Assembly: GCF_000685275.1 (NCBI RefSeq)
Contig: NZ_ARYK01000002.1
Location: forward strand, 248,001-312,000
Direction: 5' to 3'
DNA: 64,000 nt
Source: Hyphomonas johnsonii MHS-2
GTDB lineage: Bacteria; Pseudomonadota; Alphaproteobacteria; Caulobacterales; Hyphomonadaceae
The notes beneath the pieces were generated by a model. That model made no database searches, was not told where the DNA came from, and saw only the letters and a list, made by a program, of their open reading frames with translations. The stretch's first letter is position 1, and the number at the start of each line of letters is the position of its first letter. Shown piece by piece: positions 1-64,000 of the stretch. Both the position numbers and the translations under genes were made by a program.

Positions 1-1783
1 CGGCCGTGGGCAACGTTCGGATACGGCCCGAATGCATCCAGCCCCGGAACCGTTTGTAAACCTCGACGGCATCCGCAAGCGCGATCTTGTCCTTATCCGA
101 TAAAGCGGATGGGTCGAGTTCCAGTCCGAAATGACCGAACATGGCCACCAGAGCCCGAAAGCGGATCGAGAACACTCGTCCTGTTATGTGGTTGGGTGAC
201 GGTCCGACATGTGAGCCAATCATTTCCACCGGCACATACCGGGACAGGGCCTGATTGATGCGAATGCGATCCAGCGCATCGGTGGCATCGCTTGCCCAGA
301 ACCTGGTCACACGAGGGAGAATGCCGAAATCGATCCTGCCTCCGCCGCTGGCACAACTTTCGATTTCGAGTTCAGGAAACCGCGCCTGCAGTCTATCCAT
401 CAACGCGTAGACGCCAAGCGTATGCAAATGCGCGCAAAAACGTCCATCAATTGCCGCAGGATATAGCTCACGGTTGCAATCCCATTTGAGGTACTCGATG
501 CCACCGACATCCAGGCATTTGGAAAGCGTCACAAACAGGTAGTCCTGCACATCCGGGTTCGACAGGTCCAGGACAAGCTGGTTGCGCCCGGTGGGAGCGT
601 CGGCATCAGGGTATCCCAGGACCCACTCCGGATGCGCACGATAGAGAGCGCTGTTGCGACTCACCATTTCCGGTTCAACCCACAGTCCGAACGTCATTCC
701 GAGACTGTGCACATAGCTAATCAGTGGCCCGAGCCCATCCGGGAACCGTTCAGTGTCCGGCTCCCAATCGCCAAGGCTGCTCGAGTCATCGCGCCGTCCG
801 ATGAACCAGCCATCGTCCAGAACAAACCGCTCTGCGCCAATTTCGGCGGCCTGGGTCGCCAGCTTGCGAAGAGAGTCGCTGTCGAAATCAAAGTAACAAG
901 CCTCCCATGTGTTGAAGTGCACGGGCCGCGACACGCGACGCGATCGCGTACGGGCGAACGCATGCAGCCTATTGCTCAACTCCTGAAATCCATTCCCAGC
1001 CACCGCGACGATGAGCTTCGGGGTAGTAAACCGCCCCCCGGTGGAGATTTGGATTTCGCCGGGTTCGTAGAGCGCTTCCGCGCAGAGTTCTGCCGAACCA
1101 TCGGGGAGACGCTCGACGCTGACCGAATGACTACCGCTCCAGGCCAGATGCGCGCATAGCGCGCGTCCGTTGTCGGCGCCTGCCGAGCGTTCACAAACGA
1201 GCATCGCAGGCGAGCCGTCAAAACCCGTTCGGCCGAGGCGGGACACAGACTGGATACGCCCCGACTCAATGGGAATCCGCGACATGTGCCCTTCCCTGGC
1301 CCAGGCACCAAAGGACAGGATTACGTCGCTGCTCCAGTCATCTAGCGGCAACAAGCCGGCAGCGCAGCGATGGACGTCTACATTGCCTGATCCCTCATTG
1401 AAAATGCATGTCGAGACAGTGAGCACGCCGTCGCTTATTTCCAGGGATGTTTCCGCCCGAATGTTGCAGGCAGGGTCCGCTGCTTCAAGCACGAGCAGCG
1501 TGTCCGAGACCTTGCGCATTCCCGATGGGAGCAGCCTGACGGCAAATCGCTCTGGCAAACAGACTGCATCCAACAGGCCAACGCCTGCATAGCCCGTGCC
1601 TCGCTGAGCCATCAGACTGGCGCCCGGTACGATATCAGGGCTGGCTGGCAACTTTTCCAAGCGCAAACGTATTGCGCCATCGTCTGCCTCATCCGGACCA
1701 AGGAATGCCAGCCTGAACCCGGATTCCGGCGTCCATGCCACCGCGCAGGTCAACCCACCTCCACTGATTGAACTTGATTTCAT
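1..1783 (-). CDS. Alpha-galactosidase, GH36 (3' end cut by window edge)
   Basis: Hydrolyses terminal alpha-1,6-galactosides such as melibiose or raffinose. I translated 594 residues from the ATG at 1783 before the window ends; the family is usually about 700 residues, so only the C-terminal beta-sandwich is missing. Visible GH36 landmarks in order are NTWEACYFD (291-299), DDGWF (323-327), GLWVEPEMV (366-374), the nucleophile region YLKWDCNRE with Asp435, ESCASGGGRID (475-485) and the acid/base region WASDATDALD with Asp at about 499. There is no signal peptide, so the enzyme is probably cytoplasmic. It is divergent from galT-galK with 117 bases between, which fits a galactoside catabolic locus: galactose released here would enter the Leloir kinase and uridylyltransferase next door. 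Family assignment is secure; substrate is inferred. Confidence 0.93.
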   Translation of the reverse strand, partial: MKSSSISGGGLTCAVAWTPESGFRLAFLGPDEADDGAIRLRLEKLPASPDIVPGASLMAQRGTGYAGVGLLDAVCLPERFAVRLLPSGMRKVSDTLLVLEAADPACNIRAETSLEISDGVLTVSTCIFNEGSGNVDVHRCAAGLLPLDDWSSDVILSFGAWAREGHMSRIPIESGRIQSVSRLGRTGFDGSPAMLVCERSAGADNGRALCAHLAWSGSHSVSVERLPDGSAELCAEALYEPGEIQISTGGRFTTPKLIVAVAGNGFQELSNRLHAFARTRSRRVSRPVHFNTWEACYFDFDSDSLRKLATQAAEIGAERFVLDDGWFIGRRDDSSSLGDWEPDTERFPDGLGPLISYVHSLGMTFGLWVEPEMVSRNSALYRAHPEWVLGYPDADAPTGRNQLVLDLSNPDVQDYLFVTLSKCLDVGGIEYLKWDCNRELYPAAIDGRFCAHLHTLGVYALMDRLQARFPELEIESCASGGGRIDFGILPRVTRFWASDATDALDRIRINQALSRYVPVEMIGSHVGPSPNHITGRVFSIRFRALVAMFGHFGLELDPSALSDKDKIALADAVEVYKRFRGWMHSGRIRTLPTA

Positions 1784-1900
1784 TACAATATCCCAATATC
1801 GCGCCACGGTCAGGACCGCGTGCGCCTCGATCAACCCTATCGCAATCCATCCAGCATGATTTAACTAGATTCAAATCAGAACCGAATACTGGCGCGCCCC

Positions 1901-2980
1901 ATGGAAGAAGACAAAGCAATCGTGAATCTCGCGGGGCGCTCGCGGCCGCTGTTCCGGCGTGACCATATCAAATCCGATGGACGCAAGGTATCTCTCTACG
2001 GGTTCGAGCCCCCATTAGGCGTAGCAGGTCCTGAATTGGTCAGTTCCGGCAACCATCGCTCAGAAATTCGCCGCGACCCGCTTCGCAACACGTGGGCTAT
2101 TTACTCGCCGCACCGCCAGGCACGAACGTTCATGCCCGCAACCGCAGCGGATCCTCTCGCTCCCGGGCGTCCGGGATCAGCGCCCACGGAAATCCCTTTC
2201 TCGGCGTTCGAACTGGCTGTCTTTGACAATCAATTCTCCAGCCTGCAAACCGATGGAGACCAATCGCGCCCCAGCCAATGGGCAACAGGTCCTGCGAATG
2301 GACGATGCGAAGTGATTGTCTACACAGACGAGTCCGAAGGGAACCTGCAAAGCATAGGGCAGGAGCGGCGCGTATTGCTTATTGAAGCGCTCATCGACAG
2401 GTATAAGGCACATTTCGAAGGTGGCGCGGCCTATGTCTTGCCATTCGAAAACCGGGGTCGGGATGTTGGAGTCACACTTCCCCACCCACACGGTCAGATC
2501 TACGCGTTTGCCATTGTCCCTGAGCCACAGGCAACGGCTGCACGGGCATTCGCATCCGGCTATGACCTGATCGCGGACCATGCGTCGTGGAACGGTGTCT
2601 TCGATATCGCTTCAGACGATCACTGCACCGCGTTTTCTCCACCCTTCGCACGGTTTCCATTTGAGACATGGATCATGCCCAACCGGCCCTGCCGTGGCCC
2701 TTGGGACCTTGATGGAGCGGGCATCGAGGCGCTCGCCCGAATGCTCGGCGATATTCCGCGCCGACTCGATGGCCTGTTCGGTGTGCCCATGCCTTACATG
2801 ATGAGCTTTCAGGCCGCGCCGCGTGAAGCAGGGGATGAGTTTCAATTCACTGTCCAGTTCTTCCCGGTCATGCGCGATGCCGGCCGGCTTAAATACCTCG
2901 CCAGCGTGGAACAGTTTACCGGTATATTCACAGTCGATGTCGTGCCGGAACAGGCAGCCGAAAGGCTCCGGGCAGTATGA
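1901..2980 (+). CDS. galT: Galactose-1-phosphate uridylyltransferase
   Basis: Second Leloir enzyme: transfers UMP from UDP-glucose to galactose-1-phosphate in the cytoplasm. The 359-residue product has the class signature RRDPLRNTWAIYSPHR near residue 52 and the catalytic HPHGQIYA motif (about residue 195), whose histidine forms the uridylyl intermediate. Length is typical. The ATG at 1901 has no obvious ribosome binding site; an in-frame GTG at 1922 lies behind a GAAGAAGA stretch and could be the true start. Its stop overlaps the galK start (ATGA), so the two are translationally coupled. No epimerase (galE) or mutarotase (galM) is in the window. Confidence 0.95.
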   Translation: MEEDKAIVNLAGRSRPLFRRDHIKSDGRKVSLYGFEPPLGVAGPELVSSGNHRSEIRRDPLRNTWAIYSPHRQARTFMPATAADPLAPGRPGSAPTEIPFSAFELAVFDNQFSSLQTDGDQSRPSQWATGPANGRCEVIVYTDESEGNLQSIGQERRVLLIEALIDRYKAHFEGGAAYVLPFENRGRDVGVTLPHPHGQIYAFAIVPEPQATAARAFASGYDLIADHASWNGVFDIASDDHCTAFSPPFARFPFETWIMPNRPCRGPWDLDGAGIEALARMLGDIPRRLDGLFGVPMPYMMSFQAAPREAGDEFQFTVQFFPVMRDAGRLKYLASVEQFTGIFTVDVVPEQAAERLRAV

Positions 2981-4011
2981 CGAGATCCTCCCGGCTCCCC
3001 GCGCAGGTGGCGACGGTTCCGTGCCGTGTGAACCTCATCGGAGAGTGGATCGACTTCAATGGCGGCACTGTATTGCCAATGGCGCTGGCACCCTCAGTGA
3101 CGGTGCAGCTAGCCGCCAACGGAATGACCCTGGACCGGATCAGGTCCACGAACTTCGAGGCAATCCAGGATTTTTCCGTTGACGCCCCCGCTGAAGGCCA
3201 TTGGTCAGATTATGTGCGCGGCGCATTGCAGTATGCGAGGGACCAGAACTGGATCCAGGGCGGACAGGACCTGAGCGTCCACAGCACTATTCCAGTTGGC
3301 GCTGGCCTGTCCTCGTCAGCTGCCATCATCGTGGCAACGCTCAAAGCGGCAAGTATCGGAAATGGCAATGTCGATGGGGCTTCACTGGCATCCGCAGCTA
3401 AGAAAATCGAGAATGATTTCATCGGCGTCCCGTGCGGCATCATGGACCAGATGGCTGTTGCCCTGGGAGAGCCCGGTGTGGCCCTTGCACTTCATACAAG
3501 AGATTGTTCCTACGCGCTGCTGAGCCTGCCCGAGACGTGGGCAATTGTGGTTATTCACTCAGGTGTCAACCGGGCCCTGTCCGACGGTCGCTACAGGATC
3601 CGGCGCGACCAGTGCCTTGCTGCCGCCGCGGCACTTGGCGTGGAATACCTGTGTGACGCCGACCTGGTGTCGATCACCACGCTCGATGATCCCCTCCGCC
3701 GCCGAGCGCGACATGCAGCAACCGAAGCCAAGCGGTCTCTAGACGCCATTGCCGCATTGCGCGCAGGCGACCGTTCAAGATTCGGCCAATTGATGATTGA
3801 GAGCCACGACTCGCTGCGCGACGACATGGATGTCTCAGTTCAGGAGGTTGACCAACTCGTTCAAGATGCTGTCCGCCTCGGCGCTGACGGTGCCCGGATC
3901 ACGGGTGCGGGATTCGGTGGTTGTATCGTCGCGCTTGTTGATCCGGATCACGTGGAGACATGGTGGAGTGCTCTCAAACTTCGCCATCCCTCAATCGCGC
4001 GAGTCGCCTGA
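2977..4011 (+). CDS. galK: Galactokinase
   Basis: GHMP kinase that phosphorylates galactose at C1 using ATP. It is 344 residues, slightly shorter than the 380-residue E. coli enzyme. Seen: the sugar-binding region PCRVNLIGEWIDFNGG (about 9-24), the ATP loop PVGAGLSSSAA (about 107-117), the catalytic Asp in GIMDQ (about 153-157) and the C-terminal GAGFGGC motif. Odd point: the usual GEHTDY signature reads GEWIDF, so the conserved sugar-contacting histidine is tryptophan while the arginine, glutamate and aspartate are kept. That may alter sugar choice, but the operon with galT and the alpha-galactosidase next door still favour galactose. Confidence 0.9.
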   Translation: MTRSSRLPAQVATVPCRVNLIGEWIDFNGGTVLPMALAPSVTVQLAANGMTLDRIRSTNFEAIQDFSVDAPAEGHWSDYVRGALQYARDQNWIQGGQDLSVHSTIPVGAGLSSSAAIIVATLKAASIGNGNVDGASLASAAKKIENDFIGVPCGIMDQMAVALGEPGVALALHTRDCSYALLSLPETWAIVVIHSGVNRALSDGRYRIRRDQCLAAAAALGVEYLCDADLVSITTLDDPLRRRARHAATEAKRSLDAIAALRAGDRSRFGQLMIESHDSLRDDMDVSVQEVDQLVQDAVRLGADGARITGAGFGGCIVALVDPDHVETWWSALKLRHPSIARVA

Positions 4012-4172
4012 CGCAGGCCTCCTGCCAACCTCAAATGCTGCGCATAGTCGACGCGTCTGGAAGGGTGCTCGCGGCCCTGCCCGCATATCAGTCGCGCACG
4101 TTTTGACATGGCCGCGCCTAGGTCCCGTCGCCCCGCTTCCGCACCATGCCGTTGGAAGCGGTACATGTTGTT

Positions 4173-4565
4173 CTACGCTGGCGGCTCGAAAAGGCGCTGG
4201 ATGCGCTCAACAAGGAGATCCACCGGCGGCGGCTTTTCAATTATGTCGGCAAAACCCACCGCTCGCGCCCGGACTTCCAAAGTTGAGGAGATATAGCCCG
4301 TGATCATCAGCGCCGGAACCAACAGGCCCTTGCAACGCAAGCGCCCCAATAGTTCGAGCCCATCGATGCCAGGCATCTTGTAGTCTATCAAAAGGCAATC
4401 GACGTCCGGCAGGACGCGGTTACACAGGACTTCTACGCCACTTCGGTAGGTTTCCACGGAGTACCCACGCGCCCTGAGCATGATTGAAAAAGATCTGCGC
4501 ACGGCATCATTATCATCAACCAGGAGAAGTTTCCCAATTGTCTGAGGCCAATCTGAAGACACCAT
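4173..4565 (-). CDS. Single-domain response regulator (receiver only)
   Basis: A 130-residue CheY-like receiver with no output domain. The phosphorylation pocket is complete: acidic pair in LLLVDDND (about 14-21), acceptor Asp in LLIDYKMPGIDG (about 57), Thr in ITGY and Lys in IEKPP. It lies 100 bases after fixJ on the same strand, at the end of the FixLJ cluster, so it could compete for phosphate from FixL or link another kinase; that role is inference. The proline after the lysine (EKPPP) resembles FixJ/NtrC-type receivers. Start ATG at 4565. Confidence 0.88.
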   Translation of the reverse strand: MVSSDWPQTIGKLLLVDDNDAVRRSFSIMLRARGYSVETYRSGVEVLCNRVLPDVDCLLIDYKMPGIDGLELLGRLRCKGLLVPALMITGYISSTLEVRARAVGFADIIEKPPPVDLLVERIQRLFEPPA

Positions 4566-4665
4566 GCAAAGTCCTTGCTCGCGTGCAGGCGTACGCTCTG
4601 ACGATCCGGCCGCTCATCGATTGCATAGATTAGCTGAGACATAATCATCCTGTCGTTACGGACAA

Positions 4666-5292
4666 TTACTTATGATCTTCAAGGCCGATGCCAGCCTGAA
4701 ACGCCGTCTTCAGAGCCGCTGACAGGCTGTCGGCGCCAAGTTTCTCCATCAGATGCCCGCGATGGATTTCGACCGTCCGAGCGGAAATACTCAAGTCAGC
4801 CGCGATCGTCTTGTTTGTCATGCCCTCGACCAGCCGTTCAAGTACGTCGCGTTCGCGCGGTGTCAGAACGGCCAACAGCGCGCGCGCCTTTGTTTCGCGG
4901 GTACGCTGGGCTACGGTATCGTCCAGGCGGTCAAACGCGGCATTAATCGCTTCGAGCAGAACCTGCTTTTCGTAGGGCTTTTCTATAAAATCGATTGCAC
5001 CGGCCTTCATGGCATCGACCGCGACCGAAACGTCCCCATGTCCGGTGAGGACGACCACCGGCATATCGATGCCACGTTCACTTAGTGCGCCAAGAACGGC
5101 AATCCCGTCCAGAACCGGCATACGTACATCAAGCAGAATGCAGCCGGCCTGGGCCGGGTCCAGTTCATCCAGGAAATGCACACCGTCGCGGTATGTGCGC
5201 ACCGTGAAGCCAGCATGACGCAGCATGAAACTCGCCGAGTGGCGGATCGCTTCATCGTCGTCCACCAGGTGAATGTATCTTTGATCTCTCAA
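4666..5292 (-). CDS. fixJ: FixJ-type response regulator
   Basis: Transcription factor partner of the oxygen sensor encoded upstream. The 208-residue protein has an N-terminal receiver (DDDEA at 11-15, phospho-acceptor Asp55 in LLDVRMP, Thr83 in LTGHG, Lys105 in IEKPY) and a C-terminal LuxR-type helix-turn-helix (about 143-200, with TPRERDVLERLVEGMTNKTI). The reading frame begins at a TTG that overlaps the fixL stop (TTGA), with no ATG available before the receiver, so translation is probably coupled to fixL. By family knowledge, FixJ phosphate activates microaerobic genes; a FixJ-like site lies upstream of the adjacent ccoN. Confidence 0.92.
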   Translation of the reverse strand: MRDQRYIHLVDDDEAIRHSASFMLRHAGFTVRTYRDGVHFLDELDPAQAGCILLDVRMPVLDGIAVLGALSERGIDMPVVVLTGHGDVSVAVDAMKAGAIDFIEKPYEKQVLLEAINAAFDRLDDTVAQRTRETKARALLAVLTPRERDVLERLVEGMTNKTIAADLSISARTVEIHRGHLMEKLGADSLSAALKTAFQAGIGLEDHK

Positions 5293-6431
5293 GCGTCCTG
5301 TCCAGTTTCCACGGTTTTTAGCGTAAAGCAGAATGCAGCGCCACAGGGCTGATTGGCCTCCACCCAGATCGAGCCACCGTGAGCATCAACGATTGTCTGG
5401 CAGATCGACAGGCCAAGTCCCATTCCGTTTGGTTTTGAGCTGTGAAAGGGATCGAAAGGGGTGTGGTCCGGATGCTCGGCCAGGCCTGGGCCGTTGTCAC
5501 GCACATCGACCTGCAGATGGAGTTCGTCCCTGCGGGATGCCGTGATCCAGATCTGCGGAGATGCGATATTGCTCGTCGCTTCGATCGCGTTCTTGACCAG
5601 ATTGACAATCACCTGACGTATTTGCAGGCGGTCGGCATGCGCCATCGGCAGGTCAGCTTCTATCCTGACGATGATACGGGGAAGCGGCCCCTCCATTCCA
5701 AGCTTGGACAGCGAAGCTGCATCGCGGATCAATGGGCCGATGTCGACCGGTCTTGTGTCGATCTCACCTCTCGAGACATAGTCCCGCAATCGCCTGACGA
5801 TCTGTCCTGCACGAACCGATTGCGCCGATGCTGCGCCAAGCGCCTCCTTGACCATTGAGATCACTTCTTCAGTGGGTGTGTCCAACAAGTCCCGGGCGGC
5901 TTCGAGATAGTTGGAGACTGCCGTCAGCGGCTGCGTCAGCTCGTGCGCCATCGCGGACGCCATCGTGCCGACGGCGCTCAGGCGCGAAAAATTGTATAGT
6001 TCTGCCTGCATTATACTGATGCGGTGCTCTGCGGCCTGGCGTTCCGACACGTCCCGGATGTAACCGGTGAACAGGCGCTGATCGCCCACCTTGGCTTCAC
6101 CGATTTTCAACTCGACCGGAATCTTGTCGCCATTGGCCAGCTTGGCCTCAACCACTCGCCCAATGCCGATAATCTGCTCTTCACCTGTGTCGAGATAGTT
6201 TGCGATATACTGATCATGGTGAGCGCGGTCAGTCTCCGTCATGAGCATGCGGACATTCTTGCCGGTAACGTGCGCCACGCTATATCCAAACAGCTTCTCG
6301 GCCGCTGCACTGAAGGCGACGATTTCGCCGGTTTCATTGATCACGATCATTGCGTCCGGTACCGACAGCAGGACGGTGTGAAGTAGCGACCTTAGGGAAT
6401 GATCGTCCTGGGAGTCGAATGGCTTGGGCAT
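5289..6431 (-). CDS. fixL: Haem-PAS oxygen sensor histidine kinase FixL
   Basis: Soluble oxygen-sensing kinase of 380 residues. The PAS domain (about 18-130) carries the FixL haem features: proximal His72 in AHHDQYI and Arg92 in IIGIGRVV, followed by FTGYIRDVSER. The dimerisation/phosphoacceptor region has SAMAHELTQPL with His163, and the ATPase region has NLVKNAIEA, DNGPGLA and GMGLGLSI. There is no membrane segment. I start at the ATG at 6431 because it follows GGAG at good spacing and overlaps the upstream stop (TAATG); an upstream extension in frame lies inside the neighbouring gene. It should respond to low oxygen by phosphorylating FixJ. Confidence 0.93.
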   Translation of the reverse strand: MPKPFDSQDDHSLRSLLHTVLLSVPDAMIVINETGEIVAFSAAAEKLFGYSVAHVTGKNVRMLMTETDRAHHDQYIANYLDTGEEQIIGIGRVVEAKLANGDKIPVELKIGEAKVGDQRLFTGYIRDVSERQAAEHRISIMQAELYNFSRLSAVGTMASAMAHELTQPLTAVSNYLEAARDLLDTPTEEVISMVKEALGAASAQSVRAGQIVRRLRDYVSRGEIDTRPVDIGPLIRDAASLSKLGMEGPLPRIIVRIEADLPMAHADRLQIRQVIVNLVKNAIEATSNIASPQIWITASRRDELHLQVDVRDNGPGLAEHPDHTPFDPFHSSKPNGMGLGLSICQTIVDAHGGSIWVEANQPCGAAFCFTLKTVETGQDA

Positions 6432-6709
6432 TACGCTCCGGATCGGACCGAAAGGGCCGGGCGCATAATCTGTCGTTCCCAGCGCGACCAAGCGAAAGAA
6501 CCCGCAATCAGAACAAGGCCCATCAGGACGGCGTAACAGCCCCAGCAATGCACCTGCATGGCTGTTGGCGCCCCCAGACGGATCACGAATTCAGATCCGA
6601 GGCAGCCTGGAAGGGTCAGTGTTCTTGCCGCCTCAACGTGCGCCCAAGTCTTCAATGCGCCGATCAAGACCAAGCCCAGTCCGACAGCGACGCCCGCGTG
6701 CCATTTCAT
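6431..6709 (-). CDS. Small membrane protein, first gene of the fixL operon
   Basis: A 92-residue protein with two predicted membrane segments (about 5-23 and 55-76) separated by a loop with two cysteine-containing motifs, LPGCLG and HCWGCY. It starts behind a clear GGAGG site and its TAA overlaps the fixL ATG (TAATG), which strongly argues that it is translated and coupled to the oxygen sensor. I do not recognise the family. The HCWGC motif could bind metal or haem, but this is speculation; a membrane partner for the otherwise soluble FixL is another possibility. Confidence 0.72.
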   Translation of the reverse strand: MKWHAGVAVGLGLVLIGALKTWAHVEAARTLTLPGCLGSEFVIRLGAPTAMQVHCWGCYAVLMGLVLIAGSFAWSRWERQIMRPALSVRSGA

Positions 6710-6763
6710 GTGTCTGCCTCCATGATTTCGCCCCCTTTTATCGCAGAGGCGCGGCGAGGCGGC

Positions 6764-6785
6764 ACATACGTATGTTCCCTTATAC
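6764..6785 (+). promoter_or_regulatory. FixJ-like binding site between fixL and cco operons
   Basis: A 12-bp perfect palindrome, ACATACGTATGT (6764-6775), runs directly into TTCCCTTA (6775-6782). TACGTA followed by CCCTTA resembles the FixJ target described in fixK and related promoters of alphaproteobacteria. It lies about 60 bases before the ccoN start and 55 bases before the small gene that opens the fixLJ operon, so it could serve either promoter. Match is by eye from memory of the motif. Confidence 0.55.
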
Positions 6786-6843
6786 AGGTCAATGCCGGTG
6801 AACGGTATTGGGCTTGGAATAGGAAATCAGGGGGACATTGAAC

Positions 6844-8520
<1,677 letters not shown>

Positions 8521-8532
8521 GAGACCGTACAA

Positions 8533-9303
8533 ATGGGACTCATGGACAAGCACGGATTGCTCGAACGCAATTCCCTTTTGCTGACGGTCGGCATCCTGAT
8601 CGTCGTGTCAATCGGCGGGATCATCCAGATGGCGCCGCTGATGTACATGGATAACACCATCGAGAAAGTAGACGGGATGCGGCCTTATACGCCTCTCGAA
8701 CTGCTTGGTCGCGATATCTACGTGCGGGAAGGTTGCTACGTCTGCCATAGCCAGATGATTCGTCCGCTGAGAGACGAAGTCGAACGCTACGGACACTACT
8801 CCCTGGCTGCCGAGAGCATGTACGACCACCCTTTCCAATGGGGCTCAAAGCGAACCGGGCCCGATCTGGCGCGGGTCGGCGGCAAGTATTCTGCCGAGTG
8901 GCAAGTCGATCACCTGAAGGACCCCCGTTCGCTGGTACCTGAATCCGTCATGCCTCCTTACGCATTCCTTGCCCGCAAGTCGCTTGACATAAGGCAGGTG
9001 GAAGATCGGTTGCGCACTGAACGCATTGTCGGTGTCCCTTACACCGACGGCATGATCGAGAATGCGAAGGGCCACCTGCTCGCTCAGGCCGACCCGAATG
9101 AACGTGGCTACGATTATGTCGATGACCTGGTGGCTGAATATGGAGAGGCCGCTGGCCGCGAAAATTCCTTTGAAATGCGTGATTTTGACGGCGATCCTCA
9201 GCGCATCACCGAAATGGATGCGCTGGTCGCCTACCTGCAAATGACCGGAACCCTGGTCGATTTCTCGACGTATGAGGCCGAAGATCTCGGCAACAGGCGA
9301 TAG
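8533..9303 (+). CDS. ccoO: Cytochrome cbb3 oxidase subunit II (operon 1)
   Basis: Membrane-anchored monohaem cytochrome c that passes electrons to CcoN. 256 residues: an N-terminal membrane anchor (about 16-36) and the haem-binding motif [12 protein letters not shown] (about residue 73). Further family landmarks are [12 protein letters not shown] and the axial Met region PESVMPPYA. Starts 12 bases after ccoN behind GGAG. Confidence 0.97.
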
Positions 9304-9315
9304 GAGTGACGTGCG

Positions 9316-9477
9316 ATGTATGAGGCTCTTTCAAGTTTCGCCCAAACCGGTGGACTGATCTATTTTGTTCTGATGTTCGCTGCAGCACTCACTTACGCTT
9401 TGTGGCCGAGCAATAAATCGAAATTCGAGGATGCAGCGCAGCTGCCATTGTCTGACAAGGGGCCCGACGATGAGTAA
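9316..9477 (+). CDS. ccoQ: Cytochrome cbb3 oxidase subunit CcoQ (operon 1)
   Basis: A 53-residue single-span protein (MYEALSSFAQTGGLIYF..., helix about 13-30) with the typical CcoQ end of helix ALWPSNKSKFEDAA. Known to stabilise the cbb3 complex. Its ATG at 9316 sits 12 bases after the ccoO stop and its TAA lies inside the start region of ccoP (8-base overlap), so it is embedded in the operon. Confidence 0.9.
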   Translation: MYEALSSFAQTGGLIYFVLMFAAALTYALWPSNKSKFEDAAQLPLSDKGPDDE

Positions 9478-10354
9478 AGAAGACAAACCCGTCGACGAAC
9501 ATTCCGGTATCGAGACGACCGGACACTCCTGGGATGGCATCAGCGAGCTAAACAACCCGCTGCCGCGGTGGTGGCTGATTGTGTGGTACATCAGTATCGG
9601 GATCGCCGTGATTTACATGATCCTGATGCCGGCCATTCCGGCCCTGCCAGGGCTTGGTACCAATACACCCGGCATTCGGAACGCGTCAGACCGGGACAAC
9701 GTCGCCGTCGCGATGGCAGAACTGAACGTCGAGCGTAGCGTGAGCTCGAATGCGCTGCTTGGCGCATCGCTGGAAGAAATCCAGACCGACAGGGACCTCC
9801 AGCAATTTGCACTCGCAATGGGCGAAAGCCTGTTCGGGGACAACTGTGCGACTTGCCATGGTGCCGGTGGACGCGGTGCAAAGGGCTACCCTGTGCTTGC
9901 GGATGACGTCTGGCTTTGGGACGGCACGCTGGACGGTATCGAGACAACGTTGCGTCATGGCATCCGACACGAGGGAGATGATGCGACCCGCTTTTCCGCC
10001 ATGCCTCGTTTCGGGCGGGACAAGCTCCTCACCTCGCAGCAGATTGATGACCTCACCGAATACGTCCTGAACTTTTCGGGGCGGAGCGATGATACCGAAG
10101 CCGTCAACCGCGCTGCGCCGCTATGGAGCGTGCAGTGCTCATCCTGTCATGGCGAAAATGGTATGGGAGACCGGACGCTAGGCGCCCCTAACCTGACCGA
10201 TACCGACTGGTTGTATGGCGGGCAACGCGACGACATCTACAGCACCATCTACAATGCCCGAAACTCACATATGCCAGCATGGGGCGACCGGCTGGACGAC
10301 GCCTCGATCAAGGCGCTGGCTGTGTACGTTCATTCGTTGGGCGGCGGCGAGTGA
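9470..10354 (+). CDS. ccoP: Cytochrome cbb3 oxidase dihaem subunit III (operon 1)
   Basis: Membrane-anchored dihaem cytochrome c that feeds electrons into the oxidase. 294 residues: an N-terminal domain with GHSWDGISELNNPLPRWW before the membrane helix (about 35-55), then two cytochrome c domains with CATCHG (about 126-131) and CSSCHG (about 223-228). Start chosen at ATG 9470, overlapping ccoQ; longer forms have no ribosome site. MPRFG and MPAWG supply the expected axial methionines. Confidence 0.97.
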   Translation: MSKEDKPVDEHSGIETTGHSWDGISELNNPLPRWWLIVWYISIGIAVIYMILMPAIPALPGLGTNTPGIRNASDRDNVAVAMAELNVERSVSSNALLGASLEEIQTDRDLQQFALAMGESLFGDNCATCHGAGGRGAKGYPVLADDVWLWDGTLDGIETTLRHGIRHEGDDATRFSAMPRFGRDKLLTSQQIDDLTEYVLNFSGRSDDTEAVNRAAPLWSVQCSSCHGENGMGDRTLGAPNLTDTDWLYGGQRDDIYSTIYNARNSHMPAWGDRLDDASIKALAVYVHSLGGGE

Positions 10355-10376
10355 GGCCAGCAAGTGAGGCAGGCAA

Positions 10377-11834
10377 ATGACAAAAACCACCCTCAAATTG
10401 GATCGGCCCGGCGGCGGAAACTCTCCATCGCATCAGGATCTCTACGCCAAGCGCAAGCAGATCTATCCAAAACTGGCGCATGGAAAGTTCCGGACGGTCA
10501 AGTGGATCGTTATGGCTGTCACGCTGGGCGTCTATTATGCTGTTCCCTGGATTCGCTGGGACCGCGGTGAGGGCATTCCCGACCAAGCGGTGATTGCCGA
10601 CTTCGCATCCGAAAAATTCTATTTCTTCTTCATCGAGATATGGCCGCAGGAAGCCTATTACCTCGCCGGGCTGCTGATCCTGGCCTCGTTGGCCCTCTTT
10701 CTGGTGACATCCCTGCTGGGGCGAGTCTGGTGCGGTTATGCCTGTCCGCAAACTGTGTGGACCGATCTATATATATGGGTCGAGCGGGCCTTTGAAGGCG
10801 ACCGGGCTGCCCGAATGCGCCTCGACAAGGCCCCACTCACCTTCAACAAGCTCTGGCGCAAGGTCGGCAAGCACATCGTCTGGTTGATCATTGCGTTCTG
10901 GACCGGCGGGGCATTTGTCCTCTATTGGCATGACGCACCAACCGTTGCTCGTGGCTGGTTTTCCGGTGAAGCCCCCCTTTCGGCCTATTGGTTTGCTGGA
11001 ATCCTGACACTGACGACCTATTTCCTCGCAGGCATGATGCGAGAACAGGTCTGCACCTATATGTGTCCCTGGCCGCGCATTCAGGGTGCGTTGACCGACG
11101 AGCACGCCCTTAATGTCACCTACCGCTATGACCGTGGTGAGCCACGCGGGCCGAAGAGAAAGAGCGAGGACTGGAGCGAACGAGGCGACTGCATTGACTG
11201 CGACCAATGCGTCCAGGTGTGCCCCATGGGAATTGATATCCGCGACGGAGCGCAACTGGAATGCATCCATTGCGCTCTTTGCATTGACGCCTGTGATGCC
11301 ATGATGAAACGGGTCGGGCGTCCGACCGGACTCATCGCTTATGACACCGATGTGGCGGTAGAGGCCCGCGCCGCAAAGGTTCAGCCGCCGAAGTACCGCC
11401 TGATACGCATGCGTACAATCCTCTACACAGCACTTATAGCCGCCATTGGTGGCCTGATGCTGTTTGGCCTGTCGACAAAAGCGACATTTGAATTGAACCT
11501 TCTGAAGGACCGCTCGCCGCCCTTCGTTAGGCTTTCTGATGGTGACATTCAAAACGGATATACGTTGAAGCTCGTCAACAAGAACACGAAGCCCCGCACT
11601 GTGAGCGTTTCTGTCAAAGGGCCGGAGGGACTGTCTGTGAAGGTCATTGGGTTGCCGCATGATGACGCAAGCTCCTTCGAGGTTCCGGTAGCAGCGCATG
11701 GTGTGGATCGCTATCGCGTTCTGGTAAGCGCTCCCGAAACTGGGAAAACAGAGTCTCTCGATTTTGCCGTGACCGATCTCGAAACCGGCGAAACTGTTAC
11801 AAACCGCGTTTCATTCATGAGGGGTGGAGAATGA
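10377..11834 (+). CDS. ccoG: Cytochrome oxidase accessory protein CcoG/FixG
   Basis: A 485-residue polytopic membrane protein with two 4Fe-4S clusters, known in the family to reduce Cu(II) for cbb3 assembly. Visible: membrane helices around 40-60, 85-105, 160-180, 195-215 and 340-360; CGYACPQTVW and CTYMCPW membrane cysteine motifs; the ferredoxin-like CIDCDQCVQVCPMGID and CIHCALCIDACD pair (about 278-310); and a C-terminal Ig-like FixG domain. Only operon 1 carries this gene, so it may serve both oxidases. Confidence 0.95.
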   Translation: MTKTTLKLDRPGGGNSPSHQDLYAKRKQIYPKLAHGKFRTVKWIVMAVTLGVYYAVPWIRWDRGEGIPDQAVIADFASEKFYFFFIEIWPQEAYYLAGLLILASLALFLVTSLLGRVWCGYACPQTVWTDLYIWVERAFEGDRAARMRLDKAPLTFNKLWRKVGKHIVWLIIAFWTGGAFVLYWHDAPTVARGWFSGEAPLSAYWFAGILTLTTYFLAGMMREQVCTYMCPWPRIQGALTDEHALNVTYRYDRGEPRGPKRKSEDWSERGDCIDCDQCVQVCPMGIDIRDGAQLECIHCALCIDACDAMMKRVGRPTGLIAYDTDVAVEARAAKVQPPKYRLIRMRTILYTALIAAIGGLMLFGLSTKATFELNLLKDRSPPFVRLSDGDIQNGYTLKLVNKNTKPRTVSVSVKGPEGLSVKVIGLPHDDASSFEVPVAAHGVDRYRVLVSAPETGKTESLDFAVTDLETGETVTNRVSFMRGGE

Positions 11835-12334
11835 GTACCGCAAACATCAAGAGCGCGAGTGGCGACAAGACGTTGAAAGGCTACCAAGTCTTGTTTTGGC
11901 TTCTCGGTTTTTTCGGGTTGATGTTTGTCGTCAACGGAATTTTTCTATTCTACGCGATCACAAGCTTTCCGGGCGAAGATGTGAAGAAATCATACCTGCA
12001 GGGATTAAACTATAATGCGACCCTGGAGCAGAGAGCCGAACAAGCGCGCCTTGGTTGGCAGGCCGCCGTCGGTCTCGAGGGAGACATGCTTGTCGTCTAT
12101 CTGGAAGAATCAACCGGCGAGCCTTTGACGGGGAAGTCTGTGAATGCGGCCTTACGCAGGCCTGCGACAACCAATGCCGACCATGAGTTCGACCTTATTT
12201 CCGATCTGGGTGGACGGTATCATGCGAATGTCGGTGACCTTCAGGCGGGACAGTGGGAGATCATTGCACAGGTTCGGGACGCAGAAAGCAGTTCACCCAA
12301 ATTTGTTGCTCGCAAGACCATAACCATTCGATGA
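11831..12334 (+). CDS. ccoH: cbb3 oxidase assembly protein CcoH/FixH
   Basis: A 167-residue single-pass membrane protein (helix about 19-41, FWLLGFFGLMFVVNGIFLFY) with a periplasmic FixH domain. Its ATG overlaps the ccoG stop and its stop overlaps the ccoI start (ATGA both times), so the genes are translated as a unit. Family role: stable assembly of cbb3 oxidase together with the copper ATPase CcoI. Confidence 0.93.
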   Translation: MSTANIKSASGDKTLKGYQVLFWLLGFFGLMFVVNGIFLFYAITSFPGEDVKKSYLQGLNYNATLEQRAEQARLGWQAAVGLEGDMLVVYLEESTGEPLTGKSVNAALRRPATTNADHEFDLISDLGGRYHANVGDLQAGQWEIIAQVRDAESSSPKFVARKTITIR

Positions 12335-14556
12335 ACGCTCTTTCTCATACCAACGCATCCGAATGCGCTTCAAGCTTGCCGCTTTCGAAATCCGCCCTGC
12401 CCGGTACAGACATCCAAGCCTTTGTACGCAAGGCAGGACACGCCTCACGGCTAGATCTAAGTGTGAAGGGCGCCAAGTGTGGAGGGTGCATCGCCAAGAT
12501 TGAAAGCGCCGTGAATGCGTTGCCTGGAGTGCAAGGCGCGCGTCTGAACCTGTCGACAGGGCACATGCGCGTTGATTGGACCGGCGCACTCACAGGAAAC
12601 GAAATCGCCACTGCGGTTTCCGAACTTGGATATGGTGTCACCGCGAGCGGCACGGATTCCGAAGGGACATCGTATCAGGCCGAAGAGCGCAGCCTCCTCA
12701 TCGCCATGGGCGTCGCAGGGTTTGCTGCGGCCAACATAATGCTGCTGTCGGTGTCCGTATGGGGCGGCGCAGGCGAGATGGGAGCCGCGACACGCCAGGC
12801 TTTTCACGCAATTTCCGGAATGATTGCCCTGCCGGTCGTCGTGTTTTCCGGGCGGCACTTCTTTTTATCGGCGTGGCGTGCGCTGAAGCACGGGCATGTC
12901 AATATGGATGTGCCGGTGTCCCTCGCGATCTGGTTGGCTATGGGGGTCAGCATCTGGGAAACGATACAGGGTGGCCCGCATGCCTATTTCGATGCCTGTA
13001 TCATGCTCATTTTTTTCCTGCTGATCGGCCGTTTTCTTGATGCGAGACTCCGGCGGCGGGCGTCCGGGGCTGCGCACGATTTGGCGGCGCTCAAGAACAG
13101 GTCGGTCAGGCGTCAGAACAGTACGGGGGCAATCGAGTCCGTTCGCGCGAACGAGATCATCGCCGGCGACATGATCCTCCTGTCACCAGGAGAGCAGGCT
13201 GTCATCGACATGACGATTGCGGAAGGCGCGGGCGAGATCGATGAACAACTGGTCTCTGGAGAAAGTTTGCCACGCCTCGTGAATGCAGGAACGGTCGTAT
13301 TTGCCGGGTCGGTGAATCTCGGGGCAGCCCTGATCGGACAGGCGATTTCGCCAGCGACGGACTCATTGTTGGCAGATATCGCGACAATGATGGAGGCAGG
13401 TGAACAGAGACGTTCAACATACCGGAAAATTGCGGACCGGGCGGTGGCGCTATATGTGCCGTTCGTGCACACGACTGCCGCGCTGTCGTTTCTCGGCTGG
13501 ATCGTCGCAGGCGCCAGTGTTCGCGAAGCAATTCTTATTGCTGTTTCGACCTTGATCATCACCTGTCCCTGCGCACTGGCGCTTGCCGCACCGGCGGCTC
13601 AAATGGTCGCTTCCGGCAAGCTGTTCAGATCAGGTGTTTTCCTGAGGTCCGGCGACGCATTGGAGCGCCTGGCGGCAATTGATCATATTGTATTTGACAA
13701 GACAGGCACCCTGACGCTCGGCGAGCCTGTATGCCTGGTCACAGAAAACACCAGGAAGGCCCTTCCGATTGCGGCGATGCTTGCTCGGGCCAGCCGGCAC
13801 CCGCTTTCCCGCGCACTCGTGACAGCCGCTGGAGCCGGACCGCTCGCGACCGGTATTCGAGAGCATGCGGGCCTTGGGCTCGAGGCAAATATTGACGGGC
13901 ATGTTTGCAGGCTGGGCTCGGCAGAGTGGGTTGGAGCTGGCGGAGAGGTTGCTGGCGAAGGGCCTGTGCTTTGGTTCTCACGCGGGTCTGAACCGCCCAT
14001 CGCCTTTACCTTCGAGGAACAATTGCGCGACGATGCAAAAGCAGCGGTCCGGGCATTGGAGACTGAGGGATATTCGCTTGAAATCCTGTCTGGGGATCGA
14101 CCGTCCGCGGTCGCCCGGACCGCAGGCGCATTGGGCATCGGCGTCTGGTCTGCGAGGGTTAGCCCACAGGATAAGGCGGCACGGCTTGAAGCGCTGAGGG
14201 ACGAAGGCAAGCGCGTGCTGATGGTCGGGGATGGTTTGAACGATGCCGGTGCGCTCGCACTGGCTCACGCATCGCTGACGCCCGGTGGGGCAATGGATAT
14301 AAGCCAGTCTGCGAGCGATGCGGTCTATGCGGGTGGCCTGGGCAGCATCCCGGCGATTCTCCGGATATCAAAATCCGCCCGGCAGATAATGCTCCAAAAT
14401 TTCGGTCTCGCGGCCGCCTACAATCTGATTGCCGTTCCGATTGCGGTAACGGGGCATGTCACCCCCCTCATTGCCGCCATCGCGATGTCGGCCTCTTCGC
14501 TCATCGTCACGCTGAATGCCCTGCGAATTAGGCATGGCAAAAGCGGTTCCTCATGA
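12331..14556 (+). CDS. ccoI: Copper-translocating P-type ATPase CcoI/FixI (operon 1)
   Basis: Exports Cu(I) needed for the binuclear centre of cbb3 oxidase. 741 residues beginning at the ATG overlapping ccoH. Domains: N-terminal heavy-metal-associated domain with GGCIAKIE (about 50), eight-helix membrane region with CPC in ITCPCALALAAP, phosphorylation loop DKTGTLT, HP pair in SRHPLSRA, and hinge GDGLNDAGAL. The first metal-binding motif reads KCGGC. Paralogue of the ATPase at 28626-30851. Confidence 0.95.
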   Translation: MNALSHTNASECASSLPLSKSALPGTDIQAFVRKAGHASRLDLSVKGAKCGGCIAKIESAVNALPGVQGARLNLSTGHMRVDWTGALTGNEIATAVSELGYGVTASGTDSEGTSYQAEERSLLIAMGVAGFAAANIMLLSVSVWGGAGEMGAATRQAFHAISGMIALPVVVFSGRHFFLSAWRALKHGHVNMDVPVSLAIWLAMGVSIWETIQGGPHAYFDACIMLIFFLLIGRFLDARLRRRASGAAHDLAALKNRSVRRQNSTGAIESVRANEIIAGDMILLSPGEQAVIDMTIAEGAGEIDEQLVSGESLPRLVNAGTVVFAGSVNLGAALIGQAISPATDSLLADIATMMEAGEQRRSTYRKIADRAVALYVPFVHTTAALSFLGWIVAGASVREAILIAVSTLIITCPCALALAAPAAQMVASGKLFRSGVFLRSGDALERLAAIDHIVFDKTGTLTLGEPVCLVTENTRKALPIAAMLARASRHPLSRALVTAAGAGPLATGIREHAGLGLEANIDGHVCRLGSAEWVGAGGEVAGEGPVLWFSRGSEPPIAFTFEEQLRDDAKAAVRALETEGYSLEILSGDRPSAVARTAGALGIGVWSARVSPQDKAARLEALRDEGKRVLMVGDGLNDAGALALAHASLTPGGAMDISQSASDAVYAGGLGSIPAILRISKSARQIMLQNFGLAAAYNLIAVPIAVTGHVTPLIAAIAMSASSLIVTLNALRIRHGKSGSS

Positions 14557-14747
14557 GCATCATCGTCTACCTGATTCCGGTCGCACTAGCGCTTGGCGGC
14601 CTCGGCCTTGCGGCATTCCTCTGGGCGGCGACATCAGGGCAATTTGATGACCCCGAAGGTGCAGCGCATCGCATCCTGATCGACGAGGATAAACCGATGG
14701 GTGAGCCAGCCTCGGCCGACGACGCTTTCAGGAATTCAGCCGAATAG
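14553..14747 (+). CDS. ccoS: cbb3 oxidase maturation protein CcoS (operon 1)
   Basis: A 64-residue single-helix protein with the CcoS pattern: LIPVALALGGLGLAAFLWA, then SGQFDDPEGAAHRIL. Needed in characterised species for haem/copper insertion into cbb3. Its start overlaps the ccoI stop (ATGA). The C-terminal tail after DED is longer than in the second copy. Confidence 0.93.
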   Translation: MSIIVYLIPVALALGGLGLAAFLWAATSGQFDDPEGAAHRILIDEDKPMGEPASADDAFRNSAE

Positions 14748-15081
14748 TGTTTCACCCTTTCGGTGTGCCTCCAAGGCAACGAGCATGCAGGCTTTGGATT
14801 CCACAGGTGAATGCGCAGGTTTGGCGCACATCATATCTGGAACTGGGTGATTTCAGGTGATGTGATGGGGCTCCCAGAAGGAAATTCCGGTCATTTTTCG
14901 GGACATAACGCCAGAAAGGGACGCTGGTTTGCCCGGTCGCCTGATCATCCCGTGACGGCAAGCCGGTGCACACCATCATTTTGTTGAAACTTTTTTGGAC
15001 CGATTTCCGCTTCGGCTGCGCCTTATTCAGTATAGCCACCTCAATTTCGGGGAGGCCACACCACCCAAGGGGACAAGACCA
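14748..15081. other. Intergenic region between ccoS and a small secreted gene
   Basis: No coding region is evident. A long-arm inverted repeat CACATCA...TGATGTG spans about 14828-14861. TTGAAA (around 14984) and a TATAGCC-like box (around 15034) precede the next gene but their spacing is not a standard promoter. No strong terminator after ccoS, so read-through into the next gene is possible. Confidence 0.4.
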
Positions 15082-15456
15082 ATGAAAGCCGTCATCAAGA
15101 CCTTCGCCGCTGCCTCCGCCGCATTGGCCATCCTTGCGGGTACCGCCGCAGCACAAGACTACAATAACTGGGGTGAAATTTCACCATGGGGTTCGACCAT
15201 GGTCGACGAGTGGGGCAATGAGCACTATGTCGATCCCTATGCCTATGACAGCCAGGTCGACATGTATGGCAACGTGATCAGCTCCTATAATGGTGAGCTT
15301 GACCCAAGCCTCGATTATTATGACCTGACCCCGGTTCAGCCCGGCTATGATTACTCAGGCGGCTACGGGTCAGGCGGGTCGACATCGAGCAGCGACCTTC
15401 CGTACTCGCAGCCCGCTGACTCGCATGAAGCCTTCATCAACTCGATCTACGAATAG
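15082..15456 (+). CDS. Small exported aromatic/acidic-rich protein (paralogue of 35824-36189)
   Basis: A 124-residue protein with a clear Sec signal peptide ending in AGTAAAQD (cleavage near residue 25), so it is exported. The mature part is very rich in Tyr, Asp, Gly and Ser and has no cysteine. Its core HYVDPYAYDSQVD, YGNV.SSY.GE.DPS and the C-terminal SHEAFINSIYE are nearly identical to the protein at 35824-36189. I do not recognise a family. ATG at 15082 follows AAGGGGAC. It lies just downstream of cbb3 operon 1 and has its own rho-independent terminator, and the paralogue lies next to cbb3 operon 2, so a link to respiration or the low-oxygen envelope is worth considering. Confidence 0.85.
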   Translation: MKAVIKTFAAASAALAILAGTAAAQDYNNWGEISPWGSTMVDEWGNEHYVDPYAYDSQVDMYGNVISSYNGELDPSLDYYDLTPVQPGYDYSGGYGSGGSTSSSDLPYSQPADSHEAFINSIYE

Positions 15457-15537
15457 GCGCGGCCGGCGCCCTATAACAGGTGCCGGACTGCCAGTTCAAA
15501 TTCTCAGCTGGACAATTGGGGACGTGGCTGAGTGATA

Positions 15538-15578
15538 GGCAGGCGGCGGTCGGGGGACACCGCCGCCTGTCGGTTTTT
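15538..15578 (+). terminator. Rho-independent terminator
   Basis: A GC-rich hairpin: GGCAGGCGGCGGT (15538-15550) pairs with ACCGCCGCCTGTC (15559-15571), followed by GGTTTTT. It ends transcription of the small exported protein gene and insulates the phosphoesterase downstream. Confidence 0.85.
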
Positions 15579-15608
15579 CGCGAGTCCATTTTCAGGCGAG
15601 ATGCCACC

Positions 15609-16313
15609 ATGCGCCAAATGATCAACTATGCGATTGGCGATGTTCACGGGGAGGCAGAACGCCTGCACCTGCTGCACGGAATTATCTTCGACCATCAGCG
15701 CAGCTGTTTTCCAGACCGGGACATGACCATCATACACATTGGTGACTACGTTGACCGTGGGCCCGACAGCTGCGGCGTCGTTGAGGCAGTCCGAACACTG
15801 GAAGCTGTGGCACCCTGCCCTGTTATCAGCCTTCGTGGAAACCATGAACAGATGATGCTGGACGCGCTGTCCAATGCAAATCCAGGCGCGTACGCCACCT
15901 GGCTGACCAATGGCGGCCGCAAGACCCTGACGAGTTATGAAAAGCGCGGCTGGGACCGAGTTCCCACTTCACATATAGAGTGGCTCGAAGCCCTCCCAAG
16001 CATCTACCGTGATGAGGAAGCTCGTCTGATTTTCGTGCACGCCGGGATAGATGTCGCAACCTACCCCAATTGCGCCGACTCCGTACGTCTGTGGACGCGC
16101 CAGGAGCATTTCTTTAACTCAGACACGTGGCAGAACCCCGCGCTAGATGGCTGGCGTGTGGTGCATGGACATACACCCACCGACGACTTCTGTCCGGAGA
16201 TTTCCGGTGCGCTTCAGCGGCGCATAAACATTGATACCGGAGCCGTTTACGGGGGGCGCCTGACCGCAGCGATCATCGCCCCGGAAGAGCCGATCAGATT
16301 TGTCTCAACCTGA
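15609..16313 (+). CDS. Serine/threonine-type metallophosphoesterase
   Basis: A 234-residue calcineurin-like phosphatase of the bacterial PrpA/PrpB type. Metal-binding motifs are all present: GDVHGEAERL (about 9), GDYVDRGPDS (about 46), RGNHEQMM (about 78), then HAG and GHTPTDDF near the C-terminus. It acts in the cytoplasm on phosphoproteins or dinucleotides such as Ap4A; which one cannot be told. It converges with a Ser/Thr kinase gene whose stop lies 11 bases away, so it may reverse that kinase, though convergent order is weak evidence. Start ATG 15609; ATG 15618 is an alternative. Confidence 0.88.
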   Translation: MRQMINYAIGDVHGEAERLHLLHGIIFDHQRSCFPDRDMTIIHIGDYVDRGPDSCGVVEAVRTLEAVAPCPVISLRGNHEQMMLDALSNANPGAYATWLTNGGRKTLTSYEKRGWDRVPTSHIEWLEALPSIYRDEEARLIFVHAGIDVATYPNCADSVRLWTRQEHFFNSDTWQNPALDGWRVVHGHTPTDDFCPEISGALQRRINIDTGAVYGGRLTAAIIAPEEPIRFVST

Positions 16314-16324
16314 AATCAGAGCGG

Positions 16325-18697
16325 TCAAGGCAAGCATTTTGCCTGCACCTCTTGAAAATCACCGATCAATCCGGATCCAAGTGAATTTTCTCCACTCCCG
16401 AGACCGCCCAGAACCTTCATAAGCTGCTCTGCCTCGGTCGCGTCCGCACATGCCGCTGCGCGCCGCTCTGTTTCCAGCGACAGCTGGGCATTCAAGACCA
16501 ATGCCTGCAGCAATTTTTCCTGGTAGAATGGCGTGTCCGGAAACTGGCTGACAAGCTGTCGATTGAGTTCAATCGCTTCATCTGAGGCAGATATCGCCGC
16601 CGACCAGTTGCCCGCCGCACGTTCTACCCGCGTAAGCGTATCCAACATGCTGGCAAGTCCTTCAGGCCCGCCGGCGTCTTCGGCATCAGCGTCCATGATT
16701 GCACGAGCCAGCGAGACAGCTCGCTCGGCAAAAGCTCTACTGAGATTGACATCTCCCGTTTCGCGGTAAACGCGGGACAGCGCCGCAATGGCCGTCATGA
16801 ATTGCGTCTGCTGATAGTAATTCTCGGGCATTTCAGCCAGTTTTGCTTCGCGGTACCCGATCGCATACTGCAGGGAGGGTACTGCCTCAGAAAACCTGCC
16901 CAGCTCGAACAGAAATTCCGATTCCTGCACTGACATATAAGCTGCCATTTCCTCACCACCACCGAGACGGTCGAACATTTCCGGCGTCAGTTCGGATCGC
17001 CATTGCTGCACAGATGCGAGCGCTTCCTCGTAATTTTCCAATTCAGACAGAATCTTCAGATTGTCGGTGCGCGCACTCCAGAAATGGCGAAGAAAGGTGC
17101 GTTCCGTATCACCGCCAAGCGCTGCGCCGCGTGAAGCAAGCGCCAGCGTATCTGCATTATACCGCGCTGCCGCCACCGGATCTCCCTTGTAATTGAGGCT
17201 TTGCACCGCAAGCATGCGTTTGACCATGGCCATCTGGGCAAGCGCTTCGGTATTGTCGGGGTTGCGTGCCAGGAGCGTCTGCAGCTTGTCTTCGGCGTCA
17301 AGGAGCAACGCGTATGCTCTCTCTGTCTCCCCGAGATTCGCGACACCCACGCCACCGTAAATGTCGGATAGTCTCAGGCTCATCGAGCCAATATCGAGCA
17401 GCAAATCATCTGGTGCAGACGGATCGACAGCGAGGTCCTGAATGTATGTCCGCACGAGATCGGCAAGATCCTTACGCGACTGCAGCGTGCCGGAAATCCT
17501 GGCGAAGTCGTCATAGAAATCAAAAATCAGGGAATTGCTGAGTGCCCGGGCTTGGTCAAATCTGGCTTCAGCGCGCATCAGTGCTGCCTCCGCACGCTGG
17601 TATTGAAACAGCGTTGTTGCGAGGCCGCCTGCGAGACCAAGGAAGGCGAGGCTGCCAAAGGTGACGGCCAGCTTTCGTCTCGCGAAAAACTTGCCGAACT
17701 GATATCCAGCTCCGCCTTCACGGGCCTTGACCGGAAAGCCGCCTGCCAGGTTGTCGAGATCGCTGACAAGCGCCGCGACCGATTGATAACGTGCGGCCGG
17801 GTCGTTCGCGGTTGCCCGGCCAATGATTGCGGCAATATCCTCGGTCTGGTTCGGAACATCGATCAGGACACCAAGGATGCGACCAAGTGAGAAGACATCC
17901 GACAGGGTATTTGCTGGGGCGCCCGTCGTACGCTCCGGGGCAGCATAACCCGGTGTAAAGCTCAGGCTCGCCAGGGAGTCCGATGCTGCATCGGTTGTCC
18001 CGCCATCATGAACATCGTGCGGCTTGGCAATCCCGAAATCGATAAGTTTGACGTTACCCTCATCCGTTACCATGACATTGGACGGGGTGATATCCCGGTG
18101 AATTATCAGATTCTGGTGGGCGTAGCTGACAGCTCCACAGAGGTCACGAAACAGCGTCAGACGTTGTGTGGTGGTTGAATTGTTATCGTTTGCCCAATCG
18201 ATAATGGAGCGCCCTTCGACATACTCCATCACCATGTAGGGTGAACCATCAATCATCTGCCCACCATCATAGAGGCGCGCGATGTTCGGGTGATTCAGTG
18301 TTGCGAGAATCTGTCTTTCCCGCTGAAACCGTTCAACCAATGTGTCTGACAGGACGCCTGGTCGAACAACCTTGATCGCGGCCGTATGATCGAAATCATT
18401 GGTCGCGCGTTCGCCGCGGTAAACCGCCCCCATTCCGCCCTGCCCGATCAATCCGGTAATCCGATAGGCACCGACACGCTCAGGGGCAATCGGGTCTGCC
18501 GCGTCATGGCCCGCACCGCCCGTGCGCAGTGCCGTTTCGCTGCTGGCGTCTGCCGCAAGTAGATCAAGCACACGTTTGGCCAGCGCCGTATCGCCACCGG
18601 AATTCTTGCGAACCCAGTCTGCGCGGACATCCGAAGCGTAATCGAGAGACAGCGCCAACAACGCCATCGCCCGTTGCTCAAGTGATCTGATGGTCAT
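16325..18697 (-). CDS. Membrane Ser/Thr protein kinase with TPR region
   Basis: A 790-residue eukaryote-like kinase. The kinase domain covers about 78-325: glycine loop GQGGMGAVYRGE, ATP Lys in AAIKVV (about 109), catalytic HRDITPSNV (Asp about 202) and DFGIAKP (about 220). In the catalytic loop the usual lysine (HRDxKxxN) is threonine, a variant I have seen in sigma-linked TPR kinases. One membrane helix (about 340-362) follows and the remaining 400 residues are TPR-like helical repeats outside. ATG at 18697 follows GAGG and lies within the end of the sigma factor gene (20-base overlap). The pairing with an ECF-type sigma factor suggests that phosphorylation controls that sigma factor. Confidence 0.92.
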   Translation of the reverse strand: MTIRSLEQRAMALLALSLDYASDVRADWVRKNSGGDTALAKRVLDLLAADASSETALRTGGAGHDAADPIAPERVGAYRITGLIGQGGMGAVYRGERATNDFDHTAAIKVVRPGVLSDTLVERFQRERQILATLNHPNIARLYDGGQMIDGSPYMVMEYVEGRSIIDWANDNNSTTTQRLTLFRDLCGAVSYAHQNLIIHRDITPSNVMVTDEGNVKLIDFGIAKPHDVHDGGTTDAASDSLASLSFTPGYAAPERTTGAPANTLSDVFSLGRILGVLIDVPNQTEDIAAIIGRATANDPAARYQSVAALVSDLDNLAGGFPVKAREGGAGYQFGKFFARRKLAVTFGSLAFLGLAGGLATTLFQYQRAEAALMRAEARFDQARALSNSLIFDFYDDFARISGTLQSRKDLADLVRTYIQDLAVDPSAPDDLLLDIGSMSLRLSDIYGGVGVANLGETERAYALLLDAEDKLQTLLARNPDNTEALAQMAMVKRMLAVQSLNYKGDPVAAARYNADTLALASRGAALGGDTERTFLRHFWSARTDNLKILSELENYEEALASVQQWRSELTPEMFDRLGGGEEMAAYMSVQESEFLFELGRFSEAVPSLQYAIGYREAKLAEMPENYYQQTQFMTAIAALSRVYRETGDVNLSRAFAERAVSLARAIMDADAEDAGGPEGLASMLDTLTRVERAAGNWSAAISASDEAIELNRQLVSQFPDTPFYQEKLLQALVLNAQLSLETERRAAACADATEAEQLMKVLGGLGSGENSLGSGLIGDFQEVQAKCLP

Positions 18698-19262
18698 CGC
18701 TGCGCGCCTCATTCAAGGAATCCAGAAGCCAGGCCCTCGCGACGCGCCAGTTGCGCTTGATGGTCGATGGCGAGGACTGTTTGACCTCGGCAATCTCTTC
18801 GAAACTCATGCCGCCAAAGTACCTAAGCTCGACAATTTCAGCCATGTCGGGATCAATGACCCCTAGCCGGATCAGGGACTTATCGAGCACATCAAACTCT
18901 ATCCTGTCCATTCCCGCACCCGCGACCCTGGTAATCAATGTCACCTTGCGATGATGCCTTTTGTTGGAAAGTTTCTTTCGGGCATTGTCGATCAGGACGC
19001 GCCGCATGGTGCGGGCTGCGAGCGCCAGAAAATGCGCTTTATCGGTCCATTCGATTTGCTCGAGTTGCATGAGCCGGAGCACGGCCTCGTTCACGAGGTC
19101 ACCCGTCGACAGTGAGCTGTTGCTCTCGGCCCGGATGAGCGCACCCGAGACTTTGCGCAATTCCGCATAAAGCAGTTCAAACAGGCGATCCCGTGACGTC
19201 AGATCACCGCTGCGCCAAGCGTCAAGCAGTTCTTTGGCCTCATTTCGATCAGTATCGGACAT
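18678..19262 (-). CDS. ECF-type RNA polymerase sigma factor (kinase-linked group)
   Basis: A 194-residue sigma factor with region 2 (about 12-85, GDLVNEAVLRLMQLE and TMRRVLIDNARKK) and region 4 (about 135-185, RYFGGMSFEEIAEV..SSPSTIKRNWRVARAWL). The SPSTIKR.W...RAWL signature belongs to the sigma group that is co-encoded with TPR-bearing Ser/Thr kinases instead of an anti-sigma factor. ATG at 19262 follows GGAGGGGGAG. It overlaps the downstream kinase gene. Two genes for small exported proteins lie just upstream on the same strand. Confidence 0.92.
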   Translation of the reverse strand: MSDTDRNEAKELLDAWRSGDLTSRDRLFELLYAELRKVSGALIRAESNSSLSTGDLVNEAVLRLMQLEQIEWTDKAHFLALAARTMRRVLIDNARKKLSNKRHHRKVTLITRVAGAGMDRIEFDVLDKSLIRLGVIDPDMAEIVELRYFGGMSFEEIAEVKQSSPSTIKRNWRVARAWLLDSLNEARSDDHQIT

Positions 19263-19379
19263 CGTAACTCCCCCTCCACGCAATCTGGCGCATGGTGTTC
19301 GCCGCTGCAAGCCACCGGCCGAACGATGAAAAGTCGAAATGGCGAGGGCTCAGGAATGCAGCGCACACCTGGAAACCGG

Positions 19380-19790
19380 CTACAAGCGCTGCGCAAACGC
19401 CTTGGCTGTTTCGTTATAAAGCCTTCCATCAGGGGTGATCTGCATGATGTTTTCGACAACTCGCGGTCGCTGGCCGCGCTGGGTTGGATTCACTCTGATC
19501 ATCAGCTTGAATCGACCATTGCCCAATGGAAGCACCTGGAACTGACCGGTCGACCCCTGGCCCTGGCGTGCCCCGGGCGCAAACGCCATGCTGATGAATG
19601 ACCCGTCAGGAAGGAATTCCGAGATCGTGGTGCCCTGCTGGGCAGCGAGCCGCCATTTGCCGACCAGGAAAGCCATTTCCTGGCTGACGCCGGGTTGGCC
19701 CTGATAGGCTGAAGACTGGGCAATCGCAGGCGTACCGACGAAGGCGACTGCACAGGCGAGCAGGACAGCAGATATGGATGATTTCAACAT
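19380..19790 (-). CDS. Exported protein with C-terminal PDGxLYNE motif
   Basis: A 136-residue protein with a Sec signal peptide (cleavage after GTPAIAQ, about residue 25). The mature domain looks like a small beta-rich domain: FLVGKWRLA, SEFLPDGSF, then ITPDGRLYNETAKAFAQRL at the end. The last motif recurs in the protein at 43641-44081 (MPDGNLYNESARAIAYRL), so the two are paralogues. Function unknown; a lipocalin-like fold is possible (W-R near the start) but unproven. It lies 117 bases before the sigma factor gene on the same strand. Confidence 0.78.
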   Translation of the reverse strand: MLKSSISAVLLACAVAFVGTPAIAQSSAYQGQPGVSQEMAFLVGKWRLAAQQGTTISEFLPDGSFISMAFAPGARQGQGSTGQFQVLPLGNGRFKLMIRVNPTQRGQRPRVVENIMQITPDGRLYNETAKAFAQRL

Positions 19791-19835
19791 GTGACCGACT
19801 TTCTTGTTGGCGTAAGTAACAAATTTTGTCTGGCG

Positions 19836-20192
19836 CTACGGCCAGCCTTGAAAGGTATCCAGAGCGCTGGAGCTTGGCTCATAGGGTACGAAGGGTGGCG
19901 TCGTGAACTCCACACTACCGAGACGGCTCAATGGAGTTTCATAAACATCAACCCCGCACCCGCCTTCGTCTGTGTATTGATCGGCAAACGATCCGTAGTA
20001 GGGGGTGCCGCCTGGGGTCTCTGCCCGCTGCCCCTGTTGCGGAAAGGCAAGGTCAAATGCACGAAGTTGCGCCGTTTCCGGGCCCGCCCAATTGGTGCAA
20101 TCGCTCGGGAAATGATCCTGTGCCGCCACGCGACACGCCATCATCAGGCTCAGGAAGAGCGCAGTTCCAAATTTTCCTACGCGCTGTTTCAT
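19836..20192 (-). CDS. Small exported protein, unknown
   Basis: A 118-residue protein with a signal peptide (LFLSLMMACRVAAQ, cleavage about residue 25). The mature part has two cysteines (SDCTNW and GGCGVD) that could form a disulphide, and is rich in aromatic and acidic residues. The ATG at 20192 follows AGGAAAATG. No family recognised. It precedes the PDGxLYNE gene by 45 bases and could be in the same transcript. Confidence 0.65.
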   Translation of the reverse strand: MKQRVGKFGTALFLSLMMACRVAAQDHFPSDCTNWAGPETAQLRAFDLAFPQQGQRAETPGGTPYYGSFADQYTDEGGCGVDVYETPLSRLGSVEFTTPPFVPYEPSSSALDTFQGWP

Positions 20193-20497
20193 CGAGCATT
20201 TTCCTGTGGATCGGTGCGCCCGTCTGAAAGGGCCTCATCTCACTAGGCGTACGAAAAGGCAGGTTTGGGCCACGAACGGACAGAACTATTTGGCATCTGG
20301 CGTTCAAGGCCATGCGATTCGACATGCAGAATGAGGGGTTAGGCTTGCTTGGTGACGTCGCACGGGAAACGGCAGGCTCGCCAAGCTGCTAGGGAAACCA
20401 CGTTCAGGGCAATGCGTCAGTCGCGCTGTTCGCGGCGTGCGAGAACTATAAACGCCTGCCCCGGGTCCGTTTGCCGTACCAATCCCCTAACTGGGGT
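20193..20497. other. Intergenic region, nothing convincing
   Basis: 305 bases between the small exported gene and nnrS stop. I see no long reading frame with a ribosome site, no tRNA-like structure and no terminator with a T tract. It presumably carries the promoter of the leftward small gene. Confidence 0.4.
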
Positions 20498-21697
20498 TCA
20501 AACAGGCGTCTTGGTTCTCAGAAGCAATGGCCCATACGCCACGGCGAACCCGCCGAACGCGGCAAACCATGCGGCCCCGGCACATGTGTACAGCCACATG
20601 GCGTGATCAATCCAAATTCCGGCAGCCAGCCGCATCGCAACAGCAGCCAATAGCGCGATATATATGCAGAGCGTACCCGCATTCGCAGCAAGATTCTGTC
20701 CCGTATGGCCCAGTGTCGCTCGCGTCATTACAGCAAGTGTCATCGTCCCGATTGCGCCGGTCATCCACAGATGTTGAGTGGCGCTGGGCGTTATCAAGTC
20801 TGGAACAAGCACATTACCCGCCAATCCAAATGCCCCCAACGGGATGAACGCGTATCCAATGTGAAGCACCCAAACCAGGGGTTCCGCGACGGTCCGATCA
20901 CCTGCCCAGCGGATCAGGCGCCATGTATGAGCAGCGCCAGCCAGCACAAGCGCAAGTGCCGTCACCGTCCCTGCTGGACGAACAACAAAGGCAATCAGCG
21001 CCGCCAGCAGGATGAGCAATGCGACCTTGTCGAAGGTTTGCATCGGAAGAACCGGCAGACGCCCACCTCCTCGTCTGGTCAGCCAGTTGCGCGTAAACAG
21101 CGGCACGATTCTACCGCCAATGATGGCAATCATCATCACGGTCACACCCAATCCGATGCGCAAACCATAGCCATGTGCCGCGAAGTTGCCTCGGGCCGCC
21201 TCCCAGTGGAAAATCGCGTTGCCCAAGATGAACGCAGCGAGCAACGCCAGTATTATGAGATTGCGCCAATTTTTCCCTGCCAGGATTTCGTTTCCTGCCA
21301 CGACGGCAATCGCCACAGGAAGAGACAGGTCAACAATGGCCACGGCGAAAGGCGGCAATCCCATCGAGAACATCATGACGACCCGGCCAGCAACCCATAG
21401 CAAAAAGACGAGGCCGAGGGGCCAGCCAATGAGTGGCGGCCGGGATGTCCAGTTTGGAATAGCCGTCAAAAGGAAGCCAGCAATTACCGCACCGAGATAC
21501 CCATAGAGAAACTCGTGCGCATGCCAGGACACCGGATCAAATGCGGTGGGCAACACTACGATGCCTGACACGAAGGGTATCCAAAGCGCCATCGACAGAG
21601 CCGCCCAAAGCGATGCTCCGAGAAAGAATGGCCGAAAGCCGTAGGAAAATATCGTCCAAGGGGCCTGGGAGCGGCGCAGGACTACGGTTTGTGCCAT
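20498..21697 (-). CDS. nnrS: NnrS family haem-copper membrane protein
   Basis: A 399-residue, about 12-helix membrane protein. The N-terminal SYGFRPFFLGASLWA, WHAHEFLYGYLGAVIAGFLLTAIPNWT, GGRIVPLFTRNWL and HLWMTGAIGTMTLAVMTRATLGHTG stretches are characteristic of NnrS, which in other species lowers nitrosative damage to iron-dicitrate pools. Its ATG overlaps the stop of the haemerythrin gene, and a palindromic Rrf2-type operator lies upstream of both, so it is probably induced by nitric oxide. Confidence 0.93.
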   Translation of the reverse strand: MAQTVVLRRSQAPWTIFSYGFRPFFLGASLWAALSMALWIPFVSGIVVLPTAFDPVSWHAHEFLYGYLGAVIAGFLLTAIPNWTSRPPLIGWPLGLVFLLWVAGRVVMMFSMGLPPFAVAIVDLSLPVAIAVVAGNEILAGKNWRNLIILALLAAFILGNAIFHWEAARGNFAAHGYGLRIGLGVTVMMIAIIGGRIVPLFTRNWLTRRGGGRLPVLPMQTFDKVALLILLAALIAFVVRPAGTVTALALVLAGAAHTWRLIRWAGDRTVAEPLVWVLHIGYAFIPLGAFGLAGNVLVPDLITPSATQHLWMTGAIGTMTLAVMTRATLGHTGQNLAANAGTLCIYIALLAAVAMRLAAGIWIDHAMWLYTCAGAAWFAAFGGFAVAYGPLLLRTKTPV

Positions 21698-22185
21698 CAG
21701 CCTTGCATCCGGTCTGTTGCTTCAAACTGGGGGAAAAGGACTTCATTCTCGAGCCGCAAATGCTCTTCCAGATCCCTTACGAGCACGCCAAGCCCATCAT
21801 AGAGGCTGGTCCATGTCCGGCAGGCATTTTCCGGCAGGGTCAAGTTTTGCGTGAGCCCGAGAATGGTTCGGGCGTCTTCAATGTGTCCAACATGATCGTG
21901 GCGCATGGCCGCGATCGGTTGCCCGAGCACTGGGCCAGCCCCGTTTCGAATGGCCGGAAACAGAATCAGTTCTTCCTTTTTCATGTGAACTTCCATTTCG
22001 CCTATCATCCGTGTCAGGATATCGGCCAATCCTGTGGGGACACCCGGTCGCCCCGCATGGACCTGTTCCACTTTGGCGGAAAGCGCCGCCAACTCGGGAA
22101 GCTGCGCACGCAGGCGCACGTGATATCGTTCCTCTATGTAACGTGTGAGTTCAGCGGCGTCATGGAGCGGAACGGAAGTGGTCAT
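21697..22185 (-). CDS. Haemerythrin-like protein (YtfE/Ric type, short)
   Basis: A 162-residue four-helix diiron protein. Likely iron ligands: HVRLRAQL (about 22), EVHMKKEE (about 64-71), RHDHVGHIED (about 95-104) and EEHLRLENEVLF (about 140-151). It resembles the C-terminal part of YtfE/ScdA iron-sulphur repair proteins but lacks their N-terminal ScdA domain. ATG at 22185 follows AAAGGAC. Cotranscribed with nnrS and divergent from an Rrf2 regulator, pointing to a role in nitric-oxide defence or iron-sulphur repair. Confidence 0.88.
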   Translation of the reverse strand: MTTSVPLHDAAELTRYIEERYHVRLRAQLPELAALSAKVEQVHAGRPGVPTGLADILTRMIGEMEVHMKKEELILFPAIRNGAGPVLGQPIAAMRHDHVGHIEDARTILGLTQNLTLPENACRTWTSLYDGLGVLVRDLEEHLRLENEVLFPQFEATDRMQG

Positions 22186-22367
22186 GTCATGTCCTTTGGA
22201 AATTGCGCTGAACCAACATCGGAGATGTTCAAGTCAGACGACCGGCTGAAACCAAGGCGAAAGGCCTGCCAACCCAATGTCCGCGTCGCCCTGAACCGCG
22301 AATTGCAGCCAGTGTGGAGTCGCGCATTCTGAAAGGATTAGACATTGAATTCGCCAACCATTTTGAT

Positions 22368-22390
22368 AATAGGTATTTCTAATACCTATT
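22368..22390. promoter_or_regulatory. Palindromic operator, NsrR-type spacing
   Basis: A perfect 10-bp inverted repeat, AATAGGTATT (22368-22377) and AATACCTATT (22381-22390), with a 3-base spacer TCT. The total of 23 bp equals the usual NsrR operator length, although the sequence differs from the enterobacterial AAGATGCATTT motif. It ends 21 bases before the Rrf2 gene ATG and lies about 180 bases before the haemerythrin gene, suggesting control of both directions. Confidence 0.7.
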
Positions 22391-22411
22391 TTGCGATCGG
22401 GAAACGAGACA

Positions 22412-22828
22412 ATGCGCCTCACCTCATTCACGGATTACGGCCTGCGCATGTTGATGCGTATGGCGAGCGAACCACAGCGAGCCTTTTCATCTGGCGAACT
22501 AGCTGACGAGTTCAATTTGTCGCGCAATCATCTGACCAAAATCATGCAGCGTCTCGCCCAAGGACAAATCGTCCGCACCCAACGAGGCGCTGGCGGTGGC
22601 GCGAGATTGGCAGTCAAACCCAGGGAGCTAAAGCTGGGCAGAATTGTTCAGCTTCTGGAGCAAGATCAGCCATTGGTCGAATGTCTTTCGGCAGACAGGG
22701 GAAACTGCACGATTGATGGCCAATGCCGGGTCAAAGCGCGTTTGCGATCAGCCGAAGCGGCATTCCTGAGAGATCTCGACAAGGCAACACTCGCCGACAT
22801 CGCCCTGCCGACCCGGGCGCCTGCCTGA
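22412..22828 (+). CDS. Rrf2 family regulator, NsrR-like
   Basis: A 138-residue winged-helix repressor with an iron-sulphur site. Begins MRLTSFTDYGLRML; recognition helix around NLSRNHLTKIMQRL (about 40-53). Three cysteines, CLSADRGNC and CTIDGQC (Cx7C, Cx5C, about 90-104), match the cluster ligands of NsrR, a nitric-oxide sensor. It is divergent from the haemerythrin-nnrS pair and a 23-bp palindrome lies in its own promoter, so autoregulation plus control of nnrS is likely. A second Rrf2 gene of the same kind lies at 28007. Confidence 0.9.
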   Translation: MRLTSFTDYGLRMLMRMASEPQRAFSSGELADEFNLSRNHLTKIMQRLAQGQIVRTQRGAGGGARLAVKPRELKLGRIVQLLEQDQPLVECLSADRGNCTIDGQCRVKARLRSAEAAFLRDLDKATLADIALPTRAPA

Positions 22829-22904
22829 ATTTCCTGCCCTGAATCCACATATCAATTCAGGCGTTTCCATACGATCAACCATCACAGCAAGAAAGGACTA
22901 TAAA

Positions 22905-23138
22905 ATGACAGACTGGCTACCCAGCCTCATCGTCAAGACACCAGCCGAAGGTTATGACCTGGCCGTTAAGCTCGCCCGGGTCGCAATCAAGGTGACCCAA
23001 CCAGATGCTGAGGTGCGCGATCGCCTGCGCTCCGATTATGCCGAAAACGCATCAGCACTTGTTGCCGTCAGCCAGGTGATAGCGACTCACTTTGCGACTG
23101 TTTCGGCCGCCAACAATTTCTGGCGCGGTGAGGCATGA
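22905..23138 (+). CDS. Small protein, unknown (next to nsrR-like gene)
   Basis: A 77-residue, mostly helical soluble protein without cysteine, signal peptide or membrane segment. ATG at 22905 follows AAAGGAC at good spacing, 76 bases after the Rrf2 gene on the same strand, so it probably belongs to the nitric-oxide response unit. No family recognised. Confidence 0.6.
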   Translation: MTDWLPSLIVKTPAEGYDLAVKLARVAIKVTQPDAEVRDRLRSDYAENASALVAVSQVIATHFATVSAANNFWRGEA

Positions 23139-23245
23139 ACTACGACAATACAAGACTTGCCTACACGGGGTCCGTGGCGGAATCGTAAGCTCGGAATGCG
23201 CCGACGGGAGCCGGCGAAACGCAGCCAAGCGATCGTGACTTCAGC

Positions 23246-23674
23246 TTACGCCAGGCTCGATTCGTCTGGCGGCGTGACGCCCAGGACCCGCAGGCGTCTT
23301 TGACGGCCGTTCGGAAAGCGGCACATCGTGGTGTCGCCAACCGAAAGGCCGATAAGCGCGATTCCCACAGGCGACGTAATTGAAACATGCGATGTCGACG
23401 CCCCCAAGCGGTTCGGAAAAACCAATTTGACGATCCGAATCCTGCCGCTGACTTCATCAACATATTCAACAATCGAATTCATTACGACAGTTTGATCCGG
23501 CAACGCTCCAGACGAATACACGGTCGCCCGATCAAGTTCGCCGAGCAGCAGCCCGGCGAATTCCGGCTCGCTACAGGTCAATGCATTGGCCAACGCGTTC
23601 AACGCATCAAACTCAAGCGCGTTCATGTGTATCTTCGTACGGGATTCATCGTTCCCTCGGTCAACAATAGTCAT
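23246..23674 (-). CDS. Rnk/GreA-GreB C-terminal domain protein
   Basis: A 142-residue protein: a short helical N-terminus (about 15-50, LEFDALNALANAL, LLLGELDRATV) and a GreA/GreB-like FKBP domain (VVMNSIVEYVDEVSGRIR, SITSPVGIALIGLSVGDTT). This is the layout of Rnk, the regulator of nucleoside diphosphate kinase, which binds RNA polymerase but lacks the long GreA coiled coil. ATG at 23674 follows GAGGAAAC. Confidence 0.85.
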   Translation of the reverse strand: MTIVDRGNDESRTKIHMNALEFDALNALANALTCSEPEFAGLLLGELDRATVYSSGALPDQTVVMNSIVEYVDEVSGRIRIVKLVFPNRLGASTSHVSITSPVGIALIGLSVGDTTMCRFPNGRQRRLRVLGVTPPDESSLA

Positions 23675-23776
23675 CTAGATAGTTTCCTCACTTTTATTTG
23701 TGAATTTTCTCGAGGTTGCCTTGGTCTGGTTTCAGGCGGGGCCGGGCGTCCGATATGAGCGCCGCGCTGGCAGAGA

Positions 23777-23959
23777 TTATTCTCCCAACTGGCGCATAAT
23801 TCTGTCCTTCAGGGCCAGACGCCGAGCCTTGAGATCCCGCAATCTTGTGGAATCGGGAAGCGGCCGCCTTTCTTCCTGAGTGATGAGCCGGTCAAGTTCA
23901 GCATGCTTGGTGCGCAACGACCGTATCAGTCTTTCATCTCCACGAACTTCAGTCGCCAT
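23777..23959 (-). CDS. YdcH family protein (DUF465)
   Basis: A 60-residue helical protein with the YdcH pattern: H.ELD..I, a basic linker and LRDLKARRLALKDRIMRQL (coiled-coil hairpin). Function unknown in the family. The ATG at 23959 overlaps the stop of the upstream small gene (TGATG) and follows AAAGGAGAG, so the start is firm. Confidence 0.85.
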   Translation of the reverse strand: MATEVRGDERLIRSLRTKHAELDRLITQEERRPLPDSTRLRDLKARRLALKDRIMRQLGE

Positions 23960-24162
23960 CAACGCTCTCCTTTGACTTGCTTTTCGCGCAACCCCATTCG
24001 GCGAGCCCCTGGGATATGCAGCGCTCGAACCGCGCCGCCATCATCTTCCCAGCGCGCCACTCCTATCTGGGTTGAAGTAACGGCGCTTCGCCTACGTCCT
24101 CGGTCGCCCTGCTTTTCGTCCATCCAGGGAAAGCAGGTTGGGAAATCGGCGGCGGACAACAT
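23959..24162 (-). CDS. Small protein, unknown, coupled to YdcH gene
   Basis: A 67-residue, Arg-rich protein. ATG at 24162 lies behind AAAAGGAGACCGCAA, a strong ribosome site, and its TGA overlaps the YdcH start. Both facts support translation. No domain recognised; composition (many Arg, Gly, Trp) could fit a nucleic-acid or partner-binding peptide. Divergent from the LysR-type gene. Confidence 0.6.
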   Translation of the reverse strand: MLSAADFPTCFPWMDEKQGDRGRRRSAVTSTQIGVARWEDDGGAVRALHIPGARRMGLREKQVKGER

Positions 24163-24272
24163 TTGCGGTCTCCTTTTGCGTCTACGTGTCGGTGTGTTTC
24201 TCTTGAAATCGGAAGCGACAACCCATAATTCAAATCGTAATAATGTTGTTTTGCGATAACTGGATATTATGG

Positions 24273-25202
24273 ATGAGACCAACGCTGCGCCAACTGCAAT
24301 ACCTGACGGCCATCGCCGAGACTGGGCGGTTCGGTGAAGCCGCAAAGCGGTTGAATGTCAGTCAGCCCGGACTGTCATCCCAGATATCCAACATGGAAGA
24401 AGAATTGGGAGCGGTGTTGATCGAACGTGCACCTAGCGGCGCCTTGCTGACCCCCAAGGGGTTGGAAATTGCTGCGAGGGCCAAGCATATCCTGAGGGAT
24501 GTCGAGGATTTGAAAGCAGTCGCGCGCCACGATGCCGACCAGCTGGAAGGTCTGTACCGCATAGGGGTATTGCCCATTGTTGGTCCGTACCTCCTTCCGC
24601 TGGCGGTTCGACAACTGCATGCCAAATTCCCGCTTTTGCGCTTCCATGTGAGAGAAGAGCCCGCCAATGATCTTGAAACGCACCTGCACGAAGGCCTGTT
24701 TGATACGATCATTTCATCCGTCGCAGACCATTCGCGCGTCCACCACGTCTCATTGTTTGACGAAGAGTTGTGGATATGTGTCGCGCCAGACGATCCGCTT
24801 GCGCGAGATCCAGATCCTGTCGCCCTCTCGGATCTGGAGGGCCGCCTCTTTCTCACTCTGGGAAGCCGCGACCGGCTGAATGTCGCAATCGAGAACATTG
24901 CCGATGCTGCAGGTGCCATCATCAGCAACGAATACGAAGGAACGAGTCTGGATTCGGTGCGCCAGATGGCTGAGATGGGTGCAGGCATCGCCGTGCTACC
25001 CAGTCTCTACGCCCTATCGGAAGCACGGCGCGACCCACACCTGAAAATCCGGCGCATTGAACACCAGCTGGCGAGCCACCCGATTTCGCTTATCTGGCGG
25101 GAGTCGTCGCCCCTGGCGCCCAATTTGATCACGCTCGGAAGCGCATTGCAGCATGTCGCAGCCGAACTGCTTAGTGAAAATCACCTCGGCCACTCCAGAT
25201 AG
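24273..25202 (+). CDS. LysR-type regulator, OxyR-like without redox cysteines
   Basis: A 309-residue LysR regulator. N-terminal helix-turn-helix about 1-60 (PTLRQLQYLTAIAETGRFGEAAK, LNVSQPGLSSQI); effector domain to the end. The sequence follows OxyR closely (EGTSLDSVRQMAEMGAGIAVLPSL), but the two disulphide cysteines of OxyR align with Arg and Ala in LEGRLFLTLGSRDRLNVAIENIADAAGA; only one Cys, in LWICVAPDD, remains. It may sense something other than peroxide. ATG at 24273 is favoured over an upstream ATG at 24243 because the fold starts here. Confidence 0.88.
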   Translation: MRPTLRQLQYLTAIAETGRFGEAAKRLNVSQPGLSSQISNMEEELGAVLIERAPSGALLTPKGLEIAARAKHILRDVEDLKAVARHDADQLEGLYRIGVLPIVGPYLLPLAVRQLHAKFPLLRFHVREEPANDLETHLHEGLFDTIISSVADHSRVHHVSLFDEELWICVAPDDPLARDPDPVALSDLEGRLFLTLGSRDRLNVAIENIADAAGAIISNEYEGTSLDSVRQMAEMGAGIAVLPSLYALSEARRDPHLKIRRIEHQLASHPISLIWRESSPLAPNLITLGSALQHVAAELLSENHLGHSR

Positions 25203-25292
25203 CCTATCGCTTTCCGATCGCCCCCAGTCTCCAGAAAAGTTCCGTCTGCATACATACAAGAATGCGGCGCGCGTTCAATCGATGCGAACCAT

Positions 25293-25649
25293 TCAACTCG
25301 AGTGGCGATTCTGCAAAATATTCCTCAGGACGACTGCATTGTTGTGAGTCTCATCGCGTGCCGCATAGACAAGTGTGACCGTCCCCTCTTCGACCAATTT
25401 GGATAATCGATCGAATTCCTCGCCGTGCGCGTCGATCTCATGAGCATACCGTGTCACGAACTCCTCCCAGCGCCCCTCGTCGTGGCCGAACCATTTCCGA
25501 AGCGGCGTGCTCGGTGCGAGGTCTTTCAGCCAGTGGTCTATTCGGGCCTCGTCTTTGCTAACGCCACGTGGCCAAAGCCTGTCGACCAGTACCCTCACGC
25601 CGTCCTCAGACGACGGGGCCTCATAGGCCCGCTTTATGTTGACGTTCAC
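25293..25649 (-). CDS. DUF488 / YeaO family protein
   Basis: A 118-residue cytoplasmic protein with the DUF488 signature GVRVLVDRLWPRGVSKDEA and WLKDLAPSTPLRKWFGHDEGRWEEF, ending in TLVYAARDETHNNAVVLR. Function unknown. It begins at a GTG (25649) behind GGGGGTG. Confidence 0.9.
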   Translation of the reverse strand: MNVNIKRAYEAPSSEDGVRVLVDRLWPRGVSKDEARIDHWLKDLAPSTPLRKWFGHDEGRWEEFVTRYAHEIDAHGEEFDRLSKLVEEGTVTLVYAARDETHNNAVVLRNILQNRHSS

Positions 25650-26009
25650 TTACGCACCCCCTTCTCGCCTGCAGTCAGCGAATTCACGAAGACCGAAACA
25701 CGGTGTAGCAGGATTGATCATGTGCCGACGCCGCTTCAATCGCAATTGCATTGAGTAAGAGGCTGAAAATCTGATGCGCATCACGGCGTTCGTCCAACGA
25801 ATTGGAGCACAGCCTCAGATCATCGCAACGGCTGTTCACCAAGAATGGAGGTTAGGCATCTCTGCTCGATCACATCAGATCAAGCGCGACTGACTCTACC
25901 GCCCCGGCAAATCCAAAAAAGTGTATCAATGCAACCCCGGGCTATTGAAATACGCCTGTCAGAGAGTTAGGCCGAATCCCGACACGACCGCCAAGAGGGA
26001 GAGGCTGAC
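25650..26009. other. Intergenic region before the CLC channel gene
   Basis: 360 bases without a supported gene. GATCACATCAGATCAA near 25880 resembles a degenerate FNR/CRP-type site but does not match either consensus. The last 30 bases hold AAGAGGGAGAGG, the ribosome site of the channel gene. Confidence 0.4.
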
Positions 26010-27737
26010 ATGTGGCTGCTAAACCTTCAACGCACGCCGCGTTTGATTTTGATTTGCGTCGTGCTTGGTGTTGTCGGGGCGCTGGGCGCGCAACTTTTCC
26101 TGCTTCTCCTGCATTTTTTTGATACCTATGTCCTCGCTGCGGTTGGCGGGTATGAGACGATCGACGTCGAGACGGCCCATGCAATGACGGACATCCCACA
26201 GCCGTTCACGCGCCTGTACTGGTGTCTGCCAATTTCAACGACATTGGGAGGTTTGGCGGCAGGCCTGCTGATCTTCGGATTGGCGCCTGAAACAGAAGGG
26301 CACGGCACTGATGCCACGCTACTGGCATTCCACCGAAACAAGGGAAGGATGCGCGCGCGTGTGCCTTTCGTAAAGACCCTGGCGAGCGCAATCACGATAG
26401 GCACCGGCGGGTCAGGTGGACATGAAGGACCAACGGCCCAGATCGCATCAGGTATGGGAGCCATTATCGGCCAAATTTTCAACCTGTCTGACGATGAACG
26501 CCGGATCGTGATCCTGATCGGAATGGCCGCCGGCCTATCGGCCATCTTCAAGAGCCCCTTGGGGACAGCCATCTTTGCCGTAGAAATCCTGTATTCACGC
26601 ATGGCCTTCGAAGGTGGCGCATTGATCTTCACATTGATCTCTGCCTCGATCGCCTACTCAATTACGGGTATGTTTTCTGGATTCACGCCCCTGTTTCTGC
26701 TTCTGGAGAGCAGCCGCGATCTGGTTCCCCTGGATCTGTTGTGGTTCAGCCTGCTCGGCGCTTTGGCGGGCGGTGTAGGCGCGCTGATGCCTCGAATTTA
26801 TTATACGATCCGCGACGCATTCGTTGCGCTGAAGGTTCCACGCGCGATCAAACCGGCCATCGGTGGCCTGGCCGTCGGAATGATCGGCATTGCAATGCCG
26901 CCGGTCATCGGCGGCGGATATGGCTATATGCAATTCGTGCTTCAAGGTGGGACAGGGCTGGCCGTCTGGATCCTGGTGCTTTTGACCTTCGGCAAGATCT
27001 TGACACTCTCCCTCACCGTCGGGTCTGGCGGTTCGGGTGGCGTATTCGGCCCCACGCTATTTGTTGGAGTCATGCTCGGCGGTAGTTTTGCCGGCCTGTT
27101 ACACCTCATGAACATTGATATCGATAGCAACTGGTTGGCAGTTGTCGGCATGGCCGCAGTCTTCGCAGGAACCGCACGCGTCCCTATTGCCGCGATGGTG
27201 ATGGTGATCGAGATGACGGGGGGCTTCACGTTGATCATGCCAACGATGCTCGCCGTCGCAATCTCCTTTTTGGTGCAACTTGTCCTGTCCCGGAATACAA
27301 AATATCCGACGATTTATGAATACCAGGCCCGCACCCCCGCAGACAGCCCGGTCTATCGCGAAACATTCTACCAGACCGCCGCAGATCTATTGCGCCGCCA
27401 GGAAGTCCATCTTGACCGTGATATCCTGGACAGCGAATTGCAGGCGGTGCTGGAAGGCGGTGAAGGCATCTCTCTACGCCAGCGCAAGGAACGGCTCTAC
27501 CGCCTCCTCATGCCGGCGGGATCGCCAGTAGCTGGCCGCGAAGTCCGCAGCCTCGGATTAAGTGACATGGGCGTGGTCATTGTAGGCATCATCCGCGGCG
27601 AGGGCGAAATCACTCCAACTGGCGACACGCGGCTGCAGGTCCGCGACGATCTTCTGGTGGCAGCCAATGAAGAGTCGATTCGTTCATTCCGTGATCTGAT
27701 CATGACATCATCAAAGAACGACGCTCAGGACTCTTGA
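26010..27737 (+). CDS. CLC chloride channel/antiporter with C-terminal TrkA-C-like domain
   Basis: A 575-residue protein with about 10-12 membrane helices up to residue 430 and a cytoplasmic tail. CLC filter motifs are present: GTGGSGGHEGPTAQI (the gating glutamate is in GHEGP, about residue 138), GSGGSGGVFGPTLFVG and GTARVPIAAMVMVIEMTG. The tail (about 500-575) resembles a TrkA-C ligand domain (GREVRSLGLSDMGVVIVGIIRGEG, RDDLLVAANEESI). The glutamate suggests a proton-coupled antiporter; no external proton-glutamate assignment was attempted. ATG 26010 follows GAGGGAGAGG. Confidence 0.93.
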   Translation: MWLLNLQRTPRLILICVVLGVVGALGAQLFLLLLHFFDTYVLAAVGGYETIDVETAHAMTDIPQPFTRLYWCLPISTTLGGLAAGLLIFGLAPETEGHGTDATLLAFHRNKGRMRARVPFVKTLASAITIGTGGSGGHEGPTAQIASGMGAIIGQIFNLSDDERRIVILIGMAAGLSAIFKSPLGTAIFAVEILYSRMAFEGGALIFTLISASIAYSITGMFSGFTPLFLLLESSRDLVPLDLLWFSLLGALAGGVGALMPRIYYTIRDAFVALKVPRAIKPAIGGLAVGMIGIAMPPVIGGGYGYMQFVLQGGTGLAVWILVLLTFGKILTLSLTVGSGGSGGVFGPTLFVGVMLGGSFAGLLHLMNIDIDSNWLAVVGMAAVFAGTARVPIAAMVMVIEMTGGFTLIMPTMLAVAISFLVQLVLSRNTKYPTIYEYQARTPADSPVYRETFYQTAADLLRRQEVHLDRDILDSELQAVLEGGEGISLRQRKERLYRLLMPAGSPVAGREVRSLGLSDMGVVIVGIIRGEGEITPTGDTRLQVRDDLLVAANEESIRSFRDLIMTSSKNDAQDS

Positions 27738-27771
27738 TGATCCGATTGCAAAGCAGACGCACTCGCCTTCT

Positions 27772-27797
27772 CGAGACGCGCAGTGTCTCGTTGCTGT
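27772..27797 (+). terminator. Possible weak terminator after CLC gene
   Basis: CGAGAC (27772-27777) pairs with GTCTCG (27785-27790) over a 7-base loop, followed by TTGCTGTTT. The stem is short and the T tract broken, so the call is weak. Confidence 0.35.
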
Positions 27798-28006
27798 TTG
27801 ATGGGAAGTCGCGAGCCGATATATCCGTCCAGACCGTTGCAGTTGAATTGTTGCGTATGATGGGGGAATGACTGATGTTGATCTCGCTTCCGCCACCCGA
27901 AAGACTGCACCTCCACTCTGTTTCATAACGAAATCGCGCCAGACAAAACCTTGCATCGCAGCGCCACAGGTTTACTTGTTTTATACAGGTTTGAGGTCAG
28001 ATTTTC

Positions 28007-28468
28007 ATGAGACTAACCAGCTTTACGGACTATGCGTTACGTATTTTGCTTATGGCCGCGTCCCATCCTGACCGGCTGATAACAATCTCCGAAATCGCCG
28101 AAACCTATGACTTGTCACGCGGACACGTCATGAAAATCGTCAATCTTCTAAGCCATGAAGGCATTCTTGAAGCTGTACGCGGCCGCAATGGGGGCCTGCG
28201 CCTTCGTGAGGATCCGGCGCACATCAATCTGGGCGCTCTGGTACGTTTGACCGAACCGGATTTCAAGCTTGCCGAGTGTTTCGGAACACCCAACAATTGT
28301 CTGGTTTCCGCCTATTGCAAGCTACCCGGCCCTCTGAACGAAGCGCTCAACGCATTCCTCTCTGCGCTCGACAAATTCAGTCTTGAAGACATGATGCTGA
28401 AGCCCTCGCAATTCACCGGCCCCCAACCATTCAACCAGCCTCAGCGCGGCCCCCTTCTGGACCAATAG
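28007..28468 (+). CDS. Rrf2 family regulator, NsrR-like (second copy)
   Basis: A 153-residue Rrf2 protein closely like the one at 22412: MRLTSFTDYALRILL, recognition region DLSRGHVMKIVNLLSHEGIL, GRNGGLRL wing, and cysteines ECFGTPNNC and CLVSAYC (Cx6C and Cx5C). A 2Fe-2S or 4Fe-4S cluster sensing nitric oxide is likely by family. A direct repeat with ACAGGTTT at about 27966 and 27985 lies in the upstream region. It converges on the cbb3 operon 2 end, so it does not share a promoter with it. Confidence 0.9.
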   Translation: MRLTSFTDYALRILLMAASHPDRLITISEIAETYDLSRGHVMKIVNLLSHEGILEAVRGRNGGLRLREDPAHINLGALVRLTEPDFKLAECFGTPNNCLVSAYCKLPGPLNEALNAFLSALDKFSLEDMMLKPSQFTGPQPFNQPQRGPLLDQ

Positions 28469-28476
28469 ACGCCCAT

Positions 28477-28626
28477 CTAGTCAACATCCTCGTCGTCCAG
28501 AAGAATTCGTTCTTTGGCTCCTTCCAGGTCATCATACTGCCCGGAGTTCAGACTCCAGACAAAGGCGCCAAGGCCAACCAGGCCGAGGAACAGGGATACC
28601 GGAATGAGGAAGAAATAGGATTCCAT
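28477..28626 (-). CDS. ccoS: cbb3 oxidase maturation protein CcoS (operon 2)
   Basis: A 49-residue single-helix protein (ESYFFLIPVSLFLGLVGLGA) followed by SGQYDDLEGAKERIL, the CcoS hallmark. Its ATG overlaps the ccoI stop (TAATG). Too short for most gene callers but clearly real. Last gene of the operon. Confidence 0.92.
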   Translation of the reverse strand: MESYFFLIPVSLFLGLVGLGAFVWSLNSGQYDDLEGAKERILLDDEDVD

Positions 28627-30851
28627 TATTCAGCCGGCATCAAACTTGGCTTTCGAAAGCCACGCTTTCGACGAAACGACTGATTACCCGAACGCGCTCC
28701 AGACAATCTGAGGGCATTCGCAACCACAACGATAGATGAACCCGACATGGCGATGGCCGCGAAAAGTGGCGTCACCAACCCGCCACAAGCGGCTGGCACG
28801 GCAACAAGATTGTAAAGCAGAGCGAAGGCAATATTCTGGATAATCAGCGCGCGCGACTTCTGCGCCACTTGCAGGCTCGTCAACACACTGCTCAAATCGT
28901 CCCTGAGGAAAACAAAGTCTGCTGCACTGCGACCTATGTCTACTGCACTGGACGGCGCCATGGAGACATAGGCCGCCTGCATCGCGGGGACGTCATTGAC
29001 ACCATCGCCGATCATCAGCACGCGCGAACCGTCTGCCTCCCTTTCAATTATGTGCTTGAGCTTTTCTGCTGGCAGCATGGCCGCGCAAGCTGAATCGACT
29101 TGCAGTCGCTCTGCGATTTTGTTGACTGCATTTGTTGCATCACCGGAAACTATCTCGACCGGCAATCCTCTCGCCTTCAGTGTCTGGATCAGCGGCGCCG
29201 CCGATGAGTGCAAGGAATGCTCGAACTCTAGCGTTGCCAGCCACTCGCCATTCCGTGACAGCACGGGACCTTGGAATGCGATAGACTGTGTTTGATCTTT
29301 GAGCGCCCAATCCGCCCGGCCGAAACGATAGATACCGTCTTCCGAAACCGCTTCCAGTCCGCTCCCAGGATGTTCTGACACGTTTCCGATGGAGCCGGAT
29401 TCTGATCCGACAATACTCAGATCGGCCAACACCCTGGAATAAGGGTGACGCGAATGGCGCGCCATTCGTTTGATGATTGCCAGGTGCGCCGGCAACAGTT
29501 GCTCCGCATTCACAAGTTCAGGCATACCGGACGTCAGCGTTCCAGTCTTGTCGAAGATGACTGTATCTATCTGATTCAGGCGCTCGAGGGCCGCACCATC
29601 TCTCATCAGGACACCCTGCTGCATCAACCTTTTTGATGCCATGACCTGGACCATGGGCACAGCAAGCCCCAATGCGCACGGACACGTGATGATCAAAACG
29701 CTGACAGCAACAGTGAGGGAATGGTGAATACCTGCCCCAAGAAAATACCACACGGCGAAAGCGGAAAATGCAGCCAGATGCACGACTGGAGCATACCAGG
29801 CGACGACTTGATCCACGATGGGTTTGTAAGCGTGACGGCTCGCTTCCGTACCTTCAATCAATTCGATCATTTGCGACAGGAATGACTGGTTTGCAGCGGC
29901 AATCGCTTCGACGACGAGCGGTCCAGTGAGATTCAATGCCCCCGCGACGATAACATCCCCGGGTTCCGTACGCTTGGGTACACTTTCACCACTGACGAGC
30001 GACAGATCGACATCCGAGACACCGCTGACAACTCGCACATTGACGGGAAAGCGATCGCCCAAAGCGATCTGGAGTGTCATTCCGGGAAGGATGTCGGCAG
30101 TCGCCATGAACGCATGCCCACCGGTGGCATCCACAACCTGGACACTATCGGGGACCAGTCTCTCCAGATCCGAGATCACATCGCGCGCCCGCTGGCGCAT
30201 TAGATGATCGAGCGTGCGCCCGATCAGCAGGAAGAAGAGAAGTGTCACTACCGCATCGAAATAGGCGTGCAGGCCGTGGGTGAACGTATCGTATAGACTC
30301 ATCATGAATGTGAGCAACAGCCCAATAGTGACCGGTACGTCCATGCTCACCCGTCCCTTGCGAATGGCCTGGAACGCTGGAATGTAGAATATCCGCCCAG
30401 CATAGAGCAGCGTGGGAAATGCGATCGCCGCCGAAATCCAGTGAAACAGATCACGCGTCGTGTCGCTGGCGCCCGACCAGACCGCAACTGAAAGCATCAT
30501 GATGTTGCCGGCGGCAAAGCCCGAGACGGCCAGCGCACGAAGCAGGTTGGACTGCGTGGTATCACGCACTTTCACCATCTGTGACTGTATGTGAGACTCA
30601 AACCCGAGGTCAGACAAGGTGTTCTGTATCGGTGGGACGCCTTGGGCTTCATCCCACGTTACAGCGACCCTCTTTGTGGAGAGGTTGACCCGCGCTTGCG
30701 TGACACTGCTCAGCTTGCCGAGCCCGCTTTCAACTTTCGCAATGCACCCGGCACACGACATGCCCGGCACTGAGTATATGGATTTACGCAGCCCCGGACC
30801 GGCTGGTTCACTCGCAAGCAGTACCTCGTTGTCTCGAAGGCTGAGAGTCAT
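28626..30851 (-). CDS. ccoI: Copper-translocating P-type ATPase CcoI/FixI (operon 2)
   Basis: A 741-residue copper ATPase, same length as the operon 1 copy but divergent in sequence. N-terminal metal domain GMSCAGCIAKVE (about 30-41), membrane CPC in ITCPCALGLAVP, DKTGTLT, SRHPYSRV and GDGVNDVPAM are all intact. ATG overlaps the DUF2189 stop. Probably loads copper for the oxidase encoded upstream. Confidence 0.95.
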   Translation of the reverse strand: MTLSLRDNEVLLASEPAGPGLRKSIYSVPGMSCAGCIAKVESGLGKLSSVTQARVNLSTKRVAVTWDEAQGVPPIQNTLSDLGFESHIQSQMVKVRDTTQSNLLRALAVSGFAAGNIMMLSVAVWSGASDTTRDLFHWISAAIAFPTLLYAGRIFYIPAFQAIRKGRVSMDVPVTIGLLLTFMMSLYDTFTHGLHAYFDAVVTLLFFLLIGRTLDHLMRQRARDVISDLERLVPDSVQVVDATGGHAFMATADILPGMTLQIALGDRFPVNVRVVSGVSDVDLSLVSGESVPKRTEPGDVIVAGALNLTGPLVVEAIAAANQSFLSQMIELIEGTEASRHAYKPIVDQVVAWYAPVVHLAAFSAFAVWYFLGAGIHHSLTVAVSVLIITCPCALGLAVPMVQVMASKRLMQQGVLMRDGAALERLNQIDTVIFDKTGTLTSGMPELVNAEQLLPAHLAIIKRMARHSRHPYSRVLADLSIVGSESGSIGNVSEHPGSGLEAVSEDGIYRFGRADWALKDQTQSIAFQGPVLSRNGEWLATLEFEHSLHSSAAPLIQTLKARGLPVEIVSGDATNAVNKIAERLQVDSACAAMLPAEKLKHIIEREADGSRVLMIGDGVNDVPAMQAAYVSMAPSSAVDIGRSAADFVFLRDDLSSVLTSLQVAQKSRALIIQNIAFALLYNLVAVPAACGGLVTPLFAAIAMSGSSIVVVANALRLSGARSGNQSFRRKRGFRKPSLMPAE

Positions 30852-31639
30852 GTTTCATCCGCCAAAGCCCTGTAAGCATGCCAGGTTCCGTGACCAAGGA
30901 TCGGATATACCAGAATCAAGCCCGTCAACGCTGTCACGAGGCAAAACGCAAACAATGCGACTATGATCGCGCCCCAGACGACTGCGACCTCCTTGTTGTT
31001 CCAGGCGACCACCATGCTGGTCCCCATCGCTGTGAAGGCATCCTTCTTTTCGTTCAGCAACATCGGAATTGAGAACGCGCTGATCGCAAAAGCGAAAGAT
31101 GCGAACAGACCGCCAACAGCGCTGCCAACCGCCAACAACGCCCAGCCGCGCGGTGTCATCAGGACAGAGCCAACCAGGTGATCGAATCCTGAAAACGGAA
31201 CCATGCCGAAGAACAGGGCATAGAGAAGAAACGCCGCCCGCAACCAGAGCACCATCAGGAGCATCAGAATGACGCCAATGAACAGGATCTGCCCTGGCGA
31301 TTTCGACTTCACAAATATCATCCGAAAGAGACTGATCGGCTCGCCAGCTTCCAGGCGGCGACTTTTTTCATATAGGCCGACAGCGATCGCCGGACCAACC
31401 ACCATGAATCCGGAGAGTGCCGGCAAAAGGATGTAATCCACGCCGAATCTGATCAAGCCCCCGACGATCAGGATCGATACGCAAAACACCATCAGCCCAA
31501 AGAACAAGCTGCTCAATGGTTTGCGAAACGTGTCCTGCACTCCCTTTCCCAACCAATGGAACGGTTCGAAAAGCCCCAAATGCCTGGCATAGTCATGGCG
31601 CAAAGGTGGCAGATGAGCAGGAATGTCCTGGTTGGTCAT
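30848..31639 (-). CDS. DUF2189 membrane protein in cbb3 operon 2
   Basis: A 263-residue inner-membrane protein with about six helices; conserved openings are LFEPFHWLGKGVQDTF and ALSGFMVVGPAIAVGLYEKSRRLE, the DUF2189 pattern. This family often sits beside cytochrome oxidase genes but its job is unknown. It occupies the place where operon 1 has ccoG-ccoH. ATG 31639 follows AGGAGGGAG. Confidence 0.88.
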   Translation of the reverse strand: MTNQDIPAHLPPLRHDYARHLGLFEPFHWLGKGVQDTFRKPLSSLFFGLMVFCVSILIVGGLIRFGVDYILLPALSGFMVVGPAIAVGLYEKSRRLEAGEPISLFRMIFVKSKSPGQILFIGVILMLLMVLWLRAAFLLYALFFGMVPFSGFDHLVGSVLMTPRGWALLAVGSAVGGLFASFAFAISAFSIPMLLNEKKDAFTAMGTSMVVAWNNKEVAVVWGAIIVALFAFCLVTALTGLILVYPILGHGTWHAYRALADET

Positions 31640-31654
31640 GTCAGCGACTCCCTC

Positions 31655-31870
31655 CTAACAGCTGGGCTTGGCGGCTCGAAACATTTCGTTTGAGACATCC
31701 AGTGATTTTACATGATCCACACACGCTGGCTGGGACCGGATCGCCACATATACAAGATGCACGTTGGCTGCGATTACCAGCAGGACGCCGAGGGCACTCA
31801 GGACGATCCAGAGCGGGCGCCAACCGGAGCTTCGCGAACGTGCAGTGGCCGGCGAAGGCAGATCGGTCAT
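31655..31870 (-). CDS. 71-residue single-pass membrane protein, CcoH-like position
   Basis: Begins at an ATG overlapping the ccoP stop (ATGA). A membrane helix at about 20-43 (WIVLSALGVLLVIAANVHLVYV) is followed by a short tail with two cysteines (PACVDHV, AKPSC). The helix with AANVHLVYVAI recalls the N-terminal anchor of FixH, so this may be a minimal or decayed FixH; I cannot show homology. It sits between ccoP and DUF2189 and is probably translated. Confidence 0.7.
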   Translation of the reverse strand: MTDLPSPATARSRSSGWRPLWIVLSALGVLLVIAANVHLVYVAIRSQPACVDHVKSLDVSNEMFRAAKPSC

Positions 31871-32757
31871 TTCTGGCGCTCCCCCATGTCCAGAACATAC
31901 AGCGTCAGTATCTTGCGATCCACCTCATCCAGACGGTCCTCCCAAAACGGCATTACACCCTGACGCCCTCCATATACCGTCTCTTCAATATCTGAACGCC
32001 GTCCGCCATAAAGCCAGAAATCGTCGGTGAGGTTCGGGGCACCCATCGTCGGGAGTCCCTTCCCGTCAACGCCATGACATGTCGCACACTGCATCGCGAA
32101 CACGTCGCGCCCGGCCTCGATATCGGCGGGTTTCAGCGCAGCAACATGGCTCGCATCATCATGTTCGGACAGGGATTGAACGTATGAAACGACTTGCCGA
32201 CGCTGATTTGTGTCAAGTATCCCGTCTCTGCCAAACGCAAGCATCTGGCTCAAACGGGCTTCGTCGTGCTTGTTATTTACGCCGACACGCAGGGTTTCCA
32301 TGATGTCTTCAGGAGAGCCACCCCACAGCCACTGGTCATCCGTGAGATCCGGGAAGCCGCGCCCTCCCTGCCCGTCCCGGCCGTGGCACATCGCGCAATT
32401 ATCCTCGAACATCCGCCGGCCATTCTCTCGAACGATCAGCATCGCAGCCGGATCAGCTTGCAATTCGTCAAAACCTGTCGTCTCGAACGTATGTGTCCAG
32501 GGGGCACGCTGCTTGGCTCCCGCTTCAAGGCTCGCGTCCAGAACCTTGTACTGGTTCGTGTTAAGAATGCCCTTGGTATAGTCCCTGCCCGTCGGCCAGG
32601 TCGGTAGTAGCACCCACATCACGACTGCAATGACTGTCGTCAGAATGAGAAAGAACCATACGAGCTTTGGAACGGGAGAATTGAGTTCCTTGATACCGTT
32701 CCAATCGTGTCCGGTCGTCAGGCGTCCAGTGTGCGGGTCGCGTTCAGGCTCTGACAT
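31867..32757 (-). CDS. ccoP: Cytochrome cbb3 oxidase dihaem subunit III (operon 2)
   Basis: A 296-residue dihaem cytochrome c with GHDWNGIKELNSPVPKLVWFF, a membrane helix (about 33-53) and CAMCHG and CATCHG haem sites. ATG 32757 overlaps the ccoQ stop (TGATG). Paralogue of the operon 1 subunit. Confidence 0.96.
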   Translation of the reverse strand: MSEPERDPHTGRLTTGHDWNGIKELNSPVPKLVWFFLILTTVIAVVMWVLLPTWPTGRDYTKGILNTNQYKVLDASLEAGAKQRAPWTHTFETTGFDELQADPAAMLIVRENGRRMFEDNCAMCHGRDGQGGRGFPDLTDDQWLWGGSPEDIMETLRVGVNNKHDEARLSQMLAFGRDGILDTNQRRQVVSYVQSLSEHDDASHVAALKPADIEAGRDVFAMQCATCHGVDGKGLPTMGAPNLTDDFWLYGGRRSDIEETVYGGRQGVMPFWEDRLDEVDRKILTLYVLDMGERQK

Positions 32758-32930
32758 CACTCTTCATCCTCGTTCACCTCGTCATCGACAAGGATACTGC
32801 TGGCCGCGTCATCGAATTTCTTCTGGTTTGACGGCCAGCATGCATACACAACGGCGCAAGCGAACACGGCCAGCATGTAGAACAAACCGTACGACTTGGA
32901 AAAAGCCACAAAGGTTTCGTGATCTGCCAC
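32757..32930 (-). CDS. ccoQ: Cytochrome cbb3 oxidase subunit CcoQ (operon 2)
   Basis: A 57-residue single-span protein: helix about 15-30 (GLFYMLAVFACAVVYACWPSN) then QKKFDDAASSIL, as in CcoQ. Starts at GTG 32930, five bases after the ccoO stop; the upstream in-frame sequence belongs to ccoO. Stop overlaps the ccoP start. Confidence 0.85.
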   Translation of the reverse strand: MADHETFVAFSKSYGLFYMLAVFACAVVYACWPSNQKKFDDAASSILVDDEVNEDEE

Positions 32931-32934
32931 CCGC

Positions 32935-33678
32935 TTACTCCGTTCCTTTGTTGGATTGCAGGGGCGTCTCCTGATAGGACGCATCCGTCAGCTGCCCCAG
33001 TATCTGAAGATACGCGACCAGGGCATCCATTTCCGTCAGGCGAGCACTGTCGCCGTCGAAAACGCGAATGTTGGAATCTTCGCCATACCGTTCTTCAAGG
33101 TCATAAGCTTCGTCTGAGTTCGGGTTGGCCTGACCAAATGCATCGGCGGCAGCATGCTCAATCATCGCGTCAGTATACGGCACTCCGACCTTTCGCAGCG
33201 TTTTCAGGTGGAGACCGAGATCCTCGTAATCAAGCGGCGTACGAGCAAGCCACTTGTAGGCCGGCATGACCGATGTCGGCATCACCGAGCGCGGGTCCAT
33301 CAGGTGCTTCACGTGCCAGGCGTCAGAATACTTGTCGCCCACCCGCGCAAGGTCCGGACCGGTCCGCTTGGATCCCCATAGCATCGGGTGGTCATATTTG
33401 GACTCGACCGCCAGAGAGTAAGGCCCGTAGCGCTCAACTTCATCCTGAAGGGTGCGGATCATTTGTGAGTGGCACGCATAGCACCCTTCACGCGTATAGA
33501 TGTTTCGGCCTGCCTGCTCCAGTGGCGTATACAGGCGCATGTCCGGAACGTCCTCCACCGTCTCATCGATTGTAAAGAGCGGCGCTATCTCAATAAATCC
33601 GCCGATCGACGCGACCAGCATGATTGCCAGGACAAAGCCGATAGCGGTCCGCTCAAGTTTGCGATGGTGTTCAAGCAT
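32935..33678 (-). CDS. ccoO: Cytochrome cbb3 oxidase subunit II (operon 2)
   Basis: A 247-residue monohaem cytochrome c with an N-terminal anchor and CYACHSQMIRTLQDE. Also seen: [16 protein letters not shown] and PTSVMPAYKWL (axial Met region). Starts at ATG 33678, six bases after the ccoN stop. Confidence 0.96.
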   Translation of the reverse strand: MLEHHRKLERTAIGFVLAIMLVASIGGFIEIAPLFTIDETVEDVPDMRLYTPLEQAGRNIYTREGCYACHSQMIRTLQDEVERYGPYSLAVESKYDHPMLWGSKRTGPDLARVGDKYSDAWHVKHLMDPRSVMPTSVMPAYKWLARTPLDYEDLGLHLKTLRKVGVPYTDAMIEHAAADAFGQANPNSDEAYDLEERYGEDSNIRVFDGDSARLTEMDALVAYLQILGQLTDASYQETPLQSNKGTE

Positions 33679-33683
33679 CAACT

Positions 33684-35327
33684 CTACTCCGCAGAAGCCG
33701 GTGCAGCCACCAGCAGTGGTGGCCTTTCGGGGACGACGGTAGCGTCATCCTGCATTCTTATCGTTTTCAGTACATTGTAGAAGCAGACCATTACGCCCGT
33801 CAGGAAGAACAAGCCGCCAACAGCGCGGGCTGCATAATAGGGCTTCATCGCCTCGACGGATTCAATGAAGGAATAGGCCAGCGCTCCGTTCTCGTTATAG
33901 GCGCGCCACATCAGGCCCTGAATGACACCCGAGTTCCACATCGCAAAGACGTAGATAAGCGTCCCAATGAGCGCGAGCCAGAAATGCAATTCGACCAACG
34001 CGTTCGAGTACATTGCCTTCTTTTTCCACAACCACGGCACCAGGGTATAAATCGACCCGAAAGTGATCATCGCGACCCATCCGAGCACGCCTGAATGGAC
34101 ATGCCCAACAGTCCAGTCTGTATAGTGAGACAACGAATTGACTGGACGGATCGCCATGAACGACCCTTCAAAGGTCGACAATCCGTAGAACACCGCCGCC
34201 ACCATCATGAAGCGCAGCGTCGCGTCATCACGCACCTTGTGCCAGGCACCGTTGAGCGTCAGCAAGGCGTTGCCCGCAGAGGCCCACGAGGGCACGACCA
34301 GAATGATCGAGAATGTCATGCCGAGCGTCTGAACCCAGTTCGGCAACGCAGTGTAATGCAGGTGATGTGACCCCACCCACATGTACAGGAACGTGATGCC
34401 CCAGAAGCTGATGATCGACAGGCGATAGGAAAAGATCGGGCGCCCTGCGCGCACTGGCAAGAAGTAGTACAACATGCCCAGAAAGCCGGTCGTCAGGAAG
34501 AATGCCACAGCATTGTGTCCGTACCACCACTGCGTCATTGCGTCCTGCACGCCAGAGAACAACGAATAACTCTTGGCATGACCAAGCGATACGGGAATCG
34601 CAAGGTTGTTGATCACATGCAGGATCGCAACGACGACAATGAAAGAGAGAAAGTACCAGTTCGCGACATAGATATGTGGCTCTTCGCGGCGCCTTAACGT
34701 TCGCAGATACAGGATCAGATAGCTCACCCAGATTACCGTAAGGAACAGGTCGGCATACCATTCGGGTTCGGCATATTCCTTCGACGCCGTTATCCCCAAC
34801 ATATAGCCTGTCACGGCCAGCAGACAGAACACGTTGTATCCTACAAGCACGACCCACGGGCTGAGCTGATCTGGCAATCGCGTCCTGCACGTACGCTGCA
34901 TGACATGCAAAGATGTGGCGATAAGCGCGTTGCCGCCAAACCCGAAGATCACGCCCGTTGTGTGGACTGGCCGCAAGCGACCAAAACTGGCCCAGCCGGC
35001 ATCGAATGTCGCTTCCGGAAAGACGAGCAGCCACGCAACCCAGTCGCCGACCCCCATTCCCACAATTCCCCAGACAAGCGCCAGGACGATCCCGGCCTTT
35101 GTCGGATCATCGTAATACTTTTCAATCCGCCGAGGAGAGGGACTCGGCTTGAAGAATTCGATGCCGATAATGAATACAAGAAGGTAGGCGACGGCGGAGA
35201 CCATCAACCCATGAACAGCAATAATATCGTCTTTCCCGACAATCGCCAGGAAGCCGCCGACGGCGGCGAGACAGATACTGAGAACCAAGGCGAGTTGCCG
35301 TTCGCCGGGCGTGAGTTGGGAAATCAT
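33684..35327 (-). CDS. ccoN: Cytochrome cbb3 oxidase subunit I (operon 2)
   Basis: Catalytic subunit of a second cbb3 oxidase, 547 residues. Motifs match those of the first copy: [41 protein letters not shown] and GHVHSGVLGWV. It opens a leftward operon ccoN-ccoO-ccoQ-ccoP-71aa-DUF2189-ccoI-ccoS. Upstream (35328-35430) I find no convincing FixJ or FNR site, so regulation may differ from operon 1. Confidence 0.97.
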   Translation of the reverse strand: MISQLTPGERQLALVLSICLAAVGGFLAIVGKDDIIAVHGLMVSAVAYLLVFIIGIEFFKPSPSPRRIEKYYDDPTKAGIVLALVWGIVGMGVGDWVAWLLVFPEATFDAGWASFGRLRPVHTTGVIFGFGGNALIATSLHVMQRTCRTRLPDQLSPWVVLVGYNVFCLLAVTGYMLGITASKEYAEPEWYADLFLTVIWVSYLILYLRTLRRREEPHIYVANWYFLSFIVVVAILHVINNLAIPVSLGHAKSYSLFSGVQDAMTQWWYGHNAVAFFLTTGFLGMLYYFLPVRAGRPIFSYRLSIISFWGITFLYMWVGSHHLHYTALPNWVQTLGMTFSIILVVPSWASAGNALLTLNGAWHKVRDDATLRFMMVAAVFYGLSTFEGSFMAIRPVNSLSHYTDWTVGHVHSGVLGWVAMITFGSIYTLVPWLWKKKAMYSNALVELHFWLALIGTLIYVFAMWNSGVIQGLMWRAYNENGALAYSFIESVEAMKPYYAARAVGGLFFLTGVMVCFYNVLKTIRMQDDATVVPERPPLLVAAPASAE

Positions 35328-35823
35328 GCAGGTCTCGCCTCGATCTCAGATTGGGAACCAATTCAATCAATTTACGTTCCTAGTATTACAGGTAAAGATA
35401 CATGCTATCTATATCTATAGGAGCGTCAAATTGACTTACACTGCTCTCGCTGGGCCACGCGCCAAGAAGGCAACACCACCATCGGAGGGCGTCGGCACAA
35501 GTATCACGAGTCGTCGCAGCACAATGAGTAACGCAACCTGACAGACACTGCGCCGGCTCAGCAGCAGGAGGCCTGCCTGGCGCAACGGGACCTTCGACAG
35601 GGCTGGTGCAATCCAGCCAACAGAACTGTCAGAACGCAAAATCGGGGCCCCGCCCAGTGGCAACCCTTCAGTCTCGAAAGACAGAGTACTTGATATTTCT
35701 GGTTTGGTTTCATCCGTATAAGCGGTCCGGGCAGTCCGATATTCAACGGAGAGTCGACGCAAAGGCCCCGGATGCGTTTTGTCCGGGGCCAGCTATGTCG
35801 GCATCAGTCGATGTGGAGGCGCT
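35328..35823. other. Intergenic region upstream of cbb3 operon 2
   Basis: About 500 bases with no supported gene. The part near ccoN contains GTCAATTTGAC (35427-35437) and TTGATTGAA (read leftward, about 35363), neither a full FNR box. The right end holds a hairpin terminator for the small exported gene. Confidence 0.4.
35764..35790 (-). terminator. Hairpin terminator of the small exported gene
   Basis: GGCCCCGGA (35764-35772) pairs perfectly with TCCGGGGCC (35782-35790); read leftward it is followed by only three T residues. It lies 34 bases after the stop of the gene at 35824-36189 and separates it from cbb3 operon 2 on the same strand. Confidence 0.65.
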
Positions 35824-36189
35824 CTATTCCCAGATGGAATTGATGAAGGACTGGTGCGAGTCGACCGGATTTTCGTATGGCACGTACGTCGAGCTTCCGC
35901 CGGAAGAGTAGTCGTAAGGGTTCGGCGAGATCGGCGAGAGATCGTACATACCGATGGAAGGGTCCATTTCGCCGCTGTAGCTGGAATATACGTTGCCGTA
36001 ATTGTCGACTTGGGAGTCGTAGGCGTATGGGTCGACATAGTGTGAGTCACCGTACTGGTCGTACATTTCCATACCCCAGGGGCTGATCGAGCCTTCGGCC
36101 CAGTATCCATAGTCCTGCGCGCTGGCAGCACCGGCAAAAGCCGAGAGGGCGACGATGACGGCGGCGGCTGTTTTCGTGAAGCTTTTCAT
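35824..36189 (-). CDS. Small exported aromatic/acidic-rich protein (paralogue of 15082-15456)
   Basis: A 121-residue exported protein, signal peptide to about GAASAQD (residue 25). Core ISPWG.EM.D..G.SHYVDPYAYDSQVD, YGNVYSSYSGEMDPS and tail DSHQSFINSIWE match the protein at 15082. No cysteine, no recognised family. It is encoded upstream of cbb3 operon 2 on the same strand. A perfect CRP-type site (36273-36288) is centred about 91 bases before the ATG, and a hairpin terminator follows, so it is a single gene under its own control. Confidence 0.86.
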   Translation of the reverse strand: MKSFTKTAAAVIVALSAFAGAASAQDYGYWAEGSISPWGMEMYDQYGDSHYVDPYAYDSQVDNYGNVYSSYSGEMDPSIGMYDLSPISPNPYDYSSGGSSTYVPYENPVDSHQSFINSIWE

Positions 36190-36272
36190 GGTTCAGGTCC
36201 TTGTCTGCATCTCCGAAGCGGTTGTTCGCCCCGGCTGATGAACATGTTTTGCCAGAGCCCCCCGAATGGCGA

Positions 36273-36288
36273 TGTGAGCCACTTCACA
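36273..36288. promoter_or_regulatory. CRP-type site upstream of 36189
   Basis: TGTGA-GCCACT-TCACA, an exact match to the TGTGA-N6-TCACA consensus. It is centred about 91 bases before the ATG of the small exported gene at 35824. It also lies 36 bases beyond the stop of the adenylate cyclase gene, which is on the same strand. Confidence 0.75.
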
Positions 36289-36323
36289 GGAGTCGAATAT
36301 TACAGCTCTTCCTGAATTCCTCA

Positions 36324-38306
36324 CTATTTGCGTGTCTCGACGACATCCCCACGAGCAAGCCCCGCTAAACGGTCCAGTGCCTGAAAATACGCCGATCCGG
36401 CTTGAGCATCCGAAAGCATGGTCTCAATCGTGGCGACCTTGTCGGGATCAGGCCCCAAAAGCTCTCCGAACAGGCTGGTGCATTGGTTAAGCTCAGATTC
36501 CGAAAGTGATGTGGAGAGTGTGACGGTCGTGACAGGCTCGTCGCGACCGGGCAGAAGCAGGCGGCCTGCAGGTAGAAACCCGTCCGGTTTGCCCGCGGCC
36601 TCAAAGAGTCCGGCCGTGGCCAGCAGGCTGGTGCCAAGCGTCTTGTTTGCCGCTTCAAGCCGGGACGCAATATTCGTTACATCTCCCATCGCGGTGTAAT
36701 GAAAGCGCCGCTGTGTGCCGAAATTACCAACCATGGCCTGCCCGCAATCCGCGCCCGCCCGTGTTACGCCAAGCATGATGCCATTGGCCTGGAACCTGAT
36801 GCTCATCTGGCGCCCGGCTTCAACGAGGTCCCTCGCGCAGTCGAGCGCGCGCATGGCGTGATCTGCTTGCCATGTCGGTGCGTTGAAGAGCGCAATGATG
36901 CTGTCGCCGACAAACTGGTCGATCATACCGCCGTGCCGGAGCACGACCTGGCCCAATTCGTCGAGGTATTCACGAATGACGTCGGCTCCCTTCTCCGGAT
37001 CAACGGATTCCATCAGTGTTGTGTAACCCTGCAGGTCTGTGACCACCACGGAGACGTCGCGCATTGCGCCGCCGAGTGATAGCATGGACGGATCATCGAG
37101 CAGGCGCTGAAGGACATCCGGAGACACATACCGGCCAAATCCGTCTGCTATCCGTCGACGCTCCTGGAACGCGATCAAGCCGCTGCGCGAAACAAACCCG
37201 CTCCCAATCAGGATGAGCCCCAATAAGGGCGCACTATCGGCCACGACAGCATTGCCCGCGCGCGCAACGCCGCAGGCGAGCAACAGAACCAGCGCGCCGG
37301 ACACCAACACCAAGGACGCGCGCACGATATCCGTCCGGGCCCATATAGCGATCCACAAGCTGGTGCACATCGCCACGATCCACAATGATACAACTATCCA
37401 GGCTGGCGCTGGACGGAGAGCATCACCAGCGATCGTCGTTGCAGCAATGTTGCCTTGCGCTTCGACGCCGTGCATCAAGCCGTGGGCCGATGCGTAATAA
37501 GGTACATTGATACCGTCCGACGTCGCTTTCGATGCGGATGGGCTAGCCTCAAGCGCGAGACCGATGAGGACGATCTTGTCGGTGAATGTGCCCGGTGGGA
37601 GCATGTCTGTGGCCGACAGCGCCTGATAGTAGGACACCTTGCTCAGACGGTGTTGCCCCCGCGCGAACCGGATGTATCGTTTGTTCTTGCCAGATGCAGG
37701 AGACGACGTCTCCCCTGCCAGATCAGCAGCTACAATGTAGGCGATACTGTCTGCAGAGTTTGGCAACCGCCGTAACCGGCCATCCGGATCAAGATCCACG
37801 CCGGCAATACCTACGCCTTTGGCTTCTTCGAGCAGACGTCCGGTCGGCAGGGCCAATGTTTCGATTTGGCCCTGCGGAGTCCGGGTCGTCGCGCGCTCGG
37901 CTGCAAGGTAGACATTCCCGGCAGTCCTCATCGCGTCGGCGAAATGGGCATCTGAGTCAGTCGACTGTTCGAAAACGATATCGAAGACAATGGCACGAGC
38001 ACCAAGCGAATGCAGCTGCCGGACGAGTTCAGCGTGAATGTCCCGGGACCAGGGCCACTGTTCGCCAACATCCTGAAAGGATGGCGCATCGATGGCGACA
38101 ATAACAAAATCGTCACGCGCGTGAGACGCCTCGAACAGACTTCCAACCGAATCCGCAAGCAGGCGATCTGCCCCCCTCAAAAGCCCCGCCGCGCCCATCA
38201 GGGTGACGGCAAGCCACAGAGCCACGACCCAGCCGGCGACCGATTTTCTGCGCGCGGACGTGTTCGCCCAAAAAGTGCGGAGTATTGACAAGCAGGGCCC
38301 CATCAT
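36324..38306 (-). CDS. CHASE2 domain class III adenylate cyclase
   Basis: A 660-residue membrane cyclase: N-terminal helix (about 22-46), an extracytoplasmic CHASE2 sensor (about 55-300: FVIVAIDAPSFQDVGEQWPWSR, VVFDIVF-type strand, FTDKIVLIGL), three helices (about 310-390) and a catalytic domain to the end. Catalytic residues seen: metal Asp in VVTDLQGYT and DQFVGD, purine Asp in YTAMGDVTNIASRLE, and transition-state Asn/Arg in the same motif. The usual Lys of KxxGD is Gln, a variant known in some mycobacterial-type cyclases, so substrate preference is less certain. Start is ATG 38306 or 38303. Divergent from the FecR-barrel gene and near a Crp gene. Confidence 0.9.
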   Translation of the reverse strand: MMGPCLSILRTFWANTSARRKSVAGWVVALWLAVTLMGAAGLLRGADRLLADSVGSLFEASHARDDFVIVAIDAPSFQDVGEQWPWSRDIHAELVRQLHSLGARAIVFDIVFEQSTDSDAHFADAMRTAGNVYLAAERATTRTPQGQIETLALPTGRLLEEAKGVGIAGVDLDPDGRLRRLPNSADSIAYIVAADLAGETSSPASGKNKRYIRFARGQHRLSKVSYYQALSATDMLPPGTFTDKIVLIGLALEASPSASKATSDGINVPYYASAHGLMHGVEAQGNIAATTIAGDALRPAPAWIVVSLWIVAMCTSLWIAIWARTDIVRASLVLVSGALVLLLACGVARAGNAVVADSAPLLGLILIGSGFVSRSGLIAFQERRRIADGFGRYVSPDVLQRLLDDPSMLSLGGAMRDVSVVVTDLQGYTTLMESVDPEKGADVIREYLDELGQVVLRHGGMIDQFVGDSIIALFNAPTWQADHAMRALDCARDLVEAGRQMSIRFQANGIMLGVTRAGADCGQAMVGNFGTQRRFHYTAMGDVTNIASRLEAANKTLGTSLLATAGLFEAAGKPDGFLPAGRLLLPGRDEPVTTVTLSTSLSESELNQCTSLFGELLGPDPDKVATIETMLSDAQAGSAYFQALDRLAGLARGDVVETRK

Positions 38307-38335
38307 TTTCGACTGGTTCGAATAGGGGACATTCA

Positions 38336-41300
38336 ATGATTAAACGTCAACTCTGGCAATGGCTGGTTCTTGCCTGCCTTTTACCCGCGGTGCAGGGCTC
38401 GGCAGCCATCGCTCAAGTCGTGTCTGACCGTCCGCAGGAGAGCATCGGTGAGATAATCGATACGAAGGGAGAAGAGGAGTTTCTCCCGACAGAGCTGACT
38501 GACTGGCGCAAGGCAACCGTAACGCAGGCCCTGATCAACGGCGACTTCCTTCGGACGGGTGAGTTTGGGGGACTGGGGATCTCGTTCAAGGATCGCACGC
38601 AAATGCGACTTCATGCGAACTCCAAACTTCAAATCTCCGAGGAGGGCACGGGCGGCTCAGCTCGCAAGTTCGTCTTGTCGGCCGGTCGGTTCTGGTCGCG
38701 CGCCAGCAAGCCGGACCGCCCACTGATTATCGAAACACCAACTGCAACAGCCGCTATCCGTGGAACCGACTGGTATATGGAAGTTCTCGGCGACGGCGCG
38801 TCGCGCCTGGTCGTGCTTGACGGCGAAGTGCGTTACTTCAACGAATTCGGAGAGATACGCGTCGGATCTGGCATTTCTGCTATCGCCCGCCCTGGAGAAG
38901 CCCCCGAGATAGAATTGGTTGTCAGTTCCCCTGACCGCCCGCGATGGGCGTTGTTACCCCGATCAGACTGGGCAATCTTCCTGCCTATTGACGCGGTTGC
39001 CGACGAAGCCGCCGGATCGGGCGAGCGCGCGGCATTTGAAGCCATCCAGAAAGGATCGATTCCGGACCTACGCGCTGCTCTTGCGGCCAACCCGGCCTCC
39101 GGTAGCAAGCACCACATGGTGGCAGCTGCAATCCTGAAGGTGGTGGAACGTGATCCTCAGGGTGCCCTCAACCTGCTTGATCAGGTGGAAAGCATCACAC
39201 CACTTCAACCGGTCAACCTGCAAGGGGCAGAACCCGGCCACTCAGGCCTGATCAAAGTGTCCGGCGAGGCACAGACGCAGCCCAGTGTCGACGGCCGGCA
39301 TTCGGAGGCCCTCGCGCGGTTGGTTCTGGCGCTGCGCGTCGGTGCGAATCTTGACCTGGCGCGGTTTGATGACGCCTTGAGGTTCCTGGCAGCCTACGAT
39401 CGGCGCTTCGGAAGCGATGTGTCGAGCAAGGCCTTGCGCGCTTACCTCGAAATATATGCTGGCCGCATCGAATCGGCGTCGATAATCAGTCAGGACCTGA
39501 CCCAGACAAACGATCACGATGTGCGCGTGGCGGTGCTTGCTTCACTGGTTGCAGTGATGAACGGCGATGATGCCGCGTTGAACATCGCGACGGCATCGGC
39601 TGTGGACATTGCCCCTGAAAATGCGACCGCATGGTACTGGCGCAGTCTGTACCTCGCGTCGGCGGGCGGCGTTGGCTTCGAGGAAGTGAGCGCGGCCCTG
39701 GACCGTGTCCTGGTACTGAACCCCGATGCTGTCGGCGCATGGACCGCATTGGGACAGCTGAGAGCATCGGCCGGAGACCGGACTGGCGCACTCGCCGCGT
39801 ACGACCGCGCGCTCGCGATCCAACCGTTGGAACCCTACGCACTGACTGGGAAGAGCTTCGCCTACATTGCCCAGGACAGGCTGGACCTTGCTGAAGCGGT
39901 ATTTGCCGCCCTGTCGGAAGGGGCGCGTCTTCATCCCGAGATCCAGTCGGCCATTACGGTGATCCGTCTGATGCAAAACCGAGCCGAAGAGGCCGCCATG
40001 GCCGCAGGGCGCATCATCTCGGCCAACCCGGCGCGCCCGGGCGCAACGGCGCTTGGTGCGATGGCGCATTGGCAGGCCGGACGACACGATCTCGGCGTCG
40101 AGATGATGAACAATGCAATCCGGCTCGATCCGAATGACGCCTTCAGTGCGCAGGCAGGCTCCGTGATGGCGCAGGATCAGTATCGTGCGGGCGATGCTAT
40201 CGCGCTGGCCCGCGCGGCGTTCGCAGCCGATGCCAGAAGCCGCGGCGCCGGCCTTGTCGACCTTCCGGCCAGCCAGAGTGGCCGTATCGATATCGGATCA
40301 GCCTTCCGGAACATGGGGCTGGATGCGCAAGGGGAACGATATTCAAGCCAGGTCGCCAACCAGTTCAATGCCAACACCGCCTTCGCCTATGCCGGTATCT
40401 ACCCCGATAGCCTGGCACGCCAGTCAAGCACCTCCACTGGTTTGCTGCTTGATCCGCTGTCGGTGACCTACCCGCTGCGGCACGCGCAATTCTATCGCAA
40501 GGAACGGCACGAACGAGCCATAGGCGTTTCCGCCTCTTACGGTGAAGCCGGTGCACAGGGCATTGAGTCCTCCGGTCAGGTTCAGGGCCTGACCCGCGTC
40601 GGAAATCACCCGCTGGCATATGCAGCATTCCTGAGCGTCAATGATTCCTCCGCTGCGCGGGACAATAACGAGGCGCAGTCTGGGCTACTATCGCTTCGTT
40701 TCGGCACTGTCAGGAACGGACGGGACGGGTTTGTCGGTCGGTTGACACTGGACGCAAGCGAACGCGGCTTGCCGGGTCAGTTTTCCACTCTCGATCCCGA
40801 CGACCGGGAGCAAAACATCAATACGGCGATCGATCTTGGCTATACGCGCATCAATGCGTGGAACGACCGCTGGATGTTCAGGGTGGCCTACGGGAACGGC
40901 GATCGCGACTATGAGAACCCAGGCGCTTTCGGCAACACCTTGTCCGACCTGGAACTGTCCCTGGCGGCATCATTCGGCGTGGACGCCGCGCAGGACTTTG
41001 CCAGCCGCGGCCTTTACGATACCGCATTTAGCATACCCAACGAGGCACTCGTGGCGGTAAATCCTCCACCCGCGCTGCCCATCACAGATCAGATCGGCGC
41101 AGGCCTGTTACCGCTGAGAGACGATGACGACCCGGTACGCAAGATCAAGTCTAACGCGGATCTTCTCTCGCTTCAGGTGCGCCGTCTGCTTTCCGTAAAT
41201 GGATCCGACGTCAGCTATGGCGTCGAATACGGCAGCATCGAAAACACGACTCGACGGATTGAAAACATATTCCAGATTTCGGGCGTCGGCGCGCTCGTCG

Positions 41301-42238
41301 ATTTCGACAATGCCGCACAGATTTCGATCTTCGACCTAGGAACCGCCGTTCCCGCGACAGAGCGCCAGGAAACGAAGTCTGAGATGTTGCAAGCTCACGT
41401 TTCCACCGTATGGCGCGCCGATGAGCACTGGCGCCTTGAAGCGGGCCTCTACCCGACGCTCCTGCGCTCGGATTTTCGTCTGCCTGATCTGGGCATTTCG
41501 GTCTCGTCCGAAGACCTGACTGTCGACCCGCGCCTGGGCATCGCATGGGCAAGCCAACAACAGCAAATAAGGCTGGTCCTGCAGCGCACACGCACCCCAT
41601 TCGGCGTCGACACGATTTCGCCTCTCGGGGCGCTTGGCCTTTTGCCGAAGCGCAATCAGGGAATCTTCGCCGAAGAGACCGATAGTGCAATCCTGCGCTT
41701 TGAGCGCGACGTGACCGACCAGGTCTTCGTCAGCGTCGGGGCGGAACACCAGAAGATGCGCAACGCGAGCGCATCAAGATCCGGCGAGCGCCTCGAACAA
41801 AGTGCTTTCTTCTCTGACAAGGCCAGGCTCACCGTGATTGACGGCACAGTGGAATGGAAGCTCGGCGACCGCACTGCGGCGTCATCAAGCCTGGTCCTGA
41901 GCGATGGGGAAATATCCGGCTCGGGCCCGTATGCGGGTAATGACTTGCCGCTCGTGCCGGACCATACAGCATCAGTGGCGTACACGTGGGTTGATCCGCG
42001 CTTTTTCCGTGCACAGATCGGTCTTGCGCACATTGGAAAGCGGTTTGCCGATGGGACCAACCTGATTGAGCTGGATAGCGCCACGGTCTTGACCGGCAAC
42101 TTCTCGAAGGAATCAAGAGACAAGACATGGCTGTTCACGCTTTCCGGCACGGCTGCGGCGTCCGACGACGACCCGTTCTTTCCCGGCAGGAAAGCGTCTG
42201 CCTATCAGGTGCGTGCTGGCTTCTCCCGCAGGTGGTGA
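38336..42238 (+). CDS. Exported FecR-domain/TPR/beta-barrel protein
   Basis: A 1300-residue exported protein. In order: signal peptide ending SAAIAQ (about 26), a FecR domain (about 60-150: ALINGDFLRTGEFGGLGISFKD, IIETPTATAAIRGTDWYMEV), a linker, many TPR-like repeats (about 330-640, e.g. NPDAVGAWTALGQLRASAGD, ALAIQPLEPYALTGKSFAYI), and a C-terminal region of about 600 residues with alternating strands ending in a terminal Trp (FSRRW), as in outer-membrane barrels. ATG 38336 follows AGGGGAC. Divergent from the CHASE2 cyclase; this gene pairing recurs in other bacteria, so the two likely function together, but how is unknown. Confidence 0.85.
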   Translation: MIKRQLWQWLVLACLLPAVQGSAAIAQVVSDRPQESIGEIIDTKGEEEFLPTELTDWRKATVTQALINGDFLRTGEFGGLGISFKDRTQMRLHANSKLQISEEGTGGSARKFVLSAGRFWSRASKPDRPLIIETPTATAAIRGTDWYMEVLGDGASRLVVLDGEVRYFNEFGEIRVGSGISAIARPGEAPEIELVVSSPDRPRWALLPRSDWAIFLPIDAVADEAAGSGERAAFEAIQKGSIPDLRAALAANPASGSKHHMVAAAILKVVERDPQGALNLLDQVESITPLQPVNLQGAEPGHSGLIKVSGEAQTQPSVDGRHSEALARLVLALRVGANLDLARFDDALRFLAAYDRRFGSDVSSKALRAYLEIYAGRIESASIISQDLTQTNDHDVRVAVLASLVAVMNGDDAALNIATASAVDIAPENATAWYWRSLYLASAGGVGFEEVSAALDRVLVLNPDAVGAWTALGQLRASAGDRTGALAAYDRALAIQPLEPYALTGKSFAYIAQDRLDLAEAVFAALSEGARLHPEIQSAITVIRLMQNRAEEAAMAAGRIISANPARPGATALGAMAHWQAGRHDLGVEMMNNAIRLDPNDAFSAQAGSVMAQDQYRAGDAIALARAAFAADARSRGAGLVDLPASQSGRIDIGSAFRNMGLDAQGERYSSQVANQFNANTAFAYAGIYPDSLARQSSTSTGLLLDPLSVTYPLRHAQFYRKERHERAIGVSASYGEAGAQGIESSGQVQGLTRVGNHPLAYAAFLSVNDSSAARDNNEAQSGLLSLRFGTVRNGRDGFVGRLTLDASERGLPGQFSTLDPDDREQNINTAIDLGYTRINAWNDRWMFRVAYGNGDRDYENPGAFGNTLSDLELSLAASFGVDAAQDFASRGLYDTAFSIPNEALVAVNPPPALPITDQIGAGLLPLRDDDDPVRKIKSNADLLSLQVRRLLSVNGSDVSYGVEYGSIENTTRRIENIFQISGVGALVDFDNAAQISIFDLGTAVPATERQETKSEMLQAHVSTVWRADEHWRLEAGLYPTLLRSDFRLPDLGISVSSEDLTVDPRLGIAWASQQQQIRLVLQRTRTPFGVDTISPLGALGLLPKRNQGIFAEETDSAILRFERDVTDQVFVSVGAEHQKMRNASASRSGERLEQSAFFSDKARLTVIDGTVEWKLGDRTAASSSLVLSDGEISGSGPYAGNDLPLVPDHTASVAYTWVDPRFFRAQIGLAHIGKRFADGTNLIELDSATVLTGNFSKESRDKTWLFTLSGTAAASDDDPFFPGRKASAYQVRAGFSRRW

Positions 42239-42272
42239 CCCCGGGATTCAGGCCATGTGATCGCCAAGTGAC

Positions 42273-42980
42273 CTAGCGTTCAATATCGACATCGTCAGCA
42301 AGCTCATTGATCGTCTCAACGTCCATGATCACGATCCGGCCTTCTTCCTTGGCCAGTACGCCTGCGCGTTCCCAGTTTGCAACCTGCTTGGACACGCTCT
42401 CCCGACTGGCCGCGATACGCTTGGCCAGTTCACCTTGTGTATAGCGGGATGCGAGCGCTATCGAGCCATCTTCCCGGTCTTCGCTTCGCTCCGCGAGGGT
42501 CAGCAACAAGCGGGCCAATCTCGGACCAAGCTCCAGGAACGAAACACTCTCGACCAGACGATTTGTCTTGCGCACGATCCGAACGAGTTCACCCAGCATC
42601 GCAATGGCTATTTTGGGTTGTTGCTGCAACAAATTGAGAAAGGCCATTCGCTGGAGCACGAACAGTTCACCCGCTTCGACCATCGCTGCGTCAGCAGAGC
42701 GTGGCTCCCCGTCAATCAGCGAGAACTCGCCGAAAATGTGCCCGCGTTCCATCGCATCAAGCGCAATTTCCTTCCCTTCCCGCGTCACCCGCGTCAGCAG
42801 AACGCGGCCGGAAAGAACCGCCATCATGGCATCGCCTTCATCGCCAACAGAAAACAGGACTTCCCCGCGGCCGGCACGCCGAACCCGCCCTCGCGAAACC
42901 AGTTCGTCGAGCGCTTCAGCATCAAGGCCCGAAAACATGCGAGACGCCTGCAAGAGATCTCGAATGGATTGGTCGCTCAT
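42273..42980 (-). CDS. Crp/Fnr family regulator, cAMP-type
   Basis: A 235-residue regulator: cyclic-nucleotide domain about 10-125, dimer helix, winged helix-turn-helix about 165-220. The phosphate-binding cassette FGEFSLIDGEPRSADA keeps the Glu, Arg and Ser that bind cAMP in CRP, and no Fnr cysteines are present. Recognition region TQGELAKRIAASRESVSKQVANWERAG. It converges with the FecR-barrel gene and lies within 6 kb of a CHASE2 adenylate cyclase, while three CRP-type sites lie nearby. It is the best candidate for reading those sites. Confidence 0.88.
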   Translation of the reverse strand: MSDQSIRDLLQASRMFSGLDAEALDELVSRGRVRRAGRGEVLFSVGDEGDAMMAVLSGRVLLTRVTREGKEIALDAMERGHIFGEFSLIDGEPRSADAAMVEAGELFVLQRMAFLNLLQQQPKIAIAMLGELVRIVRKTNRLVESVSFLELGPRLARLLLTLAERSEDREDGSIALASRYTQGELAKRIAASRESVSKQVANWERAGVLAKEEGRIVIMDVETINELADDVDIER

Positions 42981-43047
42981 GCAGGAATGCCTCCGTGAAG
43001 GGCAGACTATCCTCAGAGGGCATCACAAGGTCAACATGTGAGTTCGC

Positions 43048-43070
43048 CCCGGCCACCTCTCAGGGCCGGG
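43048..43070 (-). terminator. Hairpin after small exported gene (weak)
   Basis: CCCGGCC (43048-43054) pairs with GGCCGGG (43064-43070), 34 bases beyond the stop of the gene at 43104. There is no T tract, so it may be only a hairpin. Confidence 0.35.
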
Positions 43071-43103
43071 ACGCAGGGCATAACATGATACGAAATTCGC
43101 TCG

Positions 43104-43448
43104 TCAAAAATTCATCAACTCCATGAAAACGCGGTAGACATCCGCCGCTTCGCTTTCGGCAGGATCGGCATAGGTGTCTCCGCCCAGCGGTCGCACTTCG
43201 ATACATTCATAAGCGCCATACCAGGAGCAGTAGATGTCATCGTAATCCCAGTATCCGGGATCGCTGACAAAGTACGGGTCCCGGTTGCAATCTTCCATCG
43301 GGTACGGGTCACTTGGATAGGAATTTTCAATGCCCCACAGATCATCCCAGATCCACGGATCGGGAATCCCTCGGATATCAGCTGACGCGGTGCTGGCCAG
43401 GCAGGTGAATATTGTCGCTGCGAGAATGAAGATCTTGCCGGTGTTCAT
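43104..43448 (-). CDS. Small exported acidic cysteine-containing protein
   Basis: A 114-residue protein with a signal peptide (FILAATIFTCLASTASAD, cleavage about 24). The mature part is rich in Asp, Tyr, Trp and Pro with four cysteines (DCNRD, YCSW, ECIE and one near the signal peptide). Its WDDLWGI, YWDYDD and C-terminal aromatic helix (VYRVFMELMNF) give a composition like the paired proteins at 15082 and 35824, but the similarity is weak. A perfect CRP-type site is centred 95 bases before the ATG. No family recognised. Confidence 0.72.
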   Translation of the reverse strand: MNTGKIFILAATIFTCLASTASADIRGIPDPWIWDDLWGIENSYPSDPYPMEDCNRDPYFVSDPGYWDYDDIYCSWYGAYECIEVRPLGGDTYADPAESEAADVYRVFMELMNF

Positions 43449-43535
43449 TTCCAGGTTCCTTGCTGGTTGGATGGCCGCGCAGACGGGATGCCAGACGACC
43501 CATGCCCCTTATTGCGCGCCGCACGTGCTCAAGGA

Positions 43536-43551
43536 TGTGAGCAGGCTCACA
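43536..43551. promoter_or_regulatory. CRP-type site upstream of 43448
   Basis: TGTGA-GCAGGC-TCACA, an exact TGTGA-N6-TCACA palindrome, centred about 95 bases before the ATG of the small exported gene at 43104. Confidence 0.75.
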
Positions 43552-43640
43552 CCGATGTCGAAAAAGCAGACAATATCCCTTCTGAAGACGAGCGAGCCGC
43601 ACCCCCAAGGGCACGGCTCGTCAAACGGTTCTGGATCGGG

Positions 43641-44081
43641 CTAGCGGCGACGCGTGTCGCTGAACGGGGTCCCGTCCGGGCGCAGGCGATAGGCGATGGC
43701 ACGAGCGCTCTCATTATAGAGATTTCCGTCCGGCATGATCCGAAGGGTTTCGGTGCTTGTCTGGCGGTAACCGTCAATGTTTGAACGAACCGACAGCGCG
43801 ATACGGCCTTGCCCAGCAGAGCGGACTTCGTACCTGCACTTGTAGCTCACAGGGTTGTTGCGGGCCATCTGGGCCATTCCAGTGCACGTACCGTCAGCGT
43901 TGAACCAGGACATGTTTGTGCCTTGCGGGGTTTGAATTCCCCAGCTGCTTCCAGCCAGCACTGCCTGCGGTTCGAGGTCTATCGATTGAGCTCTGGCCAT
44001 CTGGCCGGAAAAGAAAAAAATGGATGCAGCCAGAAGCGCAAGAACGTTGCTGACCATTCTGCGGGAGATGATGTGTGACAT
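43641..44081 (-). CDS. Exported protein with PDGxLYNE motif (paralogue of 19380-19790)
   Basis: A 146-residue exported protein: signal peptide about 1-30 (VLALLAASIFFFSGQMARAQS). Mature domain with GSSWGIQTPQGTNMSWFNADGTC, two cysteines and the closing IMPDGNLYNESARAIAYRL motif found in the protein at 19380. Function unknown. ATG at 44081 (alternative 44057). A near-consensus CRP site is centred about 92 bases upstream, at the same distance as in the two neighbouring small exported genes. Confidence 0.75.
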   Translation of the reverse strand: MSHIISRRMVSNVLALLAASIFFFSGQMARAQSIDLEPQAVLAGSSWGIQTPQGTNMSWFNADGTCTGMAQMARNNPVSYKCRYEVRSAGQGRIALSVRSNIDGYRQTSTETLRIMPDGNLYNESARAIAYRLRPDGTPFSDTRRR

Positions 44082-44165
44082 GATGGGCGTCCTGTGTTCG
44101 TGTTGGAGCCGCGTGTCTTTTCCTGCGGCGATGAGGACAACCTGACCGATGCTGTGTTGCGCCGC

Positions 44166-44181
44166 AGTGAACTGGCTCACA
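44166..44181. promoter_or_regulatory. CRP-type site upstream of 44081
   Basis: AGTGA-ACTGGC-TCACA, one mismatch from TGTGA-N6-TCACA, centred about 92 bases before the ATG at 44081. It also lies in the promoter of the divergent LLM oxidoreductase gene. Confidence 0.6.
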
Positions 44182-44370
44182 CCCTCCAAAACAGGTGACG
44201 GAAACAGGTATTTGAGCAAGCTGCCTTGCCAGGCCCGTTACCTGTGAAATTCTCCAATATTCTACTGATACTTGAAACCCGGCAGCGCTGGAGGATACGC
44301 ATCCGTAAACTTTGATTGACCGGGGCTCCGCCACTTGCCACCAAGCGGCCTGTACTAAAGGAACGCTGTC

Positions 44371-45369
44371 ATGCAGAAATTTTCGCTCCTTGATCTTTCG
44401 CCCATTCCTGAGGGAAAAACCGCAGTAGACGCGTTGGCAAATACAGTCGATCTGGCTCGCGCCGCGGAAAAGGCCGGATACACCCGCTACTGGCTTGCAG
44501 AGCATCACAACATGCCGGGTATCGCCAGCGCCGCGACAAGCATCGTGATCGGCCATGTCGCGGGGGCCACGTCGACCCTGCGTGTGGGCGCAGGGGGCAT
44601 AATGTTGCCCAATCATGCGCCCCTCATGGTGGCAGAACAATTCGGCACGCTCGCAACTCTCTATCCCGATCGTATAGATTTGGGACTCGGCCGCGCGCCT
44701 GGAACCGACATGGCCACGGCCCGCGCACTCCGCCGTCACCTGGCGGCCGATGACAGGTTTCCACAAGACGTGCAGGAACTGATCGGGTATTTTCAGGACG
44801 CACCGGACGGTGCCGCTGTTCGCGCCGTCCCAGGAACAGGCACACATGTTCCTGTATGGATCCTCGGTTCGAGTCTCTATGGCGCGCAACTCGCCGCCTT
44901 CCTCGGCCTGCCTTACGCATTTGCTTCGCACTTTGCCCCGGCAATGCTGGAACAGGCCCTGTCAATATATCGCTCGACTTTCCGCCCCTCCGAGACGCTC
45001 GCTGAACCCTACGTAATGATTGCAGCGGGGGTCTGCGCAGCGGACACAGATGCGGAAGCCAATTTTCTGCGCTCGTCTCAAATGCTGGCATTTGCGCGTC
45101 TGCGCACGGGCAAGCCAGGCAAACTACCTCTTCCGACCGATGACCTCGCTGCTGAAGTCCCGGCTGACATACTGGCTCAAATACACCAGGCGCTGTCCTG
45201 CTCTGCGGTCGGGTCCCCTGCGACAGTCAAGCGGCAACTGGAATCAATCATCAACAAACATAAGCCGGACGAACTGATGGTGACCGGAACGATACATGAC
45301 CACGCAGCACGCGTTCGGTCGTTTGAAACAGTTGCAGGTATTTTGTCCGAACTGGTTGCGCACGCCTGA
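44371..45369 (+). CDS. LLM class flavin-dependent oxidoreductase
   Basis: A 332-residue luciferase-like flavoprotein with the TIM-barrel pattern of the MsnO8/YhbW subgroup: [63 protein letters not shown]. Uses reduced FMN; substrate unknown. ATG 44371 follows AAAGGAAC. Its promoter region shares the 44166 CRP-type site. Confidence 0.9.
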
Positions 45370-45623
45370 GCGGCGCGGCCTGTTTTGAGCCGGATTCAAA
45401 GTTCATTCAGGCATGCCGTCCACCCCGCGCGCGGGTGAAGTTGGGCCTTCAGATAATTCAAGCTCGAAGAAGATGTGAACGTCTCGCAACATGCCAAAGA
45501 GGCCGCCATTGCCAATGGCATACGAACCTGGTTGGTCAGGACTCAGTACGTGCCTATTTCGCACCTGCGGACAAATGATCTGTTCATCCGTTGCAAAGCG
45601 TACCGACCTTGCGAAATACTGCG

Positions 45624-46490
45624 CTATTTGTCCCCGGTAGAAAGGACGACATTGGAGGCGGCAACGGTCAGTGCAGACTGATCAGCATCAAGCGCCGACG
45701 GCCGAAGCGCAGATGGATAGGCGCCGGCGAGCAAATGCAACGCTGCTTCTATACTCACCCCAGCGTCGGGGTTTTCAGATCGAATGGCGGCTTCGCTTCG
45801 CTCGAACGCGGCTCTGGCTGCCTTGTAAAATCCGTAGCCGTCCAGATAGGGCTCATAATGATCGGACGTAGCGGCGATCCGGTACATGTCTGCGGCGCGT
45901 TCAATCTGGTCAGCGCACACACCTGCGGCCACAAAGGCACTACTTGATTCATCATCGGGAGCCTTGGTTGAAGCGTCTCTCAATGCGGCAATGATCCTGT
46001 CGGTATGCGCGGCGATTTCCTCTACACTTGCCCCTGACAAAGCCGCGGCCGACGCATCCAGGAGCAGGTCGGAGAAATCATCCACTCCCTGCGCGGTCAG
46101 AACGGGTTGAAGGTCAAACAGGACTTCCGAAACCGGGTGGGCAAACATCTCACCAGCAGCTTCATGTTCACCTGCGATATAGGCGTCTCGCGCCGCGACG
46201 ACATGCGCCTCTGCAATCGCAAGCGCCGAATTGTAGACGACTGCATCGGTTGCAGCCGCTGTCACCGAAACGCCCCCTTCTCCTTCTCCACCCTCTCCAC
46301 TGAATGCGACCGCCACGTTGCCAGCTTCGCGTGAGGGCATGGCCTCAGCAGGCATCTCTGCAGAAGGTTGGGGGTGTTCTTCGCCGCGAGAGCTGGCTGA
46401 ACTCTCCGGCCGACCACATGCGCCGATCACCCCGACTGCCATCACGGTCCCAAGACCAAGACGTGTCCAGCGCTTGATTGTGATGTCCAT
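45624..46490 (-). CDS. Lipoprotein, unknown, paired with PiuC gene
   Basis: A 288-residue lipoprotein: lipobox VIGACG (Cys about 25), a low-complexity Ser/Glu/Gly linker (about 30-75), then a mainly helical domain (SALAIAEAHVVAARDAYIAGEHEAAGEMFAH, DQIERAADMYRIAATSDHYEPYLDGYGFY). The helical HxxxA... layout vaguely recalls iron-binding imelysin-like proteins, but I cannot name the family. The divergent gene is the iron-linked hydroxylase PiuC and the shared promoter has a Fur-like box, so an iron-related envelope role is a reasonable guess. Confidence 0.68.
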   Translation of the reverse strand: MDITIKRWTRLGLGTVMAVGVIGACGRPESSASSRGEEHPQPSAEMPAEAMPSREAGNVAVAFSGEGGEGEGGVSVTAAATDAVVYNSALAIAEAHVVAARDAYIAGEHEAAGEMFAHPVSEVLFDLQPVLTAQGVDDFSDLLLDASAAALSGASVEEIAAHTDRIIAALRDASTKAPDDESSSAFVAAGVCADQIERAADMYRIAATSDHYEPYLDGYGFYKAARAAFERSEAAIRSENPDAGVSIEAALHLLAGAYPSALRPSALDADQSALTVAASNVVLSTGDK

Positions 46491-46543
46491 AGGATTGCGA
46501 CCTTTAAAACCCGTTTTCATTGCTCTAAGCATACTGCCAGTAA

Positions 46544-46560
46544 TTGCAACTTATTCGCAA
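46544..46560. promoter_or_regulatory. Fur-like operator between lipoprotein and piuC
   Basis: TTGCAACTTATTCGCAA, a near-perfect inverted repeat of the TTGC...GCAA type used by alphaproteobacterial Fur-family regulators. It ends 11 bases before the PiuC ATG and 54 bases from the lipoprotein start, suitable to repress both. Confidence 0.6.
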
Positions 46561-46571
46561 GTGGAGCGGCC

Positions 46572-47249
46572 ATGCTGCTGACGATCTCTGATATGCTTGA
46601 CGAAAAAGGGTTGCTCGAAACGCACGCACTGATCGAAACGTTGCGCTGGCGGGACGGGGCGGAAACTGCCGGATCGACAGCCAAGCACGTCAAACACAAT
46701 CTCCAGGCCGACCTTTCCTCGCGCACGGGCGTCAAGCTCTGCAAACAATTGCTCGTTACCATTTCCGCGCATCCGGTTATTCGCGCTGCCGGCCAGCCCC
46801 GAAGGTTCTCAGAGCCAGTGGTGAGCAAGACTGTGGAAGGCGGAGCGTACGGATTGCACATCGACAATGCCCATATGGGCACCGGTGACTCGCGGATAAG
46901 AACAGACCTCTCCTACACGCTGTTTCTATCCGATCCTCAGTCCTATGCCGGTGGAGAACTCGTCATAGAACGCGCCGGTGAGACGCTCAGCGTCAAACCG
47001 GACGCCGGCTCTCTTGTTCTTTATCCTTCCTCATCTCTACACCGCGTCGCTGAAGTAACACGCGGAGCGCGGCTCGCCGTCGTCGGCTGGATTGAAAGCA
47101 CCATCCCTGATGCTGGCGAGCGCGAAATGGTGTTTGACCTTGAGAACCTGCGGGCGAGTCTGTCCCCTCAGCTGGCACCGCAATCCGCGGAACGGTTGAT
47201 ACTGGACAAGGTAATAGCGAACCTGATCCGCAAGTTCAGTGCCGCGTGA
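46572..47249 (+). CDS. piuC: PKHD-type Fe(II)/2-oxoglutarate hydroxylase PiuC
   Basis: A 225-residue dioxygenase of the PiuC/YbiX family, usually encoded with iron-uptake receptors. Iron ligands: His96 and Asp98 in YGLHIDNAH, His157 in SSLHRVAEVTRGAR, with Arg167 for 2-oxoglutarate. ATG 46572 follows GGAGCGG. Confidence 0.92.
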   Translation: MLLTISDMLDEKGLLETHALIETLRWRDGAETAGSTAKHVKHNLQADLSSRTGVKLCKQLLVTISAHPVIRAAGQPRRFSEPVVSKTVEGGAYGLHIDNAHMGTGDSRIRTDLSYTLFLSDPQSYAGGELVIERAGETLSVKPDAGSLVLYPSSSLHRVAEVTRGARLAVVGWIESTIPDAGEREMVFDLENLRASLSPQLAPQSAERLILDKVIANLIRKFSAA

Positions 47250-47449
47250 ACTTGCCCTCTGCCGCACACTGACGCGGCGCATTCTACACCCAACGTCTGC
47301 TGAGGAAGGCGAGCGAAGGCAGCCTGACCGCCTGCATGGGATGGAGACCAGTCAGAGCGACTGGCCGGACATACCCCGTATAATCCCTTATTGCCGCCAG
47401 TGCGCCGCGCGCCGTAGCCTTATCTTTGACCAGACGGACGGAGACCGAG

Positions 47450-48598
47450 ATGGATGGCGCAGGCTTGACTCCACCTCCAGCGGAACGGGACATTGCAGCC
47501 GGGCATGTCGATCAGGCCTTTCGCTCCAACGTGAAAGCATTCCTTGATGACGCCCTGACCGAAGCCCTATGCCAGGCGGGTCGCCAGACGACGGGGCTCA
47601 AGTCTGCTCCGGACGCCTGCCAGATTTGGCGAGACAAGCTCCATGCACAGGGTTGGCTTGCGCCAACCTGGCCCGTCGAATATGGCGGAGCAGGTTGGAG
47701 TACAGCGCAGCGGCTCTACTTTGAGAACGCCTGTGCCCAGCGAGATGCGCCGATCCTGCAATCATCGGGCATCCGCACAATCGGCCCACTGATCATTGAG
47801 GATGGGACACCGGCACAAAAAGAGCATTACTTGCCAGCGATCTTGTGTGGTGAGCATGAATGGTGCCAAGGCTTCTCCGAACCCCAGGCCGGCTCAGATT
47901 TGTCCGCCCTGTCATTGCGAGCCGAACAAGATGGCAAAGATTTTGTTCTCACCGGTAGCAAGCTCTGGACGAGCTTCGCGCAATACGCCACGCACATGTT
48001 TCTTTTGGCCCGCACTGACCCGAGATCGCGAGGTGGAGAGGGCCTTGTATTCCTCCTTGTCGAAATGAACCGACCCGGAATTCAGGTCCGCCCGATCCGC
48101 TTCCTTGATGGCGAGTGTGAGACCAACGAAGTATTCTTCGACAAGGTCCGCACGCCTGTATCAGACCGTATTGGTGACATTGGTGAAGGCTGGAAGACAG
48201 CCAAGCGTTTGATGTCGATCGCGCGTTCCAACAATACCACAACCGGCGTCCTGCGACGCGCGCACCGGGCTGCGCAACGCGAGGCGGCGGAATCGGGTGG
48301 CACCAACTCGACGGTGCAGGCCAGACTATTGGACCTGGGACGGAAAATTGATGATTTCGAGGCATTCGAAATGCGTATTGGGGCTGGCCAGGGTGCCGTG
48401 GCGCCAGCGCCAGCCACGTCTGCATTGAAACTCCTTGCAACCGAATTGCATCAGGCCATAACCGAAATAGGGCTGATGGCAGCACCGCATAGCGATTTCG
48501 CTCAGGCAAAATACCTCGCCACCCGGGCGGCGACGATTTATTCCGGCACGAGCGAAATCCACCGAAACATCCTTGCCAGAGCAATTGGCTGCCCTTAG
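47450..48598 (+). CDS. Acyl-CoA dehydrogenase
   Basis: A 382-residue flavoprotein. Seen: WPVEYGGAGWS, the FAD/substrate loop WCQGFSEPQAGSDLSALSLRAE, and the C-terminal IYSGTSEIHRNILARAIG. It oxidises an acyl-CoA alpha-beta bond; chain length cannot be told. A few residues shorter than many relatives. ATG 47450 follows GGAGACC; an upstream TTG at 47426 is less likely. It stands alone between piuC and the exported-protein cluster. Confidence 0.92.
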   Translation: MDGAGLTPPPAERDIAAGHVDQAFRSNVKAFLDDALTEALCQAGRQTTGLKSAPDACQIWRDKLHAQGWLAPTWPVEYGGAGWSTAQRLYFENACAQRDAPILQSSGIRTIGPLIIEDGTPAQKEHYLPAILCGEHEWCQGFSEPQAGSDLSALSLRAEQDGKDFVLTGSKLWTSFAQYATHMFLLARTDPRSRGGEGLVFLLVEMNRPGIQVRPIRFLDGECETNEVFFDKVRTPVSDRIGDIGEGWKTAKRLMSIARSNNTTTGVLRRAHRAAQREAAESGGTNSTVQARLLDLGRKIDDFEAFEMRIGAGQGAVAPAPATSALKLLATELHQAITEIGLMAAPHSDFAQAKYLATRAATIYSGTSEIHRNILARAIGCP

Positions 48599-48889
48599 CG
48601 ACGGCAAGCTTGGGCAAAGCTGACCGCCGCTTTCTTATCAGTTGAGCGACGTGCGTGACGAAACAGCTGCCGTGAAGCAGACGCTGTCGTGGGAAACATC
48701 AATGTCTGCGCCCAAGGAGCATGTCGGCGCCGTTGCGAAACGAGACAGGAAATCTGACATACATCGCGCCCCGCTGGATGATCTCGGATGAAGTTTTGAA
48801 GTGGCAGAACGGTGTCCCGGCCCTCTCCTTAAGCCAAATACTCCCGCCCTACGCCCTGGCACCGAAGTGCTGGCGACTCCCTCCGCAGG

Positions 48890-51625
48890 TTACTTGGCCT
48901 GGAATGAATTGAGAAAGAGTGCGCGCAAATCCTCTACGGGTTTCATGTCGCATGAGCGGCGACCCTTGAAGAGCAGTTCGACGTCGATGAACCGGTCGCC
49001 AACCGGGAGCGTCACATAAGTGTTGAGGGTATCTCCCATCTGGTAGCTGTAGACGGGTACCGATTCTGCCCCGTAGTTCACAGTACCGACGACTTCTCCC
49101 AGTATCTTCCGCATTGCCTCGGACTGGGCATTGTCGGATCGTCTCACAAGCCAGCGGATATTGTACTCGATCCCGCCATCTGGATAGTCTGGCGACGATA
49201 TCCTCCCAGAACGCGGTCCATCCAAGAGCTCTGCTTGCCAACCGACTGGCTTATTGAACCGAAACGGCAGCTCCGGATTGGCATTGAAGGACTGAGTCTC
49301 CGTGAAATACAGGGGACGGCATAGAGCTGATATGGTTCCGCTTGTAGCTGAACCGGGCGCGGTGCTCGTCTTGCCAGCGTCCGAAGATGTAGTGGGGGGC
49401 GCTGAAACCTCTGCTTCACGTTCCTCGACCGGGTCGTCGCCATCGCGCCTCGGTGAAGAGGTGTCACCGGCATCAGTCGGTGCCGGAGGGGGTGCTTTGA
49501 TATCGGGTGAAGAGGCGGCGTACCATTTGGACGGGTCCGGATCGAAGCAATTGTCGTTTGCAAGCAGGCCTTTCCCGCCCGGATGAACCCGGGGCAAGAC
49601 ACTGAACACTGATTCAACCGACATCGACTCTGGTGCAGCGTCATATTGCGCCCTCTGCTCCTTGCGCAGGTAGCCAGTTAGCTCCTTTTTTCCCAGGACG
49701 CGAACACGTCCTGCCATGATATCTGGCGAAAACGCAGTGATTTCGACGGTTCCCACTTGGCCGCCATATGCGATCTGGCGATTTCCGATATAGTGGCCGT
49801 CTTTGCCAAGCCCGAAAGAGACGACGAACTCGTCCGGATGCTCATCCGTTGGCTGATATTGTCCGTGTTCCAGATAGGCAATGTCATAAGTTCCCGGCAA
49901 TATCGGCCCCTCATGGTCCATCGCAACCTCAATGGCAACATCTGATTTCGAATTCCGCATGGTAAGCCGAACCATGCATGGGCGCAGGAATCCTGCCTTC
50001 TGGTGGATTTCAGTTGTGGTCCTGACAACGTCCTTGGGGCCGAACTTGTCGAATTCAATCCGCATGGGTTGTTCGATCCCAGGCACGCCGGCACCTTTAC
50101 CCTTGCTCATGCGACCATATTCCTTGACCACCATAAGGGTCACCGGCAGGCCATCCAGAACAGATGTTTTCGCCGGATTGTCGGCGACATTACTGAGAAA
50201 GAACATCGTTGATTCCTTCCCCTCGAAGTCGAACTCCCAGGACGTCATGCGGGGGTCGCCATCATTGCGACCGCGCTCCACTTTCGCATTCTCCGACCGG
50301 TAAGGCGGCCCCTCTATACCGGCAGCAAGGTCCTGTATGGAAAAGTGGCCATCTGAGTCGTCCACACGCACGTTGACGCGAACGTCACTATCGTATCCCA
50401 CTGGTGTGACGAGGAAGCAGGTGGTCGCATTCGCATTGAACGTGTCGACCTGGACGTGGTGCACATTGACGGCATTTCCGAATTCAGGATCATCCGTTTT
50501 GCGGAACACAATGGGATAACAACTTGGAAACGCCTCACCCCGCCAGCTGTGCGTCACATCCCTGACCCGAGCAGTATCATATTGTCCGTATGCCTGCATG
50601 AAAAGCGCATACAAATCACGGAGCGGCTTTCCGAACTGTGTGCGCAGATTGCGGTCGAGCCAGAATAATTCCGCACGGCAGGGAGCATCGCTGGTCTCGT
50701 TGCAATCCCTGGCGACAGCCGGAGTCGCCAACATGCTCGCCATGAAACTGTAGTCGACGCTTTGAGGCTCAGCGCCAGGTGTGCCGCCCGATGCTGTCTC
50801 AGCAAGATATCTCCAGAAGGAAGATGTCCTGTAGCCGTCTGTCTCGGGAGGTCTGACGGAAGGAATCGGGAGTGAAAACTGGTAATCCCGCAGCCCCCAG
50901 CTCTTGCCTGGTGTCACATCCGGATTGGCGTTCCGCAACCTGCGGACGGCATCCCACGCAATCGCATCTGCCTGACCCTCCGTTATCCAATCGCCAACAC
51001 TACCCGTGAATTTTGAGCACCGCGAAGCAAACACACTTCCATGCTGAACGGCATGAAACAGCTCATGCGCGAGTGTGGCGTATCCATTTACCGTAATCCG
51101 CCCATTATTCAGAACGGTCCCGTCCGGCGCGTACTCTTTGGCTGATAGAATTGCGTCAGCAGACAGGAGGATGATCCTTTCGGAAAACATCCCCTCGCAG
51201 CTACCGATCTTCATCCCTGAATAATGCGTGTCATTGATGATGACATTCTTGACCAGGTATACTCTGTGGGCCATGGCGCCGTTTTCGAGTTCCACGACAG
51301 GCTCCAGGCTGGGCGGACCGAACCCCCAACTCTCATAAAGCCCGGCCGCGTCATTCAGGAACCTTTCCATCGCAGTCTTGGTTTCCGGATCAAGCTCCAC
51401 CTCTGAAAAATCGAGAATCTGATCAGGATCAATATTCACGCTTCGCAGCATGCGGGTGACAAGGACGGGGATTTTTTCGGTCCCCGCAATCATGTCTGCA
51501 TGGCCTGCCGGCTCGAGCGCAACGACCTCAAAGCGTTTGATTGGCCATTCTTCTGCCGAAACCTGTAAACCGCTCATTAGAATAGCGATGCCAATTGCGT
51601 AGATGCGCATGAGCCCTGTCAGCAT
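48890..51625 (-). CDS. Exported HExxH putative metallopeptidase, large
   Basis: A 911-residue exported protein (signal peptide to VSAEE, about 25). HELFHAVQH (His187, Glu188, His191) with a downstream glutamate in WITEGQADAIAW (about 216) is the gluzincin zinc pattern, so a metallopeptidase is likely. The rest shows no domain I can name: beta-rich stretches, a Pro/Ser/Glu-rich linker (about 690-760) and cysteine pairs at the C-terminal domain. ATG 51625 follows AAAGGTGGG. It is the last gene of the leftward exported-protein cluster. Confidence 0.82.
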   Translation of the reverse strand: MLTGLMRIYAIGIAILMSGLQVSAEEWPIKRFEVVALEPAGHADMIAGTEKIPVLVTRMLRSVNIDPDQILDFSEVELDPETKTAMERFLNDAAGLYESWGFGPPSLEPVVELENGAMAHRVYLVKNVIINDTHYSGMKIGSCEGMFSERIILLSADAILSAKEYAPDGTVLNNGRITVNGYATLAHELFHAVQHGSVFASRCSKFTGSVGDWITEGQADAIAWDAVRRLRNANPDVTPGKSWGLRDYQFSLPIPSVRPPETDGYRTSSFWRYLAETASGGTPGAEPQSVDYSFMASMLATPAVARDCNETSDAPCRAELFWLDRNLRTQFGKPLRDLYALFMQAYGQYDTARVRDVTHSWRGEAFPSCYPIVFRKTDDPEFGNAVNVHHVQVDTFNANATTCFLVTPVGYDSDVRVNVRVDDSDGHFSIQDLAAGIEGPPYRSENAKVERGRNDGDPRMTSWEFDFEGKESTMFFLSNVADNPAKTSVLDGLPVTLMVVKEYGRMSKGKGAGVPGIEQPMRIEFDKFGPKDVVRTTTEIHQKAGFLRPCMVRLTMRNSKSDVAIEVAMDHEGPILPGTYDIAYLEHGQYQPTDEHPDEFVVSFGLGKDGHYIGNRQIAYGGQVGTVEITAFSPDIMAGRVRVLGKKELTGYLRKEQRAQYDAAPESMSVESVFSVLPRVHPGGKGLLANDNCFDPDPSKWYAASSPDIKAPPPAPTDAGDTSSPRRDGDDPVEEREAEVSAPPTTSSDAGKTSTAPGSATSGTISALCRPLYFTETQSFNANPELPFRFNKPVGWQAELLDGPRSGRISSPDYPDGGIEYNIRWLVRRSDNAQSEAMRKILGEVVGTVNYGAESVPVYSYQMGDTLNTYVTLPVGDRFIDVELLFKGRRSCDMKPVEDLRALFLNSFQAK

Positions 51626-51838
51626 AGTCCCACCTTTCCAGACATGCCTGCACCACGCCCACACGGCGGCAGCGCCAGGCGAACCGGTTCAGTCACCCGT
51701 TCCCGTCCCATCCCGCCGATTTGCGACCACCGGCGCCACATCCGCCATGCCGCGCAGGCACGCAGCAACAAGCAATTGGCAATCGCAAAGTCCCGGTATC
51801 TCTTCCTTTGACACGACAGGAACTGGCCCCAAACGGAC

Positions 51839-53410
51839 TCAGTCCACCTCAACCGTTCGACACGCGAGCTGCATTCCCACGAGTTGGGCCACATTCTTGC
51901 TCGTGCCTTTTCCGGGGTCAAAATGGGCGCGCACGCCTGTCGCCACTGAACCTGACGGACATATAACGAGCGTTTTCCAGTCCCTGCAGTGAGAGAGCTT
52001 GTCCTTGGACACGTCAGTCACCGAAGACACGGTGCCCGTGTCGAGGATCTCACCACCACGAACTTCCATGCCCTTCACCCGCCCATTGGACTTTCCGTTG
52101 GTGCAAACACTCAAGGCCGTAATTGCAGGGCGCTGCCCGATAATGTTCACGGTATGCTCACCACCTAGCCACTTATTGCCCGAACAGGTGGCGTTCTCAC
52201 AGGCAAATGATTCTCCACGGGAGCATTGCTCAATGATCCTGACAGCCGTGTCCTCGCCCTCCCGCAATGAGGAAAGTGAGAGCCGACATGCCTTGTCGGA
52301 TTTTTCGCTCCAATCGATTCGGCTTAGCGCCCGTGTGCCGAACTCGAACGTGTAGGCCTGATCCCCCCGACGGCCAGAAATCGCCGTGTAAGTGGGCGCT
52401 CCCGTTGCGAAGCCCACTTCAGGTGTGGTTTCCGTCACTTCGTTGCCTTTGTCACTCTTGTCTCCAGGGGCGTCGCCGAGAATGGCTGGCTTTAACGTCG
52501 GCGTGACGTCCAGAGGCTCGAACGGGACGGGTGCCTCATCGGTTTTGACTGTGACAGTCTCGACACCAACGGCGCGGCAAACCAATTGCAGCCCCGTCGC
52601 CGCCGGCGTGTTTCCTTGCTCATAATGGATGACAAGCCCGGTCGACAGCGTGCCGGTCGGGCAAAGCACATCCTGCTTCCATGTCTTGCAATTGGCGAGT
52701 TCGTCTGTGGAAATAGCCGGATGATAGGTTGTGGTTCCGTCCGCATTGATGCGATCACCATACACCTTGATGCCTTTAATGCGCTTCGAGTTCCGGGATT
52801 CGCAAACCTGGATCCGGCCTATTGCCGTCCCCTGCTCCAACCGCACTTCATGACCTGAATCGAAAACCGCAGCCGCGCCAATGCCGGTACATGGCTCCCA
52901 GGATTCTTTGCCAAACGCATGATCGAGTGTCCAGAACCGCATATTGCAGGGCTTGTTGTTCTTTTCTCGCCACAGAATGCCACTGATGAAGGTATCTTTC
53001 AGGTCAACGATCCTTGTGTTGCCCGAATCAGTGCCTGACACAGCGGAGTATCTGGGCTCACCCTCCGGTCCTGTGAGCTGGGTCGTGACCGCTGCAGGCG
53101 CGGAGTCGGATGTGCTCCCGGAAGAGCCAGGTGAAGTTGACGTCGATGCGCGATCACTCAGGATGTCCCGGGTGGAAATGGAAGGGAGCGGCTTCTCCAC
53201 CTTCCGCACGATTGGGAACGCTGGTTCTTTCGCGGGCGCCTCTTCGTCCGCTGCGGCGCCTTCCTTATCAAGGGAAGGGATCGTCTTGATTTTTTCGCGA
53301 GACACATTGTCCAGGTCGCGGGGCGTCGGACCAGCCTGCGCCATGGTCGGCAAGGCGATGATGGCGCTCATGGCCAACAGCAAAGGTAGGGCAATCATGC
53401 GATGGGCCAT
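51839..53410 (-). CDS. Exported protein with two tandem cysteine-rich repeats
   Basis: A 523-residue exported protein: signal peptide to about PTMAQAG (26), a Ser/Pro/Glu-rich linker (about 30-115), and two copies of one domain (about 130-300 and 345-523). Both copies show W.EK..K.C, GRIQVCESRNSKRIKGIKV or ALSVCTNGKSNGRVKGMEV, C.W or C.DWKT..CP.G.., and a closing LQLVCR.V / MQLACRTV. The repeats likely form disulphide-bonded beta domains; binding (carbohydrate or protein) is possible but not shown. Unknown function. Confidence 0.78.
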   Translation of the reverse strand: MAHRMIALPLLLAMSAIIALPTMAQAGPTPRDLDNVSREKIKTIPSLDKEGAAADEEAPAKEPAFPIVRKVEKPLPSISTRDILSDRASTSTSPGSSGSTSDSAPAAVTTQLTGPEGEPRYSAVSGTDSGNTRIVDLKDTFISGILWREKNNKPCNMRFWTLDHAFGKESWEPCTGIGAAAVFDSGHEVRLEQGTAIGRIQVCESRNSKRIKGIKVYGDRINADGTTTYHPAISTDELANCKTWKQDVLCPTGTLSTGLVIHYEQGNTPAATGLQLVCRAVGVETVTVKTDEAPVPFEPLDVTPTLKPAILGDAPGDKSDKGNEVTETTPEVGFATGAPTYTAISGRRGDQAYTFEFGTRALSRIDWSEKSDKACRLSLSSLREGEDTAVRIIEQCSRGESFACENATCSGNKWLGGEHTVNIIGQRPAITALSVCTNGKSNGRVKGMEVRGGEILDTGTVSSVTDVSKDKLSHCRDWKTLVICPSGSVATGVRAHFDPGKGTSKNVAQLVGMQLACRTVEVD

Positions 53411-53434
53411 TGTTCCTCCTGATCGGGTCTGCAG

Positions 53435-55699
53435 TCAGTTGACGTGTTTTCCGGACAGCAACAGCTGAAACCGCGCCTGCCCCTGCTTTCGTGCCGTATT
53501 TGAGACGATGATGTCATCCCGGCCATCGCCATCAATATCTCCTGTCGCGGCATCCATCGCGCTGATCGTTCCAGGAAAGGCTTCATTGTAAGGCAGCGGT
53601 CGAATCTTTCGCGTTACCGAATCGTAGTCAAACACCATCAACCGCTTATTTTCTTTCGCGTGACGTGCGACGACGATTTCATTATCGCCGTCGCCGTCCA
53701 CGTCGCCGAAATCAACGGCAACCGCGAAGTATGCGTCCCCCCATAGTTCCCCGCCCTTGTCGATTAGCGCAAATCCGTGCGCCTGGTCATCCAGCAGGAA
53801 GAAGCGCGCATTCTCACCTGCGACCCTTCCTACCAACATTTCCTCACCCGGATCATCGTCAATGTTTCCAAAGGCAATTGCCTTTGCGTAATAGGAATCA
53901 CCCCAGTCGGCGCCACCCGAGCCGACCTGCTGAAGTGCGCTTCCCGTCCATTTCAGGACTTCATAGCGCATATTCATGCCCGACTTCCGGGCTACGCCGA
54001 GTTCATCCCTGCCATCCCCGTCCGTGTCCCCGAACGCCAAGGCTGTTGTGTAGCCGCCACTTCCCCAATCTGATCCCCCGATATGAAGCCGTTTGTATGG
54101 CGCGCCGGCCTTGGCATCATCAAACAGATAGTAGCGGCCATGCTCCCCGGCCTTGCGGCCGATTGCAAACTCGTCACGTCCGTCATTATCGATGTCCCCG
54201 AACGCGATACTGGTCGCGTAGTAGCTGCTGCCCCAATCGGCGCCGCCGGATGTCAGCAGGGTTCCTCCATGCTGCAGGTCATCATAGATGAAATAGCGAT
54301 TGTTTGTTGTTGACCGCCGCGTCACGCCGATCTCCAGCAATCCGTCGCCATCCACGTCGCCGAATGCGACGTCCGTCAGGTATGCGCCATCCCCCCAATC
54401 AGCTCCGGCTGAGAAAACAATCGATCTGTTGTCGGAAGCCCCACCGTCATAAATTTTCAATCGGTCACGTCCCGTCGCACGCCGGCCGACTGCGAACTCC
54501 GCTTTTCCATCTCCGTTGAGGTCGCCGACAGCAACAAATGATGCAATCGCGCCATCAACCCAGTCATATCCACTCGCCAGGCTCGTCACCGGATAAGTTG
54601 CATTGATGCCAAGAATGTCCGTGTTTGTGAGGACACTGCCGCCCAGTCGCCCAGTATAGTTGGTTGAGGGTTTGGCCCGGATCGTCGTGCATGTTGCCCC
54701 ACCTTCGCACTCTTTTCCAAACGCCGTTGCCGAATAGTGCATGATCGACCTGAAATCGTAGGGACCTACCGGTTGCGAGCCCTTCTTGAACTTGAAATTG
54801 CCCTTTCCTTTCTTGAGGATATTGTCCTCCAGTATGTCGATATAGTTGTCCCGATCGGACCGGCTCTGCTCATGCGCGAATCCAGCCGCATGCAGGAATT
54901 CATGGGTGATGCAGCCTGAACCGCACCTTCCTGCCTTGAGCCGCAACACCTGACGCCCCTTTTGTCGGCCAAGTGAGGACCTGCCGACGCCCGGTATCGT
55001 GTTGTCGATCACGACGGCGACATAATCAGCCTCAGTGGTACGCGGAACGAGCGTGAGATTGGTCTTCAAATTGAGTGAGCGCACAGCCGCATCGAGCGCG
55101 GCCTGGTCCGCAGCTGGCAATCCCGTCGCCGTGTAAGGAATGCGACCGTTCCGCCATAGGGCGTCGGTGTTGACGAGCGCATTAAGCCCCTGCCTGCGGG
55201 TCGTCGTTGCCTGCTGGCCGGACGCCCCCCCCTCTTCCAATGGCTCTGGCAACGCCCAGATATCGGCCAGTCGGTTAACAGGCCCAAGTTCGATATCACC
55301 ATCCAGGACCGCAATTCCATTCTCGATTGCATAAGGGATGATTGACGGATCCGATTCACCCGGAAGAACTGCCGTGATAGTTTCCCACCGAACTTCGGCT
55401 TCCGGGAACGCCGGAGGCTTGATCGTTGGCTCCGGTCGCACAACCTTGTCAGGTATGGTGATCGTGGGCGGCCCCTCTTTCCTCACAAGGTCTTTTTTGT
55501 CGATCACCTTGCCGCTGGGCAACCGCAGCTTGGTCGATCGATTTGTGTCGGACTTGGGCAATACCGGGCGCTTGGAAAGAGTCGCTGGCGGCTCCAGAGG
55601 AGTTGCCTTTGCAGGCGTCTCTTCCTGCGAAACGGCGAGCGGAGCGGACAACCCGATGACGGACGCCACGGCCAGGGCATACAAAGACCTCACTAACAT
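53435..55699 (-). CDS. Exported astacin-type metallopeptidase with seven FG-GAP repeats
   Basis: A 754-residue exported protein: signal peptide to LAVSQEE (about 25), Pro-rich linker, an M12A peptidase domain (about 175-365) and a C-terminal region of seven FG-GAP/VCBS-type repeats (about 370-745). The zinc site is intact: HEFLHAAGFAHEQSRSDRD with His266, His270 and His276, and Met-turn SIMHY (318-322). Calcium-loop repeats recur as FGDVDGDG, FGDIDNDG, FGDTDGDG and similar; seven copies fit one seven-bladed propeller as in integrin heads. A secreted or surface protease is therefore likely. Confidence 0.92.
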   Translation of the reverse strand: MLVRSLYALAVASVIGLSAPLAVSQEETPAKATPLEPPATLSKRPVLPKSDTNRSTKLRLPSGKVIDKKDLVRKEGPPTITIPDKVVRPEPTIKPPAFPEAEVRWETITAVLPGESDPSIIPYAIENGIAVLDGDIELGPVNRLADIWALPEPLEEGGASGQQATTTRRQGLNALVNTDALWRNGRIPYTATGLPAADQAALDAAVRSLNLKTNLTLVPRTTEADYVAVVIDNTIPGVGRSSLGRQKGRQVLRLKAGRCGSGCITHEFLHAAGFAHEQSRSDRDNYIDILEDNILKKGKGNFKFKKGSQPVGPYDFRSIMHYSATAFGKECEGGATCTTIRAKPSTNYTGRLGGSVLTNTDILGINATYPVTSLASGYDWVDGAIASFVAVGDLNGDGKAEFAVGRRATGRDRLKIYDGGASDNRSIVFSAGADWGDGAYLTDVAFGDVDGDGLLEIGVTRRSTTNNRYFIYDDLQHGGTLLTSGGADWGSSYYATSIAFGDIDNDGRDEFAIGRKAGEHGRYYLFDDAKAGAPYKRLHIGGSDWGSGGYTTALAFGDTDGDGRDELGVARKSGMNMRYEVLKWTGSALQQVGSGGADWGDSYYAKAIAFGNIDDDPGEEMLVGRVAGENARFFLLDDQAHGFALIDKGGELWGDAYFAVAVDFGDVDGDGDNEIVVARHAKENKRLMVFDYDSVTRKIRPLPYNEAFPGTISAMDAATGDIDGDGRDDIIVSNTARKQGQARFQLLLSGKHVN

Positions 55700-55741
55700 C
55701 TTTCACTCCTCGACGATGCGGACACGCCTGTTCTGCCAATG

Positions 55742-56368
55742 CTAGTCATACTTGCGGACACGAACATCGAACGCTCCATCTTCGACCTTGAAGGTTCGCG
55801 GCATTTCGGTGTCATACTTTGCGTCGAGGGCGACTTCGCCCGCGAAATCCCCCTCCAACTCAAGGAAATCTCCATCTATCGATACGTGATCTACCACGAC
55901 GGCAAAGCTCCCGTTCTCATCAGACGCCCAGGCTTTGACCGGCCCGTCAGGCAGGAAGAACATCTGCGAACTCATGACCTGCGGCGATCCGCTCAAATTG
56001 GTGACGATCATACTGAGGCGCATGTCGCCCTTGCCCGTCGGTTTGATGTCCTTTTCAGTGAGACCCGAAATCGCCAGATGAGCCGACTTCATCGGTGCAT
56101 CCCGCCAGAAACTGCCGCTTTTCCATTCCCCGTCACTATCGACGTGCGTGACATACCACTCGCGCTTTTCACCGCCGATGGTCGCAACAATCCTGCCGTC
56201 GACGACAGCCTTCACACTAGGTGCGGACGGCGTATCACTGGTTTCCGGGCCGCTCGATTCAGCCTTCGAACAACTCGCGAGAATGAGCACCCCAGCCAGT
56301 ATACCAGCCGTCATGAGTTGCCAGCGCCACCCTGCATCTGAACTCGACCTTGCCGTACGCCGAACCAT
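55742..56368 (-). CDS. Putative lipoprotein, first gene of exported cluster
   Basis: A 208-residue protein with a lipobox LILASC (Cys about 33 from this start) and a beta-rich domain (VDGRIVATIGGEKREWYVTHVD, MRLSMIVTNL, ALDAKYDTEMPRTFKVEDGAFDVRV). No family recognised. Starts are unclear: ATG 56368 is my choice, a TTG at 56389 and ATG at 56314 are alternatives. The astacin gene follows after 42 bases, so they are probably one operon. Confidence 0.7.
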   Translation of the reverse strand: MVRRTARSSSDAGWRWQLMTAGILAGVLILASCSKAESSGPETSDTPSAPSVKAVVDGRIVATIGGEKREWYVTHVDSDGEWKSGSFWRDAPMKSAHLAISGLTEKDIKPTGKGDMRLSMIVTNLSGSPQVMSSQMFFLPDGPVKAWASDENGSFAVVVDHVSIDGDFLELEGDFAGEVALDAKYDTEMPRTFKVEDGAFDVRVRKYD

Positions 56369-56610
56369 TCCATTCCTCACTGTATTCAACAGTGGGAAAG
56401 CCTATTTCCGATAAGGATGGGATCATATCCGGCAGGCTACGCATTTTTCGGAAACAGCATACCTGGTTTTCGACACGCTTGATTAGAACCTTGCTTCCCG
56501 CGATGTTGCGGCCAATCGACCGAATTTGGTGACTAGATCTGCAGAAAAACCTGCAGATAGTGACAAATAGTGTTTGAGCGAAGCGCCGTCGCTCGCCTAG
56601 TCTGACAGCA

Positions 56611-59241
56611 ATGTTGATTGAACGAGCAAGCGAGTTGAAAACCTTGCAGGGGCTGCTTGAGACCGCGCGACTCGGGCGCGGCTCTGTTGTGCTGCTCACT
56701 GGCGAAGCTGGCATCGGCAAGACGTCACTTGTGGAAGCATTCGCTGCGGATGTGCACAATTGCGCTCAAATAGCTTCTGGAATGTGCGACGCGCTGTTCA
56801 CCCCCCGACCTCTGGGCCCTGTGCTGGAGATCGCGGCGAGTCTGGGCGGAGAATGCGCAGAACTGGCAAGTATGAGGTCAGGGGCGGATCGGCTGTTCCC
56901 CGCAATCCTCAGCGCAGCGTCAAGTCCCGACAGGCCTGGCGTCGTGATCATTGAAGATATCCACTGGGCTGATTTTGGCACATTGGATTTCCTGCGCTTC
57001 CTCGGGCGACGTATATCGGCCTTGTCAATCGTTCTGGTCGCGACCTACCGGGATGACGAAATCGACCAGGCCCACCCGCTTCATCAGGTACTTGGCGACT
57101 TACCCTCGAAATCAGTGCATCATATCACCCTTAAACCCTTGTCATTCGATGGCATTGCTCAGCTCAATCATTCAAAAAAATTCTCGACCGACGAGATCCT
57201 GTCCGTGTCAGGTGGAAACCCCTTCTTTGTGACCGAATTACTCGCCTCACAGGGCAACGAAATTACGGTCGCCCCACGGTCAGTCCGGGAAGTCGTCAAT
57301 GGCAGGCTCAACAGGATTACCGCGCCGGAGCGCTCCTTTCTGGAAACGGCGAGCCTCATTCCTGTGCCGATCGATCTGACCCTGCTCGATGGGCTGTTCG
57401 AAGAGCCTGTCGACATCCTCGCCAAAGGCTGTATCGGTCATGGACTGCTCAAACAGGACGGGGATGGCTTGATCAGGTTTCGTCATGAACTGGCAAGGCT
57501 GGCAACTGCCGACCGACTCACCAGAAACGAACAGACCGAGATCCACGAGAAGCTGCTTGCCACCCTCCTGAACCGCGATGACCCACCACTGGACCAGCTT
57601 GTACACCATGCTGCCGGTGCGTTGAATTCGGCCGCCGTGTTGGAGTACGCCCCGATTGCGGCAAGAAGAGCCGCCGAAATCGGGGCGCACCGCGAAGCGA
57701 CGGGCCATCTCGCGACAGCTTTGGATTTCGTCAGTGATGCGGATACTGAGCTTGCTGCAACGCTCTACGAAAACTGGGCCTATGAAGCGGGTCTGTCATT
57801 GCAAATTGACGACGATGTCATCGATGCGCGGCAGCACGCAGTCAGCCTCTGGCGCGCATTGGGCCGAACCGACAAGGTCGGCGAAAATCTGCGCTGGCTG
57901 TCGCGCCTCTACTGGTATCGGGGCGAGGCATCCAAGGCGCTTCAATTTCTCGACCGCGCTGTTGAAATCTTCGAAAACGAAGGGGCCTCGGCGGAAAAGG
58001 CGATGGCGTTCAGTATGAGGTCCCAGTTCCACATGCTGAATGATCGCATGCCGGAAGCGATTGCCTGGGGAGAACGGGCTATCGATATGGCCGCCGCATT
58101 TGACAGTGACGACGTGCTTATTCACGCACTCAACAATGTCGGATCGGCAAAACTTCTTCGTGGCAGCGTTGAGGGGCTGGCGGACATGGAGAGAAGCCTG
58201 CAACTGGCCCGCAAGCTCGGGCGCCATGAAGACGTCGCTCGAGTGTATACCAACCTTTCGGAGTACGCCGTCGAGTTCCGGGATTTCGCTCTGGCCGAGC
58301 AGGTCCTTTCAGACGGCATTGCTTTCGACACGGAACACGATCTGGATTCGTGGACTTTCTATCTGATCGGATGGCTTGCCCATCTACGGCTTGCCCAGGG
58401 CCGCCTGACAGACGCAGAGACCATCGCCCAGGGCGTCATGGACAGGCGCAATCAAACACTGCTGATGAAGCTTCCGGCGCAGATTGTCCTCGCCAAGGCA
58501 CGCGTACGACTAGGGCGGCCGGGCGCTCACACCGCGCTTTCGGAGGCGCTGCGCGCTGCCCTCAGCACCGGCGAATCCCAGTATATTGTTCCCGTCCGAA
58601 CTACCTTTGTTGAGGCCGCGGCGCTGGATGGCACGCCATCTGTCGCAGAAGAGCACCTCAACGCCGTACTTTCGGTGGGAAAGGATTCTGTCATGAACTG
58701 GCGCATGGCTGAACTCTGGTTCTGGGGGTTGCGGTGCGGCTTGGATCTGGAGAGGCGTATGTTCGGCGATCTCCCCCCACCCTATCAGCATATCGAGGCC
58801 GGCGAGTTGGACGCAGCAGCCCGCGCCTTTGGTGGTCTGGGGATGAAATATCACGAAGCCTATCTTCGGATGCTTTGCGGAGGCCACACCGATATCATTT
58901 CCGCGCACCGCATCGCTGTAGAAATGCAGGCGCGACCGCTCGTCACCCAATGCCGCAATATTGCGATAGAGCGGGGAATTCAGGGAGCATTGGCGCAAGA
59001 GCCCAGAGGTCCGTATTCCGCCGCCCGCTCACACCCGATGGGATTGACAAACCGCGAGCAGGAAGTCCTGCGCGAGCTTGCAGTCGGCGCCACCAATCAG
59101 GAGATCGCCGACGCGCTCTCGCGTTCGCGCCGAACGGTGGAAAATCACGTCTCATCCATCCTGAAAAAACTGAATGCAACCAGCCGGACTGATGTCATCT
59201 TGAGAATTCAGAACGAACCCTGGCTGCTGCCAAACACCTGA
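56611..59241 (+). CDS. LAL-type LuxR regulator with ATPase and TPR domains
   Basis: An 876-residue regulator: N-terminal ATPase (Walker A GEAGIGKTS about 32-40; Walker B VVIIEDIHWAD about 110), a helical TPR-type middle (about 330-780) and a C-terminal LuxR helix-turn-helix (about 808-870, TNREQEVLRELAVGATNQEI, SRRTVENHVSSIL). It is divergent from the exported-protein cluster and is the natural candidate to control it, in response to an unknown inducer. Confidence 0.92.
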   Translation: MLIERASELKTLQGLLETARLGRGSVVLLTGEAGIGKTSLVEAFAADVHNCAQIASGMCDALFTPRPLGPVLEIAASLGGECAELASMRSGADRLFPAILSAASSPDRPGVVIIEDIHWADFGTLDFLRFLGRRISALSIVLVATYRDDEIDQAHPLHQVLGDLPSKSVHHITLKPLSFDGIAQLNHSKKFSTDEILSVSGGNPFFVTELLASQGNEITVAPRSVREVVNGRLNRITAPERSFLETASLIPVPIDLTLLDGLFEEPVDILAKGCIGHGLLKQDGDGLIRFRHELARLATADRLTRNEQTEIHEKLLATLLNRDDPPLDQLVHHAAGALNSAAVLEYAPIAARRAAEIGAHREATGHLATALDFVSDADTELAATLYENWAYEAGLSLQIDDDVIDARQHAVSLWRALGRTDKVGENLRWLSRLYWYRGEASKALQFLDRAVEIFENEGASAEKAMAFSMRSQFHMLNDRMPEAIAWGERAIDMAAAFDSDDVLIHALNNVGSAKLLRGSVEGLADMERSLQLARKLGRHEDVARVYTNLSEYAVEFRDFALAEQVLSDGIAFDTEHDLDSWTFYLIGWLAHLRLAQGRLTDAETIAQGVMDRRNQTLLMKLPAQIVLAKARVRLGRPGAHTALSEALRAALSTGESQYIVPVRTTFVEAAALDGTPSVAEEHLNAVLSVGKDSVMNWRMAELWFWGLRCGLDLERRMFGDLPPPYQHIEAGELDAAARAFGGLGMKYHEAYLRMLCGGHTDIISAHRIAVEMQARPLVTQCRNIAIERGIQGALAQEPRGPYSAARSHPMGLTNREQEVLRELAVGATNQEIADALSRSRRTVENHVSSILKKLNATSRTDVILRIQNEPWLLPNT

Positions 59242-59313
59242 TCGCGGCCGCTGTCGGGCTGATGCTGGCAGGCCAATGCGAACCCGTCTCCATTATTCGC
59301 GAACGAGCAAATG

Positions 59314-60018
59314 TTAGGCGACGAGAAGGTCGCGCCACTCGCGAAGGGCGGCGTCGCGTTTCTGTTTGAATCGAATTCGGGAGTTGATGTGCCTTTCGAA
59401 GTAGAAGTGATTGTACACTGACGAATGGATTGGGACGAACTTCTGCCGACTTCGCATGCGACGAAATCGCAACATTGCTTACTCTCGCCTTCGGAAGGGC
59501 AGGTGTGAATTCTCGGCCCGAATGTTGAGATGCCGGCCAGTTTCCTGGCGCGCTTCGTTTCCGATCATCTTCATTGCGGCACGGCATGAGCGGCAACGAT
59601 CTGTCACAACAAACTGCGGATTGCCGTAACGCTCCATCGCTTTTCGCATAAATTTCAGGGCTGAAGCTTTATCGCGTGACTTCGTAACGAAGGACTCCAG
59701 GGTTTCACCCTCATGGTCAACGGCACGCCACAAATAGTGAGTCTGCCCACCGATCTTCACAAACACCTCGTCCAGATGCAACTGCCATTGCGGCGACTGT
59801 CTCATTCTTCCTGACCGACGCTTCCGGATCCTATGGGCGAAATAGATCCAAAATCAGTCTACCCGATGCCGGACTGTTTCGTGGCAGATATCGTTGCCGC
59901 GCTCATGCAGCAAGTCTTGGACATTGCGCAAAGACAGCGGAGACCGCGCGTACATCATCACCGCGAGCTGGATGATTTCAGGCGATGTCTTAAAATAGCG
60001 AAAGGGTGATTTTGTCAT
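59314..60018 (-). pseudogene. IS6-family transposase, broken by two in-frame stops
   Basis: Reading leftward from ATG 60018 gives a 234-codon IS6/IS26-type DDE transposase: TKSPFRYFKTSPEIIQLAV, the first catalytic Asp in WQLHLDEVFVKIGG, second region VDHEGETLESFVTKSRD, VVTDRCRSCRAA, and C-terminal PFRRRE..AMLRFRRMRS. The frame is intact but for TGA at 59854-59856 and TAA at 59479-59481 (normally sense codons), so the element is dead. Terminal inverted repeats were not found with confidence. Sits between the LAL regulator and the TonB receptor. Confidence 0.88.
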
Positions 60019-60248
60019 TTCCTGAGGCTAAACGCCAGGATGCGCCGTCTCGACCCCGGTTCCGCTGACAATGCCGTCATAACCCTTCACAATGGCTTTT
60101 TATCTGCTATCCGCGCCGTTCAGATCGCTATGTGTCTTTGCCCTTCTGACTCAGCTGAACGCCAAGACACTTTCGTTTTCAAATCTCGGTTTCTCTTATC
60201 GGCGCAAGTCTTTCGACGTTCGATACTCACGTTTGTCCGCTCAAGAAA

Positions 60249-60272
60249 AGCGCCCCACATCAGTGAGGCGCT
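60249..60272 (-). terminator. Rho-independent terminator of the TonB receptor gene
   Basis: AGCGCC (60249-60254) pairs with GGCGCT (60267-60272); read leftward the hairpin is followed by TTTTCTTG. It lies about 45 bases beyond the receptor stop. Confidence 0.7.
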
Positions 60273-60315
60273 CTTCGTTTGACTCGGGCCGCTGTTGTTC
60301 CAACGGAACTTTTCT

Positions 60316-63300
60316 CTAAAAGTTGTAGCTGGCACCAAAGACGACACGCCGATCCGTAAGGCCCTGGAAACACAGCAGGCCGCCTTCGTTGACACACGAC
60401 TGCTCGACAGGCGACTCGGTCAGGTTCACACCTTCAATTCCGATGTTCAGATGTTCATTCACAGCATAGTTGATACTGGCATTGAGCTGTCCTCTGGCTT
60501 CCTGAATAACCGGGAAGCCCCAAGGATAACTGGAGGTGCTGCCGAAATCTTCCGAACGGTAGGCTGAACGCCACGTATAACGCGCTCTGGCTGAAAGCCC
60601 GTATTTTTCATAGTACAGCGTTGTGTTGTAGGAATCCTCAGACAGATCAATCTCCGTCACCGGCAACTGAACATCCGTGGCACCGTTGGCGGCAAAAACC
60701 GTCGCAGCACGCGATGTGGCTTCCCAAACGCCCTCACCAGGGGAAAAGCTAAGGTGGGTGTAATTTGCCACAACACCAAAGCCTGAGGCCCAGCCGAGTC
60801 TGTCCTCGAACGCTGACAGATCATACTGGAAGGCAACCTCAACACCTTTCTGGGTGGTTTCCCCCGGATCGTTCACCAGTTGCGCTGACGGAACACATAC
60901 CCCGGCAACACCCGAGGTTGTCTGCAGGTTCGTAACAGGATCTAGCGGCGCGAAAACGTTCCGAGGAGAGATGGGGTTGAAAATACCACCACCTTCGCAA
61001 GGGTCGGTAACATCACGAACCAGCTGTGTAACGCCATTGGCATCCACCGTAGGTGTTTCTACCGGATTTTCCTGTTGAGAGACAAACAGTCCGGTGCGCT
61101 TCTTCTGAAAAATTCCGACGCTCAGCACGGCCGATGGCGCAAAGTACCATTCTGCCCCGAGGTCAAAGGACTCCGTTACCTGAGGTTCCAGGCCCGGATT
61201 GCCCAGATTTACAGCCGGGTTAGGGCTCGTGGTAAACGTGTACGATGTGGACAGGTCGTCAAAATCCGGGCGTCGGATATCCTTGCCCCAACTGGCGCGC
61301 AAAACCACATCGTCACGAACGTCTGCCACGAGGTTGAACCGCGGAAGCACGAAATCATAACTGCCCTCTGTCGTCGTCGGCGCTGCCACGCCACCGACGA
61401 TCGTGTTTCCGGTCGACGCGATATCGGTTTGGATGTAGCGAAGGCCGGCATTGCCGCGGAACATGCCGGCACTGAAATTAGCCTGCCCATACCAGGCATG
61501 GGTCTTTTCCTCGATATCGAAGAACGCCGCCTGGGCCGATGTTGGTGCACTGATCGGACCGCGGGTTGAACCCGTGATCAAATTGTTCGCCGCAATAGCG
61601 GCGTTCAGCGTGTCGAGAACCCGCTGCGGATCTGAAGCGACGATATCCGGGTTGATGAGAAGGAAATCGCGCACATAGAGCGCTCTTCCATCAGCTGCAT
61701 TAAAGTTGTTCGGCCCCGGAGCGAGAAGGTCTGCGAACAGATCCCCCGTTGGACTGTCGCGCAGAAGACTCAAGGAGACGTTTGAGGTGATATCGTCATT
61801 GAGGCTCGTCGTCTTGTTGAAGCGATAGCCGAAGTCAAAGGAGAAGCTCTCGTTTTCCTCGTACGTAAAATCGGCCCGGAATGCGTCTTCGGAGTTCTCT
61901 GCCTTGCTTTTTGAGAGTTGCACCTGCTGAAGCGCATAGTTCGCAGGATCAACCATATCCGCAGCTGTCGGCGCGAAGGGGGCATCATAGGCGATACCCC
62001 ATGTCAGTCTGCCCCCTGTCAGATCGTAGGCGAACGGCGTGCCGTTGTCGTTTGCCGTGTACGTCGGCGAGGTGGGCGCATTCGGGTTGAGGAAATTGAG
62101 CGTCGTATTGATGCTGGGGGTCTTGGTGTCAGACGTTGCGGTCGCAATCTCGACGCGCCCTGAAAGCTTGTCACCGAGGGTCCAGTCTGTACCCAATCGG
62201 AAAATCCGGCTGTCCGTCAGGCGAGAGTTTGTATCGCCCGAAAGACGCAGGTTTCCGTCACTCCCGTCGGACTGGACGGGAATGACGCCCCGGACCGCCG
62301 CTTCCACGCTACCGAGATTCTGGCCACCAATGGAGCCAAAATTGACCGTTTCAAACTGATCGGGAACCGATGTACCAGCAAGATCGGAAACGCCTGACGC
62401 CTGTACCCGAGAGCTCTGTTCCCTGCGCTCCTGATCGTTCACGATTGCATCAAAATAGAACTTCATGTTCTCAAGACCAGTTGGCCTGAACTCCAACGAA
62501 CCGGAAAAATTGGTCGTTTCCGATTCGTAGTTGTCATAGTCCTGGATCAGGAACTGAATGGGCAGAAAATTGAACGCTTGGGCGTTCGCGGAGCCGCCAT
62601 CTGCTGCGACGAAATTGTCGCGATCGACGCGCGGACGGAAGGCGGTCGCATCTTGTTCAGCATAGCTCAAGCTCGCCACGACTCCGAACTCGCCGGCGGA
62701 TGTTGTCCAATTGTCACCATAGGCGCCGGATAATCTGGGCTTGATGCCATCGGTTGTCAGACTGCTGTCTTCGCCTTGAATGCGCACACTCAACAGACGA
62801 TCGTCCAGATCAAGCGGACGAATTGTTCGCAGGTTGATGGTCCCGCCGACGGAACCTTCAATCGTTTTCGCTTCGGACGCCTTGGTAACTTCAACGGCTG
62901 CGATCATGGCAGCAGAAACGTCCTCGAAGCTGATGCCGCCGCGGCCAGAGCCAGAGCCCACCGTCGATACACCGTTGATCTCTGTCCGGTTTGAATTCGT
63001 ACCGCGGATCTGAACGCCTTTGCCAACACCTGCTTCACGCGTGATCTGGACGCCCGGGATGTTCTCAAGAACTTCGGCGAGGTTTTGATCCGGCAGCTTG
63101 CCGATATCTTCTGCCCGGATGACCTCGACCAGGTTGTCAGCCGCGCGTTTCTCATTGAGTGCCGTCGCGAGCGAGGCCCGGATCCCGGTAACAACAACGA
63201 CGTCCTGGCGCGCCTCTCCCTCAACCGAGGCTGCCGGCACCGCTGCAGGGTCTTCTTGCGCCAAAGCCATCGAGCCCAGCGGCAACGCCACACCCGCAAG

Positions 63301-63366
63301 CAAGCCAGCGCGCCAAAACCGGCTAGGTCCACAGCGGACGGAGTTCTTTTGTGATTGAGTTGGCAT
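60316..63366 (-). CDS. TonB-dependent receptor, Xanthomonas/Caulobacter type
   Basis: A 1016-residue outer-membrane receptor. Signal peptide (about 1-36, ending MALAQ), plug domain starting VVVTGIRASLATALNEKRAADNL and IGKLPDQNLAEVLENIPGVQITRE, barrel to the terminal FGASYNF. The RASLATALNEKR signature is typical of the large Caulobacter-type receptors for complex carbohydrates. ATG 63366 follows AAGGGAGAG. The divergent partial gene at the right edge is a KDG kinase, and a GntR-type palindrome lies between them, so uronate oligosaccharides are a plausible cargo. Confidence 0.93.
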   Translation of the reverse strand: MPTQSQKNSVRCGPSRFWRAGLLAGVALPLGSMALAQEDPAAVPAASVEGEARQDVVVVTGIRASLATALNEKRAADNLVEVIRAEDIGKLPDQNLAEVLENIPGVQITREAGVGKGVQIRGTNSNRTEINGVSTVGSGSGRGGISFEDVSAAMIAAVEVTKASEAKTIEGSVGGTINLRTIRPLDLDDRLLSVRIQGEDSSLTTDGIKPRLSGAYGDNWTTSAGEFGVVASLSYAEQDATAFRPRVDRDNFVAADGGSANAQAFNFLPIQFLIQDYDNYESETTNFSGSLEFRPTGLENMKFYFDAIVNDQERREQSSRVQASGVSDLAGTSVPDQFETVNFGSIGGQNLGSVEAAVRGVIPVQSDGSDGNLRLSGDTNSRLTDSRIFRLGTDWTLGDKLSGRVEIATATSDTKTPSINTTLNFLNPNAPTSPTYTANDNGTPFAYDLTGGRLTWGIAYDAPFAPTAADMVDPANYALQQVQLSKSKAENSEDAFRADFTYEENESFSFDFGYRFNKTTSLNDDITSNVSLSLLRDSPTGDLFADLLAPGPNNFNAADGRALYVRDFLLINPDIVASDPQRVLDTLNAAIAANNLITGSTRGPISAPTSAQAAFFDIEEKTHAWYGQANFSAGMFRGNAGLRYIQTDIASTGNTIVGGVAAPTTTEGSYDFVLPRFNLVADVRDDVVLRASWGKDIRRPDFDDLSTSYTFTTSPNPAVNLGNPGLEPQVTESFDLGAEWYFAPSAVLSVGIFQKKRTGLFVSQQENPVETPTVDANGVTQLVRDVTDPCEGGGIFNPISPRNVFAPLDPVTNLQTTSGVAGVCVPSAQLVNDPGETTQKGVEVAFQYDLSAFEDRLGWASGFGVVANYTHLSFSPGEGVWEATSRAATVFAANGATDVQLPVTEIDLSEDSYNTTLYYEKYGLSARARYTWRSAYRSEDFGSTSSYPWGFPVIQEARGQLNASINYAVNEHLNIGIEGVNLTESPVEQSCVNEGGLLCFQGLTDRRVVFGASYNF

Positions 63367-63481
63367 TCCGGTTCTCTCCCTTTGGAATTATCTCAGACTT
63401 CATCTCGAGGCGAAGGCTTGACCGATAGCCAACACGCAACCCCATAAAGTGTCAACCGCTTTGGTTTACTTATTTTGATTT

Positions 63482-63496
63482 ATTGGTCCTACCAAT
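63482..63496. promoter_or_regulatory. GntR/FadR-type palindrome
   Basis: ATTGGT-CCT-ACCAAT, a perfect palindrome with a 3-base centre, matching the TGGTnnnACCA type of FCD-domain GntR regulators of uronate use. It lies 116 bases before the TonB receptor start. A poorer copy, ATTGGTAGTCAAT, lies at 63588-63600. The rest of 63367-63817 shows no supported gene. Confidence 0.6.
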
Positions 63497-63817
63497 TATG
63501 GTTTTCTGTTGCCATGTAGCAATAATACGACACAACTGACGGACCAATGCAGGCCGGCACAGCACGTTTTTTCTCCAATCAATTTGAATTGGTAGTCAAT
63601 CTGGACCGTACATATGGCATGGCAACCTGCTCTCGGTGGTACGGATGCGAAGCCGACTGCGCTGACGCCTCGTGCACAGATTGCGGCCATGGCCAACTAA
63701 CGCGATCCCGTACCGAAACGGGCCACACTTTTGCAGATCAACGAAAGCACCGGGAGAGTGGCCACACGCCGCGAGTGCGACCAGAATCGCTTGCAGTGGC
63801 GCAGGCCCGGCGCCTGC

Positions 63818-64000
63818 CTAGCGTCTCAATCGCCCAAATGAGGTCGCGCTGGCGAGGGCCTTGACCTCATCGACGGTGACGCAATTCGCATCGCCTCTGA
63901 TGGCGTGTTTCAGGCAGTTGGCGGCAGCGGCGAAATCCACCACCTCTTGCGCGTCCTGATGCTGGACAAGCCCGTAGATCAGACCCGCGCTGAATGCGTC
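63818..64000 (-). CDS. kdgK: 2-Keto-3-deoxygluconate kinase, C-terminal end (cut by window edge)
   Basis: Only the last 60 residues and the stop lie inside. They read DAFSAGLIYGLVQ..., with AAAANCLKHAIRGDANCVTVDEVKAL, the C-terminal pfkB-kinase region of KdgK (the Asp of GAGD plus FSAGLIYGL). KdgK phosphorylates KDG from pectin or alginate breakdown. It is on the same strand as, and upstream of, the TonB receptor gene, with 451 bases between them. Confidence 0.8.
   Translation of the reverse strand, partial: DAFSAGLIYGLVQHQDAQEVVDFAAAANCLKHAIRGDANCVTVDEVKALASATSFGRLRR

Follow-up and report, generated by a model that had tools for sequence, protein, structure and literature searches.

A CHASE2 nucleotide cyclase, a Crp-type regulator and three small exported-protein genes lie close together in a 64,000-nt stretch of the genome of Hyphomonas johnsonii MHS-2 (GCF_000685275.1, NZ_ARYK01000002.1, 248,001-312,000), which we refer to in full as the window. 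Judging from the DNA and its relatives, we think it likely that these genes form one circuit, in which an envelope-sensing cyclase would act through Crp to activate class II promoters of genes for small exported proteins. The promoter comparisons described below support stating the architecture as class II, that is, with the predicted Crp box at -41.5; g2 is a weak member.

Results

Organization of the locus

A sequence-only reading of this DNA had proposed Crp sites 91, 95 and 92 bases before the ATG of three small exported-protein genes, with a cyclase and a Crp gene between them. All three 16-mers are where it had placed them, and measured from box centre to the A of the ATG their distances are:

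36273..36288, minus strand: Crp box of g1, TGTGAGCCACTTCACA on the plus strand; centre 91.5 bp before the ATG
43536..43551, minus strand: Crp box of g2, reading TGTGAGCCTGCTCACA in the direction of the gene; centred 95.5 bp before the ATG
44166..44181, minus strand: Crp box of g3, reading TGTGAGCCAGTTCACT in the direction of the gene; centred 92.5 bp before the ATG, presuming the ATG at 44081 (a second in-frame ATG lies 24 bases downstream)

The genes that these boxes precede, and those between them, are as follows:

35824..36189, minus strand: g1, exported protein of 121 aa with the C-terminal end DSHQSFINSIWE, without a Pfam or NCBIfam family above cut-off
36324..38306, minus strand: CHASE2 class III nucleotide cyclase; ATG at 38306, TTG at 38336 as an alternative start; searches used 36324-38312
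38336..42238, plus strand: FecR-TPR protein of about 1300 aa; searches used 38339-42238; its C-terminal part spans ~650 residues
42273..42980, minus strand: Crp, cNMP-binding and Crp HTH regulator, the sole close match in the genome
43104..43448, minus strand: g2, exported protein of 114 aa, without a family
43641..44081, minus strand: g3, exported protein of 146 aa; mid-confidence model, mostly beta strands

Pfam bears out the identity of both regulatory proteins: the cyclase matches CHASE2 (PF05226, 126.4 bits) and Guanylate_cyc (PF00211, 37.3 bits), and Crp matches cNMP_binding (PF00027, 71.6 bits) and HTH_Crp_2 (PF13545, 50.3 bits). The FecR-TPR protein, which also lies between the boxes, was absent from the earlier reading. 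It is a candidate envelope partner of the cyclase; a single-sequence model of its C-terminal 645 residues was uninformative (mean pLDDT 28.6).

Crp carries GEFSLIDGEPRSADA, which fits the phosphate cassette pattern GE....RS, and a TN in its C-helix, residues that we take to signify cyclic-nucleotide binding. Its best PDB match is 7pza, which we take to be Clr; GlxR and Mycobacterium tuberculosis CRP are, we assume, the actinobacterial entries among its PDB matches.

Strict boxes are rare and lie before small exported genes

Two perfect TGTGAN6TCACA sites occur in the window where 0.09 are expected (at least two in 1 of 100 shuffles), as do three WGTGAN6TCACW sites against 0.16 expected (at least three in 0 of 100 shuffles). 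With up to two mismatches the window holds 27 sites against 25.2 expected, which is no excess, and therefore only strict matches are meaningful. In the whole 3.62 Mb genome the perfect pattern is found at two places, both in the window (the reversed-pattern control at one), and WGTGAN6TCACW without mismatches at four, namely the three in the window and one on contig C3. At up to one mismatch the genome-wide count of WGTGAN6TCACW (87, control 79) is at chance level, so one-mismatch sites were not taken as evidence by themselves.

The genome scan, which the sequence-only reading had suggested as a check, thus led to a further small exported gene, h1, whose strict box on contig C3 stands 83.5 bases before it and is the same 16-mer as that of g3. 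All four strict boxes of the genome lie 83.5-95.5 bp upstream of small exported genes, for which we estimate a rough chance of ~0.0017 per random site (on the basis of nine such genes in 83 kb, three of them targets of these boxes), and none of the four precedes a catabolic gene. A second small exported gene, h2, adjoins h1 and has a one-mismatch box (C3:77260) 89.5 bases before it; we kept it despite the mismatch because it adjoins h1 and has both a -10-like hexamer and a hairpin. Boxes of the h2 class are, as noted, at chance level genome-wide. Among the 13 one-mismatch rows checked under a rule that required a Shine-Dalgarno sequence or a long ORF, the h2 site fits; C1:782222 stands 74.5 bp before an exported-looking 151-aa protein, with no good -10 or Shine-Dalgarno, and the rest have no visible small exported target at 60-120 bp. 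A BLAST search with one-mismatch site C2:246746 (locus L002) gave no hits. Paralogues of g1 and g3 that lie in the window lack such a box at the usual distance.

Predicted placement of the -10, start and leader hairpin

The class II layout puts the starts of h1 and h2 at L001:9612 and L001:10309, respectively, and predicts the following elements for g1 and g3:

36246..36251, minus strand: predicted -10 of g1, CAAAAC, at -12..-7; predicted +1 at 36239
36209..36239, minus strand: predicted 5'-end RNA hairpin of the g1 leader, z -2.81
44139..44144, minus strand: predicted -10 of g3, CAGGTT; predicted +1 at 44132
44108..44129, minus strand: predicted 5'-end RNA hairpin of the g3 leader, z -2.32

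We scored the promoters of H. johnsonii with a matrix trained on 21 Parvularculaceae promoters; as all three training groups come from one family (f5), the test spans two families. The class II position (offset 0) was the best of 58 for g1, g3 and h1 and tied for h2, and the summed score of the H. johnsonii promoters was equalled by 0 of 20000 shuffles. Class II thus has sequence support at four of five promoters, one of these being the tie. The fifth is g2: its matrix score at the class II position is -20.2, its best offset is +3, its hairpin z is +1.61, and both -10 and hairpin are unsupported there. Folding of leader RNA gave a mean z of -2.05 at the predicted +1, with z < -1 in 24 of 29 leaders, against mean values of 0.57 and -0.13 for control positions 14 bases upstream and downstream, respectively.

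The box-to-ATG distance by itself would also be compatible with class I promoters, with the box at about -61.5 and a start 22-34 bases before the ATG, and most Clr-activated Sinorhizobium promoters have distances of -42 to -76 (PMC10127613). We nevertheless regard class I as very unlikely: the cross-family matrix agrees with the RNA hairpin in placing the start +41.5 from the box centre.

The predicted target proteins

By eye, the products of g1, g2 and g3 all have a signal-peptide-like N-terminus. A structure model of g3 built from two sequences (pLDDT 65.1) consists mostly of beta strands and has no PDB match at E <= 0.001; its best weak hits are partly lipocalin- or avidin-like barrels.

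Might the equal spacing simply be left over from a recent duplication of a single promoter-gene unit? A similar C-terminal end is common to g1, h2 and h3, and the micropeptide genes of Parvularculaceae, described below, are tandem paralogues. Yet g1, g2 and g3 have no mutual tblastn match (E <= 1e-3), their leaders differ by eye outside the box, the -10 and TCATC, and the same layout stands before unrelated genes in another family, partly also at dispersed boxes. We consider duplication highly improbable.

Relatives, and which regulator reads the boxes

The g1 family was found in 3 of 398 genomes of the order; within the window's own family, the two genomes that carry g1 also rank first and second by Crp score. 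G393, which belongs to another genus, has a Crp that is 59% identical, and both of its g1 homologues are preceded by perfect boxes in the equivalent position, with CAAAAC and TTCATC where g1 has them. A divergent small exported gene in G393 has another perfect box. No cyclase match was detected in the 16 kb around the G393 crp. In G056 a g1 homologue lies next to an h1 homologue, without a strict box, and the g1 homologue has no such box at the usual distance.

The layout recurs at cyclase/FecR/Crp loci of another family, Parvularculaceae, where 17 perfect boxes lie 79.5-92.5 bases upstream of genes for 28-29-residue peptides near crp. These peptides are membrane-helix-like, occur in 1-3 copies near cyclase and crp, and have no Pfam or NCBIfam match. 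Members of the 26-promoter set were picked for having a small ORF within the 60-135 bp searched, which means that the narrow distance range outside H. johnsonii is partly selected. L013:5126, a perfect box with no clear ORF and a terminator-like hairpin downstream, was dropped from this set, as were the W-type boxes L039:2448, L015:9083 (= L037), L085:8752, L097:12584 and L099:10026, which are not similarly placed before a small gene. Among 29 distinct Crp genes in the loci examined, 18 are near cyclase and FecR homologues, 13 share their stretch with a perfect box and 11 have both box and cyclase; of the 18 with a cyclase nearby, 7 have a stretch without a perfect box.

Eight Parvularculaceae genomes, picked because their Crp locus has boxes, hold 50 perfect boxes against two of the reversed pattern, and 34 of the 50 are away from the Crp locus. 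A small ORF with a hydrophobic N-terminus and a Shine-Dalgarno sequence follows at 55-125 bp in 13 of these 34, as compared with 44 of 1360 control positions, under a rule that was fixed after inspection of the same boxes. The remaining 21 have no such target by this automatic rule, and the class II offset is outside the top three in 23 of the 34.

The shared promoter architecture that the sequence-only reading had drawn from equal spacing is thereby strengthened, the same layout being present on another contig, in another genus and in another family. Its 'local cAMP regulon of secreted proteins' holds in part: a Crp-box regulon of exported proteins is upheld, it extends beyond the locus, and cAMP is the presumed ligand.

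From placement, rarity and conservation we predict that TGTGAN6TCACA is likely the box of the neighbouring Crp. Perfect boxes number 0-6 per genome in 22 congeners; since congeners also have them, it is placement and context, not number, that carry the signal here. That another Crp/Fnr regulator reads the boxes, with the neighbouring Crp a bystander, could be argued from these few perfect boxes in congeners, of which 35 of 36 have no Crp hit at E <= 1e-20, from the occurrence of the TGTGATTTC[GT]ATCACA type in 17 of 22 congeners, and from two weak Crp-profile matches elsewhere in the H. johnsonii genome. We judge it unlikely, bearing in mind that the genome has a single close Crp (348.6 bits, the next two matches 37.6 and 34.8), that boxes and g1 family co-occur with the Crp orthologue in G393, and that boxes cluster near crp in Parvularculaceae.

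The product of the cyclase

In an alignment of the cyclase with its relatives, D426, D470, N547 and R551 are invariant; we take the first two to be the metal Asp pair and the latter two to be transition-state residues. The usual substrate Lys is replaced by Gln (IDQFVGD, as against IDK/VDK in three relatives and PDB 6fht), for which reason the protein is filed only as a nucleotide cyclase, with cAMP its presumed product. This substitution is also what lends some weight to the idea that the locus cyclase is not the cAMP source, and either makes cGMP or a mixture or leaves another cyclase to feed Crp. Moreover Clr, the presumed best PDB match of Crp, is a receptor for both cAMP and cGMP (PMC10127613). 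Set against this, the other catalytic residues (Asp 426, Asp 470, Asn 547, Arg 551) are kept and the nearness of cyclase and Crp recurs across loci. We regard this alternative as doubtful, though a serious contender.

Discussion

We hypothesize a circuit in which an envelope signal, possibly via the FecR-TPR protein, acts on CHASE2 and turns the cyclase on. A cyclic nucleotide, most likely cAMP, would load the neighbouring Crp, which would bind boxes of the TGTGAGC-NNNN-TCACA type centred at -41.5 and recruit RNA polymerase to a weak YANNTT-like -10. Transcripts would have their first base at the A of TCATC or close by, with a hairpin at the 5' end, and their products would be the small exported proteins g1, g2 and g3 from the window and h1 and h2 from the other contig. 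We infer each of these steps, namely sensing by CHASE2/FecR, the ligand, Crp binding, activation, and a function for the exported proteins.

A broader reading, which we put forward tentatively, is that the Crp box at -41.5, the TATCTT-like -10, the TCATC start and the 5'-end hairpin may make up a portable promoter-leader cassette of an envelope-sensing CHASE2/FecR/Crp module which, one lineage at a time, came to serve unrelated small proteins, either exported or in the membrane, among them the 28-29-residue peptides; the wiring would be kept and the outputs swapped.

The proposed circuit is like Sinorhizobium CHASE2-Clr signalling, yet a distinct variant of it. According to PMC5498481 and PMC13001267, the Sinorhizobium meliloti system runs from the CHASE2 cyclases CyaD1/CyaD2/CyaK with the outer-membrane barrel partner NsrA through Clr to smc02178/smc02177/smb20495, its targets including one periplasmic protein, one with a FecR domain and one TPR protein. 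Both have nucleotide cyclases with CHASE2, a regulator of the cAMP type and targets outside the cytoplasm, whereas the Clr box given there, HGTYHCNNNNGRWACA, differs from TGTGAN6TCACA. On inspection, the boxes here do not conform to the Clr box GTNNCNNNNGNNAC: they are GTGA..TCAC palindromes (TGTGAN6TCACA or AGTGAN6TCACA) lacking a GTNNC...GNNAC core. The FecR-TPR protein, cyclase, Crp and three targets here also lie within ~8.4 kb, unlike in S. meliloti, and other small proteins are the targets.

Escherichia coli CRP class II promoters have a TGTGAN6TCACA box at about -41.5, and the regulator has an RE..K/R recognition helix. Box, predicted position of ~ -41.5 and helix here resemble these and also GlxR and M. 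tuberculosis CRP; by contrast with E. coli, the predicted targets are small exported proteins, with a predicted hairpin at the start of most leaders. Vibrio VcdRP is under CRP control. Its transcript encodes a 29-residue peptide, VcdP (PMC8672173); VcdP and the 28-29-residue family are alike in length, and the latter is membrane-helix-like and sits near cyclase and crp. In the literature, largely that available without subscription, we found no description of a CHASE2/FecR/Crp circuit with small exported targets.

What emerges is a compact, dedicated candidate circuit of cyclic-nucleotide signalling, running from likely sensor to output, with exact predictions of boxes, start sites and products. 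The analysis also identifies families of small exported proteins that lack a database family and proposes a regulator and a sensor for their expression, which makes their function directly testable. The 28-29-residue membrane peptides are so short that gene callers may miss them.

Strict Crp-type boxes precede small exported genes at two loci

Three Crp-type boxes lie where a sequence-only reading had placed them, at near-equal distances (box centre to the A of the ATG) from three small exported-protein genes (g1, g2 and g3), and the CHASE2 cyclase and Crp gene that it had put between the boxes are both present by coordinates and domains. Two further such genes (h1 and h2) stand on another contig (C3; fetched locus L001) of the same genome (G000).

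Boxes, target genes and intervening genes in the H. johnsonii genome
35824-36189, minus: g1; box centre 91.5 bases before the ATG
36324-38306, minus: CHASE2/Guanylate_cyc protein, between the boxes
38336-42238, plus: FecR-TPR protein, about 1300 aa, between the boxes
42273-42980, minus: Crp, between the boxes
43104-43448, minus: g2; box centre 95.5 bases before the ATG
43641-44081, minus: g3; box centre 92.5 bases before the ATG
G000:C3:76563: fourth strict box, its 16-mer identical to the g3 box; 83.5 bases before h1
L001:9654-10157: h1, 167 aa, exported
L001:10357-10770: h2, 137 aa, exported; one-mismatch box 89.5 bases before it, 700 bases beyond the h1 box

The perfect box (TGTGAN6TCACA) occurs twice in the window against 0.09 expected, and the W form (WGTGAN6TCACW) three times against 0.16; across the whole genome (3,618,770 bases) the perfect pattern is confined to these two places in the window, with one occurrence of the reversed-pattern control. 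A genome-wide scan, of the kind proposed in the sequence-only reading, returned the W form at four places, and each of these four strict boxes has a small exported gene 83.5-95.5 bases downstream. The chance of a random site being so placed is roughly 0.0017; this estimate uses gene calls over 83 kb, which gave nine small genes whose N-terminus is hydrophobic, three of them themselves box targets, g3 and h1 having been overlooked by the caller. The signal is limited to strict matches, because mismatch-tolerant counts show no excess and fall to chance or control level (27 vs 25.2 in the window; 87 vs a control of 79 genome-wide).

The cyclase, FecR-TPR protein and Crp

The Crp of the window is the sole close match to itself in its genome (348.6 bits; the next reach 37.6 and 34.8). 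By sequence, its top PDB match is 7pza (‘putative cAMP-binding protein - catabolite gene activator’), which we take to be Clr of Sinorhizobium meliloti, followed by Crp/Fnr entries that are presumably actinobacterial. A Crp match at E <= 1e-20 was found in 5 of 60 relatives, including one of 36 congeners, so the locus looks accessory within its genus. Perfect boxes number 0-6 in each of 22 congeners. A palindrome, TGTGATTTC[GT]ATCACA, recurs in 17 of these 22 and is absent from the window's genome; another regulator may therefore read related sites, and the palindrome is probably recognized by a different member of the Crp/Fnr regulators.

The cyclase had been read as an adenylate cyclase. Its membership of the CHASE2 nucleotide cyclases stands, and D426, D470, N547 and R551, to which we ascribe catalytic roles, are retained; it is classed here as a nucleotide cyclase rather than an adenylate cyclase, because Gln (in IDQFVGD) replaces the substrate Lys that stands in three relatives and in PDB 6fht, which leaves the predicted product nucleotide uncertain. 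The C-terminal part of the FecR-TPR protein (~650 residues, the last a Trp) might be a barrel.

Promoter layout

We aligned 26 promoters on their boxes, five from the genome itself and 21 from Parvularculaceae. Relative to the box centre, a hexamer spans +29.5 to +34.5, and its second base is A in 26/26; it is TATCTT-like in Parvularculaceae, and reads CAAAAC, CAATAA, CAGGTT, TATGTT and TAGGGT in the five. Position +41.5 is occupied by A in 19 promoters, by G in 6 and by T in 1, mostly inside TCATC. Such spacing of box, predicted -10 element and predicted start matches that of class II CRP promoters. When a matrix built from the 21 Parvularculaceae promoters only was slid across the other five, the class II position (offset 0) was the best of 58 for g1 (8.4), g3 (8.3) and h1 (4.1), and tied with +6 for h2 (-0.3); for g2 it scored -20.2, the best being at +3. 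The summed score was reached in 0/20000 shuffles.

Another feature of these promoters is a hairpin at the predicted start: the 28 bases from that point fold with a mean z of -2.05 (24/29 below -1) against mononucleotide shuffles, in a set that adds three promoters of G393, a genome of another genus, and contains non-independent paralogues. The mean z is 0.57 at 14 bases upstream and -0.13 at 14 bases downstream. Individual values are -2.81 (g1), +1.61 (g2), -2.32 (g3), -0.90 (h1) and -3.46 (h2). Matrix and hairpin together thus fit four of the five promoters, h1 and h2 with one weaker mark each; g2 is the exception.

The g1 family in two other genomes

Of 398 genomes in the order (Caulobacterales), three have members of the g1 family at E <= 1e-5: the window's own, G393 (same family) and G056 (another family). 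Within the window's family, the G393 Crp scores highest after the window's own (58.6% identity over 232 residues). A perfect box precedes each of the two G393 g1 homologues (TGTGAGCCGGCTCACA and TGTGACGCGGCTCACA), with CAAAAC and TTCATC after it exactly at the g1 positions, and a further perfect box faces the opposite way, toward another small exported gene. The distances are 92.5, 108.5 and 87.5 bases, with starts read by eye; in all three promoters the class II offset is the best of 58, with a matrix that contained the window genome's own promoters, from which the two g1 homologues are therefore no independent test. No cyclase match was found in the 16 kb fetched around the G393 crp, and no box precedes the G056 g1 homologue. 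Two small exported genes diverge from the second G393 g1 homologue, with two perfect boxes in between (L189:8666-10219).

The window also holds a g1 paralogue (15082-15456, plus; 60-64% identical) and a g3 paralogue (19380-19790, minus; 36-41% identical), neither of which has a Crp box at the usual spacing. The h2 C-terminus, HQALIDSIWE, resembles HQSFINSIWE of g1, and an end like H[QE]xxI[ND][SA]IxE is common to exported proteins that otherwise largely differ; it might serve as a signal for sorting or interaction.

Exported proteins with an end like H[QE]xxI[ND][SA]IxE
Window: 15082-15456, 35824-36189
L001: 10357-10770, 10850-11227
L188: 9909-10262
L189: 9854-10219

Crp boxes before short membrane peptides in Parvularculaceae

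We fetched 42 loci, selected by Crp score and in several cases on short contigs, with 29 distinct Crp genes. Of these, 18 lie near homologues of the cyclase (tblastn >200 bits) and of FecR; for 13 the stretch contains a perfect box, 11 have both box and cyclase, and 7 a cyclase without a perfect box. CHASE2 was profile-checked in G000, G019, G040, G044 and G056 (present) and in G057 (absent). Ten loci have 17 perfect boxes in all that are placed 79.5-92.5 bases ahead of genes for 28-29-residue membrane peptides (MGVIEIILIGFIG-NAALGVSSLFTVSR type). Each locus has one to three of these genes near crp, mostly between cyclase and crp, and most have a clear Shine-Dalgarno sequence.

Short-peptide genes
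28-29-residue membrane peptides: L092:10584, 10905, 11202; L038:9295, 9605; L041:9106, 9430; and seven further loci
56-residue paralogues of G056, two with boxes: L013:4168-4338, 4595-4765, 4921 onward

Pairwise pN/pS is 0.32 among the 28-residue copies (15/17), which fits expectation for translated peptides. Profile search at E < 1e-5 finds the family in 21 of 398 genomes, all Parvularculaceae; a composite query had no Pfam or NCBIfam match. Two G056 boxes lie 85.5 and 83.5 bases before two of the paralogues, between atpD- and atpC-like genes. Another genome, G107, has boxes 81.5 and 78.5 bases before membrane peptides of 60 and 61 residues, the latter with a GTG start. A third perfect box of G056 is followed, by eye, by a terminator-like hairpin ~300 bases downstream and no clear ORF; this stretch (L013:5126-5480) is a candidate small RNA.

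In eight Parvularculaceae genomes, picked for the boxes at their Crp locus, the perfect pattern occurs 50 times and the reversed one twice; the Crp locus accounts for 16 of the 50. Of the 34 dispersed boxes, 13 have a small ORF at 55-125 bases that carries a Shine-Dalgarno sequence and whose N-terminus is hydrophobic, as do 44 of 1360 control positions taken from these loci, by a rule fixed after inspection of the box surroundings; among the products are a member of the Pmp3 family and an EF-hand protein whose similarity to lanmodulin is below threshold. The class II offset is in the top three of 58 for 11 of the 34 (about 3.4 expected). The remaining dispersed boxes have neither mark by the rules used; the wider regulon is therefore mixed, or the rules overlook targets.

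A proposed Crp regulon of small exported proteins

The closest precedent is the CHASE2-Clr system of S. meliloti, which the present case probably resembles in its working. The CHASE2 cyclases CyaD1, CyaD2 and CyaK signal there via Clr, the outer-membrane barrel NsrA carries sensing, and a non-cytoplasmic location is predicted for the Clr targets smc02178 (periplasmic), smc02177 (FecR domain) and smb20495 (TPR) (PMC5498481, PMC13001267); at most promoters that Clr activates, the distance from box to start is -42 to -76 (PMC10127613). The present boxes differ from the Clr box, given as HGTYHCNNNNGRWACA, and by this the system lies outside that of Clr.

We hypothesize that an envelope signal acts on the CHASE2 cyclase, perhaps via the FecR-TPR protein, that the cyclase product would load Crp, that Crp would activate the class II promoters, and that the target products would act in or outside the envelope. 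The boxes, their spacing and rarity, their conservation with a Crp orthologue, the -10 element and hairpin common to most promoters, and the single close Crp form the observed basis of the proposed Crp-box regulon. The local cAMP regulon of secreted proteins first suggested holds and is enlarged, with h1 and h2 on contig C3, to a predicted dedicated regulon of small exported proteins with class II layout, which spans two loci of the genome; judged from sequence, its layout is partly conserved in a second genus and is mirrored in Parvularculaceae, there before 28-29-residue membrane peptides.
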